A stretch of DNA of 64,000 nucleotides from Rosa chinensis (Eukaryota; Streptophyta; Magnoliopsida; Rosales; Rosaceae), in NCBI RefSeq assembly GCF_002994745.2, contig NC_037091.1, positions 6,162,001 through 6,226,000 on the forward strand. The letters run 5' to 3'. The number at the start of each line of letters is the position of its first letter. Within the stretch, counting starts at the first letter, position 1. The translations under genes and the position numbers were made by a program. Under the pieces are notes generated by a model that made no database searches, was not told the DNA's origin, and worked only from the letters and a program-made list of their open reading frames with translations. Below are positions 1 to 64,000 of this stretch, in pieces.

Positions 1-997
1 CTTGCACTTGCACACCTAAGATGTTGAGTGAGGTATGAAGACAGAGCTTTCACTCTTGTAATGGCACCGTTTGTTCTTTAAAGAGACATCCTGTCTACCA
101 CCAAATGTAGATGGGACACTTGCCTTGTAAAGCTAGAGTGTTTCAGGTCAAAACGGTGGTGGTCTAGGCAAGTCAGGCTATGAGCTATCTCCAAATGTAG
201 ATGGGACACCTGCCTTGTAAAGGTAGTGTGTTTCAGGTTGAAACGGGGATGGTTTGACTTATGATGTTTATGTTTAATAATAATAAAAAAATAGCAACAA
301 AAAAAAATGTATATAAGTTGCTTAGAGCTCAAAATGCCCTCACAGATCTTGTCTCCATTAAAAAAAAAAAAATTATTGTGCCACTGAGCTTGTTCGATGA
401 TACTCTCTCTAAAGCCTCTAATGATCTTGGTTCACTTTTCAGCATAGCACTTTTAGTATCCTAACTCAATTTGGTTTTGAAATAAATAGTGTTTAATTAC
501 TGAGACATGCTCTCTTTCAAAACTGCTAGTTAATGCTCTTGAAGAAATGCTCATGTTGATGTTATCTTGGAAAAGCTCTGCTTGGTTTTCTCTTTGAGTT
601 GGTGATGGTCTGTCTCATGCATTCATGATTTATTTGTGCTCTCAATTATATTTGTTTTGGTTATTTACTGCAAGCACACGAGTTGGTTGGCTCCAAACTA
701 AAATTATGATATGAAAAAATCTTTGCTTATTCATTGATGCATAAAGTACTTAAGTGTACCCTTTCTTTAATTATACTACTGCTGAGAATTTGATGCATCC
801 ATTTAGGGGGTCACAGATGGTATCCCTTTTTCCTTTCCAGGAAAAAAAGGGGAGAAGTTGCATTCTGTTGGGGTTCATATGTTTATGTCTTTCTACCATA
901 CATGCTCTTACACTTGGGTCAAGTTTTCATCTTTGCAGGTTACTATGTATTGTGAAGTGTATGTTGATTTTGCCTAGGAAATGCCAAAGGGGGAGAT
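1..997 (+). mobile_element. 3' internal part of a copia-type retrotransposon, cut by the window edge
   Basis: This stretch precedes a purine-rich tract (AAAGGGGGAGA, about 986-996) and an LTR starting TGTTAG, so it is the 3' untranslated internal region of a plus-strand LTR element whose body lies left of the window. No reverse transcriptase or RNase H motif is visible. The ending resembles SIRE-type copia elements, but the lineage is a guess. The region is AT-rich and holds no convincing gene. Confidence 0.55.
101..261. repeat. Imperfect direct repeat, two units of about 70-90 bp
   Basis: The motif CCAAATGTAGATGGGACAC begins at 101 and again near 191. Each copy is followed by CTTGTAAAG and TGTTTCAGGT. 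It lies in the 3' internal region of the left-edge retroelement. Function unknown. Confidence 0.7.
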
Positions 998-1815
998 TGT
1001 TAGTGCAAATCATTGTAGGTTTGGCATTTCCTAGCTCAACAATCAAGAGTCATTATAACTAGGATTTGTTCATCTCGGGACTTCATAAGTATGAACTACT
1101 TCAAGGCTTCTTACGCGTCTCATCTCAACACTTCATGATCAGGTATAAATTGCATTCATATTGCTTGTTGTTTTAGGACTGAAGTTTCTTATCTATCCTA
1201 GCTTAGGATGAGACTTGCGTTTCAGTCCTGTGTGTCTAAGCTAAGCTGGCAGTTTGTTTTAAGCTTGCTTTATTTAATGTGTCTGATCTTAAACAAGTGA
1301 GTTATCTTTATTACACATACCCAGTCAGCCCTAGCTCGAGTCTTTCCATATAAATAGGTTCTCACACTTAGCTAGCCATACACTCGTATTGAGAGAGCAC
1401 TGTTCTTCAGTTTCCCTTATCCTCAGATCTCTCTAGAAATGCACCGAGCCAAAAATCTTCTTTGAGAGTGTTTTGGTAAGCTGTTCCATGTCTAGCTTCC
1501 AAAGGATTGTCAAACCCAGAAAACCATACCTTTAAACACCATCTGTGTATGTCTTCATGTGTGTTGCATACATGCCTTTGTGCCTTGAGATGATTGACGA
1601 CTATGTGGAGAGTTGTGCCATCTGAAGATTGACGAAGGAGGTTCACATCCATCATTCAGAATCAGTAGCAAAGTAGAGATAGAGCTGCCTTCTAGATTGG
1701 GTCTAGGAAGATTGAGCGTCTGTAAGTTCTTCATGTACTGATTTCTTTAGTGGATTTGTTACCGGCATAGTGCCCGCAGTTGTTTCCCTTTTCTAAGGGT
1801 TTTACTGCGTCAACA
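998..1815 (+). mobile_element. 3' LTR of the left-edge copia element (818 bp)
   Basis: The LTR starts TGTTAGTGCA directly after a polypurine tract and ends GCGTCAACA, giving inverted termini TGTT/AACA. A TATA-like CATATAAATAG lies near 1348. The partner LTR is outside the window, so the target duplication cannot be tested. Confidence 0.65.
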
Positions 1816-2057
1816 GATTTGGTGTTTGGGTATGATGTTTTAGTTTATGTTGATGGTTTGGTAATTCAAGAAAGTCATAACATCATTAGAGATATTGAGA
1901 TCGATCTACAGTTTCAATTAGGATTCAAGTTATACTGCAATCCTATTTTAGGATACGAACCAGCCTGCACTCCTAAGACTGATTCCTAAAGTTATTGACA
2001 CATTGACACATTTCCATTAGTTGGGAAATATATACCCATTTTGTACTTACATCATTG
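1816..2057. other. No gene seen; flank between LTR and duplicated segment
   Basis: About 240 bp with one short open frame (1780-1989) that begins inside the LTR and matches nothing I recognise. It is probably noncoding flank. Confidence 0.4.
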
Positions 2058-2338
2058 AATCAATTAAACTTCCAGTCCTACAACTAAGACATGACTATTT
2101 ATTCCCGTCCAAGAGGACCATGTTCTGCCAATTAACATCATTTGTGTTAACGAAGTGTAAATGGACATTATCCTCTGACAAACCTCCTCCTTCCTTTTGT
2201 CAAGGCTCAGAACGAATTGTCAAAGACAAGACAAAGGCGCATCTTAACCAAAGCTATTATAGTCATGGACTATTATCCTCTCTAGTTCTAACTAAGAGAA
2301 ACCTCGAGTGCATTCGGGAATTGTAACAGAAGGCTCAC
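2058..2338 (-). pseudogene. Fragment of the RRM-gene 5' UTR intron
   Basis: This segment is strongly similar to about 61582-61880, inside the 5' UTR intron of RRM-B, for example around CAATTAAACTTCCAGTCCTA and GAGAAACCTCGAG. It is a noncoding remnant of an RRM unit whose coding part is missing here. It shows that the duplicated array extends to the left side of the window. Confidence 0.8.
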
Positions 2339-4208
2339 GATTGCGAAATAAAAAATAGAAAATTACATGCAAGTGTCATTTTAAAACTTTAATTAGTCAT
2401 AAGGCCATCAAGTTTTTTTTGTACACATAAGGCCACTTAAATCCTCAAATTATTTCCTCTATGACGATTTTGTCCTTTAACCGAACAAAATCAATTGCAT
2501 CTAGCTTTACAATTAAATTGCAGATCTCTCTCCTCTCTCTCTCATCGGCGATTCAAGAGCCGATGCCTTGGTGAATGGCACCGGAGCCGGAGCCTTAGCC
2601 CGATCTCTCATGTTATCCTCCAGTGGTGGCGGCGAGGCCCCGACTACTCCCATGGTGGTTCGACCAGCGTTCCTTCATCGAAGGCCTTCTTTCAAAACCC
2701 TAAGGTTGTCGTGCTCGACACCAACATGGCTAAGGTCATTAAGAGGCTCGAGGCCAAGTACAACATCGAGATCAAGTAGATTGTGGCAATAATCAGCGCA
2801 TCTACTTCTTTGTTTTCAGAAAACAGAGAAAATTTCAAAGCTGGTAGCTACTTCTTTGACTTTCATTTATATTTTCTTATATTTATCTTATTGAATCATT
2901 TGTGGTTGCTTGGTATCTAAAACGTTAAATATTTGTGATTCTCATCAGGCTGTAACGTTTTGTCCAAGTAGTTACTGTAATTATATGATTGTTTTGCTCA
3001 AAATTTGAGATTGACATTCATGAGTTTCATTTGTATATTGATTTTGAGATACTAACTCTTTGAAAATAGTTTTGAAAGGCTACTATTATTGTCAAACAAA
3101 CCACTAGTTAGTTTTTCTGTTTTTTCTAGATAATTGATTTACTGCAAAAGAAAGAAGCTACTAATACTGTTTGAAAATGCTATTAGCCTGCTTTTGAAAA
3201 ACTATTATTAATGCGAAACAAACCTACTGTGCATTTTTGTTAGTTACTCTGTGTTTTCATTCATGTCAAAACTAGAAGCTAATAATCTAGTTGATCGAAT
3301 CTAAATGTTTTCATTCATACCTGTTTGTTGATCTTTGTCATGTCTCTGTTCTTCCAAAAATTGTTTCATTTTTTGTTACAGTTGGTAGCTTTCTATAAAT
3401 GTTGTAGTGACTTTTCAACACAGTATTAGTAGCTTTCTATCCCTATGTTAGTATTTTTTTTTCAACTAGATGTCAGTAGCTTTTCTGTTTTCATTTTGAT
3501 TCATTTCAAGTGGTTTTTTGTCCCTAGCTTATTAAATTGGAAAAGCATGATTCTGAATGAAATTCAATTTTCTTCTTGTTATGATTTCATATCTCTATCA
3601 TTTCTTGGTTGGAGTTTGTATTACACTATCAACATGTATAATTAGTTGGTTTTGTGCAATCAGTATCTATGTCAGTAGCTTTTTATTACTAGTCCAGTAG
3701 CTTTGTACATGTGTTGTAGTAGTTTTCTATACCTATGTCAGTATCTTTTTATCACTGGTGCAGTAGCTTTGTAAATGTTTTATAGTAGTTGATAAAGACT
3801 GTCAAGTTTGGGGTGCATCGGTACATCGCTGTTTTTAGTTTTCATTTCAAATATTAATATTTTGTTGTATCTTTATTCTTGCAGTATTCTTTCCCTTTGC
3901 ATTTGTAGTAGTAGATTTCGAAAATCATGTGAATTTGGATTTTGAAGCCTCCATTAACCAAGAGATGATTCAGCCAACCAAGAAGTGTTGAAATGAAGTC
4001 TCGTGTTGAAGGTGGTAGAATTATGTCTATGAGTTTAGTGTGTCACCATTGAAAAATGACAGTAGCATTACAACATTGACAGTAGCTTTATGTAACTATT
4101 GTACTAGATTTTCACAGCTATGGTAGTGTTGAATCCTGCATATTTTGTGTATCATTGAATATGTTTTATGTTCTCTATTACGTACAGTAGCATTTTTATT
4201 TTGGTAGT
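2339..4208. mobile_element. Left part of an unclassified minisatellite-rich element
   Basis: Sequence foreign to the array starts abruptly after the RRM-derived segment and resumes after the nested LTR, up to about 7480. From about 2820 on it is rich in degenerate repeats of AGTAGCTTT, often preceded by GTC or ACT. Near 2495-2780 there is a GC-richer block that reads openly in two frames and looks like a captured gene fragment. I found no transposase, and the two outer ends are not inverted repeats of each other, so the class is undecided (Mutator-like or helitron-like are options). Confidence 0.45.
2495..2779 (+). pseudogene. Possible captured gene fragment, unrecognised
   Basis: A GC-rich island of about 285 bp stands in AT-rich DNA. 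It has an open frame ending with a charged C-terminus (LDTNMAKVIKRLEAKYNIEI) and a second overlapping open frame. The base composition contrast and its place inside a repeat-rich element suggest a transduplicated exon. I do not recognise the protein. No promoter or splice context supports an active gene. Confidence 0.3.
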
Positions 4209-5960
4209 TGTCAGATCTCAGAAATTTGTTATTAATTCCTAAATATTTCCTGAGATTAATAAAGTGTTCGTTTGTACGATTTCATGGTTCGAGGGTGGAG
4301 TGGAATTATTTTCGGACGAATAATTATTCGAAGTGCTCGTTTTAGGGATCTACGAAGTTTGACTTTTTATACGTTTAGATTCTGTGAGAACTTCCTTCAC
4401 GAAAGTTGTAGAGTGCGTCGATATGAGTTCGTGGACATGTGGATCGCAAGAATCGGAGTTCGTAGGTGAAAGTTATGTGCGTTTAAAAATTTGGGAAATT
4501 TCATTAATTCCACATTTTTCCCTTTTTATATTTTCCTCCCCCATTCTCTCCGTTCTCTCTCTTCAGAACCCTCGGGTCCCGACCGACCCGACTCGACAAA
4601 TCCTCTCTCCTCCGGCATCCTCCAGCCACGACCCGGCCCTCGCCTTGCTCGTCGCTCCACGCCCAGCCGCCCCTGCCATCTCTTTGCCGAGCCGCTGCCC
4701 CCAGGCCTGGATCGAAGCGACCCAGGCAGAGTAACCGACCCGATCGGATCTCGCCGTGCCGGCGTTGCACGGGCCGATCCTCTCGGTTCTGGGTTGTCCT
4801 CCTCCTCTTGATCATCCTCATATCCTCCTTGTACCACGATTTTGAGTGTTGAGTGGTAGATCAAGGTTTGAAGATTTCGACGGCTCTAGTTGAATCTGGA
4901 AACGTGATCAGACGATCGAGATTGATCCAAATTCCAGATTTGCTCTAGGACGATCTAGACCTCTTCTCGCTTAGCTCAAGGTATGAAAGTTGCTCATCTC
5001 TCCAATGTGAACATGTTTGTAGTTGGTGACTTTTCCATTGGAGGTGGTTGACCCGCCGTTGACCGCCGCCGTTGACCACCGGCTGACCCGCCGCTGACCA
5101 CCGGCTGACCCGCCGCTTGTGGTGGCACGTGGCGGCGCGTCCGGTCTTATTTTTGTGTTCTGTTTTCAGTTTATTCATCTACGCATCGATACGGTCGTTT
5201 TGTTATATTATAAGGTTATTTTGGAAAAAGATGATGCATGCTAGATTTACGGTTTTACGCGTTATCTTCAGTTTGCGATCCGTGAGGATCCGACCGTCAG
5301 ATTTACTTCAAATTGTGATATGTTGATCGTAGAAGTGTTCCGAAGACGTTGGATGGTCTCGGATGAGGATCTGACTGTTGGATAGTCGTATAATTGTGTT
5401 TTGTGAATTGTGTGTTTTGTCTTGTATTGAGTGTGACCTTGATGTGATTAGGCGATTGACGGAATTGTGTGTGCGGAGTATGGATGATTTTGGGCTTGTC
5501 TTGGTTTGTGTGAAGACGCAGCCGGATTTGGAGGTGAGTAAATCTCACAGTGTTTTGGTCGATAAATTAGTTATGTTTAATTTAGTAGATTTAATTCAAA
5601 ATCATATTTATCAAAATAAATTATTTGTTTTAAAATATATGAACTTGATCGACAACGGTTCATGGGTAAGTTAAAACAATGTTTTGATATAAAATGATTT
5701 TCGAGAAGTATAATTTATAAAACTATAGTTGGTATTAGTAGTCATTCCTGCGTGAATGACTACGTATATATATACTTACATGGAATATATATATTGATTG
5801 GCGTGTTATTGAGTGATGAGATGATTGGAATGGATTGATTATTATTCAAGCTTTTATTTCTGCACGTAAGATGTTGAATAATGAATTGTTGAACATGTGG
5901 TGAGAAAGCTATCCTGTATGTTGCGAATTTTGGATTTAGGGTCGATGTAGTGACCGGTAT

Positions 5961-6112
5961 GAGTGTATCGGATGCTCTAACAATAGGCGGTTGACGGGCT
6001 ACGATTGAGACGAGTGTATCGGATGCCATAACCCTAGGCGGGTGACGGGCTACGATTGAGGCGAGTGTATCGGATGCCATAACCCTAGGCGGTGACGGGC
6101 TACGATTGAGGC
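5961..6112. repeat. Tandem repeat, three units of about 50 bp
   Basis: Each unit contains GAGTGTATCGGATGC, TAGGCGG and GACGGGCTACGATTGAG. The array lies inside the large solo LTR. Confidence 0.85.
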
Positions 6113-6270
6113 AACGATGTCGAGTTTTGAAACGAGTTATTTTGTGAGATGGTGTATTCGGAGTTGAAGGGTACGTGAAGTCTTGGTTTTAGCTTGAGTT
6201 ATTGATTTCTTTAATTAATTTCCTTTTTCGTTTCTATTGTTTGGTTTCTTTTTTCGCTTCTATGATTGAT

Positions 6271-6505
6271 TTTTAAGTAATCTCCTGAACTAAGTTATAT
6301 GCAGGGATTACTGCCTTTTGTATTGTTTGTTTTAATGTAATCTCCTGAACTAAGTTATATGCAGGGATTACTGTTCTTTTTGAATTGTTTGTTTTAATGT
6401 AAATTCCTGAACTAAACTTTATGCAGGGATTTATATGATTTCTAATGTTTGTTTTTAATGTGATCTCCTGAACTAAGTTTCCATGCAGGGATTACTGATT
6501 TTACT
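6271..6505. repeat. Tandem repeat, four units of about 60 bp
   Basis: Each unit carries CTCCTGAACTAAG (or a near match) followed by ATGCAGGGATT and a T-rich spacer. It lies inside the large solo LTR and is noncoding. Confidence 0.85.
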
Positions 6506-7153
6506 TCATTCAATTATAAGAGCGGTTGTGGTTTGAGACTTGTAGTGAGTTGTGAATGAGTTGTGAGGTCATCATTGTGACAAATGCTTTATGTTGAGGG
6601 GAAGTGAGTGTGATTTGTCGCTAAGATGATATGATATGATATGAACTTGATGTTTGGTTGTGTTTTGTGAAATTAAATATTGTTGCTTTAATTCATCTCA
6701 CGAATTGAGAAATTATAAGCATGCGTGACGTGAGTCACTTTAATTGAGTTTACTCATACGGGCTTAAAAAGCTTACCGGGTTTGTTTTGTTCAACCAGGT
6801 GCACTATTCTATGGTGTAGGGTTTACTGTGCAGGTTAGAATATCGTTTAATCGTCGTCGAAGCTGAGGGGTACGTTCGGTAGCGTGGACGTCGAAGGGTA
6901 CTCTTAGTTTTAAGTCTTCCGCTATGTAGTGAGTTGTGGTGGGTGTGTTTACTTATTGAATTGTCATTCAGTTTAATTTGTAAACTCTCGAAATGTAATA
7001 TGTGACTCTAAAGAACGAGTCGGTGTTGACATTGTTAGCTCAGTTTGTTTAGTTGCTTGATTTATTGAAAATTTTCTCTATGTTTTTTCTTGTTATTGTT
7101 ATGTTTTCGTGTTTTGGATTCGAATATCTTTATTCGAAATTCGGGGCGTGACA

Positions 7154-7480
7154 GTTGTATCCTTTAAATTTCCATAGCTTTGTAGTTTTTTAAAATAGCT
7201 TTTTCAGTCTCTAGGAGTAGCTTTTGTTCTGCTTGATAGTAGTTTTTGTTTTGTTTGGTTATTGTTTTTGTTGCTGGTGACAGTAGCTTTTGGTGTTAGT
7301 GACAATAGCGTTTGTTGCTGGTGACAGTAGCTTTTGGTGTTGGTGACAGTAGTTTTTATTGGTGAAGATAGTAGCTTTTGGTTTTGGGGAGCATAGGTTT
7401 TGTTGGTAATAGTAGTTTTTGTTGCTGGTGACAGTACCTTTTGTGACATCGCCGAAAGTTGTCGGAAATCTCATCAGAGT
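7154..7480. repeat. Minisatellite (AGTAGCTTTTG/GCTGGTGAC type)
   Basis: This is the continuation of the element interrupted by the solo LTR. Units such as GTTGCTGGTGACAGTAGC recur with variation every 25-35 bp. Open frames on the minus strand here only read the repeat. The element ends near 7480, where the RRM 3' region resumes. Confidence 0.7.
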
Positions 7481-7827
7481 TGAGGCCTAAAGACAGCAAG
7501 CTCTAGGAGGAAGATAAATGCAAGATAATATCCAAGCTGAGAGCTGGAGACAAGCCACCACTGATGACAATTTACTCTATATGAAGCCAAGTTGAAAAAC
7601 ATTGCAGAACATGCAATCCTTCAGTATTTCTTACAATGTACTCTATATGAAGCTAAATAAAACCGTTAATTTCTTCTTCATCTTGGTTCTTGTTTCTACT
7701 CAAGAGTTTTGACATCAATTTTCATAAACTGCAATATGGGATCAAAAGACGTGGGAATAGCTATCAACTTCATACACCTATATAAGGTCAGTTTGACTAG
7801 ACAGGAGGAAGAATCTAAAGTAAGAGT
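7481..7827 (-). other. RRM-unit 3' flank (duplicated spacer)
   Basis: This is similar to the sequence downstream of the RRM copies at 34818-35162, 56515-56857 and 59527-59870: GGCCTAAAGACAG, CAAGCTGAGAGCT, CACCTATATAAGG. It corresponds to the RRM 3' UTR and flank. No gene. Confidence 0.75.
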
Positions 7828-8060
7828 CTACCATTCATTTGCAACTTGAATGTGATAACGGTGTGCCAAACGCTTAGCAGTTCCATCTGTTATCACGCAT
7901 TTATCATTTCATTCTTCTCATGATTCTCCTTGAGGGCTCTTCGCTGCCTCTCTGCAAGCTTCTCTATCATCCTCCAACTGTTGATCACTTGATTGATCGT
8001 AGTCAGCTTCAAGAGCATTATCCTCGGCGCGCGAGCTGCTTCAATTTATTCGCCACTTCA
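7828..8060 (-). pseudogene. C-terminal fragment of the RRM gene, decayed
   Basis: Read on the minus strand, this matches roughly the last third of the RRM protein (the charged helix and the C-terminal tail) but is broken by small indels and substitutions, for example around 7975-8035. It lacks the RRM domain. At about 8060 it joins directly to the 3' end of an inhibitor gene. The same joint exists at about 57077, so the fusion predates a duplication. Nonfunctional. Confidence 0.8.
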
Positions 8061-8780
8061 ACCAGGGTCCCTACGTACCGTTGGTTGAATTTCTGTTTAG
8101 GACTTTCAAGGTTACATAAATTAAATTAGGAGTAGTTGTATGATCTCAATGCATTGTACTGATTGAAGAAGAATCGTTTGGTAAAGTTCACAGTATTTAA
8201 ATTTAGTTTTACCTTCCATTCTATCATGAAAGATACCTATGTTATTGTTTCTTCAAAGATAAGTAAGCCTTCATTTTCTAGCTTGTTAATTGTAGAGAAT
8301 TAAGCCTTCAACCTGTTTTTAGTACTGATTAAAATGGATGCACACAGCTTTCATTTGTTTCTCATTTTAACTGGTAAGTCAGGCCAGCTCCACTTGTTTG
8401 ATGACTTTGATCAAGTTAATTATGGAAGAAAGGTAGCTCCTAGCCTATAGTTAGAATTTTGGACACGAAATTCGTACCATATAGAATAATAGAAGTCTCA
8501 AACTTTAATTAAACATGGATGACACATCTTCCTTTAACTGCTTCATTTGCTGCAAGACAAAGCGAGGAGTATATTATCTAGGGCACATCTCCCTAGTTGG
8601 ACATTTCCACTGTACAATCAGACATAAATGCCACATCGAGGGCAAGTGGTACTTTTTTTCTTCCACCCAGAGTTTTGTTCCGATGGGTTTCATATGGAGA
8701 AGGTTTTGATGAGGGTACGGTGCTCCTACTATCGCGCACTCCTTGATCTGATCGATCAAGTGGACTTCTTCTAACAAAAA
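8061..8780 (+). pseudogene. 3' end and downstream flank of a PI-3-like inhibitor gene
   Basis: It begins with the inhibitor C-terminal coding motif ACCAGGGTCCCTAC and continues with sequence matching the downstream region of PI-3 (47574-47950), including GCCTTCATTTTCTAGCTTGT and CAACCTGTTTTTAGT. The inhibitor core is absent. The remainder to 8780 is shared with 57430-57640. No intact reading frame. Confidence 0.75.
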
Positions 8781-9281
8781 TAATAAGTCTTAATTAAACA
8801 AATCAAATCAACTAATGAATGAGAAATCTACTCTAGAGTTGTCTAATTATATGTCTAGGGGTGTTACCTAAGTGGAAGATTACAGTAGCAAACTATCAAT
8901 TTCTTTTGAACAATTCCTATCATCAAAGTACGTCTGTCGTACAATCAGATTTGTTGATAAGCTTACATAAAACTGATAGACTTCTCTTTATTCCTAATTG
9001 ACCGGGTATATTTTTCTTCATTTCTATATCACGAAACTACTATTCTCCATTTTGCTTCTGCATGCGTGCAAGGACTTCCAGCGTCTAAAAGTAAACAGCC
9101 TCTACGCATTTTCATATATGCATTTATCATAAGACCCAAATAGTCAATAATCACCACCCACAACTTGTTCAATGATCCACTATATATATGAATCTCTCCT
9201 TCCCTCCAATACACCACAAACATATTCCAAGAGAGATATTCATCATCAGAAAGTGCAAGCCTAGATTGAAAGAAAGCAAAG
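8781..9281 (+). promoter_or_regulatory. Promoter of PI-1
   Basis: Upstream regions of PI-1, PI-2, PI-4 and PI-5 are alignable over about 450 bp. A W-box core TTGACC lies at 8998-9003, 284 bp before the ATG, and is kept in the other copies. A TATA box (CTATATATATG) lies near 9180-9190, about 95 bp before the ATG. W-boxes bind WRKY factors. Wound or pathogen induction is an inference from family knowledge. Confidence 0.6.
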
Positions 9282-9600
9282 ATGTCCGATCAATGCGAAG
9301 GTAAGGTTGATGCATGATCATATCTGGGTACTTGGTTTCTGCATTATAAAGTAATTGTTGCGAGTATTAAATTTTTTTTGAGTCCATATATATAATATAT
9401 ATGCAGGTAAGGATTCATGGCCTGAACTGTTGGGAGCTGAGGGAACAGTTGCAAAGGCAACAATTGAGAGCGAAAACTCTTTGGTCGAGGCAGTGATCGT
9501 GCTAGAAGGAACACCTGTCACTGGAGATTTCCGGTGTGATAGGGTTCGTGTTTGGGTCGATACAGATGGCATTGTTACCAGGGTCCCTGTCATTGGGTAA
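9282..9600 (+). CDS. PI-1, potato inhibitor I family serine-protease inhibitor
   Basis: Two exons, 9282-9300 and 9407-9600, give 70 aa. The 106-bp intron is GT-AG and splits the codon for Gly7 (phase 1). The protein has the family core: KDSWPELLG at 8-16, then the central helix, a binding loop around VTGDFRCDRVRVWVD (44-58) and the C-terminal TRVPVIG. By alignment to chymotrypsin inhibitor 2 the scissile bond is Gly46-Asp47. Cys5 and Cys50 can form the disulfide seen in some dicot members. There is no signal peptide, so it is probably cytosolic or wound-released. It inhibits serine proteases in a substrate-like way. Gly at P1 is unusual, so the target is uncertain. The start is set by exon 1 homology across the paralogues and by the TATA box 95 bp upstream. 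Confidence 0.92.
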
Positions 9601-10080
9601 TTGATCGATCGTTGATAATAAGGGTTACTTGTGAAGAAATTCATATAAAATAATACTGAAATAATGAGTTGTATTTCCATGCAATATTCATTGTACTAAA
9701 CAGTACGTAGTTTGTTTTCCTTTCAGTGTATTTTTAATGAATCTATTTAAATAAAGAATTATTGCCTTTTCTTCTTTCCTCCTCCTCCTTTAAATATTCT
9801 TAATTTCTGATCAACTACAAATGTGGTTAGGGTCTTTCTTTCAATACACCATACATAGGAATCTACGCTTTCAACGAATATTATCAAACAGATAAAGATT
9901 AGTCAATTTTTAATGAGTGAAATGACCAAACAGATAAAGAGAACTACAAATGTGGTTAGAGTTTTTTCAGTACACCGTGCGTACGAACCTAGGCTTTCCA
10001 TGGATGTTATTAAACAGATAAAGATCAGTCAATTTTTAAGGAGTAAAATGACCAAACAGATAAAGATAATCTGGACTTCT
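9601..10080 (+). other. 3' flank of PI-1, duplicated in other PI loci; no gene
   Basis: This matches flanks of PI-2 (26399-26880), PI-4 (48654-49010) and PI-5 (58476-58860). Possible poly(A) signals AATAAAG lie near 9751. A degenerate internal repeat around CAGATAAAGAT occurs three or four times. I see no reading frame worth calling. Confidence 0.65.
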
Positions 10081-11089
10081 GGAGTACAAAACTAACCGAT
10101 CACATCTTACCAAATTTTACGTTGTTGAACAACTACATGTTGAAATACAGCAACCACAGAAGAAACTTCTTACTTTGAAAAGAACTATTAGTAGAGGTGA
10201 TCACCATCGGTTCTTTTCTGTTTAGGGTTAAGACTTTGTTTGGTGTCAATCAATTCCGTATACAATAGACCCAAGAAATAGTTCGTTTGCACAAGCAAGA
10301 AACCGATAAACAAAGTTATGTACGTGTGTCTTTGATTACACAACATTACTCTGCGACTCCTTGACAAAGGAACATCCAAACAGGCGCTTTGGATCAGTTG
10401 TACCACCGTAGTTCAATGGATACTGGTAGCTTCTCCTTGTGCAGCCATCCACCTTTTGCTGTTCATTTTAGACTCGCTAACTGATTCTAGTTTGTTTCAT
10501 GAGTTGTCTATATTTGGAAATGTTAAGCAGCAAAATTATTCTGTTGTTCATCATCTCCAACTCTCATTTGCTCCAATTGACTGGTTTCTTTTGCCCTTTG
10601 TTCATGTTTTACTTGATGTAGAGAAATTTCCATACCTTTTATGGTGTAATTGCTGATTAGAGGGTGCGCAAACGATTAAGAAATGCTATGACAGGTTTTA
10701 ATTGCAAATTAAAGGGTTCAGAAGCCCAACTAATAAATTTCTTCTACTCACATAGAACTCTTGTTTAGGTAGGCCTAAAGACAGTAAGCACAACTAGGAA
10801 GAAAAATGCAAGATTTTCAAGCTGAGAGCTAGAGGCAAGCCAAGACTGATGCTAATATTTGGTAAAAGTGTCGAAATACATTGCAGACCACGAAATCCTT
10901 CAGGATTTCTTACAGTGTGCTCTATATGAAGCTAAATAAAACAGTTAATATGCTTCTTCATCTTGGTTGTTGTTTTCGGAAACTGCAATATAGGATCAAA
11001 AGACGTGGGAATTACTATCAACTTCATACACCTATATAAGGTCAGTTTTGACTAGACAGGAGGAAGAACCTAAAGAAAGAGTCTACGTA
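10081..11089. other. PI-to-RRM spacer, duplicated; no gene
   Basis: This is homologous to 26880-27060 plus 34323-35162, and to 56062-56857 and 58860-59870. It contains GCGCTTTGGAT, CAATGGATACTGG and CATGAGTTGTC blocks and the RRM 3' UTR. Open frames are short and not conserved between copies. Confidence 0.6.
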
Positions 11090-11254
11090 CTATTCATCTG
11101 CAACTGGAATGTGATAATGCTGTGCCAAACGCTTAGCAGTTCCATCTGTTATCACGCCATTTATCATTTCATACTTCTCATGATTCGCCTTGCGGGCTCC
11201 TTGCTGCCTCTCTGCAAGCTTCTCTTCATCCTCCAACTGTTGATTGAGCTCAAT
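11090..11254 (-). pseudogene. C-terminal fragment of the RRM gene
   Basis: The minus strand encodes the last about 50 residues of the RRM protein (QQLEDEEKLAERQQGA... to HYHIPVADE), clearly homologous to RRM-A and RRM-B but with substitutions. The final Trp is lost because an insertion makes an earlier stop. The match ends at about 11254, 70 bp before Copia-A. No RRM domain remains, so it is nonfunctional. Confidence 0.85.
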
Positions 11255-11324
11255 TAGGAAGAGAAATGCAAGCAACATGATACCCACCAACTATTCGATG
11301 AAAGGCCAAAAACAAACTCTGCAA

Positions 11325-11502
11325 TGTTGAAGGATATCGACATAATGTGTGCCTCTACAAACTAGGGTTTAGAGTTGTAATAGGAATGTGTTATAAGTAT
11401 TCAATTATAATCAGATTCTATTACCTTTTTGGGTACCTTGTAACTCCCTATTTAAAGGGCTCCTATTATCAATAATAAACACAATTTCATTCTCCTACAA
11501 CA
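11325..11502 (+). repeat. Copia-A 5' LTR (178 bp)
   Basis: It starts TGTTGAAGGATATCG and ends CTACAACA. TATTTAAAGGGC near 11450 is the likely promoter element. The pair at 17279-17456 has equal length. Confidence 0.95.
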
Positions 11503-11516
11503 TGTTATCAGCACGA
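11503..11516 (+). promoter_or_regulatory. Copia-A primer-binding site, tRNA-Ile anticodon-arm type
   Basis: The sequence TGTTATCAGCACGA lies directly after the 5' LTR. Its last 12 bases are complementary to UCGUGCU-A/I-AUAA of plant tRNA-Ile (recalled from memory), with C facing position 34, which is inosine in the mature tRNA. The same motif follows the 5' LTRs of Copia-C and Copia-D. Confidence 0.6.
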
Positions 11517-12097
11517 GCCCTAACCCTAGCCTAAAAAAAAAAAAAAAAAAAACCAAAAACCCTAGCTTTTGAAAAAAAAAAAACTTTTCTCTCTACCGCA
11601 CAACACCAGCCTCCCTTGCTCTGCACACCAGCCCGTACACCTGAGCACCCGCCTGCACACCGCTGCTTCCTGCTTTCCTGTTGCACCTCCCTACTGCACA
11701 ATTGCTCGAGCCCGCTGCCTGCTGCTGCCGAACCAGTCGCACCTCCCTGCCGCACTGCACAGCAGCCCCCGCTGCTTCCTGCCTCCCTGCCGCACCTCCC
11801 TGCTGCACAACTGCCCGAGCCCAAGCACCTGCAGCCTCCTTGTAGCCCTCCTGTTGCTCCCTGCGTCCTACCCCCAGCAGCCCAAGCCGCGAACAACCCA
11901 AGCACCTGCAGCAGCAGCAGCTTCCCAATCACCGCCGGACACCAGAGCCTCCGCCTCACCGGCTAGCCGACCTTAAGCGTTGCTGCACCTGCTCGATCAA
12001 TACCCGGCCACGCACCTGCAATTAGGAGGAGGAAGAACAGAGGAAAGAAAGAAGAAGAAGACGCGAAAGAAAAAAAAAGGGAAGGGACCCGGCCCAG

Positions 12098-12130
<33 letters not shown>

Positions 12131-12622
12131 GGGACCCGGCAGGCCCAGAAAAAGGAGAAAGAAAGATAAAAAAAGAGAGGAAAGCCCAAAGAACAGACAG
12201 CCCAGAGAAAAAAAAAAAAAAACGCCTGCTCCAACACGCGCGTGTCCTCAAGCCAAGAACCATCACGTAAGTTTTTGTGAATTAAAGTTGTTGTTTTCAT
12301 GTATTTTACATTCTTTTATTTTCTGCAAATATTGGAATATATGTTGCCAAATGGTTTTGAGTATTTAACAAAAAGAAATTGTGGGGATTCACGCATAACG
12401 AACTAAGAGCGTTCGTATGAACTAAGAGTGTTCATAATGCTTGGACTAAGAGCGTCCACAAGCATTAAATTGTGACCATATTAAAACATCATCATTTCGT
12501 CTAATCCAAAAGAGATTCTTGGAAATTGATTTCTTGGTAGCATAGCTCAGAAATCTTATTGTTTTTAGTTTTCATGGAAGTTTAACTTCGAAACTAATAT
12601 ATCATCTCTTCTTATATTCAGG
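11517..12622 (+). other. Copia-A untranslated leader
   Basis: A C-rich block (about 11590-11960) and A-rich tracts (11535-11582, 12030-12220) precede three consecutive hairpins at 12394-12466. Long open frames in the C-rich part are low-complexity (Pro, Cys, Ala) in several frames at once and are not credible proteins. Copia-D has a similar C/G-rich block at 46470-46600. Confidence 0.6.
12394..12466 (+). promoter_or_regulatory. Array of three hairpins with loop TAAGAGY in the Copia-A leader
   Basis: Hairpin 1 has CGAAC/GTTCG around TAAGAGC (12399-12415). Hairpin 2 is TATGAAC/GTTCATA around TAAGAGT (12416-12436). Hairpin 3 is AATGCTTGGAC with GTCC-ac-AAGCATT around TAAGAGC (12436-12466). The loops are constant while the stems differ but stay paired. 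A packaging or Gag-binding role is an inference. Confidence 0.65.
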
Positions 12623-13737
12623 ATGTCGAATGAACCTAGACTCGACTTTCCCATGCTTGACTTAACAGGCTCGGATTACCACAGTTGGGTAACCGATGTT
12701 GAGAACCATCTCACTTCAAAGGGAATATTACCCATAATCCAGGCACCTAACCCGGATCTTGTGTTCGTGCGAACACCTACAAAGCATGCTCAAGCAGTTA
12801 TCTTGATGCGACGCCATATGGACAAGGCACTCAGATTGGAGTATATGACGACCAAGAATGCAAGAGAGCTATGGGTAGCGCTATAAGAACGCTTTGGCAA
12901 TGTCCAAGATTCCCTCGTCCCTGACTTGAAGGTTCAATGGAACAATCTGCGCTTTGCTGAATTCAAGTCTGTTGTTGAATATAATTCAGAAACTCTTCGC
13001 ATACAGTCCATGTTGAGGTTTTGTGGACAACCTATCATAGAGCAAGAGCTAATTGAGAAAACTCTCTCCACCTTCTCCGTTTCAGCCATTGTGGTATCAA
13101 AGCAATATCGTACTGAAGTCAATGCTGGATGGATCACGAGGTTTCATCAGCTTATCAATGTTATATCTGTAGCTGAGAAACATGATAACATACTTGTGAG
13201 GAATTATAATTCAAGGCCCATTGGAACTAAGAGCGTTCATGAGGCGAATTATAATGCACCCAAAGGAGGGCGCAAGGAGCGGTACCCTAAGAATGGGGGA
13301 TATGAGGGACGTATGGGCCCATATAACCGCCCTAACCAGGAAGGAAACTGCAAGTTTGGTGTGGATACACGTGGTGGTAATGCCACACGTGGGAGAGGGG
13401 GTCGTGGTATCCCTAGCCGTAATGGTGGCGCCATGGGTCGTGGTGGTGGCACCAACCCTCCTATGGAACGCCCGCAACGTGCACGACATGCACCTCAATT
13501 AAAGGGAGGCAACCACAATGATGTGTGTCATCGATGTAGATCAATTGAGTATTGGTTCAAGCAATGCAAGGCAAGCGAGGAACTAGCTGAAAGATACAGG
13601 GCATACAGGGACCTAAGAGAGCAAGAAGTGTACCTTGCAGCAGAAGAAGAAGAAGATGGTGGAGATGTCAATCTCACCATAGAGGACTTCAAAGCTGAAA
13701 ATGAAGTGCACAAGGATGCAACAGACTTTGATTAGAT
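12623..13737 (+). pseudogene. Copia-A gag, one in-frame stop
   Basis: A single frame runs from ATG 12623 to the TAG at 13735-13737, broken only by one TAA at 12884-12886 (after WVAL). The N-terminal part has the copia Gag signature (SDYHSWVTDVENHL, then LMRRHMDKAL). A Gly/Arg-rich basic stretch follows, then a zinc-knuckle remnant CHRCRSIEYWFKQC (about 13523-13565) in which the His of CCHC is Tyr. The acidic tail EEEEDGGD ends the protein. Gag would form the particle and bind RNA. The stop and the lost His make this copy inactive. Confidence 0.85.
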
Positions 13738-14097
13738 TAGTCCTTTTATTTTTTCCAAGAACTTTTGTAATGGCAATATGCCTTAGTCAATAAATGACAA
13801 TTGTATTAACTCTTTCTTATGTGGCGGACCCAATAAAATGTGATGTCTAGGAAAGTCATTGAGATTATTGGTACTTAAGAGAGCCTCGCTCCACCAACAT
13901 CTCTCTCTACTTTCCTGGTCATATTTGATTAGAGTTACCAAACGAATAGAGTGACTACAATGTGTCTTAGATTGATTTTATTTTGGATTAGATTTTGGAA
14001 ACTTTGATGTAATCATTGGCCATTAATAAAGTGCCAATTCTTTAACTTAATGTCTTGGACATACCTTAATTCGAACTTTATTATATAAGAGCCAATG
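13738..14097 (+). other. Noncoding gag-pol gap with conserved structured block
   Basis: After the gag stop there is a short hairpin GGCA-ATA-TGCC (near 13773-13783) and AATAAATGAC, then the nested-stem block 13849-13916. The same order is present in Copia-D (45120 down to 44920). I see no aspartic protease motif (D-T/S-G) in this gap. Further AATAAAG sits near 14025. Confidence 0.6.
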
Positions 14098-15207
14098 GTT
14101 CTCATGTGGAAACACATTATGAGAATGGACAGAGTTCCTTTGCATCACTTCTAATGACTACGGACATAAACGAGTATTAGAGAAACTTATGTGTCGCTCT
14201 AGTGGGTTGTATGCAATCACTATTCTAGTTATTGAATCCAACCATGTCATGAGAGACGACTTATGGGATTCTGACACATATAGGCTTTGGCATGATGATC
14301 CGTGTATGAAAGACTTTATACGGACATCCATTTTCAGAACGAAGAGAAGTAAGGACCAAGAATTGGTTTGAGGAGCTGCACATGCGCCTCATAGCGCCAT
14401 GATTGTGCAAGACTGGCCACACATGGCCAGCACCGCCTACCACCTGCGGCCAATACATGGCATTGATGCCATGTATGGAGACTTGGCTCCTCTCTCTACT
14501 TCTCGAAGTAATTTGTGACATTCCGGCTCAACCAAAACCTTCATTGGTTGATTATAAGGCCCATGTTTCGTTCTGTAAAGCTTGTTATTTAGGATTGAGA
14601 CCATCCTATGCAAAGGAGATTGAGGAAATAATTCCATTCTCATAAAGAATCAAAGGGAATTCTGTGGATTTGATCAACCAACTTGCGGACCGTATAGATG
14701 TTTTATGGTGTTGGTTGATACGCAAACACGTTGGCCACATGTTGTGCCATTATCCACTCATAATACTGCTTATACTACACTCCTAGCACATAATATATGG
14801 CTACAGGCTCACTACCCAGATCATCCCATTCAGTCAATTTGACTTGATAATGCTAGAGAGTTTACATCGACAATTTTTGATGACTATTGCATATCATTGG
14901 GTATTGATATCAAGTATCATATTCCCATGTACACACCCAATTGGTCTGGCGGAAAAGCCACCATTAAAAGACTATGATGGTAGCCCGGACTTTGGTAATG
15001 CGCACCAATATTTTCGCTTGGGTTATTCAATATCGCATGCAGCTATGCTCATTTGTCTACGACTCATAACATCCACTCAACTTTTATTTGCGTTACAGCT
15101 AGTGACTGGGTTCGAGTCTAATTATCTCGTTCTTATGCATATTTGAGTGCACGGTTTATGTGCCAATTGTGCCGCCACAGCGTATCAACATGAGTCATTG
15201 CAATGAA

Positions 15208-15248
<41 letters not shown>

Positions 15249-17090
15249 GTTGGCCATAGGCCTCCAACTATAAGTCCGCTGCGTAAAACCCTTGACAGGC
15301 GATCTCTATTTCACTGGATTTGCGAATTGTCACTTTGATGAGACAATCTTCCTGTCGTTAGGGGGAGATTAGAACGTCAGTGTTCAATAGGAACGACAGG
15401 AATTGTCGTGGTCTGTCCCACTATGTCTCATCTTGATCCCCTAAAAGTGACGAGATCACATATACCTACTGCAAACATGCCTGCAAGGATTGATGTCCCC
15501 ACAAGAGGACATGGTGCCACCCAGAAGATGGGTACGGCAACATCACCATGGATGGTGGTATGGTGACGCCACAAAGGTGGCATAATGGCGTCATAGGCCA
15601 TGGGTTCCGCTAGAGGGAGTAGGAGACCCATAGGTTCGATGGATTCTCGCCCTAAGAAGAGAGCGAGTTTGGCACAACTTGATCCATTGATCATTGATAC
15701 TCAAAATCCGTCTCATGAGAATATTTTGGATTGTAGTTATGTCCAAGAGACATCGTTGGGGGATGCCTCAATGTTAGAACCACTTCCTGAGAATATAGAG
15801 ATCTCTACGAACTACACTAGTGTACATGAGGACGTGGAATTATTGAGATCAATGACATCGAACCTTACTCCGTTGAAGAATGCCAACGTAGAGAAAATTG
15901 GCCTAAATGGAAAGATGTGATCCAGGTTGAATTGGATTCACTAATGAAGAGGAAGGATTTCGGGCCTCAGATGCAAACACCTCCTAACATAAAACCTATT
16001 AACATTAATAGGTCTTCGTTAGATAGAGTGATGAGAAAAAGAGATGGTAATCTCGCTTGATGGCACAAGGTTTCTCACAACGCCTTGGAATCGACTACGA
16101 GAAGACATATTCTCTCGTAATGGATGTCATTGCACTCCACTACCTTATCAGTTTGGTAGTTTCCAAATAACTGAACATGCAGCTTACGAATGTGGTCACT
16201 ACGTATCTCTATGGGGATCTAGATATGGAATATAATGAAGGTTCTTGTGGACTTCATTTACCCAAGTCAAGTGGCTCTAGACCACAGAGCGTATTTGCAA
16301 CGAGGTTGAAATGCTCACTAAAATGACTACTTGATTGGGAAGGGATATGATGAACTATGCCCACGCGTTTCCATGACAAGGTCCAGATTTGCAATTGTCG
16401 CAGTTTATGTTGATAAACATAATTGGAACCCTTGAGAGTTAAGGGAAACCGCTGAACACCTGAAATCCGAGTTTGAGAGGAAGGACCTTGGGAGAACACG
16501 GTTTTGTCTAGATTCAGAACTTGTATACCTTGTCAATAGATGCTTTGCATTTTGATAAAGTCAAAGATGCACTCCCATGGTTGTCCCTAGTCTTGACCCT
16601 AAAAGGGATCAGTTTCGTCCCAAGGATGATGACGAAGACGTGTTAATAGCAGAAGTGCGCGCTTACTTATGTACAATAGGCGCATTATTGTACTTAGCAC
16701 AATACAAGACTGGACACCTCAATTATTATGAATTTGTTGGCTAGACATAGCCCCGCACCAACGCAACACCATTAGATTGGTATAAAGACAATCTTTTGAT
16801 ATTTGAGAGGTACGATTGATATGAGCTTGTTCTATCCCTACAGAGAGAAAAGAAATGAAGGAAGTGTGGGATCGGACCCCACAAGGCAAAATGCCACCTT
16901 CTGTGCTCCTCCTCCCCTCCATCAAAATGACAACAAGCATTTCTAAATATTGAAGTGAACCAAATCCAATCAGAGGATAATGTAGCAGACTTATTTACTA
17001 AGTCGTTACCAAAATCCACCTTCGAGAAACATGTGAAGAGCATTGGATTGAGAAAGTTATCAGAACTCCCATGATTGTAGCAATCAGGGG
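14098..17090 (+). pseudogene. Copia-A pol remnant (integrase, reverse transcriptase, RNase H)
   Basis: Fragments in several frames match Copia-D pol: GAG-pre-integrase around 14189-14300 (MCRSSGLYAITI), integrase 14520-15180, the linker around 15600-15920 (GSMDSRPKKRASLAQ), reverse transcriptase pieces 15950-16560 (LDGTRF... and a broken YVDD region) and RNase H/tail 16620-17070. Frameshifts, stops and small deletions occur throughout. An (AT)n run lies at 15202-15244. No functional product. Confidence 0.85.
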
Positions 17091-17154
17091 GAGATATTGA
17101 CATCAGGGGGAGGCATGATGTCTACATGTTCGATCTCGAAGAGTGAAGGACGTG

Positions 17155-17240
17155 TTGTGCTCTTTTTGTCCTTCGACTAGGGTTATTTTTGTCCCACAGG
17201 GTTTTTGTTACGTGGCAAGGTTTTTAACGAGGCAACAATC
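17155..17240 (+). other. Conserved copia 3' untranslated block
   Basis: GTGCTCTTTTTGTCCTTCGAC, GTCCCACAGGGTTTTTGTTA and AAGGTTTTTAACGAGGCAAC also occur in Copia-D (40940-41060, minus) and three times in Copia-C (33634-34026). It lies between pol and the 3' LTR. Its role is unknown. Confidence 0.7.
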
Positions 17241-17278
17241 AATGCGTCATCACCAAGTTTGAGCGGCACAAGGGGGAG

Positions 17279-17456
17279 TGTTGAAGGATATCGACATAAT
17301 GTCTGCCTCTACAAACTAGGGTTTAGAGTTGTAATAGGAATGTGTTCTAGGTATTCAATTGTAATCAGATTCTATTACCTTTTTGGGTACCTTGTAACTC
17401 CCTATTTAAAGGGCTCCTATTATCAATAATAAACACAATTCCATTCTCCTACAACA
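17279..17456 (+). repeat. Copia-A 3' LTR
   Basis: 178 bp, partner of 11325-11502. It is followed by the target duplication TGCAA. Confidence 0.95.
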
Positions 17457-19364
17457 TGCAACAATTTCCTTGCTGGATTTTGCCAAAGGTAGTCTTTGTG
17501 AGCTTTGTCTTATTGACTTTTGTTTTTTTCTTTCATTGATTCCGGGACCATGATTTGTTAGCAGAACATTCACTTTCTTCTCTTTTTTGCTTTGTGCTTT
17601 TGTCAATTTCTACAATTGTCTTGTTCATATTGATTTCATTTAATTGTGATCTTCGTGTTCAAACCTGGAGCCACCGCCAAAAGATTCTTGGATGAATTCA
17701 AAGCTTTTGATAATTATTTCAAAGCTTTTGGTATTACTGCACTCCACCTTACCATTTCGTCTTATACCCTTAATTGAACTATCAATTTTGATTAGGGAGC
17801 ATACCACCGCCAAGCTTTCATTGAATCTTCAAACTCGATTAGAAAACCACCGCCAAACTTTTCTTCTTTTTTCCTTTTCTATGGCGGCACCTCATCAAGT
17901 TTTTAAATTTGTTTTCTTTTCCTGTTGGCTACTGCGAATGTATAGATATAGATATCAGCACATGTGATTGGAACTCATCTTCAATCTGCAATGTCACCAC
18001 CGGTTCATTCTTTTTCGTTTTGGGGTTACCAGTGAGTGAATTGGTGCTTTGGAAAGGGAACAAGGTATCCAGCTGGAAAAGATGAAAGCTGTTTGGTTGT
18101 GATGGTGTGCAGGTACGTCAAGGGCCATGAAAAAGCTTCGGTATTGACCAATTGCTTTGCTTTTGGAAGGAGCCATTTCGTTTCTTATTTGCTTCATGGA
18201 CAATGATCATGACTCATGAACAGGGCATGGCACATCCGAAAAGAGAGGTGCGTGCTTCGTCAACAACAGTAGCAACTTGCACCAGGCTTTAACAATTGTG
18301 TTACCTTCTTTTCTTCATCCCTGTTGTATCAGCTTGTACTCATTTGACAGAGCCCCTGTATGTGGTGCAGCTGCGGGCGCAGGCAAGAGGTTTGATGGAG
18401 CCTTGTTTTCGTACTGTATAGAGCTCCATTGACACTTTGTTTGCTGCTGCAAAGAATTTGTTGGTACTTAACAAGGCTTAGAAAGAAATTCCACCGGATT
18501 GGTCATACACTCATTAATACACATATACCGTAAACGAGATTGCAACCGCTTGGGGACCTCCATAGCTCCATGGTGACACAAGTAAAAGAGATGCTGCATA
18601 GAAAAAGAAAGTAGCACGGGTAGATCAGAGAGACCCTAACCTTCGTGTTGTCTACTTGTTGGCTCCTTGCTTCGATCAAAATTGCTGAAAACTTCTTCTC
18701 TCCTCTGCAGCAAGGCTTCGCCTCTTTTTTGATGTATTTCCTGTGTGTGTTGCTCTAGCACTATGCTCCTTTTTATAGAGTGTATTGGAGATAAGATTGA
18801 GTCTTGAATTTGAATTCAAATAACCAAGTGAACAAGTTTGATGACAGCGTGACGAAGGTCTAGTCTTTTAAAGCCTGCCTAGGTTACTTGTGGTGGAATA
18901 TGGGGGAAGTAAAAGGTATTCACATAAACAGATGATTCAGTCTCTAGAAGTCACTCAGTTTTGATTTGTTATGTTTTTGTTGATGTTAGTCATTTGAAAT
19001 TAACCTTCACTATTACATTTTGGATGTTCTGAACTTCTGATAATACTCTAATAGTTTATAGCTAATTGCTCTAAGAGTAATTGAATCAAAGAGATAATAT
19101 TATGCGAGATGTGTTGGTTTGGTAATTGAATGGTAGAATGTTAATTGAATTATTAACTGTTTTACATAGCTTCAATTGAATGGTAATTGAATCATTGAAT
19201 GTTTGATCTTGAATCATAAGAATGTTCTGATATAGAAATACTGGTGCCGAGTTCTATGTAATGCAATTTAATCGTTTCTACGTAAGGCTTACGCCTCAAG
19301 GCGAACACCTTATTGAGGTTCTCCCGAAAACGCCTTGTCTACGCCTCAGCCTTTTAAAACATTG
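17457..19364. other. No recognisable gene; promoter-like patch on the minus strand
   Basis: This 1.9-kb stretch is not shared with other units. ACCACCGCCAA occurs three times between 17670 and 17860. On the minus strand CTCTATAAAAAGGAGC (about 18782-18767) followed by CA-rich leader sequence looks like a core promoter, but the frame below it is interrupted by many stops. Near 19275-19360 a block with CGCCTCAAGGCGAA and CCTTTTAAAACATTGG looks like a transposon end. It may be a decayed gene of unknown type. Confidence 0.4.
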
Positions 19365-19846
19365 GTCTTAATTAAACAAATCAACTAATGAATGAGAAAT
19401 GTAATTCAGAGTTGTCCAAATTATATATCTAGGGCTGTTACCTAAGTGGAAGATTACAATAGCAAACTATCAATTTCTCTTGAAAAATTCCTATCATCAA
19501 AGTACGTCTTTAGTACAATCAGATTTGTTGATGCTTACATAAAACTGATAGACTTCTCTGTATTCCTAATTGACCAGTTATATTTTTCTTCATTTTTACA
19601 TCACGAAACTACTATTCTTCATTTTGATTCTGCATGCGTGCAAGGATTACCAACGTCTAAAAGTAAACAGCCTCTACGCATTTTCATATATGCATTTATC
19701 ATAAATAGTCAATAATCATCACCCACAACTTGTTCAATGATCCACTATATATATGAATCTCTCCTTCCCTCCAATACACCAAAAACATATTCCAAGAGAG
19801 ATATTCACCATCAGAGAGTAAAAGCCTAGATTGAGAGAAAGCAAAG
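19365..19846 (+). promoter_or_regulatory. Promoter of PI-2
   Basis: Alignable with the PI-1 promoter. W-box core TTGACC at 19570-19575 and TATA (TATATATATG) near 19745-19755. Confidence 0.6.
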
Positions 19847-20124
19847 ATGTCTGATCAATGCGAAGGTAATGTTCATGCATGATCTGGTTCCTTGGTTTCT
19901 ACAAATTATAAAGTAATTGATGCGAGCACTAATTTTTTTTGAGTCCATATATAAAATATATATGCAGGTAAGGATTCATGGCCTGAACTGTTGGGAGCTA
20001 AGGGAACAGTTGCAAAGGCAACAATTGAGAGCGAAAACTCTTTAGTCGAAGCAGTGATCGTGCTAGAAGGATCAATTGTCACTACAGATTTCCGGTGTGA
20101 TAGGGTTCGTGTTTGGGTCGATAC

Positions 20125-21204
20125 TGTTTGTACCCACATTTGCATGGCCACTTGGACGTAGCTAATGTGCATGGTTATTGAATGATTTCTAATTACAATG
20201 AGCAGCTCTACAAGTAATTTGGGCCGGTAGCTAGGAATGGTGGCCGGTGAATAAGTGGACACTTCAGTTGGTCCAAGATGAGTCAGACGAAGCTAGGCCT
20301 TTGGTTATCGGCCTGCCCGTAGTCATTGGTTTATTGTCTAAAAGCCCATTGGCCAATACTCTAATTGGTTTCCAACCCGAACTCAACTTAGAAAGATAAT
20401 GGCTGATTGTCAGAGAGGCCGATGAGCGATAAAGATGATATTTGATCAAGTAGTATTTCAATCGACTTGAAGTTCATGTCGGCCGATGAGGAGAGTTCAA
20501 TCCTAGATAGCCTACTTCAAGATTAATTGCAGCCGTTGATGACGTCCATCAAAGCCAATCCGGATAGAGTCCAGCGTCAAGTCAGCCGACGATAAGTATT
20601 GAAGCCGAATCAAGATAGAGTCTCTGAGCCAAGAGGAGGCCGAATTCCACTCAACTTCAAAGAGTCACGAGATCAGTTCAAGTCACAGAGCATCCAATAT
20701 AAATAGAAGCATCAACAGAAGACATCAACACACACAACTCCAGAAACTCAAGCCATCAAGCTTTTCTTATTTCGTCTTACCGTTTGCGTAGGTAGAATTT
20801 CCGTTTGTTTCCTTAGTTTATTTGCTCTGCTAGTTACAATCTCAGTTACTTTACCTCTCTTGTAGCCTAGTATCGATTTTGAATTGTTCTCTTTGTTTTC
20901 TTTCAAACAATAGTTAATAATTTTCAGCCATTCCGGTTTTCAATTTCGTTGTTACTATCTTTTATTTGCTCCTTATTGTCTTTATGCTTTACTTGTTTGA
21001 TCGTGCTATTTACTGTTCGTAGTCGCTTAGTAGTTATTAATCTTATATCTACTCATACTCTCATAACCGCACCTAATTCACCCGACCTTCAGCCACCAAG
21101 TCCTTAATTTAGAGGCATCGAATCGCAGCCGAGAATAAGTTCCTTCCTCGGCTAACAATTGCTTGATAAGTCAGATCTACATCCACTACACCTACAGTTG
21201 CACA
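20125..21204 (+). repeat. Gypsy-B LTR (right end uncertain)
   Basis: TATA box CAATATAAATAG near 20694-20707, many GGCCGA motifs, and a pyrimidine-rich 3' half. The end is placed at the CA before CTTGGCC, next to the TGGCACGC motif. The true end may be a few bases away. Confidence 0.55.
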
Positions 21205-21239
21205 CTTGGCCTTCTGGCCGTGTGCTGGCACGCTCCGCA

Positions 21240-23756
21240 TCTATTCATCGAGAAGGACATTTGTTCCTTGATCCCTCGGCTGTTTAGGTCAAGGTGATTT
21301 TCAGAGGCAACATCTTTTGGACTTTTCCTTAGTAGTTCACCATTTTTAATTGTGAACTTGCTAGACAACATTCTAATTTTTCGGCTCCCATCGCCATCAG
21401 TTTTCATCAAAAGGTGTTGGATTATGTAAAATGTCCAATCACCAAGTGGCATGTCTAACTCAAAGACATCAGCCAACATACCTCTCTCGGCCAAAGTTGG
21501 CAACGATTTTCTCTCAATTATGATGATTTTGTTAGTTTGGCCCGTTGGAATGCTGACGCCGAAAGCAATTTGAGCCATTTCATTCGCTTCACGATTGAGT
21601 TCTCGTGGAAGATGGTGAAATTCCACATCATGAAAACGACTAAGCAGTTGTTGTGCGGCGGCATAATAAGTGGCCAACGAGAGATTTGAACATCTAAAAA
21701 CCTGGAGCATTTGATTGATGACTAATAGTGAGTCCCCAAACACCTTAACTCTTGTTGCTCCAAGTTCCTCTAATACTTCCAGGCCAATTATTAAGGCTTC
21801 ATATTCGGCCTGGTTGTTTGTGCAGTTAAAGTCCAGTTTGAAGGCATATTGATGCTTTTGGCCGGTTGGAGACTCAATCACTATTCCTGCCCCCGCGGAG
21901 TCACTGGTGCTTGAGCCATCAAAATATAGTAGCCAAGGCTCGTGATACATCTGGCCGACTTGTGCAGTATCTATTTCAACGTTCTCCATATCTTCAATTT
22001 CAACAGAAGGGTGGTCAGCAAGAAATTGAGCCAATGCCTGGCCTTTGACTGACTTCTGGGCCACGTATTTGAAAGTAAATTCAGAAAGCGCCATTGTCAA
22101 TTTTCCAATTCGGCCGTTGATGATCGGCCGAGTCAACATATATTTAATTAAATCCGTTTGTGAAATTATATGAACAACTGATGGTAACATATAATGTCGT
22201 AATTTAATCGCCGAAAAGTAGAGCACGAGGCATAGTTTTTCAATCGGCGAATATCTTATCTCAACTGGTGTGAGGATTCTACTTAAATAATGGATGGCTT
22301 GCTCTTTTGCTTGAGCATTGTCTTGAGCCAACATGCTCCCAATTGATTCAGTTGTGGCCGCTATGTAGAGCTTCAGCGACTTTCCTTTCTGTGGAGGTAC
22401 TAACACTGGGGGTTGTGTTAAATACTTCTTGAGTTCGTCAAAAGCTTGTTGGTGCTCTGGCTCCCACTTGTATTCATCTCCAATTTTCAACTTAAGTAGA
22501 GAAGAGAAAGGCCGAAGTTTACCGGCCAAGTTAGAGATGAATCGTCTGAGAAAATTAACTTGACCAAGGAATGATTGTAGCTGCTTTTTGTTAGAAGGGG
22601 CGGGTGCATCGATAATGGCTTTAGCCTTATTCTTGTCGACCTCAATTCCCCGCTGGTGAATGAGAAAACCTAGAAAATTCCCCGCTGATACTCCGAAAAC
22701 ACACTTTTTGGGGTTCATTTTAAGTTTATGTTTTCGCATACGTTTGAATGTTTGCTCAAGATCGGCTAGATGTCCTGATCGGGTTTTTGATTTAACAACC
22801 ACGTCATCTATGTACACCTCTACGGTTTTGCCAATTAAATCGTGAAAAATGGCATTCATAGCCCTCTAGTAAGTTGCTCCGGCATTCTTTAAGCCGAAAG
22901 GCATCACTACCTATTCAAAGGTTCCAACAAAGCCTGGGCATCTGAATGCGGTTTTATGGACATCCTCTTCGGCTACAAATATTTGATTATAGCCGGCATG
23001 ACCATCCATGAAAGATAATATTTCATGTTTGGCCGCTCCATCAATTAAGAGATCGGCCATTGGCATAGGATATTCATCTTTTGGAGTTGCTAAATTTAAG
23101 TTTCTGAAGTCAACACATACTCTCATCTTGCCATTTTTCTTTCTTACAGGGACAACATTGGAAACCCATTCCACATATCTAGCAGGTCTAATAAATTTAG
23201 CATGTAGTAATCGTTCAATTTCCTCTTTCATTTCAATTTGTACCTCGGCGGAACATTGCCGAGGAGCTTGTTTGTAAGGTTTACAATCATCTCTAAGAGG
23301 TAATACATGTTCTACTGAGCTTCTATCGAGCCCGGGCATCTCATGGTACTCCCATGCAAAACAATCCTTATATTCTCGTAATAAAGCCTCCATCGCTGCT
23401 CGCAGTTTTGGATCGAGAAGTCTACTGATAGAGATCAGCCGAGGGTTATCTTCATCTCCTAAGTTGATTTGGTCTACAGGATCTTGAGTTTCGGCTTCAG
23501 TATCTTCTAATTCGACCGGGGCTGGGCCGATATCTTCCAACTGCAGTTCTTCTTCCTATTGTTCTGTAATATATTCCATTAAGTTGATGGCCGAGTTAGA
23601 CTTGGTAGTCCTATCGGCCCAATAGGCCAGCAAACGTCCTAAAATAGATCGGACTGCGGCCTTTCTTTCTAGAGACCTTGGGTCTCTAGACATTGATATT
23701 GTCCTTAAAGAGGTCAACCAGGGTTGGACGCTCTGCATCTTGCAAAACATCCTCAC
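21240..23756 (-). pseudogene. Gypsy-B reverse transcriptase and RNase H region
   Basis: On the minus strand from 23756 down there is an RT with WVSNVVPVRKKNGKMRVCVDF and the catalytic YIDDVVVKS (about 22806-22780), then the RT-linked RNase H. A second, plant-type RNase H (LYFDGSSTSDSAGAGIVIE, about 21945-21880) follows, which is the mark of the Tat/Ogre group. In-frame stops occur near 23556-23558 and at two places between 22860 and 22910 (around PFGLKNAGATY). The reading frame ends by running into the inverted primer site and LTR at about 21238, so integrase is absent. Confidence 0.85.
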
Positions 23757-23973
23757 TCCCTAGGTTGACAATTTTCTGGGCCGTAACTTGGGTAGGTCGG
23801 CCCTTGCTATCTCGTCCACTGAAAGTGAAATAACCAATATCGTCTTCATAAAACCTTGCTTCTACTACATTGGTGGATGCTTGAAATGGATTATTGTCTG
23901 CTGGAATGACCTCAATTTTGTCGCCATGCCAGAAGATCAAAACTTGATGCAGGGAAGAAGGTACACACATGTT
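23686..23973 (-). pseudogene. Gypsy-B protease-to-RT linker
   Basis: This frame continues from the protease after one in-frame stop (23974-23976, after GRDWIH) and encodes HGDKIEVIPADNNPF... A frameshift near 23690-23750 separates it from the RT frame. It is part of the same broken polyprotein. Confidence 0.75.
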
Positions 23974-26372
23974 CTAGTGAATCCAATCACGGCCAAGCAA
24001 TGCATTGTAATGAGCAGATGAATCGACCACGAAGAAAGCCGTCATGTTTGTCTTTTCCCCCACGGTGACATCGAGGGGGAGGATACCTCTTGGCCGACTC
24101 TTACCTCCAGAGAAGTTGCTCACTGTAATGTCCGAAGGTAGCAAATCGGATTCAGTTCTGCGTAATTTCTTCATAACGGCTGTAGGTAACACATTGAATG
24201 CTGCACCATTGTCCACCAAAACTTTCGTTATTGGATATCCCTGTATGTAAGCCGTGATGTATAACGGCTTCAAATGTTGAGCCATTTTGGCCGTTGGTTT
24301 TGTGAGTACCACACGGCCGTCTTCATCCTTCAACTGGGCAACGGCTTCACCAATCTCAAATTGAGGTTGTTGATCGGCAACAAAGTCACCGATCAGTTCC
24401 TTTGACTGACCTGGTTGAGCTTTGAGTTCTGAAGGTAGGACATAAACCATGTTGATGTCCATTGTATTACCTTCTCCTTTTCCAAAGGCGGCCTCGCCCT
24501 TATAAAATGGAGATAAGGTTTCTATGTCAAAAGCTGTGTCATTCCCAATGTCGTAATCGAGTCCAGTCTCATTATCATAGTCACCTTGTTCCTCTTCTTC
24601 CCCATAATCGACTTCCTCATCACCCTCGTCTCCATAATCGTCTTGCTTACCATTGTTCGTGGCAGCACCTTCTACCATTTCTTCATCCTTCAACTGCTGA
24701 TTGAGACTGGCTTGTTCTTTCTTCAATTCTTCGATGGCCCCAGTTGTCAGCTTGGTGGATGCCTTCTCTGTCTCTGCTTGCCACTCGATTGCACGAGCCC
24801 ACAAGTATTTAGACAAATTATCTAGTAATTTGCTCTCGGCCGATGTGAATCCATAAATCTCAGCAGCTGGATGTTGTTTATGGTAGGTGCGGAGGTAAGT
24901 CAGGTCAGCATCAGAAATAGGTAAGTTATCAGTATTGGCTTCTAGCTTACAATTCTCCATCATTGCCTGATAACTGATTTTTAAGCCGATGCTAGAATCC
25001 TCAGTGATGAGGTATGACTCTGAAGACAGATCCTTTTCCAACATTTTCATCATCGCGCTTTCCTCCTCAGTTAGGCCATAAGTGGCCAATGCTGAATACA
25101 TCCTATGATATTTTTTCATTATCCCCAGATCTTGATTTGAGAACGGCGGATCCTGTCCTCTCAGTACTCTTATGGTTGGGACTTTTCCATTTGGCGTCTT
25201 ATCCATAGCCGCCTTCTTTACTTCCTTCTGTTGTTCAATATCCTTAGCTTTGGCATCGGCTTTCGCTTGCTCTTCAGTTGCGAAGTCTTTCTTTTCTAAA
25301 TAATCATCAAGTTCCCTTGCGAGCTGGACCTCTTCTGGCGTTATGCCATAAGTTTCCTCAGCCGAGTGACTTCTATGAAAACATCTAAGGAAATGAAAGT
25401 CGGCTTCTGAAACTGGAATTTGAGAGACTATATCCTTCTTTTGGATTCCTTTGCGATGTGCTTGATACAAAGCTTTTAAACCAGGTGTAATGAATCGGCT
25501 ATGGAAACCCTGCCGAATCAGAGCATGATCGGCATCAGAATTTGCTACTATTGTATTGAGAATATAGTCTTGACTCCTTGGAAGCCCATAAATTGCAAGG
25601 GCTGAATGTTTCTGGTGAAACTTTCTCATTGTTTCTAATTCAGCCAACTTAAATGGAGGGTTGAGATGTTTGAAGACCTTAACCCCTCCTTCAGTAAATC
25701 GCAGATGGGGTAGCTTTGGGAAGCTAAGGACATTTTCAAAATGGTCACTGATGGTCTCAAGTTCCATAGGTTCTCCTGAATCCTTATGAAAGTCCTCTCT
25801 TATTATAGGGGCTTCTTTGTTATCTGCTTTAGTAGAGCGTCTGACTTCCTGCCCTTCTGACCCTTTCTGCCTTGCGGCAGCCACTTCCCTTTGCATACGC
25901 CTCTTTTGAGTTTTTGTCAAAGGGGAAAATGGCTGATCTCTGGCCGCTCGGCCATACCACCTATTATCATGAGTAACTGGTGGCCGATATGTCCTATAAG
26001 GTCTTCGGCCTCTATTTCTAGCAAAGTAATCTTGGTCATAAAATCGATCATCTTGGTCAAAACCTGATCGTCGTCGGCCATTGAAACCATCAACAAAATT
26101 TCCCTCAAGATCATCATCTTCAAAAGTCAACCTTCTCCTCACCGAAAGTCGTTCGCTTTCGGCGTTTTCAGATTCCTTTATTCTCTTAAACACACTTTGG
26201 GAAGTTTGTTATCCCTGATAATATCCCTTGGGACTGTGAGGGCCAAAGAGCTTAAGTACTTCATCCTCGGCCAAATTGGCCATGGGAGTCCCCAATTCAT
26301 TTCCAGCATGTTTCCCTCCTGAGTCTTTCTTCTTACTTTCTTCACAATTAGCTGAGGCTTTTAACCCAGGCT
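23974..26372 (-). pseudogene. Gypsy-B gag-protease region with internal repeats
   Basis: The main frame runs 26193 to 23974 (739 codons). A basic Arg/Tyr/Asp-rich N-terminal part (about 1-120) is followed by four copies of a module with F/Y-H-x-x-H/Y-S/P-A-x-x-x-Y-G at residues about 190-203, 270-283, 360-373 and 435-448. Next come an acidic stretch (about 515-560) and the aspartic protease with VLVDNGAAFNVLP (catalytic Asp in D-N-G) near the end. Upstream codons 26372-26195 (for example AEDEVLKLFGPHSPKGY) are in another frame or behind a stop. Nothing like a 5' leader or LTR is left at the right side. Confidence 0.8.
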
Positions 26373-26398
26373 TTACCAGGGTCCCTGTCATTGGGTAA

Positions 26399-27060
26399 TT
26401 GATCGATCGTTGATAATAAGGGTAACTTGTGAAGAAATTCATATGAAATAATACTGAAATAATGAGTTGTATTTCCATGCAATATTCATTGTATTAAACA
26501 GTATGTAGTTTGTTTTCCTTTCAGTGTATTCTTAATGAATCTATTAAATAAAGAATTATTGCCTTTTCTTATTTCCTCCTCCTCCTCTAAATATTCTTAT
26601 TTCTGATCAACTACAAATGTGGTTAGGGTTTTTCTTTTAATACGCCATACGTAGATTCCTACGTCTTTCAACGAATATTATCAAACAGATAAAGATTAGT
26701 CAATTTCTAATGAGTGAAATGACCAAATAGATAAAGATAATTACAAATGTGGTTAGATTTTTCTTTCCGTACACCGTACATACGAACCCAAGCTTTCAAT
26801 GAATGTTATTAAACAGATAAAGATTAGTCAATTTTTAACTAGTAAAATGACCAAACTGATAAAGATATTGTGGAGTACAAAACTAAAACGATCACATCTT
26901 ACCAAATGTTAAACTACGTCTTGAAATACAGCAACCACAGAAGAAACTTCTTACTTTGAAAAGAACTATTGGTAGAGGTGATCACCATCTGTTCTTTTCT
27001 GTTTAGGGTTACGTTTAGACTTTGCTTGGTGTCAATCAATTCCGTATACAAAAGACCCAA
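26399..27060 (+). other. 3' flank of PI-2; no gene
   Basis: Homologous to 9601-10265. It ends at the Copia-C target site, with the duplication CCCAA at 27056-27060. Confidence 0.7.
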
Positions 27061-27302
27061 TGTTGTAAATAGTTATGGTTAATATCATGTAAATAGATGG
27101 AGAGTCATATATGCCTTTCACTATAGATTAGTGATTGATAGGATTGTGAATAGGAGTAATTGACGTTGCTCTTAAAAGTTGCCTATTTGTATACATCATG
27201 TACTCCTATATAAACCCCCTCATGGTGAGATGAATAGACACTCTATCTCCATGCGCCCAAACTCTCTCTTTTCTGAAACACTTTTGCTTTCATTTTACAA
27301 CA
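27061..27302 (+). repeat. Copia-C 5' LTR
   Basis: TGTTGTAAATAG start and TTTACAACA end. TATA in CTCCTATATAAACCCC near 27205-27220. Confidence 0.95.
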
Positions 27303-27316
27303 CATTATCAGCACGA
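27303..27316 (+). promoter_or_regulatory. Copia-C primer-binding site, tRNA-Ile anticodon-arm type
   Basis: CATTATCAGCACGA directly follows the LTR. The core TTATCAGCACGA is identical in Copia-A, C and D. Confidence 0.6.
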
Positions 27317-27777
27317 TATTCTAACCCAAGCTCTAGCCAGGAAAAAACCCCCCCCCTGCTGCAACCTCCCTGCTGCTCCTGCCGCAGCCTCCCTGCAGCC
27401 CCCACTGCCCCTGCAGCATCGTCGCACGCCTGTTGCCCCTGCAGCACAGCAGCACGCTAGTTCATGTGCAGATCAGCCTGTTTTCATGCCCCGAAACCTC
27501 TTGATCGGGACCTCAGATCAAAATCTTTCCTTCGTCAAAGTTGTTCGTCTCTGCCTCTTCTATCCACTCTCCAAATTTCAGCCCTATTGGAATTGTTTTG
27601 AGACCTGTACACCATTCGAAGTGGGAGCTATCTAGAAGAGGTTACTCGGTATACGTATTTGTATATATTTGTTCATGTGTTTGGGATTGTTTGATTGGAA
27701 AAGAAAAAAATTAGGATACTTTGGCTGTAGCTATTTCTAGCACTTGGTCCAGTGGCACCAATGCAAAAATAAAATTT

Positions 27778-27848
27778 GCTATTTCTGGGATTCGAACCCA
27801 GCCACAGTGTGTACCAGTCCAGCATGTTGTCCACTGTGCCATTATGGC
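27778..27848 (-). other. tRNA-like sequence in the Copia-C leader
   Basis: On the minus strand, 71 nt with an A-box match TGGCACAGTGG, a perfect B-box GGTTCGAATCC and a perfect T-arm CTGGG-TTCGAAT-CCCAG. The acceptor stem is only about half paired and the anticodon arm is weak, so it is not a functional tRNA. It could be a degenerate tRNA, a SINE head or a retroelement signal. Confidence 0.5.
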
Positions 27849-28089
27849 CAATTGGTAATTATCACCACCATTTAATATTAATATTGCCATAAGCAGATTC
27901 AACTCCATTTAATTGGTGATTGATCAATTGATTCAATTCATGTTTTGGTTTTGATTGACATTTATCCAAAACAATTGCCATAATAATTTCACAATGTATC
28001 TTTTATTACTACATCTGAATATTGTATATTGCGTGAATTATGGCTTAATTTTTAGTTACACAAATTTGAATCTGCCATTATAATTCTTT

Positions 28090-29227
28090 ATGCTAGAAGC
28101 ATTATGGGATAAATTATTACGTGATTATTACATAAACATTATGCAACATTATGCTAGAAGCATTTGCCCAATTTATTACCTATACGAAATGCCAGAAGCA
28201 TTAATGGGATTTGAACCCATTTCCTTAGGTACATAACCGCTGCATTAATTTATTTACGTTACGATTTAATAACATATATTGAATTTGGTTATGTTATAAT
28301 TGAGAATATTAAATGTGGCTGAGTCAGAAGCTAAAATCAAGCCAAAAGTCACAACAACAAATCCGAGCTAGAAGCTCAGGCCCAAGGTGCAAGGCTAGCA
28401 CAGAAACTCGCCACGTGTTGCCATGACAATGGTTATGAATCTTCTCCAACTAGGCTAATCCAGTTGGATGCGATGTCTAGGCAAGGTTCAGATGAGGCCG
28501 TGTACTTAAGTGAGCCTCGCTCCACCTAAACCTCATCCTTCCTTACCTGGTCGTATTCAATTGGAGTTACCGAAAGGGTTGAGTAATAACTTTTCATTCC
28601 TTGGCAGACCAGACCAGTTTGAGCCCAGCAAGCCCACTCTCCCTTAGCAGGACCTAGCAGCCCAGCAGGTCTCACACACCATTTGACTTATGCATGAAAG
28701 CCCGGGTCACAAGCCCGCAGACTAAGCCCGATAGACTTCACTATCAAGCCCACTCCTTCTTTGGTCCAGCAGAATCAAAAATAAAAGGAAAAATGATTTC
28801 ATATTGTAAATAGATTCACCATATTTAATATGTGTAATTAATTGCCAGAAGCATTTATTCACATAATTGTGTGATAATTAATCTGTTATATTAGTAGCAT
28901 GCAATTAATATCTCAATTGATTTGTGATTTTTATTTATCCAAATTTGTGAGATTATTTCAATTTGCTCAATTCAATATTATTATGTTACTTGTCTAAATT
29001 TTCGCACTAGAATATATGTGTAGAAAATGCAGGTACCTAATGAACTAGAAGTTCTAAATGAACCAGTAGTTCATACATAAATCGAACTTGTAGTTTCAAT
29101 AATGCCATTTAAGAAACTTAAAGTTTTTCTTCATAAATTCACCACACATGATAAAACCAGTAGATTTTACATGTTTAATCTGATTTGTCATACCATGTTG
29201 TAAGAACTCGAAGTTTCCATTTGTTGC
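28090..29227 (+). promoter_or_regulatory. Dispersed hairpins of the type NNNCT-AGA-AGNNN in the Copia-C leader
   Basis: Perfect copies are ATGCTAGAAGCAT (28090-28102, 28151-28163), GAGCTAGAAGCTC (28365-28377) and GAACTAGAAGTTC (29042-29054). Relaxed copies lie at 28189, 28853, 29059, 29083, 29113, 29153 and 29214. The loop core is constant while the stem arms change together. Confidence 0.55.
28472..28590 (+). promoter_or_regulatory. Structured block shared with Copia-A and Copia-D, here in the leader
   Basis: GATGTCTAGGCAAGG ... ACTTAAGTGAGCCTCGCTCCAC ... CCTTACCTGGTCGTATT is homologous to 13842-13960. Nested stems: AGGCAAGG/CCTTACCT, GATGAGG/CCTCATC, GTG/CAC, GAGC-CTC-GCTC. Confidence 0.65.
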
Positions 29228-29329
29228 TCATGGATTTTTCCAAAAAGCACTTACCACGATTATTTGTTCTTTAATATCAAATTTTAGCAATTGAAAGTTT
29301 CTGGAAGAAATTATCTAAAGTTGGCATGT

Positions 29330-29923
29330 TTTCTTGCCTGAAGCAAAACATGATTAGCAAGATATTGAACAAACCCATCTGCCCAAAAAGGAGAGGCATT
29401 TTACTAATTCTTAGAATTGATCACTATCTTGTTGCTCACTGAAATGAACAACAACCTCCTGTTGGGGAATGATCAAGCCAAGCCCATCGGTACCTAAGCA
29501 ATAGTTTTGCTTGAAGCAAATGATGTTACTTATCGCAAACCTAATTACGAAAGGAGAAATTGTGACCGCGGAAAGAAAAAAAAAGTTCAATCTTTTGAGA
29601 CAAGGAAAGAGTGGTGGGCCCATAAATTGTCCATATAACCGGCCCAAAACATGGCCCCATGTTATAGTGCCACTGCCCAACAAGCCAAAGTGGAAAGGAA
29701 CACTGATTCGGCCCGCCGCCACCAAAATCAGCATGATTTTTGTTATCGTTGTGGAGTAATTGACTGTTGGTCCCGCACTAGCTGTGCAATAGTCGAAGCA
29801 GTAGATGAGTATTACACCGGTCGCGGAACTCGAAATACCAACTTTATTGAAGGGTCATTTTCTATCGATTCCATACTAGAGATCATAGATTTTCAGCCAG
29901 TTACTGAACATACCGAGGATTAG
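29330..29923 (+). pseudogene. Copia-C gag, C-terminal remnant
   Basis: Pieces in two frames match the end of copia Gag: the QAKPIGT-like segment near 29480, a basic stretch, and a degraded zinc knuckle CYRCGVIDCWSRTSC near 29738-29782 (the His position is Cys), ending EHTED at the TAG 29921-29923. The N-terminal Gag domain seen in Copia-A is missing. Not functional. Confidence 0.7.
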
Positions 29924-30111
29924 AACTCAAAGACATGGGTATAATTGGCCCCTTGTGCCATATCTATTTCATCTTAATGAATGAAACATCTTCGGATTTT
30001 GGTGATTTATGTTTTCAATTATTTTGGATTATAGAAATGTGTTATGTTCGAATATATTTAATTCAATAAACTCATTTATACATGTGATCCATTGAATTAA
30101 ATTTATGAATA

Positions 30112-30400
30112 GGCATGTCTAGTGGGGAAGTTTGTTGTCTGGTTAAAAGTGCTATTACGCACACCATACTCCCATATCGGAGATATTTTTCAAACTTATG
30201 TCTATTCATACCTCTGTGACAACCGTATCAGGCCAATCCAACCTGATAGAGGGTTATGGCAAAACCCACTGTATGTTGTCCAATGATACAGAACCTACCA
30301 TTAATGAGGCCTTATAATCTCCACGTTCTAGAAGAATGTTATTGAGTATTAAGGATATTCTAACCAACAGTTACCATGTTGAAACCACTGAGAAAAATGA
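30112..30400 (+). pseudogene. Copia-C protease remnant
   Basis: The frame from ATG 30115 reads M-S-S-G-E-V-C-C-L-V-K-S-A-I-T-H-T-I-L, the copia aspartic protease segment. The active-site D-S-G triad has become K-S-A. Further downstream SPRSRRMLLS and ILTNSYHVET match the protease C-terminus and the start of the integrase region. Copia-A and Copia-D have no counterpart at this place. Confidence 0.75.
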
Positions 30401-30479
30401 TTGTAATATCTTTGCATAACCTCCAAGTGTGTGGCCAGAAGCGTACATTGGAGAAAATTGAAATCTATTAGGTAGAAAC

Positions 30480-33400
30480 TAACTAATTCAAGCAACTACT
30501 TGCTATGGCATGACCGTTTGGGACACCCAGGTCACAGTATGATGCACCGTATCCTCAACTCATCGCAGGTGCATCCCCTTCTGAATAAGGGTCTTGTATA
30601 TAATGACACACTATGCCATACTCATTAAGAATATTTCATACTAGACCATCATATGCAAAGACTAGTACATACACCACCATTTTTCTGCACAAAATGCAAG
30701 GGAAATTTGTAGACATATCCAACCACCATGTGGACCAGTTAAATATTAATGGTTTTAGTTGATGTATCGACAAAGTGATCACATGTTACACTATTGTCCA
30801 CAAGAAAACGTTGCTTTTGCTAAACTCTCACCCAGATCATGAAATTGAGGGTTCAACACTCAGATTATCCCATAAAGTCTATAAGACTTGATAATACCGG
30901 AGAGTTTACATCGAAGTATTTTGATGATTATTGCATATCCTTTGGGGTTGATGCTGAACATATAGTTCCCTATATATGTTCACACCCAAGATGGTCTCGC
31001 AAATAGAATCTTGGTAATGCGCACCAAGGTTCTAATTTCTACATGGGGCTATGCAATCTTGCATGCAACTATGTTGGTCCTGTTGAGGCCCACTACTACC
31101 AACCTTACTCCGAGTTACAGCTGGTGACTGGGTACGAACCTGATATTTCGCACTTAAGCGCATTTGGGTATGCAGTCCTCGTGCCAATTGTGCCGTCACA
31201 ACGTACAAAATTGGGTCTTCAAAAAAGGATGGATATACATGTCGATTATGAGTCCCATCCATTATGTGCTCTTTAGAGCCTTTGACAGATGATCTCTTTA
31301 TCGCTAAATTTGTGGATTGTCACTTTGATGAGACAGTCTTCCCGCCGTTAGGGGGAGATAAGAACGTCACCGTTCCTGATGAACAGCGTGAACTAACATG
31401 AAATGTCTCCACTATGTTTCATCATGATCCCCGAACCGCACGAAAGTACTGAAGTGCGGACAATTCTAGATCTATAGAGTATAGAATACAATATGCCAGA
31501 CAGTTTCTCTGATCTAGCAAAAGTGACGAGATCATATATACATGCTACAAATGTGCCTGCAAGGATAGAAATCCCTTTAGGATGTGTAGTCCCAGATGGA
31601 CAAGGTACGACCATGGTGGCTAACCAGTCATATGTCCCTGCCCAGAAGCGAGGTAGACCATTAGGTTCGAAGGATTCTTTTCCCCAGAAGAGGGTAAACT
31701 TGGCACAAATGAATCCTCTTGACATCGCTATCTCAAACCGATTCATCTCATGAGATAAATCCGGATTATGGGTACGTCCTAGAAAAGACCATGTTGGAGG
31801 ACGCTCCAACATTTGAACCCATTCCCGAGAATAGAGAAACTCAGTAAATTTATTTAGATTTGGAATCGGATTGAGATTATCATCGATGATATATTAGTAT
31901 TTGCGGTGGCCACCGAAATTATAATAATCGATGACCTCGAACCTTGCTTTGTTAATCAATATCAACGAAGAGACGACTGGCCAAAAAGGAAATAAGAAAT
32001 CCAGGTCAAATTAGATTCCTTGACAAAGAGAAAGGTGTTTTGGACCTGTTGTTCCTACACCTCCCCATGTTAAACCTGTAGGATTTAAATGGGTATTTGT
32101 AAGGAAACGTAATGAGAAAAACGAAATTGTGATACACAAGGCTCGTCTAGTGGCGCAAGAATTTTCTCAACACCCTGTGATTGATTACGAGGAGGCGTAT
32201 TCTCCCGTAATGGACGTCATAACGTTCCGCTACCTTATCAGTTTGGTAGTTTCCGAAAAACTGAATATGCAGCTTATGAATGTAGTCACAGCTTATCTCT
32301 ATGGGGATCACGATACAGAGATATACATAAAGTTCTTGAAGGACTTAATATACCCGATGCAAATAGTTCTAGACCACGGAACACGCTCTTTATTAGTTTT
32401 GAGGCATTCACTTTATGGATTGAAACAATCCAGACGGAGGTGGTATAACCGTCTAAGTGAATATTTAATCAGGATGGGATATGTGAATAATAAACTATGC
32501 ACATGCGTGTTTATTAAGGAAACAAGTTCCTAGTTTGGAATTGTGGCGGTCTATGTCAATGACATGAATTTGATTGATACTCCTAAAAAGATCAAGGAAA
32601 ACGCAAAGCACCTGAAGTTGGAATTTGAGGTGAAAGGCCTTGGGAGAACAAATTATTGTCTCGACCTGGAACCCGAGCACAGTGCAGATGAAATTTTGAA
32701 CCATCAACCAAATTACATCCAGAAGATGTTAAGATGCTTTAATGAGGATAAAACCAAGCACACCCATGGTCGTCTGAAGTCAGAGAGAATCATATCGTCC
32801 TGCAGATGATAATGAAGAGATATTGGTGCCAGAAGTCCCATATCTAATTGTAATAGGAGCATTTTATACTTGGCTCAATGCCCTAGATAGGACATCTCAT
32901 TCGATGTGAACTTGTTAGCTAGATATAGCTCTGCGCCAACACGCCGCCACTGGAATGGCATAAAAGACATTTTTTCGCTACCTTAGAGGTACAGCGGATA
33001 TGGGCTTATTCTATTCCTACGCATCAAGGAATGGATCAAACCCCCTTGATCCTCAGAATGTGCTCGCCTTGTTGGATATGCTGATAGAGACTATCCATCA
33101 GACCCGCACAAGGCACGTTCCCAAACTGGTTATGTCTTTACCATTGGGAATACTGCAATTTCTTGGAGGTCTACGAAATAGACACTTGTTGCTACCTCTT
33201 CGAATCATGCTGAGATACTAGCTCTTCACGAAGCAGTATGTAAATGTACATGGCTAAAAGCTGTTACAAAGCATGTTCGAAGCACATGTGGACTGCATTC
33301 CACCACTGATGAACCAACCATTATCTACAAGGATAATGCTACTTAAATAGAGCAGATAAAGACGAGTTTTATCAAAGGAGACAACACCAAACATATTGTA

Positions 33401-33580
33401 CCGAAGTTCTCCTTCAATTAGCAACAACAGGAGCATCAGAAGATTGAAGTTAAGCAGATTTGATCTGAAGACAATCGTGCAGACCTCTTTACCAAGTCAC
33501 TACCAAAGTCTACATTCCAGAAGCATGTCCAAGCTATTGGTCTATGTAAACTATCTGAATTACCTAACATGTAATTTTTA
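30480..33580 (+). pseudogene. Copia-C integrase, reverse transcriptase and RNase H remnants
   Basis: Integrase: LWHDRLGHPGHSMM near 30500 and Q-L-V-T-G-Y-E-P near 31115. Reverse transcriptase: 32129-32533 (ARLVAQEFSQHPVIDYEEAYSPVMD, then LYGLKQSRRRWYNRLSEYL); the YVDD box is YVND at about 32555 (AVYVNDMNLI). RNase H-like pieces lie between 32880 and 33400. Stops and frameshifts separate all pieces, and the catalytic Asp change in YVDD is another lesion. Confidence 0.85.
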
Positions 33581-33633
33581 GGGAGAGTCGAAATCAGGGG
33601 GAGTATCCTAAAGCATACCCACTTGACCATCGT

Positions 33634-34026
33634 GTACTCTTTTCGTCCTTCGTCCAGGGTTATTTTGTCCCACTAGGTTTTGTTACCTAGCAAGGTTTTA
33701 ACGAGGCACATCTTTAGCATGGTCACCCCAATTATAGTACATCCTAAAGATGCTTTGATTTGACATATATGCATTTGCTCATCTTTTCCCTTCGACCACG
33801 GGTTTCTCCCACTGGGTTTAATGGGCAAGGTTTTGGTGTAGCAACTCTAATGCATCCCTCTCGTAGACATACTATCTACTTATGATGCTGATAAGAAGAC
33901 TTCACCTATCTCTATTGTGATACGACTACTCCACATTCACGTGCGTTGTGCTCTTTTTCTCCTTCGACCAAGGTTGTTTTTCTCCCACAGGGTTTTTATT
34001 ACTTGGGAAGGTTTTTGACGAGGCAA
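33634..34026 (+). repeat. Copia-C 3' untranslated block, three diverged copies
   Basis: Copies at about 33634-33715, 33780-33845 and 33950-34026 contain CTTCG(T/A)CC, TCCCACTGGGTTT or TCCCACAGGGTTT, and AAGGTTTT...GAGGCA. Copia-A and Copia-D have one such block. Confidence 0.65.
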
Positions 34027-34080
34027 CTTAGAAGCGCTCAGCCTAGGCAACACTATTGACATGAAATATCCAAGGGGGAG

Positions 34081-34322
34081 TGTTGTAAATAGTTATGGCT
34101 AATATCATGTAAATAGATGGAGAGTCATACATGCCTTTCACTATAGATTAGTGATTGATAGGATTGTGAATAGAAGTAATTGACGTTGCTATTAAACGTT
34201 GCCTATTTGTATACATCATGTACTCCTATATAAACCCCCTCATGGTGAGATGAATAGACACTCTATCTCCATGCTCCCAAACTCTCTCTTTTCTGAAACA
34301 CTTTTGCTTTCATTTTACAACA
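34081..34322 (+). repeat. Copia-C 3' LTR
   Basis: 242 bp, partner of 27061-27302, followed by target duplication CCCAA. Confidence 0.95.
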
Positions 34323-35162
34323 CCCAAGAAATAGTTCGTTTGCACAAGCAAGAAACCGATAAACAAAGTTGTGTCTTTGATTACACAACATTACTCTACG
34401 ATTCCTTGACAAAGGAACATCCAAACAGGTGCTTTGGATCAATTGTGCCACCGTAGTTCAATGGATACTGGTAGCTTCTCCTTGTGCAGCCATCCACCTT
34501 TTGCTGTTCATTTTAGACTCGTTAACTGATTCTAGTTTGTTTCATGAGTTGTCCATACATGGAAATGTTAAGCAGCAAAATTATTCTGTTGTTCGTCATC
34601 TCCAACTCTCATTTGCTCCAGTTGACTGGTTTCTTTTGCCCTTTGTTCATATTTTACTTGATGTAGCTAGAGAAATTTCCGTACCTTTTATGGTGTAATT
34701 GCTGATTAGAGGGTGCGCAGACCATTAAGAAATGCTATGAGAGGTTTTAATTGCAAATTAAAGGGTTCAGAAGACCACTTATAAAATAATTCTTCTACTT
34801 ACATAGAACTCTTGTTTAGGCCTAAAGACAGTAAGCACAACTAGGAAGAGAAATGAAAGATTTTCAAGCTGAGAGCTAGAGGCAAGCCAACGCTGATGCT
34901 AATATTAGGTAAAAGTGTCGAAATGCATTGCAGACCGTGAAATCCTTCAGGATTTCTATACTCTATATGAAGCTAAATAAAACAGTTAATTAATATGCTT
35001 CTTCGTCTTGGTTGTTGTTTCTACTCAAGAAGTCTCGACTCTTGGACATCAAATTTCAGAAACTGCAATATTGGATCAAAAGACGTGGGAATTACTATCA
35101 ACTTCATACACCTATATAAGGTCAGTTTTGACTAGACAGGAGGAAGAACCTAAATAAAGAGT
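34323..35162. other. PI-to-RRM spacer; no gene
   Basis: Continuation of the PI-2/RRM-A unit after Copia-C. Highly similar to 59019-59870. It includes the RRM 3' UTR. Confidence 0.7.
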
Positions 35163-35759
35163 CTACCATTCATCTGCAACTGGAATGTGATAATGCTGTG
35201 CCAACCGCCTAGCAGTTCCATCTGTTATCACACTATTTATCATTTCATACTTCTCATGATTCGCCTTGAGGGCTCCTTGCTGCCTCTCTGCAAGCTTCTC
35301 TTCATCCTCCAACTGTTGATTGAGCGCAATGTCAACTTCAAGAGCATGATCCTTAGCAAGCTGCTTCAATTTATTTGCCACTTCAAAGTCAGGATCCTTT
35401 GTCTCCACCCAACGGAACTCTATCTTTCTACCGGGCTTTGCAGGACGATCCCCAAACATCTCCGGTTTCGCTTCACGTGCCCTCACAGGCCTTGGAATTC
35501 CACCAACCATAAAAGGCCTGTGAGATATTTCTGAGACAATGGCATTAGCCTGCCTCGGGTTCTCCATCTCCACCAATGCAGAAACGGGGATGTTCTTTGT
35601 TTCCAAGTAATTTGGAATGAATTGAACATTTTTAACTGTTCCAAACTGAGAGATAGCTTTTCTGACAACCGGTTCAGTAACCTGTGGAGAGAGTTTATCA
35701 AGGTAAACAGTTCGTCTGACCTTTTCCTCAAATGCAGAGTACTCTGCTTCTGAAGCCAT
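35163..35759 (-). CDS. RRM-A, 198-aa RRM protein (EDM3/AIPP1-like), possibly promoterless copy
   Basis: An intact minus-strand frame of 198 codons, one coding exon. Residues about 16-90 form an RNA recognition motif: RNP2 is VYLDKL (18-23) and the RNP1 region is around NIPVSALVEM (56-65). Residues 115-198 are charged and helical (NQQLEDEEKLAERQQ), ending HYHIPVADEW. From memory it resembles small plant RRM proteins of the EDM3/AIPP1 type, which act with chromatin and RNA-processing factors. RRM-A differs from RRM-B at two residues: Lys22 for Asn in RNP2 and Gly103 for Glu. Its homology upstream ends at 36673, inside the 5' UTR intron, so the first exon and promoter of RRM-B are absent. It may be silent or use a new promoter. 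Confidence 0.75.
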   Translation of the reverse strand: MASEAEYSAFEEKVRRTVYLDKLSPQVTEPVVRKAISQFGTVKNVQFIPNYLETKNIPVSALVEMENPRQANAIVSEISHRPFMVGGIPRPVRAREAKPEMFGDRPAKPGRKIEFRWVETKDPDFEVANKLKQLAKDHALEVDIALNQQLEDEEKLAERQQGALKANHEKYEMINSVITDGTARRLAQHYHIPVADEW

Positions 35760-36673
35760 ATTCCAACAGCACGTAAAAATCTAACATGAAACAGAGTTCA
35801 ATAGTTAGTCAAAACATTTCAAATTCTGGTATAATTCCTATTCAAGCAAAGAATTAAAGAAAATAGGAATCATAACAAAACCCAGAAAGTGCAGATTCAT
35901 CATAGAACACCTAATCTTTGAATGAAATAAGTAATCCACAAAGCTTAACATATTAAGCTCCCAACCCTAATGCAGCATTAACATGGCATTAGCCAAAAGA
36001 TTGTAGTCCTCATTCTAGACGTTACTGTTATTTTTCACAACCTCATTTAGATGAAGTTATTGTTTATTGACCTGCATCACAAAAATCCCCACTGGTTTCA
36101 GTTCAGACCAGACCAGATCTGGATTGACAAAAATTTCAAAGCTAAGATATCAACTTTTAGAATGTGCCCCATCTCAGATTGCATGCCAATAATATCAACA
36201 AGTGATCTGATAGCAATAGTAAATATCAACTCATCAGTTCAAGCAGATACAGTAGATACATGCTAAATGCAAAGACTCACATTTTGAATGGGATGGGGGA
36301 AAATAATAATAATCACATGGCACGTCAATGTCGATGACAAAAGGAAAACTAACACGCAACACCTACAAGAATATCATCAACAAGTGTTTCAAGAAAGCAC
36401 GAATTAAGAAGTCTAGCGTCTATCAATGTGAATACGAAAACAGACTTGATATCCAACAAGTTTAAGGAACTTTTAACAATCAAATGTCACCGTGATAACT
36501 AACCCATTAATTGAGTACATTCAGATCTGTGCATTCCAATTGCAAACTTCCTTAATTGTTGAATGGGGTTCAATGTACAGTTTAAAACTTCTAACTGATG
36601 TGTTTTTAATGAATAAAAAAGGCCATATTGTTTCTCTATCTTACGAGTATATTGGATAAGCCATAAGTTATCT
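35760..36673 (-). other. Partial 5' UTR intron of RRM-A
   Basis: Nearly identical to 60468-61383. A shared acceptor (TTCATGTTAG on the minus strand) lies near 35781. Homology stops after CCATAAGTTATCT. Confidence 0.7.
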
Positions 36674-37217
36674 TACCCTTCAAAAATTGACAGCTGGCAA
36701 TCTCCATAACGGAGCTAACGGACATATGTACCAATATTCGGTCGTGTGAAGAATCTCAGGTACCATATTGATATTTTTTGAAGTTCAGGTACCAAAAGTT
36801 ATAAGGAGGAAAAGTTCGGATACCGTACGAATCATTTTTCCTTTTTAATATACAATAGGATATAATTGTCGCATTAAAGGTGGTACATTTTTCCTTTCGC
36901 TCAAAGTCTTTTTCAAGGACTAAAATATCGAATATCGAGAAAATATCGATAGTCTAAAAAATGAAAATTTCGATGGAAATATCGAGAAAATTTCGATCCA
37001 AGTAAATTTTTGAAAAAAAATAATGAAAATTTAGAAAGTAACATAGAAATCATTAATGAATTTTCATGAAACATTTACATGATCAGTTATCTATAGTATT
37101 TCAAAAAAAAGTGTTTGATAAACTTAATTATATAATGATTGTAGTAATTTAGATTATAATAAGATATACTGACATGACAAATACATAAAATTCTACGTGA
37201 GAAATCTAAAAATGACT
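36674..37217. other. Repeat-like AT-rich DNA; no gene
   Basis: Two motif types stand out: GGTACCAAAA/AGGTACCATA around 36750-36800, and AAAATATCGA/AATTTCGATGG around 36920-37000. A related pattern reappears near 40680-40710, left of Copia-D. Probably fragments of unclassified repeats. Confidence 0.4.
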
Positions 37218-38370
37218 TAAATAGGAGTTTTTTTTTTTTTTAACCAAGTAATCATTCATTCATCTCAAGTCAGAATGACACAGATACATACCTTCCTTTG
37301 CCAATCTCAAGGGTAAGTTTAGGACGTGGTATGCTAGCTAGCACCACTCATTAGACAACCAGTGCTCACTTATTAAAAGCAAACCTATAACTATGACAAA
37401 ACTAGGACACAATAAATAGGCATAATTCAACAAAAACTAAATCTTCTCCTTGCCTTCCACACCATGGCTAGGAGGTTTGGTTGGGTCCATCCTCCTGGAT
37501 CCCAAATACGAAACCCCATAGATTTTGAATCCAATAGTTTGTCCCATGAAAGAGGCATAATCCATAAGAGACCTCTATTTGTTTTGGCCACCCAACACCT
37601 ATTTAGTACCCAAACAGAGTTGGGCCTCCACATCTCTCTGGAAACCCAAATCAAGCCAGGCATTACTTTGAATACCGCAATGGGTCACCACCGTGACTTG
37701 GGCCACAAAACCGATCTGGGCACCCAACCCACTATTGGCCTACCCTCTTCTGCACCCGCGGTCAAGATCGCCGCCTCCTAGTGCATTCTGGGCACTACAT
37801 CCTCCAATGTTGCTACCACCTTCTGATCAGCATTAGTACCATCACCCAGCATCGCCACAACCCGCCATGGTCTTTTCGCTACATCTGAACGCAACTCTAT
37901 GGCAAGACCAAAGTTCGATTTCACAGCTCCTGCAATTCGAAGCCGAATTGCTGCATTGCTTGAATACCAGATTGCCACCACCTTGTTTTGGGGATGAAAG
38001 CAATCCTTTACCACATCCCACAACCGGCCAGAGCAGATCCCATTCAGCTTTGCAAGCCTATCATCCAGATTCTTCAGACGTCCTCTGTGTGGTCGATCGA
38101 CAGAGGATCTCATCTCCATCACCCACGACTGCCAACGCCGGCCACCGACATTCACATGAGAAGAGTATTTCATAGTCCCCCATTTACATCGCACGTCACT
38201 TGTTGTTGGACGCACAACAGCGACGTCCATTGAAGATTGGTGCACGAGTTCGGCCGGCAGAGGCGCATTTTCAACACTCTTAGGGCGCATATATTCTTAT
38301 CCTCTCGAGGCAAATAAATAGCACCGATTTTGATTGACTGATGCGGCTGAAATAGCCTCACAATTTAACC
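37218..38370 (-). mobile_element. Probable deleted LINE remnant
   Basis: On the minus strand a GC-richer block with long degenerate open frames (38290-37778, 170 codons; 37663-37427) ends in GATGAATGAATGATTACTTG followed by an A tract (T run at 37228-37241 on plus). A 3' poly(A) tail and an ORF1-like basic, Trp-containing protein fit a LINE that lost its RT part. No endonuclease or RT motif is present and no target duplication was found, so the class is tentative. Confidence 0.4.
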
Positions 38371-40146
38371 CTGCAAAATGTAGTTGTTAGTATAGGATAA
38401 GCAGGGATCGTTCAGTTCGGGGATTGTAGGGTACACCTACACAAAAAGGTCAATTAACAAATAAAAAAATAAAATGGGGGTTTTGGAATTTGGTTTCTAA
38501 TCTACTAAAAATAAAAACAAAGCAAATAAAACTATATACAATGATCGACTTCCCTAACCTAGACCAATACCACTCGGAAATTACTAAGTGTAAAAACAGA
38601 AAATTCATTTCAACATGCTACAAAAATGTGCCCACCTTAAATGCCTAGATAAGAGCCAAAATGAAAAGCCTCAGCGGATCAATCCATTTATCTGATTCGT
38701 TCTAATGTAGGTTTGGATCGGAAAAGTCCTTACCAAGCCTAATACTACTAAATTTCGAAAACACTCAGCGTAATTCTCTTAACTAGTAGTATTATCTAAC
38801 CCTCGAATCAACTCACACGTGCAAATTAACCATTACACATAGAATTTAACACGTAATTTCCAGAATCATTTAATCATTAAAGCATGATTTTTACCACTTT
38901 TTAGAACTAATTGCTACTTGTTTAACTCAGCGTCTTAACAAATAACAATTACTCTTGGCAAATTAAGCAAACACACAAAAACTCTCACCGTTATTCTAGC
39001 ATGCAAACTTATGAACCTAACTGTGAAAATTACCAAAACACATAAAAGGGCACAAGATTGTAACATGCATCATAAAAGAATTCTCAAAATTAACTCAATA
39101 ATAAACTGAAAATCTCAAAAATATTAATAAAAATATTCTGAAAATTTCATGTCTCCAATTACACAACTCACAAATTGAAACACACAAAACCGAAACAAAA
39201 ATTATAAGTAGAGTCATAGTTACACTTTGAAGCTTTCCTCAGCGGCTTAGCAACACGGTGATGAACTCGTCTCTGCGATGGTGGTGGAGCGTCCTTGACT
39301 CAGCGCCTTAGAGCTTTGTAGATTGATGGATGGATGGTGTCACGGTCTTGTAGGTGATGGAAGTTTAAGGAGTGAATTGGGCAGTCTTGGAATGGTTTTT
39401 GGCCAGGAAGTGATAGGCAATGAATTATCTTGGCTGGGAAGTGATGCAAATTCTATTCTGGACGTTGCCTATTTATAGGGGAGCATTGGTTGGCTTTTGT
39501 CGATCATACCCTTCATCATTGGACGGATGGGATTGCATCGTAATTCCTTTAATTTTCCAGCTGAAACATCTTTTTCCTTTAAGGCCTTAACTCCTCTCAT
39601 AATGGGGCAATTCCTTTAATTTCCAAGCTGAAACATTTTTTCTTATTTATTTTCCAGTTGAAACATCTTTCTCTTTTATTCTTCAACTGAAAACGTCTTT
39701 CTCCTTTATTCCCCAACTGAAAACGTCTTTCTCCTTTATTCCCCTTCTTCATTGCTTGGTCAAATATCTTAATGCTTTATTTTATGACTCAATCATTGCT
39801 GTTTCCAAGAGTTCCACCAGGCAAGGTTTCCTACAACAAGCAGGAGAATATCAGAATTTTCTAGAGAAAATAAAATGTAAAGACCGCAAAAATAGTCGAC
39901 AGTGAGGAATCCTGATCCAGCTAGGATTTTTCATGAATTTTACTTTTTCCGCTTATTTCACTCCAAATACTCAACAAGACTCTAAAAACGACTCAATGAC
40001 TCAAAACACTAAACTTAAGGGAGAAACAAGGCTAAAATGGGGCACATATTCAATAAAATTGTCACACTTTTTGCTCCTATCATTGACGGAAGGGAGCGCC
40101 ATTGGAAACCTAGTAAGCGGCGGCTAGGGCAGATCATTTAAGTCCC
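38371..40146. other. Noncoding repeat-rich DNA; no gene
   Basis: The segment starts with GTAGTTGTTAGTATAGG and GCAGGGATCGTTC and is A-rich through 39220. Several phrases (GCAGGGATCGTTCAG, TAGGGTACACC) remind me of nonautonomous LTR elements in plants, but no paired LTRs were found in the window. No credible frame. Confidence 0.4.
39540..39750. repeat. Imperfect tandem repeat, about 28-50 bp units
   Basis: CAACTGAAAACGTCTTTCTCCTTTATTCCC is repeated almost exactly at about 39685-39745 (shown only as CAACTGAAAACGTC plus CTCCTTTATTCC units). Weaker CAGCTGAAACATC copies lie upstream to 39555. Confidence 0.7.
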
Positions 40147-40262
40147 CCTTTTTGTTTTCTTCTTTTTAAAAGAGGATCAAAGGATTTCATTCCTACCCCG
40201 TGGTGACTCGAACCCATGACCTCGATCTTAGGTAGTGAGTGCTCTAACCACTTAAATAGGAT
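40147..40262 (-). mobile_element. tRNA-derived SINE
   Basis: On the minus strand a Pol III promoter is visible: A-box region TGGTTAGAGCACTC (40250-40237) and B-box GGTTCGAGTCA (40214-40204), with tRNA-like sequence ATCGAGGTCATGG between them. An A-rich tail (AAAAAGAAGAAAACAAAAAG) follows down to about 40150. The head resembles tRNA-Ile-like sequences. Target duplications were not resolved. Confidence 0.6.
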
Positions 40263-40715
40263 ATTGGAGAGTTAATTATCAATTATAATAATATTTTACA
40301 GTTAAATAGATATGTTAAAATGAATATCGGTCTTCAAACAATCACAGGAAAAGAAGTAGAAAATAGTCCATAGAAATACATAAATTTTTTTTTTTTTTAA
40401 ATAGAGCCAAATTAGATAATCAGAATATTTATAAGTATAGAGGGAAAAGACTCAAAGCGCGATACATGACCCTATAAATTTTTAAAGTTTGCCTTTTTAG
40501 ATGTTATACAATCTAGTCGGATTGTATAAGGACAAGGGCTAGTTTTCATGAGGTATCAGGTTTGAACCCCAACCTCATCAAAATTTGGCTTCAATTTTAG
40601 TCAAAATACTTTCTAACAAACCCACATATATATCTCGAGAGGTGACAAATCTCTGAGCTTCAGGAGAATATCAGGAATTTCGCGAAAATTTCTAATATTT
40701 ATAGAAATATCACTA
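40263..40715. other. AT-rich flank; no gene
   Basis: Contains GGTTTGAACCCC near 40558-40570, which is B-box-like but has no clear A-box. It ends with the Copia-D target duplication CACTA (40711-40715). Confidence 0.4.
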
Positions 40716-40924
40716 TGTTTAAGGAAAAAGAGATTCGAGAGAAATTGTAGAGAGAATTGTGTATCATATTATTGAGAATAGGAGCCCTATATATAGGGAT
40801 TACAAAGTACTAGTTCTAATGTTACAAGGAATACCAATCCGCGTAGGATTGGAAAATCTAGAACCTTCTCTCCTATTGCTACTCCTAGTTTGATAAGGCA
40901 CACTAAATCGATATTCCTTCAACA
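40716..40924 (-). repeat. Copia-D 3' LTR
   Basis: On the minus strand it starts TGTTGAAGGAATATCG and ends TTCCTTAAACA. It is preceded by the purine tract (CTCCCCCTTG on plus, 40925-40934). TATA in CCTATATATAGGG. Confidence 0.95.
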
Positions 40925-41416
40925 CTCCCCCTTGTGCCGCTCAAACTTGGTGGTGACGCTTCATCTGTTGCCTCGTTAAAAACCTTGCCAGGTATCAAAA
41001 ACCCTGTGGGACAAAAATAACCCTGGTCGAAGGACAAAAAGAGCACAACACGTCCTTCACTCTTCGAGGTCGAACATGTAGACATCATAACTCCCCCTGA
41101 TGTCGATATCTCCCCCTGATTGCTACAATCATGGGAGTTCAGATAACTTTCTCAATCCGATGCTCCTTACATGTTTCTCGAAGGTGGATTTAGGTAACGA
41201 CTTAGTGAATAAGTCTGCTACATTATCCTCTGATCAGATTTGATTCACTTCAATCTTTAGAAGTGCTTGTTGTTGCTGATTATAAAAGAATTTAGGCGAG
41301 ATATGCTTGGTATTGTCACCCTTGATGAAACCTAACTTCATTTGCTCAATACAAGCTGCATTATCCTCATAAATGCATGTAGGTTCATCTGTGGTAGACT
41401 TCAAACCACAACTTCC

Positions 41417-44400
41417 TTAAATATGTCTAATTACAGACCTTAGCCATATGCATTCACGCACGGCTTCATGTAGAGCAATAATCTCTGCATGATTTGAGGA
41501 AGTAGCAACAAGGGTCTGTTTCGTAAACCTCCAAGATATCGCAGTGCTTCCCATGGTAAAGACATAACCCGTTTGGGAGCGACCTTTGTGAGGGTCAGAG
41601 AGGTACCCTGCGTCAGCAAAACCCATCAAGACATCATTTTCGTTTTGATGAAGGGGGATAGGGTGAGGCCGGCCACCCCTGGTGGTGGTGAAGGCGTTGG
41701 CGACAACATGGCTGGCCACCTTGTCATGGTGGACGGTGGCTCCATGCCTAATGGGGTCCGATCCCATTCTTCCGTCATTCCCCTTCTCTCTGTAGGGATA
41801 AAATAGGCCCATATCAATCGTACCTCTTAGGTATCGAAAGATTGTCTTTACACCAATCCAATGGCGACGTGTAGGCGCAGAGCTATGTCTAGCTAACAAG
41901 TTCACTGCGAATGAGATGTCTGGTCTTGTGCATTGAGCTAAGTACAATAATGCGCCTATTGCACTTAAATAGGGCACTTCTGCCTCTAATAGCTCTTCGT
42001 CCTCATCCTTTGGACGAAACGGATCTTTTCCTGGCTCAAGACTACGACCGATCATGGGAATACTCACAGGCTTTGCTTTATCTTCATTAAAGCGCCTTAA
42101 GATTTTCTGAGTATATGCAAACTGATGGATCAAAATGCCATCACTACGGTGCTTGAGTTCTAAACCGAGACAAAACCGTGTTTTCCCAAGATCTTTCATC
42201 TCAAATTCGGATTTCAAGTATTTAGCAGTTTCCTTCAACTCATCTAGAGTTCCAATTAGGTTCATGTCATCGACATAAACTGCTACGATTGCAAATCCGG
42301 AACTTGTTCTTTTAATGAACACGCATGGGCATATTTCATTATTAATATATCCCTTCCCAATCAAGTAGTCACTTAGACGGTTATACCACATCCGTCCGGA
42401 TTGTTTTAATCCATATAGTGAGCGTTTTAATCTTATTGAAAACGCGCTCCGTGGTTTAGAGCCACTTGATTTGGGTAATTGAAGTCCATCTGGAACCTTC
42501 ATATATATCTCTGAATCTAGATCCCCATAGAGATATGCTGTAACCACATCCATAAGCTGCATGTCAAGTTTTTCGGAAACTACCAAACTGACAAGGTAGC
42601 GGAACGTTATAACGTCCATTACGGGAGAATATGTCTCCTCGTAGTCGATTCCGGGGCGTTGTGAGAAACCTTGCGCCACGAGGCGGGCTTTATATCTAAC
42701 CACCTCATTTTTCTCATTACGCTTTCTAACAAAGACCCATTTATGGCCAACAGGTTTTACATCTGGGGGTGTCTGTGTTATAGGCCCAAATACCTGTCTC
42801 TTTGCTAGTGAATCCAATTCAGCCTGGATCGCATCTTTCCATTTAGGCCAATCCGCTCTTCGTTGAAATTCTTCGACAGAGCGAGGTTCGATATCATCAT
42901 ATTCTATGATTCCTTTTGCAACATGATATGCAAATGCATCATCAATTGCCATAGAATTTCTATCCATCATCTCATGTACACTAGTGTAATTCATGGAGAT
43001 CTCTCTATTCTCTGGAGTTGGTTCTGACATTGGAGCGTCCCCCAATGATGTCTCTTGGACATAACCATAATCCAGAATGTTCTCATGAGATGGATTATTT
43101 ACATCGATGATTAATGGATTATTTTGTGCCAAACTCGCTTTCTTTCTTGGGCGAGAATCCATCGAACCTATTGGCCTCCTGCGCTTCCTGGCAGGAGCCG
43201 TGGGCCTAGCCACAACGTCACTACCACTGTGGACGTTGGCGCCATGCTCAAGTGCCCTTGAGGTGGCGTCATGTCCTCTAATTTTAGGGACATCAATCCT
43301 TGCAGGCACATTTGCAGCAGGTATGTGTAATCTCGTCACTTTAGCGATATCAGAAAACGCATCAGGCATCGATTCTGCTACGTTCTGAAGATCGAGAATT
43401 CTCCGCACTTCAATTTCGGACTGTACGGTTCGGGGATCAAGATGAGACAGAGTGGGGACAGACCACGACAATTCCTGTCGTTCCTGTTGAACATTTATGT
43501 TCTTATCTCCCCCTAACGACTGGAAGACTGTCTCATCGAAGTGACAATCCGCAAATCTTGCGGTAAAGAGATCGCCTGTCAAGGGTTCTAAATAGCGGAC
43601 AATAGTTGGAGACTCATATCCAACATAAATGCCTAATCGTCGTTGAGGACCCATTTTGGTGCGCTGTGGCGGCGCAATAGGCACATATACTGCACACCCA
43701 AATATGCGTAAGTGTGAGACATTAGGCTCATACCCAGTCACCATCTGGGACGCAGAAAAAGGTTGAGTGGCAGTGGGCCTCAGACGAATAAGCACAGCTG
43801 CATGCAGAATTGCATAGCCCCAAGCAGAAATAAGGAGATTGGTGCGCATTACCAATGCCCTAGCGACCATTTGTAGTCGTTTAATGGCGGCTTCTGCGAG
43901 ACCGTTTTGGGTGTGAACATGAGGAACTGGATGTTCAACCTCAATCCCAATGGACATGCAATAATCATCAAAAGTTTTTTATGTAAACTCCCCAGCATTG
44001 TCTAATCTTATAGATTTAATAGGATGATCAGGGTGGTGAGCCCTCAACTTAATAATCTGTGCTAGGAGTTTAGCAAATGCAGCGTTCCTAGTGGACAATA
44101 GCATGACATGTGACCAGCGTATCGATGCATCAACCAACACCATAAAATATCTAAATGGTCCGCATGGTGGTTGAATAGGTCCACAAATATCACCTTGGAT
44201 TCTTTGCAAGAATGGTATATTTTCTTTAGTGTCCTTTGCATAGGATGGTCTCGATCCTAATTTTGCTAAAGAGCAGGCTTTGCAGAATGAATAATGGGCT
44301 TTAGAAACAACCAATGAGGATTTTGGTTGAGCCACGAAGTCACAATGGACTTGAGAAGTAGAAATTGGAGTCAGGGGAGCAGAGGTGGCGTCAAAGCCAC

Positions 44401-44698
44401 CCTTGGGCCGCAGGGGGATGGCGGCGTCGGCTTGTGATGGCCGAACTTGAAGGGGAAAGGTACCGTGAGGCGCAGGTGCTCCTCCTTGATCCAAATTTCA
44501 AGTTTTACTTCTTTTCGTTCTGAAAAATGGATGTCTGTGTGAAGTCTTTAATATACGGATCATCATATCATGACCTGGATGTCCCAAACGGTCGTGCCAA
44601 AGCCTATATGTGTCGGAATCCCATAAATCATCCCTAATAACATGATTGGATTCAATTATTCGAATAGTGGTTGCATACAACTCACTAGATCGACACAT
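41417..44698 (-). pseudogene. Copia-D pol (integrase, reverse transcriptase, RNase H), two in-frame stops
   Basis: One frame from 44698 to 41417. GAG-pre-integrase and zinc region: LWHDRLGHPGH and FCKAC at 44600-44270. Integrase core: GDICGP...LVDASIRWSH and RLDNAGEF, then HTQNGLAEAAIKRL. Reverse transcriptase: HKWVFVRKRNEKNEVVRYKA, then YVDDMNLIGT (about 42275-42245). RNase H: GFADAGYLSDPHKGRSQTGY and SNHAEIIALHEA near the end, stop at 41417. In-frame stops occur at 44498-44500 (after KRSKT) and just below 43979 (after GEFT). All catalytic boxes I can identify are kept, so this is the best preserved pol in the window. Confidence 0.9.
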
Positions 44699-44699
44699 A

Positions 44700-45130
44700 A
44701 GTTTCTCTAAGACTCTTTTATTTCTGTAGTCATTAGAGGTGATGCAAAGGAACTCATGTCCATTCTCACAATGCGTTTCCGCATGAAAACCATTGGCTCT
44801 TATATCTTTTAAGTAATCGATATTTTATTAATAATAGCCAATGATTACATCAAAGTTTCGTGACCATAATCTAATCCAAAGTAAAATCAAACATTAGACA
44901 AATTGTAGTCACTCAATTCGTTCGGTAATTCCAATTAAATATGACCAGGGAAGTAGAGAGAGATGTCGGTGGAACGAAGCTCTCTTAAGTACCACTAATC
45001 TCAATTACTTTCCTAGACATCATACTTAATTGAGTACGCCTAGAAGAAAAGAGATAATCCAATAAGTCATTTTATTGATTAAGGCATAATTGCCATTACA
45101 TAATTCTTGGAAATTAAAAGACTATTCTAA
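44700..45130 (-). other. Copia-D gag-pol gap with structured block
   Basis: The minus strand holds the counterpart of the Copia-A gap: GGCA-ATTA-TGCC, ATCAATAAAATGAC, then AGGAAAGT (45014-45007) ... GAGC-TTC-GTTC (44982-44972) ... ACTTCCCT (44954-44947). No D-T/S-G protease motif is seen. The pol frame may begin upstream of 44698 with RANGFHAETHCENG-like codons. Confidence 0.6.
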
Positions 45131-45790
45131 ATAAAAATCTGCGGCATTCTATCTTCATCACCAGATTTAAAGTCTTTTATAGCTCGATATCTTGATTACC
45201 ATTGATCAGGTACTACATAAAATACCATGAAGAGGATGCTCTCTTGATTGAGATGTATTAACACAATACATATGGTCCCTAGGACCAATGGCGTTGGAAT
45301 AGTGCAACCATGGCCAAAAGTGGCGCCATGGTGTCCAACCCTATACCCTCAACGTCATGACTCCTATGGTCATGTTAGGGTCTTCTCAATCAATTTGTTC
45401 TTTTGTGTTTTTCACAATCATGCATCAATAATATGATGTAGAGAGCCTCCGAACAATATTTCATAACTCTTTCAAAGTTTAGAGAAGCGGATATTATTCC
45501 ATTATGCTTCTAAGTCCGGAAAATTGTGAATGTTACTAAAACGTTCACGAGGCGCAACTCAAAGGTTGTTAGTGTTATCCTCATTCATGTACTCAAACTG
45601 GAGGGCCATCTTCATGTGGCGCTTCATCAGGGTAAATGCCCTGGAATTATCTATCTCAGTTTGAGGGCCTTGAGTGGTTCTTTTAGAACAAGACTCCTGG
45701 ATTGTAGGCAGTAAATCAAGGGCAATTAGGTGGAGCTCAACATTTTGAGTCCACATGAAAATTCCGTGCCCGTAGAATCCAATGGAGTAA
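45130..45790 (-). pseudogene. Copia-D gag remnant
   Basis: An N-terminal piece at about 45756-45559 (WTQNVELHL, then FTLMKRHMKMALQFEYMNED) matches Copia-A Gag residues about 25-85. A C-terminal piece near 45190-45133 (KDFKSGDEDRM) matches the Gag tail. The middle, including the zinc knuckle, is deleted or scrambled. Not functional. Confidence 0.7.
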
Positions 45791-45971
45791 AATCGAGCTC
45801 GTTCAAGTCTTACATCCTAAAAAGGAAAGCAAGAACGTATTAGTTTCGGAGTCAATGCTTCCACGAAAACTAATATGAGATTTTTGAGCAGTAATGCTAC
45901 CAAGAAATCGATTTCCAAGAAATTTGGATTAGACCGAAACAATGATGTTTAAATGGTCAAAATCTATGCTC

Positions 45972-46071
45972 ACGAACGCTGTTAGTCCGTAGCTTACGAA
46001 TGCTCTTAGTTCGTTAAATCGATGCTTACAGACGCTCTTAGTCCGAAGTCTTACGAACGCTCTTAGTTCGT
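45972..46071 (-). promoter_or_regulatory. Array of four hairpins with loop TAAGAGC in the Copia-D leader
   Basis: In RNA sense the units are ACGAAC-taagagc-GTTCGT (46071-46053), CGGAC-taagagc-GTCTG (46045-46029), ACGAAC-taagagc-ATTCGT (46014-45996) and ACGGAC-taacagc-GTTCGT (45990-45972). Two of them keep pairing by G-U. Homologous to the Copia-A array. Confidence 0.65.
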
Positions 46072-46642
46072 TAATTGCGTGAATCCCCACAATTCCGCTT
46101 TCTCAAGAATCGAACCCACGTTATAAGAAAGGTGGGATGTAGAAGAAGGGAGGTTGCAAGTCCCCGAAGAAAAAGAAGGAGAAATTAAAATTCGAAAACA
46201 GGAACTTTAATTTAAAAACTTACTTGTTGAAAATTCGGAGCAGATTCTGTTCTAAACAGCTTGTACCTCGATTGGTGTACAGATCTCAATATAACTCCGA
46301 TAAGGCTGAAATTCGGAGGTTAGATGGAAGAGACAGAGACGAACAACTTTGATGAAGAAAGTTTTTAGATCTGAGCTTCCGAACTAGACGTTTCAAGGCT
46401 TGCAAGAAGACGGATGTGCACAGAAACGGGAAAAAGATGCAGTGGGTGTGTGTTGGCTTGTTTGCGCAGCAGGGATGCTTCGGTGGCAGCAGGCTGGAAC
46501 GCAGGACTGCAGGGAGGGGGCAGCAGGGGCTGCTGTGCAAGGTTGCAAATGCACGGGCGCTCGGGCTGCAGCGAAGGCTCGGCTAGCTCGGGCTAGGGGC
46601 TGCTTTGTGAATGAGTTTTGGTTTTCTGTTTTGTGGTTAGAG

Positions 46643-46656
46643 TCGTGCTGATAACG
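46643..46656 (-). promoter_or_regulatory. Copia-D primer-binding site, tRNA-Ile anticodon-arm type
   Basis: On plus it reads TCGTGCTGATAACG, directly next to the LTR. It equals the tRNA-Ile anticodon arm over 14 nt except G for A34, so the RNA-sense site has C opposite inosine. Confidence 0.6.
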
Positions 46657-46867
46657 TGTTTAAGGAAAAAGAGATTCGAGAGAAATTGTAGAGAGAATTG
46701 TGTATCATATTATTGAGAATAGGAGCCCTATATATAGAGATTACAAAGTACTAGTTCTAATGTTACAAGGAATACCAATCCGTGTAGGATTGGGAAATCT
46801 AGAACCTATTCTCTCCTATTGCTACTCCTAGTTTGATAAGGCACACTAAATCGATATTCCTTCAACA
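46657..46867 (-). repeat. Copia-D 5' LTR
   Basis: 211 bp, partner of 40716-40924, flanked on the right by CACTA. Confidence 0.95.
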
Positions 46868-47371
46868 CACTATATTCTCTTGGTAAGTCAGATATATTGA
46901 GACCCTAAAAAAAAAAGAAATCTATCATCAAAGAACGTATGTAGCTAGTACAATCAGATTTCTTGATCAGCTTCAATAAGACTGACTTTTCTGTTATGCC
47001 TAATTGACCAAAGTATGGTGTTCTTCACTTTCATAACAAGAAACTACATTTTTATTTTGCTTGTACATGCTTATGACAAGGAATGCCAGTGTCTAAAGTG
47101 AATAGCCTCTACGCCCCAGACGAGGTTGTCACATGATATAGAGATAGACACGATCTTAGCGGTAAGGTTTGCACATATACAATGCGTGGAAACAAAATTA
47201 GTTATTTCAGCCTACGCAATACACCCAAAAGTCATAGCAACCAAACAGAAGCTACTAATTAAAGATATGTGGTACTATAAATTCAACGTTCTCCCTAGCT
47301 AGCCAATTTATATCACAATTCCACATACAGCTGGCTAAAGAGATCGAGAACACAGAAAGGGAACCTATGAA
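46868..47371 (+). promoter_or_regulatory. Promoter of PI-3
   Basis: Distantly alignable with the other PI promoters. W-box core TTGACC at 47004-47009 and a TATA candidate TATAAATT at 47276-47283, about 90 bp before the ATG. Confidence 0.5.
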
Positions 47372-47620
47372 ATGCGGTGTGTAGGTAAGGATTCGTGGCC
47401 TGAGCTCGTCGGAGCCAAGGCGACAAAGACGGAGGCAAAAATTGAGAGCGAGAATGATTTAGTCAAGGTTGTCATGGTGAAAGAAGGATCATATGTCATT
47501 GATGATTTTCGATGTAATAGGGTTCGAGTTTGGGTCGATAAACAATTAAACACGGCACCGTCACCAGGGTCCCCACAAGTGGTTGAATTTAGTCTCTTAG
47601 GGTATTTCAAGGTTATTTAA
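47372..47620 (+). CDS. PI-3, intronless potato inhibitor I gene with altered C-terminus
   Basis: Single open frame of 82 codons. The core is clear: KDSWPELVG at 6-14 and loop VIDDFRCNRVRVWVD (42-56). By alignment P1-P1' is Asp44-Asp45, an unusual acidic pair. Cys3 and Cys48 keep the 45-residue spacing of the PI-1 disulfide. No intron is present: the sequence just before GTAAGG (GTGTGTAG) looks like a trimmed intron end fused to exon 1 codons. After VRVWVD an 8-nt length difference shifts the frame, so the usual TRVPTxG ending (encoded in the +1 frame near 47573-47596) is replaced by a 26-residue tail. It could make a protein with a new tail, but I rate pseudogenisation as likely. Confidence 0.6.
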   Translation: MRCVGKDSWPELVGAKATKTEAKIESENDLVKVVMVKEGSYVIDDFRCNRVRVWVDKQLNTAPSPGSPQVVEFSLLGYFKVI

Positions 47621-48020
47621 GTTAAATAAGGAGATGTATGGTCTCCATGCATGCATTGTACTAATCGATTAATTAAAAATAGTTTGATGAATTTTACAGT
47701 ATGTTTGTTCTTCTTTAGTTCTAATTCCATTGAATCATGCCTACGTTACCGGTTCTTGAAAGTTAAGTTAGCCTTCATTTTCTAGCTTGTTAATCGTAGA
47801 GAATTTAACCTTCAACCTGTTTTTAGTGCTGATTAAAATGGTTGCATACAGCTTTCATTTGTTTCTCATCATGTTAACTGGTAATTCAGGCCAGCTATAG
47901 CTCCACTTGTTTGGTCAAGTTAATCATGGAAGAAAGCTAGCTCCTTTATTAGTTAGAATCTCGAAGAGGAAATTCGTGTGCACTACAATCCAACTTGTTG
48001 ACAAGCTTCAATAAAACTGA
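47621..48020 (+). other. 3' flank of PI-3; no gene
   Basis: Homologous to 8095-8450 and 57110-57430, the flanks that are fused to RRM fragments elsewhere. Confidence 0.65.
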
Positions 48021-48333
48021 TCGACTTCTCTGTCATTAATTGACCAGGGTATATTAATTGTTCATTGTTCATACCACGAAACTACTATTCTTCATTTTGC
48101 TTCTGCGTGGTTATGACAAGGATCACCAATCTCTAAAAGTAAACAGCCCCTACGCGCACATCTTATTATAATATCCAAATAGTCAATAATCACCAATCAC
48201 AACTTGTTCAATGATCCACTATATATATAAATCTCTCCTTCCCTCCAACCCACCACAAACGTATTACAATTTACAAGAGGAAGATATTCATCATCAGAAA
48301 GTAAAAGTCTAGATTGAAAGAAATTAAGCAAAG
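48021..48333 (+). promoter_or_regulatory. Promoter of PI-4
   Basis: W-box core TTGACC at 48040-48045, 294 bp before the ATG. TATA (CTATATATATAA) near 48219-48230. Confidence 0.6.
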
Positions 48334-48653
48334 ATGGCAGATCAATGCGAAGGTAATGTCATGCATGATCTCGTTCCTTAGTTTCTGCAATTATAAACTA
48401 AGTAACTGATGCGAGTACTAATTTTTTTGAGTCCATGTATAAAATATATGCAGGTAAGGATTCATGGCCTGAACTGTTGGGAGCTCAGGGGACAGTTGCA
48501 AAGGAAACAATTGAGAGCGAAAACTCTTTAGTCAAGGCAGAGATCGTGCTAGAGGGAACAATTGTCCCTATTAATATCCGGAGACAGTGTGATAGGGTTC
48601 GTGTTTGGGTCGATACAGATGGCATTGTTACCAGGGTCCCTACCATTGGTTAA
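48334..48653 (+). CDS. PI-4, potato inhibitor I family inhibitor with a two-residue loop insertion
   Basis: Exons 48334-48352 and 48454-48653 give 72 aa. The 101-bp intron is GT-AG in the same phase-1 position as in PI-1. KDSWPELLG at 8-16 and the ending TRVPTIG are typical. The binding loop reads VPINIRRQCDR (44-54): P1-P1' is Ile46-Asn47, and a 6-bp insertion adds Arg-Gln just before Cys52 on the primed side. The conserved Thr at P2 is Pro. The Arg residues that normally hold the loop (in DRVRVW) are kept. The altered loop may change or weaken inhibition. The frame is intact and the promoter is conserved. Confidence 0.88.
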
Positions 48654-49120
48654 TTGATCGATGATCGATAATCATGGTTACTAGCTAGTCCCTTTCAAAT
48701 ATGTGAAGAAGTTTCATATGAAATAATACTGAAATAATGAGTTGGTATTTCCATGAATATTAATTGTATTAAACAGTACCTAGTTTGTTTTCCTTTCAGT
48801 GTATTCTTAATGAATCTTTATAAATAAAGAATTGTTGAATTTTCTTCTCCTCTAAATATTCTTGTTTCTGATCAACTCAAATGTGGTTAGGGTTTTCTTT
48901 CAGTACAGCATACATACAAATCTACGCTTTCAACGAATATTATCAAACAGATAATGATTAGTCAAATTTTAATGAGTAAAATGATAACAGATAAAGATAA
49001 TCTGGAGTACAAAACAATCGCATCTTAATTACCAAACCTTACCTTGTTTAACAAACTACATCGTGCAATACAGCAACCACAGAAGAAACTTCATACTTGG
49101 AGAGAACTATTGGTAGAGGT
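48654..49120 (+). other. 3' flank of PI-4; no gene
   Basis: Homologous to 9601-10190. It ends in GGTAGAGGT, the target site of the next insertion. Confidence 0.65.
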
Positions 49121-49556
49121 TGAAGGAGAATTAAACCAAATTTACACTCTTGGTTATCCTAAATTCCTAATAATAAGTTTGATGTAGGTTATGTCTTTTA
49201 AGTTGCAAAATAAGCGGTTACAACCGTTATAATCTTTTAGCTTTCACTGAGTAGCTAGAGAGTTGTGTGTTTAATGTCAGTGTTATTAGAAGATGGAAGT
49301 TAGGCTTTTAAAAGCGCCTATATAAACTTCTTGTAATCATGCAACCTATAAAATCAAGTAAAACGAGTAAATCTGAGTGTTTTCCGTATAAAGGTATTTC
49401 TGATTGTTTAGGAGCTTTGTGCATGCCTTCGGGCTGCATATCTCCATCCTTCTTATGTTTTAGTTCTGGTCTATAGTCTCCATCCTCCTAATAAAATGGC
49501 TTCCTCAATTTCTATTCCAACAAGCCTCCAAACTAGTGGTATCAAGTTTTCCAACA
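49121..49556 (+). mobile_element. Solo LTR-like insertion (436 bp)
   Basis: Starts TGAAGGAG, ends TTTTCCAACA, and is flanked by a perfect 5-bp duplication GAGGT (49116-49120, 49557-49561). The empty site is seen at 10190-10205 (GGTAGAGGTGATCA). GCCTATATAAACTTC near 49310 is a TATA candidate. A primer-site-like TGGTATCAAG (49537-49546) lies inside, just before the end, so the right end may be a recombinant or a short internal remnant. Confidence 0.7.
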
Positions 49557-49689
49557 GAGGTGATCATTAGTTCTTCTTTGTTTTGGCTTTAGACTTTCCT
49601 TGGTGTCAGTCAAATTTCGTATACAATGACCCAAGAAATAGTTCTCTTGCACATGCAAGAAGCCAGTAAACTAAGTGATATGTCTTATA

Positions 49690-50188
49690 TGTCAGATCAT
49701 AAAAATAAAAATAAACATTCATAATCTGCATAGAGATAGAGATACAAGTACAAAACATTTTGAATGACTATAAATGTTCATAGATAGAATGAATACCTAT
49801 GGAGTCCATCGTCTTCAAGCAAGGATTCGGTAAGACAAAGTCTTATGTTCTCTCCAACAGTGATTTGTTCTATCTCTCAATGGAGCGAGATTACTTGTGA
49901 ACCGGTAGTATTGGGAGAACAGGGACCTTGACTTATATAGGTGCCATGTGATAGAACCCACCCATCAAAGAGAATTTATCACTTACCATATGCACCTCCT
50001 TAGTGGTTGAGTCACTTGATTTCATATCCTTTAAGACATATTATTAGGCTCATAATCTATAACATCAATCACAACATTATAGCCACTGATTTACTGCATA
50101 TATGATCCTTTGATTTAATTGAAAGACATCACATATAATTATTGTGTAAACTTTATTATTAGATGATATGTCCAATTGGGTTCTTACA
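49690..50188 (-). repeat. Copia-E 3' LTR
   Basis: On minus it starts TGTAAGAACCCAATTGG and ends TGATCTGACA. The purine tract (TTCTCCCACTTG on plus) adjoins at 50189. Confidence 0.95.
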
Positions 50189-50969
50189 TTCTCCCACTTG
50201 AACTATCATATAATACACAATAAAGATATCAATCCAAAACCAAATTAAACCAATTTTTAGTCGACATGGACAATACATTCAGTATAACCTAACTTCAAGA
50301 CTCTGTCAAACACAGCCACTCAAACCAGATCATAAGAAATCTGATGCAACAATTTGCATAGCACCTTATGTCCATAGCATCAGCACTTGTATTCACATGA
50401 GCCACCACAAGATATGAAAATATTTGATATAGAGTAATTGAATGTGATTACTTAACGTCTCATATCATGGTCTCACCTTATGGCTTTGTAGAAAAGCCCT
50501 TTATGCTTCCAATAAAGCTGATGTGTTTCCAGAATGAAAAACACATTTCAATTCATTGTGATCAAATACTTGAAGACAAATGATCTTTCGAATAGCTATT
50601 CAAGACTTGAGCTGCAGCAATAAATTGTCAAATACTAGCAATCAAATAATCTTTTAACAATTGCAGAAGTGACAATACATTCCAATATTAATGAGAAACA
50701 ACCAATTGTATCAAATTGCAGCAATCAATATAAACCAAATCTGCAGACAAATAGAAGCAAACAGACAAACATTTGGAGATGTGCTCCCACTATTCTATGG
50801 AATTAAAGCTATCAACTAATCCCATATTTTTAACATGCTTGTTAAATACTGAAACTGACACAGGTTTGGTGAGGGGATCAGCAATCATTTCTGTTATCCT
50901 GATGTCTTCAACAACCACCTTTAGCTCTTCAGTTTTCTTCCTTACATGAAGAAATTTCAGTTCTATTTG
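50189..50969 (-). other. Copia-E 3' untranslated region and pol tail
   Basis: The pol frame continues past a TAA at 50970-50972 into codons such as KTEELKVVVEDIRITEMIAD and PLTKPVSVSVFNKH down to about 50800. The rest to 50189 is noncoding. Confidence 0.6.
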
Positions 50970-53834
50970 TTATGAGCTAGAAGACCTCTTGTTATTCTTT
51001 GCAAAGAAAACTGCAGCAGAATTGTCGCAATAGATAGGCATCGGTCTTTCTATGGTTGGAACAACCTGAGTGCAGCGAATAAGATCTCTTAACCAAACTG
51101 CATGAGTAGTGGCATGACTCAATGCAATAAATTCAGATTGCATGGTAGATAAGGTAGCCTCAGTTTGCTTTGAACTACTCCATGATATTGCTCCACCAGC
51201 CATGAGGAAAACAAAACCAGAAGTAGACTTCAAGTCATCCTTATCACCTGCATGATCTGAGTCAGAATACCCAACCACATCTAATGATTCACCTTTCCTG
51301 TACACTAGCTTGTAGTCTCTAGTTTTCTTCAGGTATCTCAAAACTTTCTTCCCCGCTGTCCAATGAATCTCTCCTGGATTAACTTGATACCTACCAAGCA
51401 TACTAACAGCAAAAGCTATATCCGGGCGAGTACAAACCTGGGCATACATCAAACTTCCTACGAGTGAAGCGTACGGCTTGTTCTTCATGGCATTCTTCTC
51501 AAAATCATTCTTCGGACACTGTGACTTATTGAATTTGTCACCTTTGCTCATAGGTAAATCTCCACCAGCACAATTTTCCATTGAAAAACGCCTTAGCACC
51601 TTTGTCTATGTAACTTTCTTGAGAAATTCCCAGCAGGCCCCGTTTTCTATCTCTTGTGATCTTGATTCCCAACACAAAAGATGCTTCCCCCAAGTCCTTC
51701 ATCTCAAAAGACTTGGAAAAGAATGCTTTAGTCTCTAAGAGTAGTTTCATATCTGTACTAGCCAATAAAATGTCGTCAACGTACAGTACCAAGACAATAA
51801 ACTTGCTCCCACATACCTTAAAGTAAATGCATTCATCTAGAGAATTCTCCACAAAACCATTTTCAGTTACAACTGAATCAAACTTCAAGTACCACTGCCT
51901 TGAAGCTTGCTTCAAGCCATAAATTGACCTTTTGAGCCTACAAACCATGTGCTCACTTCCTTGTTCCTCAAAACCTTGTGGCTGCTTCATATAAATTTCT
52001 TCTTCCAACTCTCCGTTAAGGAAAGCTGTCTTAACATCCATCTGATGTAGCTCCATATCATAATGAGCTACTAATGCCATAATCATCCGAAATGCATCTT
52101 TGGTTGAAACCGGTGAAAAAGTTTCATGGTAGTCTACTCCTTCTCTTTGAGTAAAACCCTTTGCCACCAACCTGGCTTTATACCTTTCTATTCTTCCATC
52201 CAAGTTCTTCTTTGTTTTGAAGACCCACTTGCACCCAATTGGCTTGACATTTGGGGCTGGTTCAACTAGCTCCCACACTTGATTATCTCTCATGGACTCT
52301 AACTCTGCATGCATTGCTTCTGTCCATAAAGCTGATTGGGAACTATTGATGGCTTGGTTATAAGTGATTGGATCATTCTCTTCGCCGATATCAAAATCGA
52401 CCTCTTGAAGATAGGTACTAAACTTTTCAGGTTCTACTTCTTGAAGAAATAGCACATAATCATCTGAAATTGCAAACTTACGAACTCTTTCAGACCTCCT
52501 TATTGGAACAGCTTCTGGTTGTGCTATGGCTACTTGATTAGGAGGAAGATCTTGGTGTTCAAAATCAATGGGATTCTCAACAATCTGATTATCAAGAACA
52601 GCAGGATCTTCTGGTGCTAAAGGGTATACTATGGCTGGAATGGCTGGAGCATTTGCTACTGGATTTTGAACAGCTTCTTCACCCTCTTCCTCCAAAATAA
52701 AATCCTGAACAGTAGATGGCATATTAGTCTCAAGAAACTTGGCTTTATTAGTTTCAATTATCCTAGTGGAGTGACTAGGACAATAAAACTTAAAACCTTT
52801 AGATTTATCAGGATAGCCAATAAAATGGCAAGTAATGGTTCTTGGATCTAGCTTTTTCTCTTCTGGATTGTAAGGACGAGCCTCTGCTGGACATCCCCAG
52901 GTACGAAAATGCATAAGACTCGGTTTTCGACCATTCCAGATTTCAAATGGTGTTTTATCAACGGCTTTGCTAGGTACACGGTTAGAAATATAATTCGCAG
53001 TCTTGAGTGCTTCACCCCACAAAAAAATTGGTAAACTGCTTCTGCTGATCATGATTCGGACCATGTTTAACAACGTACGATTTCTACATTCTCAACCCCA
53101 TTCTGTTCTGGTGTACCTGGTGTTGTGTATTGTGCAATGATTCCACATTCCTCCAAATATTTCGCAAACGGACCCTTATGTTGTCCTGCCTCATCATATT
53201 TGCCATAGTATTCTCCTCCTCTGTCGGATCGAACCACTTTAATGGATTTCTCCAACTGTTTTTCAACTTCAAGTTTGTAAATTTTAAATGCTTCGAGACT
53301 TTGAGATTTTTCAGAAAGTAGGTAGATATGACAATACCGTGAAAAATCATCAATGAAGGTTATAAAATACTTTTTGCCACAGATGGTATTGACATTAAAA
53401 GGACCACAAATATCTGAATGGATAAGTTCTAGTAGATTAGAACTACGTGTGGAACCTAACTTCCTGGAGTTTGTCATTTTGCCTTTTATGCAATCAACAC
53501 AGATTGCCATATCAGAAAAATCTAAGGCTGGAAGTATTCCAGACCTAACAAGCTGTTGAAGACGTCTTTTGGATATGTGTCCAAGACGTTTATGCCATAG
53601 AAAATAGGAATTTTCATTAATTAAGACTCTTTTGGAACCTATAGATTGCTCTATGAGATAAGAATCAACAAAATAAGAACACCTCAGACGCCACATGTCA
53701 TCTTGAAGATAAGCACTACCAACATAATTTGAATTAAGGAAAAACTTTATTTCTTCAGAAACAATAAAATTGAAACCATCCTTAACAAGTTTGACAGGGG
53801 AAATTAAATTCCTTCTCATCGAAGGAATAAACAA
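50970..53834 (-). pseudogene. Copia-E pol (integrase, reverse transcriptase, RNase H)
   Basis: Three frames in series: 53834-53067, 53073-51538 and 51599-50970. Integrase: HKRLGHISKRRLQQL (zinc-binding H..H), CVDCIKG, the DDE core with DICGPFNVN, FIDDFSRY and RSDRGGEY, then EQNG. The first frameshift falls just after EQNGV (about 53075-53095). Reverse transcriptase: [31 protein letters not shown], and YVDDILLAS near 51780. The second frameshift is near 51595. RNase H: GYSDSDHAGDKDDLKSTSG and SEFIAL. The lesions are few, in line with the low LTR divergence. Confidence 0.92.
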
Positions 53835-53849
53835 AACATCCTTTAAAAT

Positions 53850-54932
53850 CTAAACAAAACCAGATTCTAACTTAAGGTGAACAGTTCCTATGGCTTCAAC
53901 AGCAACTTTGACTCCATTCCCTACGAAAACTTTGACTTCATCTCTACTTGGAGTTCTCCGGTTTACGAAGCCCTGCAAGGAATTTGAGATGTGAATAGGA
54001 GAACCGGTGTCATACCACCAGGAATTTGAAGGAACAGAAATAAGATTTGACTCAATTATTGTAAAAACATGAGCCGAACCTAGACAAGGACCTAAGATAG
54101 TAAAAACACGATACATACCCTTCTTTTCTAGCCACGACTTATACTTAGCACAGTTTTTCTTCATGTGACCAGAATTTTTGCAAAAGAAGCATTTGAAAAC
54201 TGTTGTTTGTTTTGGCTTAAGGTTCTGAGATCCTTTGGATGAAGAGGAGTTCTGCTTTGGAGAAGCACTCTTGGCATGATAAGGTGGACGTTTGTAGGAT
54301 CCAGCAGCCTTCCCTTTATTGTTCCCTGACTGAATAACCAAGAGGACAGATTTCTCCTTCTCCTTTTTCAGCCTAGCTTCTTCTTGCACACAATGCGCAA
54401 TAAGCTCATCCACGTTCCACTTCTCCTTTTGAGTATTATAGCTTACCTTTAGTTGGCTATAGGCATCTGGAAGGGATTCAAGAGCAAAATGGACAAGGAA
54501 AGGATCAGGAATAGGAATTGCTAGGGCTGAAAGTTTCTTGCTCAGGTCAATCAGCTTCATAATATGCACCCTAACGCTTCCTTCTCCTTCAAACTGCGCC
54601 TTAGACAGTGCCATCATCAGGTTTCCTGTTTCTGCCTTTGAAGATTCCTGAAACTTCTGTCCTATGGCTGCCAGATAAGCTTTGGCATCATCAGTTTCTG
54701 CAATGCTACCTCGAACAGTCTCATTCATGTACTTTTTCATGAACAACAACGCCACCCTGTTAGATCTCTCCCATTTTTCGGCTTTCTGCTTCTGAGCATT
54801 AGTACTGGTCGGAGTAATCACAGGCTGATCCTCCCTTAAGGCTAAATCGAGATCCATAATTCCTAGGTTTATCATTACGTCATGCTTCCATCCCTTAAAG
54901 TTGGTTGCACTCAGAATTTCTATGGGTGTCAT
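53850..54932 (-). pseudogene. Copia-E gag and protease
   Basis: The frame probably starts at the Met at about 54932 (MTPIEILSATNFKGW). An upstream extension to 55043 is open but does not look like Gag. It has the Gag core (VHFALESLPDAYSQLKVSY), a canonical zinc knuckle CFFCKNSGHMKKNC and the protease active site WWYDTGSPIHISN. The frame is stopped by TAG at 53850-53852 in the protease C-terminal part, and the following codons (LKDVLFIPSMRRNLIS) continue in the same frame. Confidence 0.9.
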
Positions 54933-55561
54933 GAGCGCAGAAGAAACTGTAAAGTAAAACATGTAATAGGCCTTAAGCAAAAATTGCCAAACTACATACC
55001 AATTCCTGAGCATTTTGTTCCTGCAAGTTGATGTATAATACATACATACGATTTCTGATTACATCCAATACACAATCAAGACATTGAAGTTGAAAAATAA
55101 ATGCTAACCTCATTCAGTTCCTTAAATTTCATGACAGAAGCATGAAGCGTGGATGGATATAAGCATGAAAACAGCAAAAAAAGACATGATATGGGCTCCC
55201 AGCGATAGTGTGTGAATAACCCATTGCTTGATTTGAGTAAATAAGAAGCATAAACACCAAAAGAAAAGAAACCCCCAAAACTGGGTTTGTGAAAACCCAA
55301 AATGTGCAGCGGAAGAATGGGGATGAACGGGATGAATCATATTGATTCCAATAAAACAAAACGCACCGTTTGAAATAAAAAAACACAGGCCCCATTTTTA
55401 TTTTATTGTAATTTCCAAATTTCCCTATGTTTTGTTTATGCAAAATCCCTAGTGGGAGATAGAAAGAGGGAGAGAAAGATAACACTTCTTTTATTTTTTA
55501 TTAGGAACAACCGAAAAGCTTTAACCGATCTCTATATATGCAGGGTGGCTCTGATACCACT

Positions 55562-56061
55562 TGTCAGATCATAAAAATAAAAATAAACATTTCATAATCT
55601 GCATAGAGATAGAGATACAAGTACAAAACATTTTGAATGACTATAAATGTTCATAGATAGAATGAATACCTATGGAGTCCATCGTCTTCAAGCAAGGATT
55701 CGGTAAGACAAAGTCTTCTGTTCTCTCCAACAGTGATTTGTTCTATCTCTCAATGGGGTGAGATTACTTGTGAACCGGTAGTATTGGGAGAACAGGGACC
55801 TTGACTTATATAGGTGCCATGTGATAGAACCCACCCATCAAAGAGAATTTATCACTTACCATATGCACCTCCTTAGTGGTTAAGTCACTTGATTTCATAT
55901 CCTTTAAGACATATTATTAGGCTCATAATCTATAACATCAATCACAACATTATAGCCACTGATTTACTGCATATATGATCCTTTGATTTAATTGAAAGAC
56001 ATCACATATAATTATTGTGTAAACTTTATTATTAGATGATATGTCCAATTGGGTTCTTACA
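55562..56061 (-). repeat. Copia-E 5' LTR
   Basis: 500 bp, partner of 49690-50188. It is preceded in RNA sense by nothing but target DNA and followed by the Met-type primer site. Confidence 0.95.
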
Positions 56062-56857
56062 TTATACTCTGTGGCTCCTTGGCAAAGGAACGTCCAACAG
56101 GCGCTTTGGATCAATTATGCCACCATACCGTTCAATGGATTATGGTAGCTTCTAATTTGCAGCCATCCACCTTTGCTGTTCATTGCGCGCTATTCTAGTT
56201 AATTTGTTTCATGAGTTGTCCGTACTTGGAAATGTTAAGCAGCACAATTGTTCTGTTGTTCATGATCTTCAACGTCTCTTTTGCTTCAGTTCATTGGTTT
56301 CTTTTGCCTTTTATTTGTTCATGTTTAACTCTGCAGAAAATTTTAAGAACTTTCTTTTTACTTGATGTAGAGAAATTTCCTTACTTTTAAGGCCTAATTT
56401 CCAATTAGAGGGTGTGCAGACCATTAAGACATGCTATTACCGATTTTAATTAGTTGCAAATTAGAGGGTGCAGAAGACCACTAATAAATTACTTCTACTT
56501 ATTTAGAACTCTTGTTGAGGCCTAAAGACAGCAAGCACTAGCTAGGAGGAAGAGAAATGCAAGATAATATCCAAGCTGAGAGCTGACAAACCACCATTCA
56601 TGACAATTTAGGTGAAAATATTAAAATACATTGCAGACCATGCAATCCTTCAGGATTTCTTACAATGCACTCTATACGAAGCTAAATAAAACCGTTAATA
56701 TTCTTCTTCATCGTAGTTGTTGTTTCTACTCAAGAGTCTTGACATCAATTTTCATAAACTGCAATATGGGATCAAAAGACGTGGGAATAGCTATCAACTT
56801 CATGCACCTATATAAGGCCAGTTTGACTAGATAGGAGGAAGAACCTCAAAAAAGAGT
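56062..56857. other. PI-to-RRM spacer; no gene
   Basis: Diverged copy of the spacer at 10380-11089 and 59090-59870. Confidence 0.65.
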
Positions 56858-57077
56858 CTACCATTCATCTGCAACTTGAATGTGATAACGGTGTGCCAAA
56901 CGCAATTAGCAGTTCCATCTGTTATCAAGCATTTATCATTTCATATTTCTCATGATTCTCCTTGAGTGATCCTCGCTGCCTCTGCAAGCTTCTCTTCATC
57001 CTCCAACTGTTGATTGAGCGCAGTCAGCTTCAAGAGCATTATCCTTGGCGAGCTGCTTCAATTTATTCGCCACTTCA
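56858..57077 (-). pseudogene. C-terminal fragment of the RRM gene, fused to an inhibitor tail
   Basis: The minus strand matches the RRM C-terminal part but has indels (for example near 56900 and 56975). At 57077/57078 the RRM sequence CACTTCAA meets the inhibitor sequence ACCAGGGTCCCTACG, exactly as at 8060/8061. Nonfunctional. Confidence 0.85.
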
Positions 57078-57640
57078 ACCAGGGTCCCTACGTACCGTTG
57101 GTTGAATTTCTGTTTAGGACTTTCAAGGTTACTAAAATTAAATAAGGAGTTGTACTGATTGAAGAAGAATCGTTTGGGAAAGTTCACAGTATTTAAATCT
57201 AGTTTTAGGAACTTCCATTCCATCATGAAAGATACCTATGTTATCGGCACTTGAAAGATAAGTAAGCCTTTCATTTTCTAGCTTGTTAATTGTAGAAATT
57301 AATTAAGCCTTCAACCTGCTTTTAATACTGTTAATTGTTTCTCATTTTAACTGGTAATTCAGGCCAGCTCCACTTGTTTGATCAAGTTGATAGAATCTTG
57401 GAGAATTTGTACCATATAGAAGTCTCAAACTTGGGGCACATCTCCTTTAGTTAAACATGGATGACGCATCTTTCATTAACTGCTTCCTTTATTACCTGGG
57501 CAAGTGGTATTTTTTTCCTTTCATGCACCCAGAGTTTTGTTCCAATGGGTTTCGTAGGGAGAATGTTTTGATGAGGGTACGGTGCTCCTACTATCATGCA
57601 CTCCTTGATCTGATCAAATGGACTTCTTCTAGCCAAAATA
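57078..57640 (+). pseudogene. 3' end and flank of a PI-3-like gene
   Basis: It starts in the inhibitor C-terminal codons and continues as the PI-3-type downstream flank. The core inhibitor is missing. Shared with 8061-8780. Confidence 0.75.
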
Positions 57641-58163
57641 ATAAGTCTTAATTAAACAAATCAAATCAACTAATGAATGAGAATCTAGCAATTTCTTTTG
57701 AACAATTCCTATCAACAAAGTACGTCTGTACGTAGTACAATAAGATTTGTTGATAAGCTTACAGAAAACTGATAGGCTTCTCTGTATTCCTAATTGACCA
57801 GGTATATTTTTCTTCATTTTTATATCACGAATTTGTTGATAAGCTTACATAAAACTGATAGACTTCTCTGTATTCCTAATTGACCAGGTATATTTTTCTT
57901 CATTTTTATATCACGAAACTACTATTCTCCATTTTGCTTCTGCATACGTGCAAGGATTACCAACGTCTAAAAGTAAACAGCCCTGTTCAAGGATTACCAA
58001 TGTTATTATTATAAGATCGGAATAGTTAATAATCACCGACCACAACTTGTTCACTGATCCACTATAAATATGAATCTTTCCTTCCTTCCAATACACCACA
58101 AACATATTCCAAGACAGATATTCATTATCAGAGAGTAAAAGCCTAGATTGAAAGAAAGCAAAG
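57641..58163 (+). promoter_or_regulatory. Promoter of PI-5 with duplicated W-box segment
   Basis: An 86-bp segment is tandemly duplicated (57745-57830 and 57831-57916). Each copy has a TTGACC core (57794-57799, 57880-57885). TATA is TATAAATA at 58063-58070, about 95 bp before the ATG. Confidence 0.7.
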
Positions 58164-58475
58164 ATGTCTGATCAATGCGAAGGTAATGTATGCTTGATCT
58201 GGTTCCTTTGATTCTTTAATTATAAAGTAATTGATGCGAGTACTAATTTTTTATGAGTCCTTATATAAAATATATATGCAGGTAAGGATTCATGGCCTGA
58301 ACTGTTGGGAGCTCAAGGAACAGTTGCGAAGGCAACAATTGAGAGAGAAAACTCTTTAGTCGAGGCAGTGATTGTGCTTGAAGGATCATTTGTCACTCAA
58401 GATTTCAGGTGTGATAGGGTTCGTGTTTGGGTCAATACAGATGGCATTGTTACCAGGGTCCCTGTCATTGGGTAA
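58164..58475 (+). CDS. PI-5, potato inhibitor I family serine-protease inhibitor
   Basis: Exons 58164-58182 and 58282-58475 give 70 aa. The 99-bp GT-AG intron is in the conserved position. It is close to PI-1, with KDSWPELLG, loop VTQDFRCDRVRVWVN (44-58) and ending TRVPVIG. P1-P1' by alignment is Gln46-Asp47. Arg28 in ERENS replaces Ser of the paralogues, and Asn58 replaces Asp after the loop strand. Cys5 and Cys50 are kept. The frame is intact and the promoter has a TATA box and two W-box cores. It is adjacent to the only RRM copy with a full upstream region, so this unit may be the most complete in the window. Confidence 0.92.
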
Positions 58476-59870
58476 TTGATCGGTCGTTGATAATAATGGT
58501 TACTAGCTAGTCTCTTACATACATGTGAAGAAAATCATATGAAATAATACTGAAATAATGAAATAATGAGTTATATTTCCATGTAATATTCATTGTATTA
58601 AACAGTATGTAGTTTGTTTTTCTTTCAGTTTATTCTTACTGAATCTACATAAATAAAGAATTATTTGCCTTTTCTTCTCTAAATATTCTTGTCTCTGATG
58701 ATCAATTACAAATGTGGTTGGGGTTTTCTTTCATTACACCATACATAGGAATCTAGGCTTTCAATGAATGTTATTAAACAGATAAAAATTAATCAATTTT
58801 TGACAAGCAAAATGACCAAACAGATAAAGATAATCTGGAGAACAAAACTAAAACGATCACATCTTACCAAATTTTTCCTTGTTTAACAAACTACATCGTG
58901 AAATACAGCAACACAGAAGAAACTTCTTACTTTGAAAAGAAATATTGGTAGAGGTGAGTTCTTTTCTTATTTGGGTTTAGACTTTGCTTTGTGTCAATCA
59001 ATTCCGTATACAAAATGACCCAAGAAATAGTTCGTTTGCACGAGCAAGAAACCGATAAATATAGTTATGTGTGTCTTTGATTACACAACATTACTCTGCG
59101 ACTCCTTGGCAAAGGAACATCCAACAGGCGCTTTGGATTCATTGTGCCACCGTAGTTCAATGGATACTGGTAGCTTCTACTTGTGCAGCAGGCGCTTTGG
59201 ATTTATTCCACCTTTCGCTGTTCATTTTAGACTCGCTAAATGATTCTAGTTTGTTTCATGAGTTATCCATACTTGGAAATGTTAGGCAGCAAAATTATTC
59301 TGTTGTTCATGATCTTCAACGTCTCATTTGCTCCAGTTGACTGGTTTCTTTTTCCCTTTGTTCATGTTTTACTTGATGTAGAGAAATTTCCATACCTTTT
59401 ATGGCGTAAATTGCCGATCAGAGGGTGCACAGACCATTAAGAAATGCTATATATGACAGATTTTAATTGCAAATTAAAGGATTCAGAAGACCACTAATAA
59501 ATTACTTACATAGAACTCTTGTTTAGGCCTAAAGACAGTAAGCACAACTAGGAAGAGAAATGAAAGATTTTCAAGCTGAGAGCTAGAGGCAGGCCAACAC
59601 TGATGCTAATATTAGGTAAAAGTGTCGAAATGCATTGCAGACCATGAAATCCTTCTGGATTTCTTACAATGTACTCTATATGAAGCTAAATAAAACAGTT
59701 AATATGCTTCTTCGTCTTGGTTGTTGTTTCTACTCAAGAAGTCTCGACTCTTGACATCAAATTTCAGAAACTGCAATATTGGATCAAAAGACTTGGGAAT
59801 TACTATCAACTTCATACACCTATATAAGGTCAGGTTTGACTAGACAGGAGGAAGAACCTAAATAAAGAGT
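58476..59870. other. PI-5 3' flank and PI-to-RRM spacer; no gene
   Basis: Paralogous to 9601-11089. A small local duplication of GCAGGCGCTTTGGAT is visible near 59124 and 59187. The RRM-B 3' UTR occupies the right end. Confidence 0.65.
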
Positions 59871-60467
59871 CTACCATTCATCTGCAACTGGAATGTGATA
59901 ATGCTGTGCCAAACGCCTAGCAGTTCCATCTGTTATCACACTATTTATCATTTCATACTTCTCATGATTCGCCTTGAGGGCTCCTTGCTGCCTCTCTGCA
60001 AGCTTCTCTTCATCCTCCAACTGTTGATTGAGCGCAATGTCAACTTCAAGAGCATGATCCTTAGCAAGCTGCTTCAATTTATTTGCCACTTCAAAGTCAG
60101 GATCCTTTGTCTCCACCCAACGGAACTCTATCTTTCTACCAGGCTTTGCAGGACGATCCTCAAACATCTCCGGTTTCGCTTCACGTGCCCTCACAGGCCT
60201 TGGAATTCCACCAACCATAAAAGGCCTGTGAGATATTTCTGAGACAATGGCATTAGCCTGCCTCGGGTTCTCCATCTCCACCAACGCAGAAACGGGGATG
60301 TTCTTTGTTTCCAAGTAATTTGGAATGAATTGAACATTTTTAACTGTCCCGAACTGAGAGATAGCTTTTCTGACAACCGGTTCAGTAACCTGTGGAGAGA
60401 GGTTATCAAGGTAAACAGTTCGTCTGACCTTTTCCTCAAATGCAGAGTACTCTGCTTCTGAAGCCAT
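59871..60467 (-). CDS. RRM-B, 198-aa RRM protein (EDM3/AIPP1-like)
   Basis: Intact minus-strand frame of 198 codons in one coding exon. RRM at about 16-90 with RNP2 VYLDNL (18-23), the consensus form, and a degenerate RNP1 around 56-65. The C-terminal half has RKIEFRWVETKDPDFEVANK (about 111-130), a charged helix and a conserved tail. The length fits the full small-RRM family. The family link to EDM3/AIPP1, RNA-binding partners in heterochromatin-associated transcript processing, is from memory. This copy keeps the RNP2 Asn, a 5' UTR intron of about 2.0 kb and a first noncoding exon near 62484-62560, so it is the likely functional parent of RRM-A. Confidence 0.85.
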   Translation of the reverse strand: MASEAEYSAFEEKVRRTVYLDNLSPQVTEPVVRKAISQFGTVKNVQFIPNYLETKNIPVSALVEMENPRQANAIVSEISHRPFMVGGIPRPVRAREAKPEMFEDRPAKPGRKIEFRWVETKDPDFEVANKLKQLAKDHALEVDIALNQQLEDEEKLAERQQGALKANHEKYEMINSVITDGTARRLAQHYHIPVADEW

Positions 60468-60488
60468 ATTCCAACAGCAAGTAAAAAT

Positions 60489-62483
60489 CTAACATGAAAC
60501 AGAGTTCAACAGTTAGCCAAAACATTTCAAATTCTGGTATAATTCCTATTCAAGCAAAGAATTAAAGAAAATAGGAATCATAACAAAACCCCAGAAAGTG
60601 CAGATTCATCATAGAACACCTAATCTTTGAATGAAATAAGTAATCCACAAAGCTTAACATATTAAGGCTCCCAACCCTAATGCAGCATTAACATAGCATT
60701 AGCCAAAAGATTGTAGTCCTCATTCTAGACGTTACTGTTATTTTTTACAACCTCATTTAGATGAAGTTATTGTTTATTGACCTGCATCACACAAATCCCC
60801 ACTGGTTTCAGTTCAGACCAGAACAGATCTGGATTGACAAAAATTTCAAAGCTAAGATATCAACTTTTAGAATGTGCCCCATCTCAGATTGCATGCCAAT
60901 AATATCAACAAGTGATCTGATAGCAATAGTAAATATCAACTCATCAGTTCAAGCAGATACAGTAGATACATGCTAAATGCAAAGACTCACATTTTGAATG
61001 GGATGGGGGGAAATAATAATAATCAAATGGCACGTCAATGTCGATGACAAAAGGAAAACTAACACACAACACCTACAAGAATATCATCAACAAGTGTTTA
61101 AAGAAAGCACAAATTAAGAAGTCTAGCGTCTATCAATGTGAATACGAAAACAGACTTGATATCCAACAAGTTAAGGAACTTTTAACAATCAAATGTCACC
61201 GTGATAACTAACCCATTAATTGAGTACATTCAGATCTGTGCATTCCAATTGCAAACTTCCTTAATTGTTGAATGGGGTTCAATGTACAGTTTAAAACTTC
61301 TAACTGATGTGTTTTTAATGAATAAAAGAAGGCCATATTGTTTCTCTATCTTACGAGCATATTGGACAAGCCATAAGTTATCTGACCAGCTGAAGATCCA
61401 CCTCAGACCATCCAAGAGAAACCTTTCATATCTTATGCAATAGTAGACATGTTTCACATCAGTGTCTTATCAAAGATATTAATTTCTAAGACCCAAAAGC
61501 ATAAGATTTACCTCCCAAATTTCCTTTTAATCAAAAAGACAATGCTTGGACAAGAAAAACCATCTAATTATCCTTATTTAGTCATTGAATCAATTAAACT
61601 TCCAGTCCTACAAATAAGACATTACTATTTATTCCCCTCCAAGAGAACCATGTTCTGCCAGCATCGTTTGTGTTAACTAAGTGTAAATGGCCATCATCCT
61701 TTCACAAACCTCCTCCTCCCTTTTGTCAGGGCTCAGAATGAATTGTCAAAGACAAGACAGAGGCATCTTAACCAAAACTATGATAGTCATGGACTATTAT
61801 CCTCTCTAGTCTTGGACTATTAACCAAGAGAAACCTCGAGTACATTAGAGAATTGCAATAGAAGGCTCACGATTGTGGAGAAAAAAACGCACAAAGAAAC
61901 CTAGCCGATCTACAAATGAAGCAGGGTCACCACTAAAGACGATAGACGTGATTCTGGCCTAAATTTTGATGCAAAAACCACATCACATGCAGCACATAAT
62001 GGCTTTACTAATCTACTTAACTCCAGAATGTTCATCAAATAAAGTCTTGTTAGAGCAAATCATTAGATATAGTGAGATATAACAAAAGATGTATTCAACT
62101 CAAACAACCCACAGGTAAATCCGAGGAGACAATCACCAAAACAGAAACAATGTAGCCTAATCCACCCACATGTAAAAATAACTAACCAGGATACTATATG
62201 ATAGGCTTTAGCCTTACAAGTCACGACCTTTATTCTTATGCAACCTTCAGAAATGAGCTAAGAATCACAAATTCTTAGTATTTATAAAGTCATCTATGAA
62301 ATGGGGAAGCTTTATGGGCTAAGAGAAAAGAAAACCCAAGATTATTGGCAACTCAAGTTCTTCAAACCCCTCTTTTTAAGTACTCAACTTTCACCAAATT
62401 TAACCGAGGGAACTCTACAGAGACCAAAACCCAGATGCAATATGAGAAAACGAAGAAAACCCTCATTTTACTTTTGAACATAC
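60489..62483 (-). other. 5' UTR intron of RRM-B
   Basis: On minus the donor is CTCAGAG|GTATGT (exon end at 62484) and the acceptor is TTTCATGTTAG (ending at 60489), 20-odd bases before the ATG. Parts of the intron recur at 2058-2338 and 35781-36673. Inferred from splice-site sequences only. Confidence 0.45.
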
Positions 62484-62560
62484 CTCTGAGGAACCCAGAA
62501 GAGAAGTGAAAGTTGACTCACCGAGTCGATATGTCGGAGGAAGAAGACTGAAACTGAACC
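62484..62560 (-). other. Probable 5' UTR exon and promoter region of RRM-B
   Basis: A pyrimidine-rich leader on the minus strand (TTCACTTCTCTTCTGGGTTC) precedes the GTATGT donor. The GC-richer region to about 62640 may hold the promoter. No TATA box is seen. Confidence 0.35.
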
Positions 62561-62610
62561 GGGTCTAATTCGAAGCCTTTCATTTACAACCGCGGGTTTT
62601 CGATAGGGGT

Positions 62611-62799
62611 TTGGATACTCTTAACCCGGCCCAACCCGAATTTCCTCAATCCACAAACTTTTTAGAAGCAATTTTGATGGAACAATTTCAATCACATTCA
62701 AAGCAATGTGAGATCAGAGTCAACCTCCTTCTGCTTCTCCGTGGACTCACCATCAACGGTGTCGATCAAATCGAGACCGTTGCGAGCGTGGTTACGTAA
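62611..62799 (+). CDS. Small ORF, unrecognised
   Basis: 62 codons divergent from RRM-B, with EIRVNLLLLLRGLTINGVDQ near the middle. Codon texture looks more gene-like than the surroundings, so it may be the first exon or a remnant of another gene. No splice or promoter evidence was found and I do not recognise the product. Confidence 0.25.
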   Translation: MDTLNPAQPEFPQSTNFLEAILMEQFQSHSKQCEIRVNLLLLLRGLTINGVDQIETVASVVT

Positions 62800-63570
62800 T
62801 CCACTATTAATCAGGCAAACACTGATATTGTCTTTAACTTAATCAATTATTAGCCGAAAGATTTTACTAAACGATCTCACTATAATTAATCATAGGCCAC
62901 AATCACTTTATATGTTGCATTTTTATTTTTTTTTATACAGAGTTTTTTCAATCTTCAACATTAATAATACCCATCACACCACCTTCCATCACAATGAGAC
63001 AAACCATACCACGAACGAAACTTGTTTATTAATGTTGAAAACCCTAATATACCATCCTATACATGTTTAAAACCCAAGAGCGAAATGTCTTTTGACAAAG
63101 AAATATCGCCCCCCGCCGTGATCACTCGAATTTCCCATGAGAACAAATGTGAACCCGACAAGGGGTTTCTTTTCGTTTTTAAAATATCTTGAATTTGAAA
63201 GCATAAGTAAACCCTCTTCCATTAAGATTTTCCGTTCCATATGTACTTAGTCCCCAAGTCGGCGCATAAGAAAACAGAAGGAAGATACTTGTAGCTTTCT
63301 TGTTCAAATGGTAATCGTTGGCGGCAAGAATAATATGCAATGGAGTAGAAATATTGTCAACAAAAGAATGGTAGCAGCTTGGTCGATCTGGTCAAAATTA
63401 TCAATATATTTCATGAATTTAGTCCTATAACGATTCAACACCATCCATCTATTAATTCGATCGTGAAAATATTTTCCCAGAAATATATTAATATATTGTA
63501 GTAGGAACGTGTTACTTGGGAGGTCAAGCCTCATGACTCAATTAATTAGATATATGTTGCTTAAATTTCT
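62800..63570. other. AT-rich intergenic DNA; no gene
   Basis: I see no conserved element shared with other units and no convincing frame. Confidence 0.45.
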
Positions 63571-63799
63571 AAAGAGAAGACTTATCATATAACGTGTTAG
63601 CTAAGCACAAAGACTCGAGCGTCTTCAGTCTTTAGAAGTAACAGCTTAAAGTCATTCATGGCCAAGTGGCCAACCATACCCGAACAAAATGCTACTCTAT
63701 AAATACCCCTATAAACACACATGTATCTATCGGAAAACTATAAACACACATATATAGAATCTAGAGGAAGAAAGCAAGGGAAGGATATAACAAGCAAGC
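63571..63799 (+). promoter_or_regulatory. Promoter of PI-6
   Basis: TATA box TATAAATA at 63698-63705, about 95 bp before the ATG as in PI-1 and PI-5. The upstream sequence is not alignable with the other PI promoters, and TTGACC is not seen here. Confidence 0.5.
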
Positions 63800-63848
63800 A
63801 TGGGTTCAGAATGTGAAGGTAGAGTATTATATCATACGTGTAGATATG

Positions 63849-63886
<38 letters not shown>

Positions 63887-64000
63887 GTTTTTCTTTTATT
63901 AATTCTTTTAGAACCTACACAATTCAAGCTCTTAAAATGATTTTTTCTTTTTTTGCAGGTAAAGGTTCATGGCCGGAGCTTGTTGGAGAGCATGGGGAGG
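63800..64000 (+). CDS. PI-6, potato inhibitor I family inhibitor, partial at window edge
   Basis: Exon 1 is 63800-63818 (M-G-S-E-C-E plus one base of Gly). The intron 63819-63958 contains an (AT)n run at about 63852-63884. Exon 2 starts at 63959 and reads G-K-G-S-W-P-E-L-V-G-E-H-G-E to the window end. Intron position and phase match the other copies. The exon sequence is the most diverged of the cluster, and the promoter differs too, so this is an older paralogue. The binding loop lies outside the window. Confidence 0.85.

Follow-up and report, generated by a model that had tools for sequence, protein, structure and literature searches.

Which tRNA primes reverse transcription in copia retrotransposons that lack the standard primer site? 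The question is raised by a stretch of 64,000 nucleotides of Rosa chinensis (contig NC_037091.1, positions 6,162,001 to 6,226,000), here called the window. An exact 12-mer search of the window found three copies of TTATCAGCACGA, one each in the elements Copia-A, Copia-C and Copia-D. All three elements have paired LTRs, as judged by LTR alignment, and a 5-bp target duplication read from the flanks. The original prediction had placed the motif just after the 5' LTR, and this was confirmed; in each element the 12-mer starts 2 nt beyond the LTR end, and the predicted spans include this 2-nt spacer. The neighboring Copia-E, for which a different site had been claimed, indeed has one of the tRNA-iMet type. 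No tRNA genes were detected in the window by ARAGORN. The coordinates are shown in Table 1. Apart from the LTRs of these elements, segments shared across the window represent several further families of diverged dispersed repeats, for example at 8936-10561, 34370-36618 and 57732-61327.

Table 1. Positions of LTRs, primer sites and adjoining sequences of the copia elements in the window
Feature	Position	Strand	Evidence or remark
Copia-A 5' LTR (TG...CA)	11325..11502	+	LTR alignment; TSD TGCAA
Copia-A spacer TG	11503..11504	+	Most sampled copies have CG, which would pair with tRNA C39/G40
Copia-A primer site TTATCAGCACGA	11505..11516	+	Faces tRNA-Ile 38-27; C at 11509 opposite position 34
Copia-A GCCCTAACC	11517..11525	+	Complementary to tRNA-Ile 25-18 (D arm) at 8/9; base facing G26 absent in the alignment used
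Copia-A 3' LTR	17279..17456	+	LTR alignment
Copia-C 5' LTR	27061..27302	+	LTR alignment; TSD CCCAA
Copia-C spacer CA	27303..27304	+	LTR alignment
Copia-C primer site TTATCAGCACGA	27305..27316	+	Exact 12-mer match
Copia-C TATTCTAACC	27317..27326	+	T facing G26, then D-arm complement at 7/9
Copia-C 3' LTR	34081..34322	+	LTR alignment
Copia-D 5' LTR	46657..46867	-	LTR alignment; TSD TAGTG
Copia-D spacer CG	46655..46656	-	Pairs with tRNA C39 and G40
Copia-D primer site TTATCAGCACGA	46643..46654	-	Exact 12-mer match
Copia-D CTCTAACC	46635..46642	-	Complement of tRNA-Ile 24-18; two bases absent
Copia-D pol piece (SH3-like, RVT_2)	41417..43957	-	Pfam domains, tblastn
Copia-D 3' LTR	40716..40924	-	LTR alignment
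Copia-E primer site TGGTATCAGAGC, tRNA-iMet type, for comparison	55548..55559	-	Exact match

The tRNA-Ile arm TCGTGCTAATAACGNGA was matched at 21 places in the same genome, and 19 of these loci are tRNA-Ile genes with the anticodon aat according to ARAGORN. The anticodon arm that the original prediction had given is therefore correct for this genome. The remaining two arm matches have no ARAGORN gene; L031 looks truncated in the T arm and L035 in the D arm. The gene-derived complement of the arm is CGTTAT[T]AGCACGA. Positions 27-40 of the tRNA (TCGTGCTAATAACG) face CGTTATCAGCACGA, with C opposite A34 as the sole non-pair, and the match ends at tRNA position 40 or 38. A34 is the base known to be edited to inosine in this tRNA, and inosine pairs with C. 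The energy of the 14-nt core duplex was -22.6 kcal/mol with G34 as a stand-in for inosine, which flatters the I-C pair, and -16.2 kcal/mol with A34. A site with T facing position 34 pairs almost as well with unedited A34 (-20.3 kcal/mol).

Genome-wide, CANNTTATCAGCACGA is present in 3,326 exact copies (1623 + 1703) in 515 Mb, and the reversed-pattern control in none, ruling out a chance origin of the motif. With up to one mismatch the counts were 5,553 (2730 + 2823) and 35. A sample of 103 copies was made up of the first 100 places listed for the genome, all on contig C1, and the three window sites. These copies were retrieved by the 12-mer itself, so that conservation of the 12-mer is readable from the variant counts only. 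The spacer in the sample was CG in 89 copies, TG in 8, CA in 3 and AG in 3. CG is thus the norm, and the 14-nt match is not special to Copia-D as had been supposed. Copia-A and Copia-C probably once had a CG spacer, because TG and CA are the two products of CpG decay. If the spacer CG is part of the site, the tRNA half would end near position 40 and minus-strand DNA would start at the LTR edge; if it lies outside the site, the half would end at position 38 and two bases would be trimmed at integration.

At the site base opposite tRNA position 34 the states C and T were counted. T is found in 166 copies genome-wide (79 + 87) versus 230 (122 + 108) for a matched decay control, in which the same CAG trinucleotide decays on its opposite strand (G to A; binomial p 0.0015). 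With no excess over this control, T34 was rejected as a second working state. The CG spacer was present in 16 of 30 fetched T34 copies (of the 166) versus 88 of 100 C34 loci (Fisher p 0.0001), suggesting that the T34 copies are older. The nearest neighbor of a T34 copy was a C34 copy in 16/30 cases; this lies close to the lower limit of what random draws gave (median 0.67, 5-95% 0.52-0.85) and is neutral for or against decay. The working state is most likely C34, with T34 as its decay product. In keeping with the half-tRNA reading, C is the main state of the family as between C and T, and the T34 copies are fewer than those of the matched decay control. Three of the 30 fetched T34 loci represent one triplicated context, and the rest are spread over subfamilies. 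These three contexts (L242, L243 and L244, at G000:C1 531153, 542640 and 554122) are identical over the ~90 nt compared and lie ~11.5 kb apart, and look like a triplicated genomic block with one element.

Pfam searches of Copia-D identified GAG-pre-integrase, a weak rve match (E 0.0019, under the cutoff), SH3-like and RVT_2 domains, which is the copia order with integrase before RT. Copia-C has a weak SH3-like domain followed by RVT_2. The pieces of Copia-A that were searched have no Pfam match, and the element is related to the Copia-D pol by tblastn. With the Copia-D pol as the tblastn query, Copia-A and Copia-C matched at 37-68% per segment and the iMet-type Copia-E at 26-42%. The 37-68% match of Copia-A and Copia-C indicates that the primer site is common across deep divergence within the group. 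Bianca elements are characterized by two ORFs ~172 bp apart on average; the window copies Copia-A, Copia-C and Copia-D are all broken into pieces. On the basis of primer site and abundance, the three are most likely decayed Ty1/copia elements of the Bianca lineage. Bianca makes up >45% of the annotated full-length LTR elements in dogrose according to a 2025 paper (PMC12222009).

We propose that Copia-A, Copia-C and Copia-D used the 5' half of cytosolic tRNA-Ile(IAU) to start minus-strand DNA, the tRNA having been cleaved within its anticodon arm at about position 38-40. Base pairs with the site would span tRNA positions 27-38 or 27-40 and would include one between inosine 34 and the C opposite it. 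Judged from sequence, the whole explanation, namely decayed Bianca elements primed by the 5' half of edited tRNA-Ile(IAU) with C pairing with I34, has a probability of roughly 0.87. We infer the priming itself, and with it both inosine at A34 and the half tRNA as primer, from known tRNA biology. The primer half of Drosophila copia comes from initiator tRNA-Met, whereas the rose elements match the arm of tRNA-Ile(AAU) genes and probably not an iMet half. The yeast elements Ty1 and Ty3 are primed by the complete tRNA-iMet.

The half-tRNA-Ile reading with C facing inosine, which the original prediction had put forward, is supported both by the sequence tests above and by publication. Neumann et al. 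2019 describe Ty1/copia Bianca elements with a site complementary to an edited half tRNA-Ile, in which A-to-I conversion at the first anticodon base allows pairing (PMC6317226). The interpretation is already known, and the present finding is a correct rediscovery. The whole-genome counts support the published claim, under which a tRNA editing mark is needed to explain the primer site. Bianca as defined in REXdb shares with the rose elements the half tRNA-Ile site with edited position 34 (PMC6317226), the 5-bp target duplication, the copia domain order as read in Copia-D, and abundance in a rose species (PMC12222009); no tested feature differed. A tRNA half as primer is likewise named for Drosophila copia (PMC5371799). 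Osser, Bryco and part of Gymco-II are plant or algal Ty1/copia elements with a half-tRNA site, but for tRNA-Met and not the inosine-bearing tRNA-Ile (PMC6317226). Priming by a tRNA 3' end or by the element itself instead of a half tRNA is very improbable: self-priming is predicted for one plant copia lineage, TAR (PMC6317226), but would give no reason to expect a tRNA arm to be matched over 12-14 nt, a check of 58 loci of these elements found no tRNA gene, and the TGG required by a CCA end is absent from the three window sites (its absence from the genome sample follows by construction from the search pattern).

Sequence similarity to the complement of tRNA-Ile extends beyond the half-tRNA-Ile primer site. 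After CGA, 80 of the 103 copies match GCTCTAACC, the complement of tRNA positions 25-18, at 7/9 or better. Pairing would continue past a skipped or mismatched G26 to G18, a pattern that is suggestive only, of an extended primer site or of a record of reverse transcription past modified G26. Among the papers listed by searches of the open-licence PMC literature, we recognized none on the D-arm extension or the base-26 pattern, and the passages of Neumann et al. 2019 (PMC6317226) considered here make no mention of the extension. One subfamily (L175, L206, L216, L238 and L259, with the LTR end ..TATAACA) has kept the primer site, but its leader differs and has TTTGCTCT following the site.

The account of the extension that survives best, at slightly under even odds, is that the elements inherit site and extension through their own RNA, as Ty1 does, and that selection for pairing with the edited primer maintains both, the extension forming a longer or bipartite site. 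Ty1 and Ty3 do without inheritance of the primer tRNA sequence and use bipartite sites, in which separate segments pair with the primer tRNA (PMC7472051, PMC5371799), although the likeness to the rose elements is in working only. Consistent with selection, the D-arm piece adds ~13 kcal/mol to the Copia-D duplex. However, opposite the A at tRNA position 23 many copies have a non-pairing C, and just 46/103 have T; moreover, C seldom faces G26.

It is unlikely, but deserves consideration, that the tRNA half serves the reverse transcriptase as a template for plus-strand DNA, in which case C34 reads out inosine and a disturbed position 26 reads out dimethyl-G26 through stop, skip or misreading. Of 92 anchored copies, 50 carry a base opposite G26 (A 43, T 5, C 1, G 1); a single base is missing from 29 others and two from the remaining 13. 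A "missing" base depends on the alignment, however, and these counts carry limited weight given how the anchor was chosen and that the copies share ancestry. TTATCAGCACGANGCYCTAACC fits 841 copies genome-wide, and among 100 of these listed, all on C1, the base facing 26 was by eye A in 95, C in 3 and T in 2; the copies are related, however, so A at this position may represent few events. An A is what plant dimethyl-G would be expected to give, since it is mostly read as U, corresponding to A in cDNA (PMC2674459). Reported events at G26 of tRNA-Ile(CAT) in plastids include deletions and stops at position 27, and hard stops are described in general, but the substitution at plastid G26 is G to C and not G to U, so that A is not matched (PMC11658184). 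Dimethyl-G, inosine and Gm all occur in Arabidopsis, which also has homologues of the TRM1, TRM3 and TAD genes (PMC2956550). In PMC2674459, however, dimethyl-G was seen solely in Asn, Met and Tyr tRNAs, and no evidence of dimethyl-G26 in plant tRNA-Ile(AAU) was found in the literature looked at. Retroviruses copy the primer tRNA, whereas the precedent of Ty1, which does not copy it into the element, argues against copying here (PMC7472051, PMC5371799).

Copying was also assessed at the junction, where the 3-5 nt after the site were compared with the leader and the LTR end in disjoint close pairs; the 11/103 copies without a TAACC-like anchor were left out. At a 10% cut, site-adjacent nucleotides differed at 15/105 positions versus 34/596 in the leader (p 0.003) and 35/861 at the LTR end (p 0.0001), a ratio to the leader of 2.5 (1.2-4.3). 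This excess favors copying, but it shrinks at looser cuts, to 1.65 (0.96-2.64; 22/149 versus 75/843) at 15% and 1.64 (1.07-2.41; 29/170 versus 100/966) at 20%, and within pairs the column opposite 26 is almost constant (changed in 1/13, 1/19 and 1/21). Earlier junction tests were rejected, as free end gaps had admitted degenerate pairs; the replacement test gives the weaker effect reported here. The fullest form of the copying account is less likely again. In it, each round would copy the tRNA-Ile half from ~40 to ~18, with inosine-34 recorded as C and dimethyl-G26 as A or as a gap, and thousands of insertions would thereby archive which bases were modified. If the extension past G26 were copied from the primer, plant genomes would be a readable record of tRNA modification, and the copia lineage here would inherit primer sequence, unlike Ty1.

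We also consider it doubtful that the D-arm-like piece is a coincidence, an ordinary CCCTAA-rich plant leader next to a 12-14-nt site that alone matters. CCCTA-like strings do recur further along many of these leaders, and shared family ancestry reduces the number of independent events. Shuffled targets nevertheless gave a mean of 3.4 matching copies, and 0/2000 reached the observed 80, although one reached 69/103. The phase of the match was 0 or 1 in 79 of the 80 matching copies. By column, matches ranged from 45% to 97% over the nine D-arm columns and were 26, 16, 1, 8 and 6% over the next five, values that are inflated by taking the best of four offsets. The sharp drop after G18, which is also seen among 19 cluster founders, argues against coincidence; later columns with A in the tRNA complement reach values as high as 64%, which is what A-rich leaders would give.

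A pattern scan of IMG/VR matched at least 120 stretches, which were taken as chance, since the pattern has just 14 fixed bases; an 18-mer gave 0. The "PBS" of a cotton paper was rejected as a primer site because it is a population statistic. The ice plant "novel miRNA" mcr-miR6 (TTCGTGCTGATAACGTGTTGAA; PMC4977306) is antisense to an apparent LTR end, CG and half-tRNA-Ile site with A facing position 26, and would probably be better classed as a small RNA of a Bianca-like element than as a miRNA.
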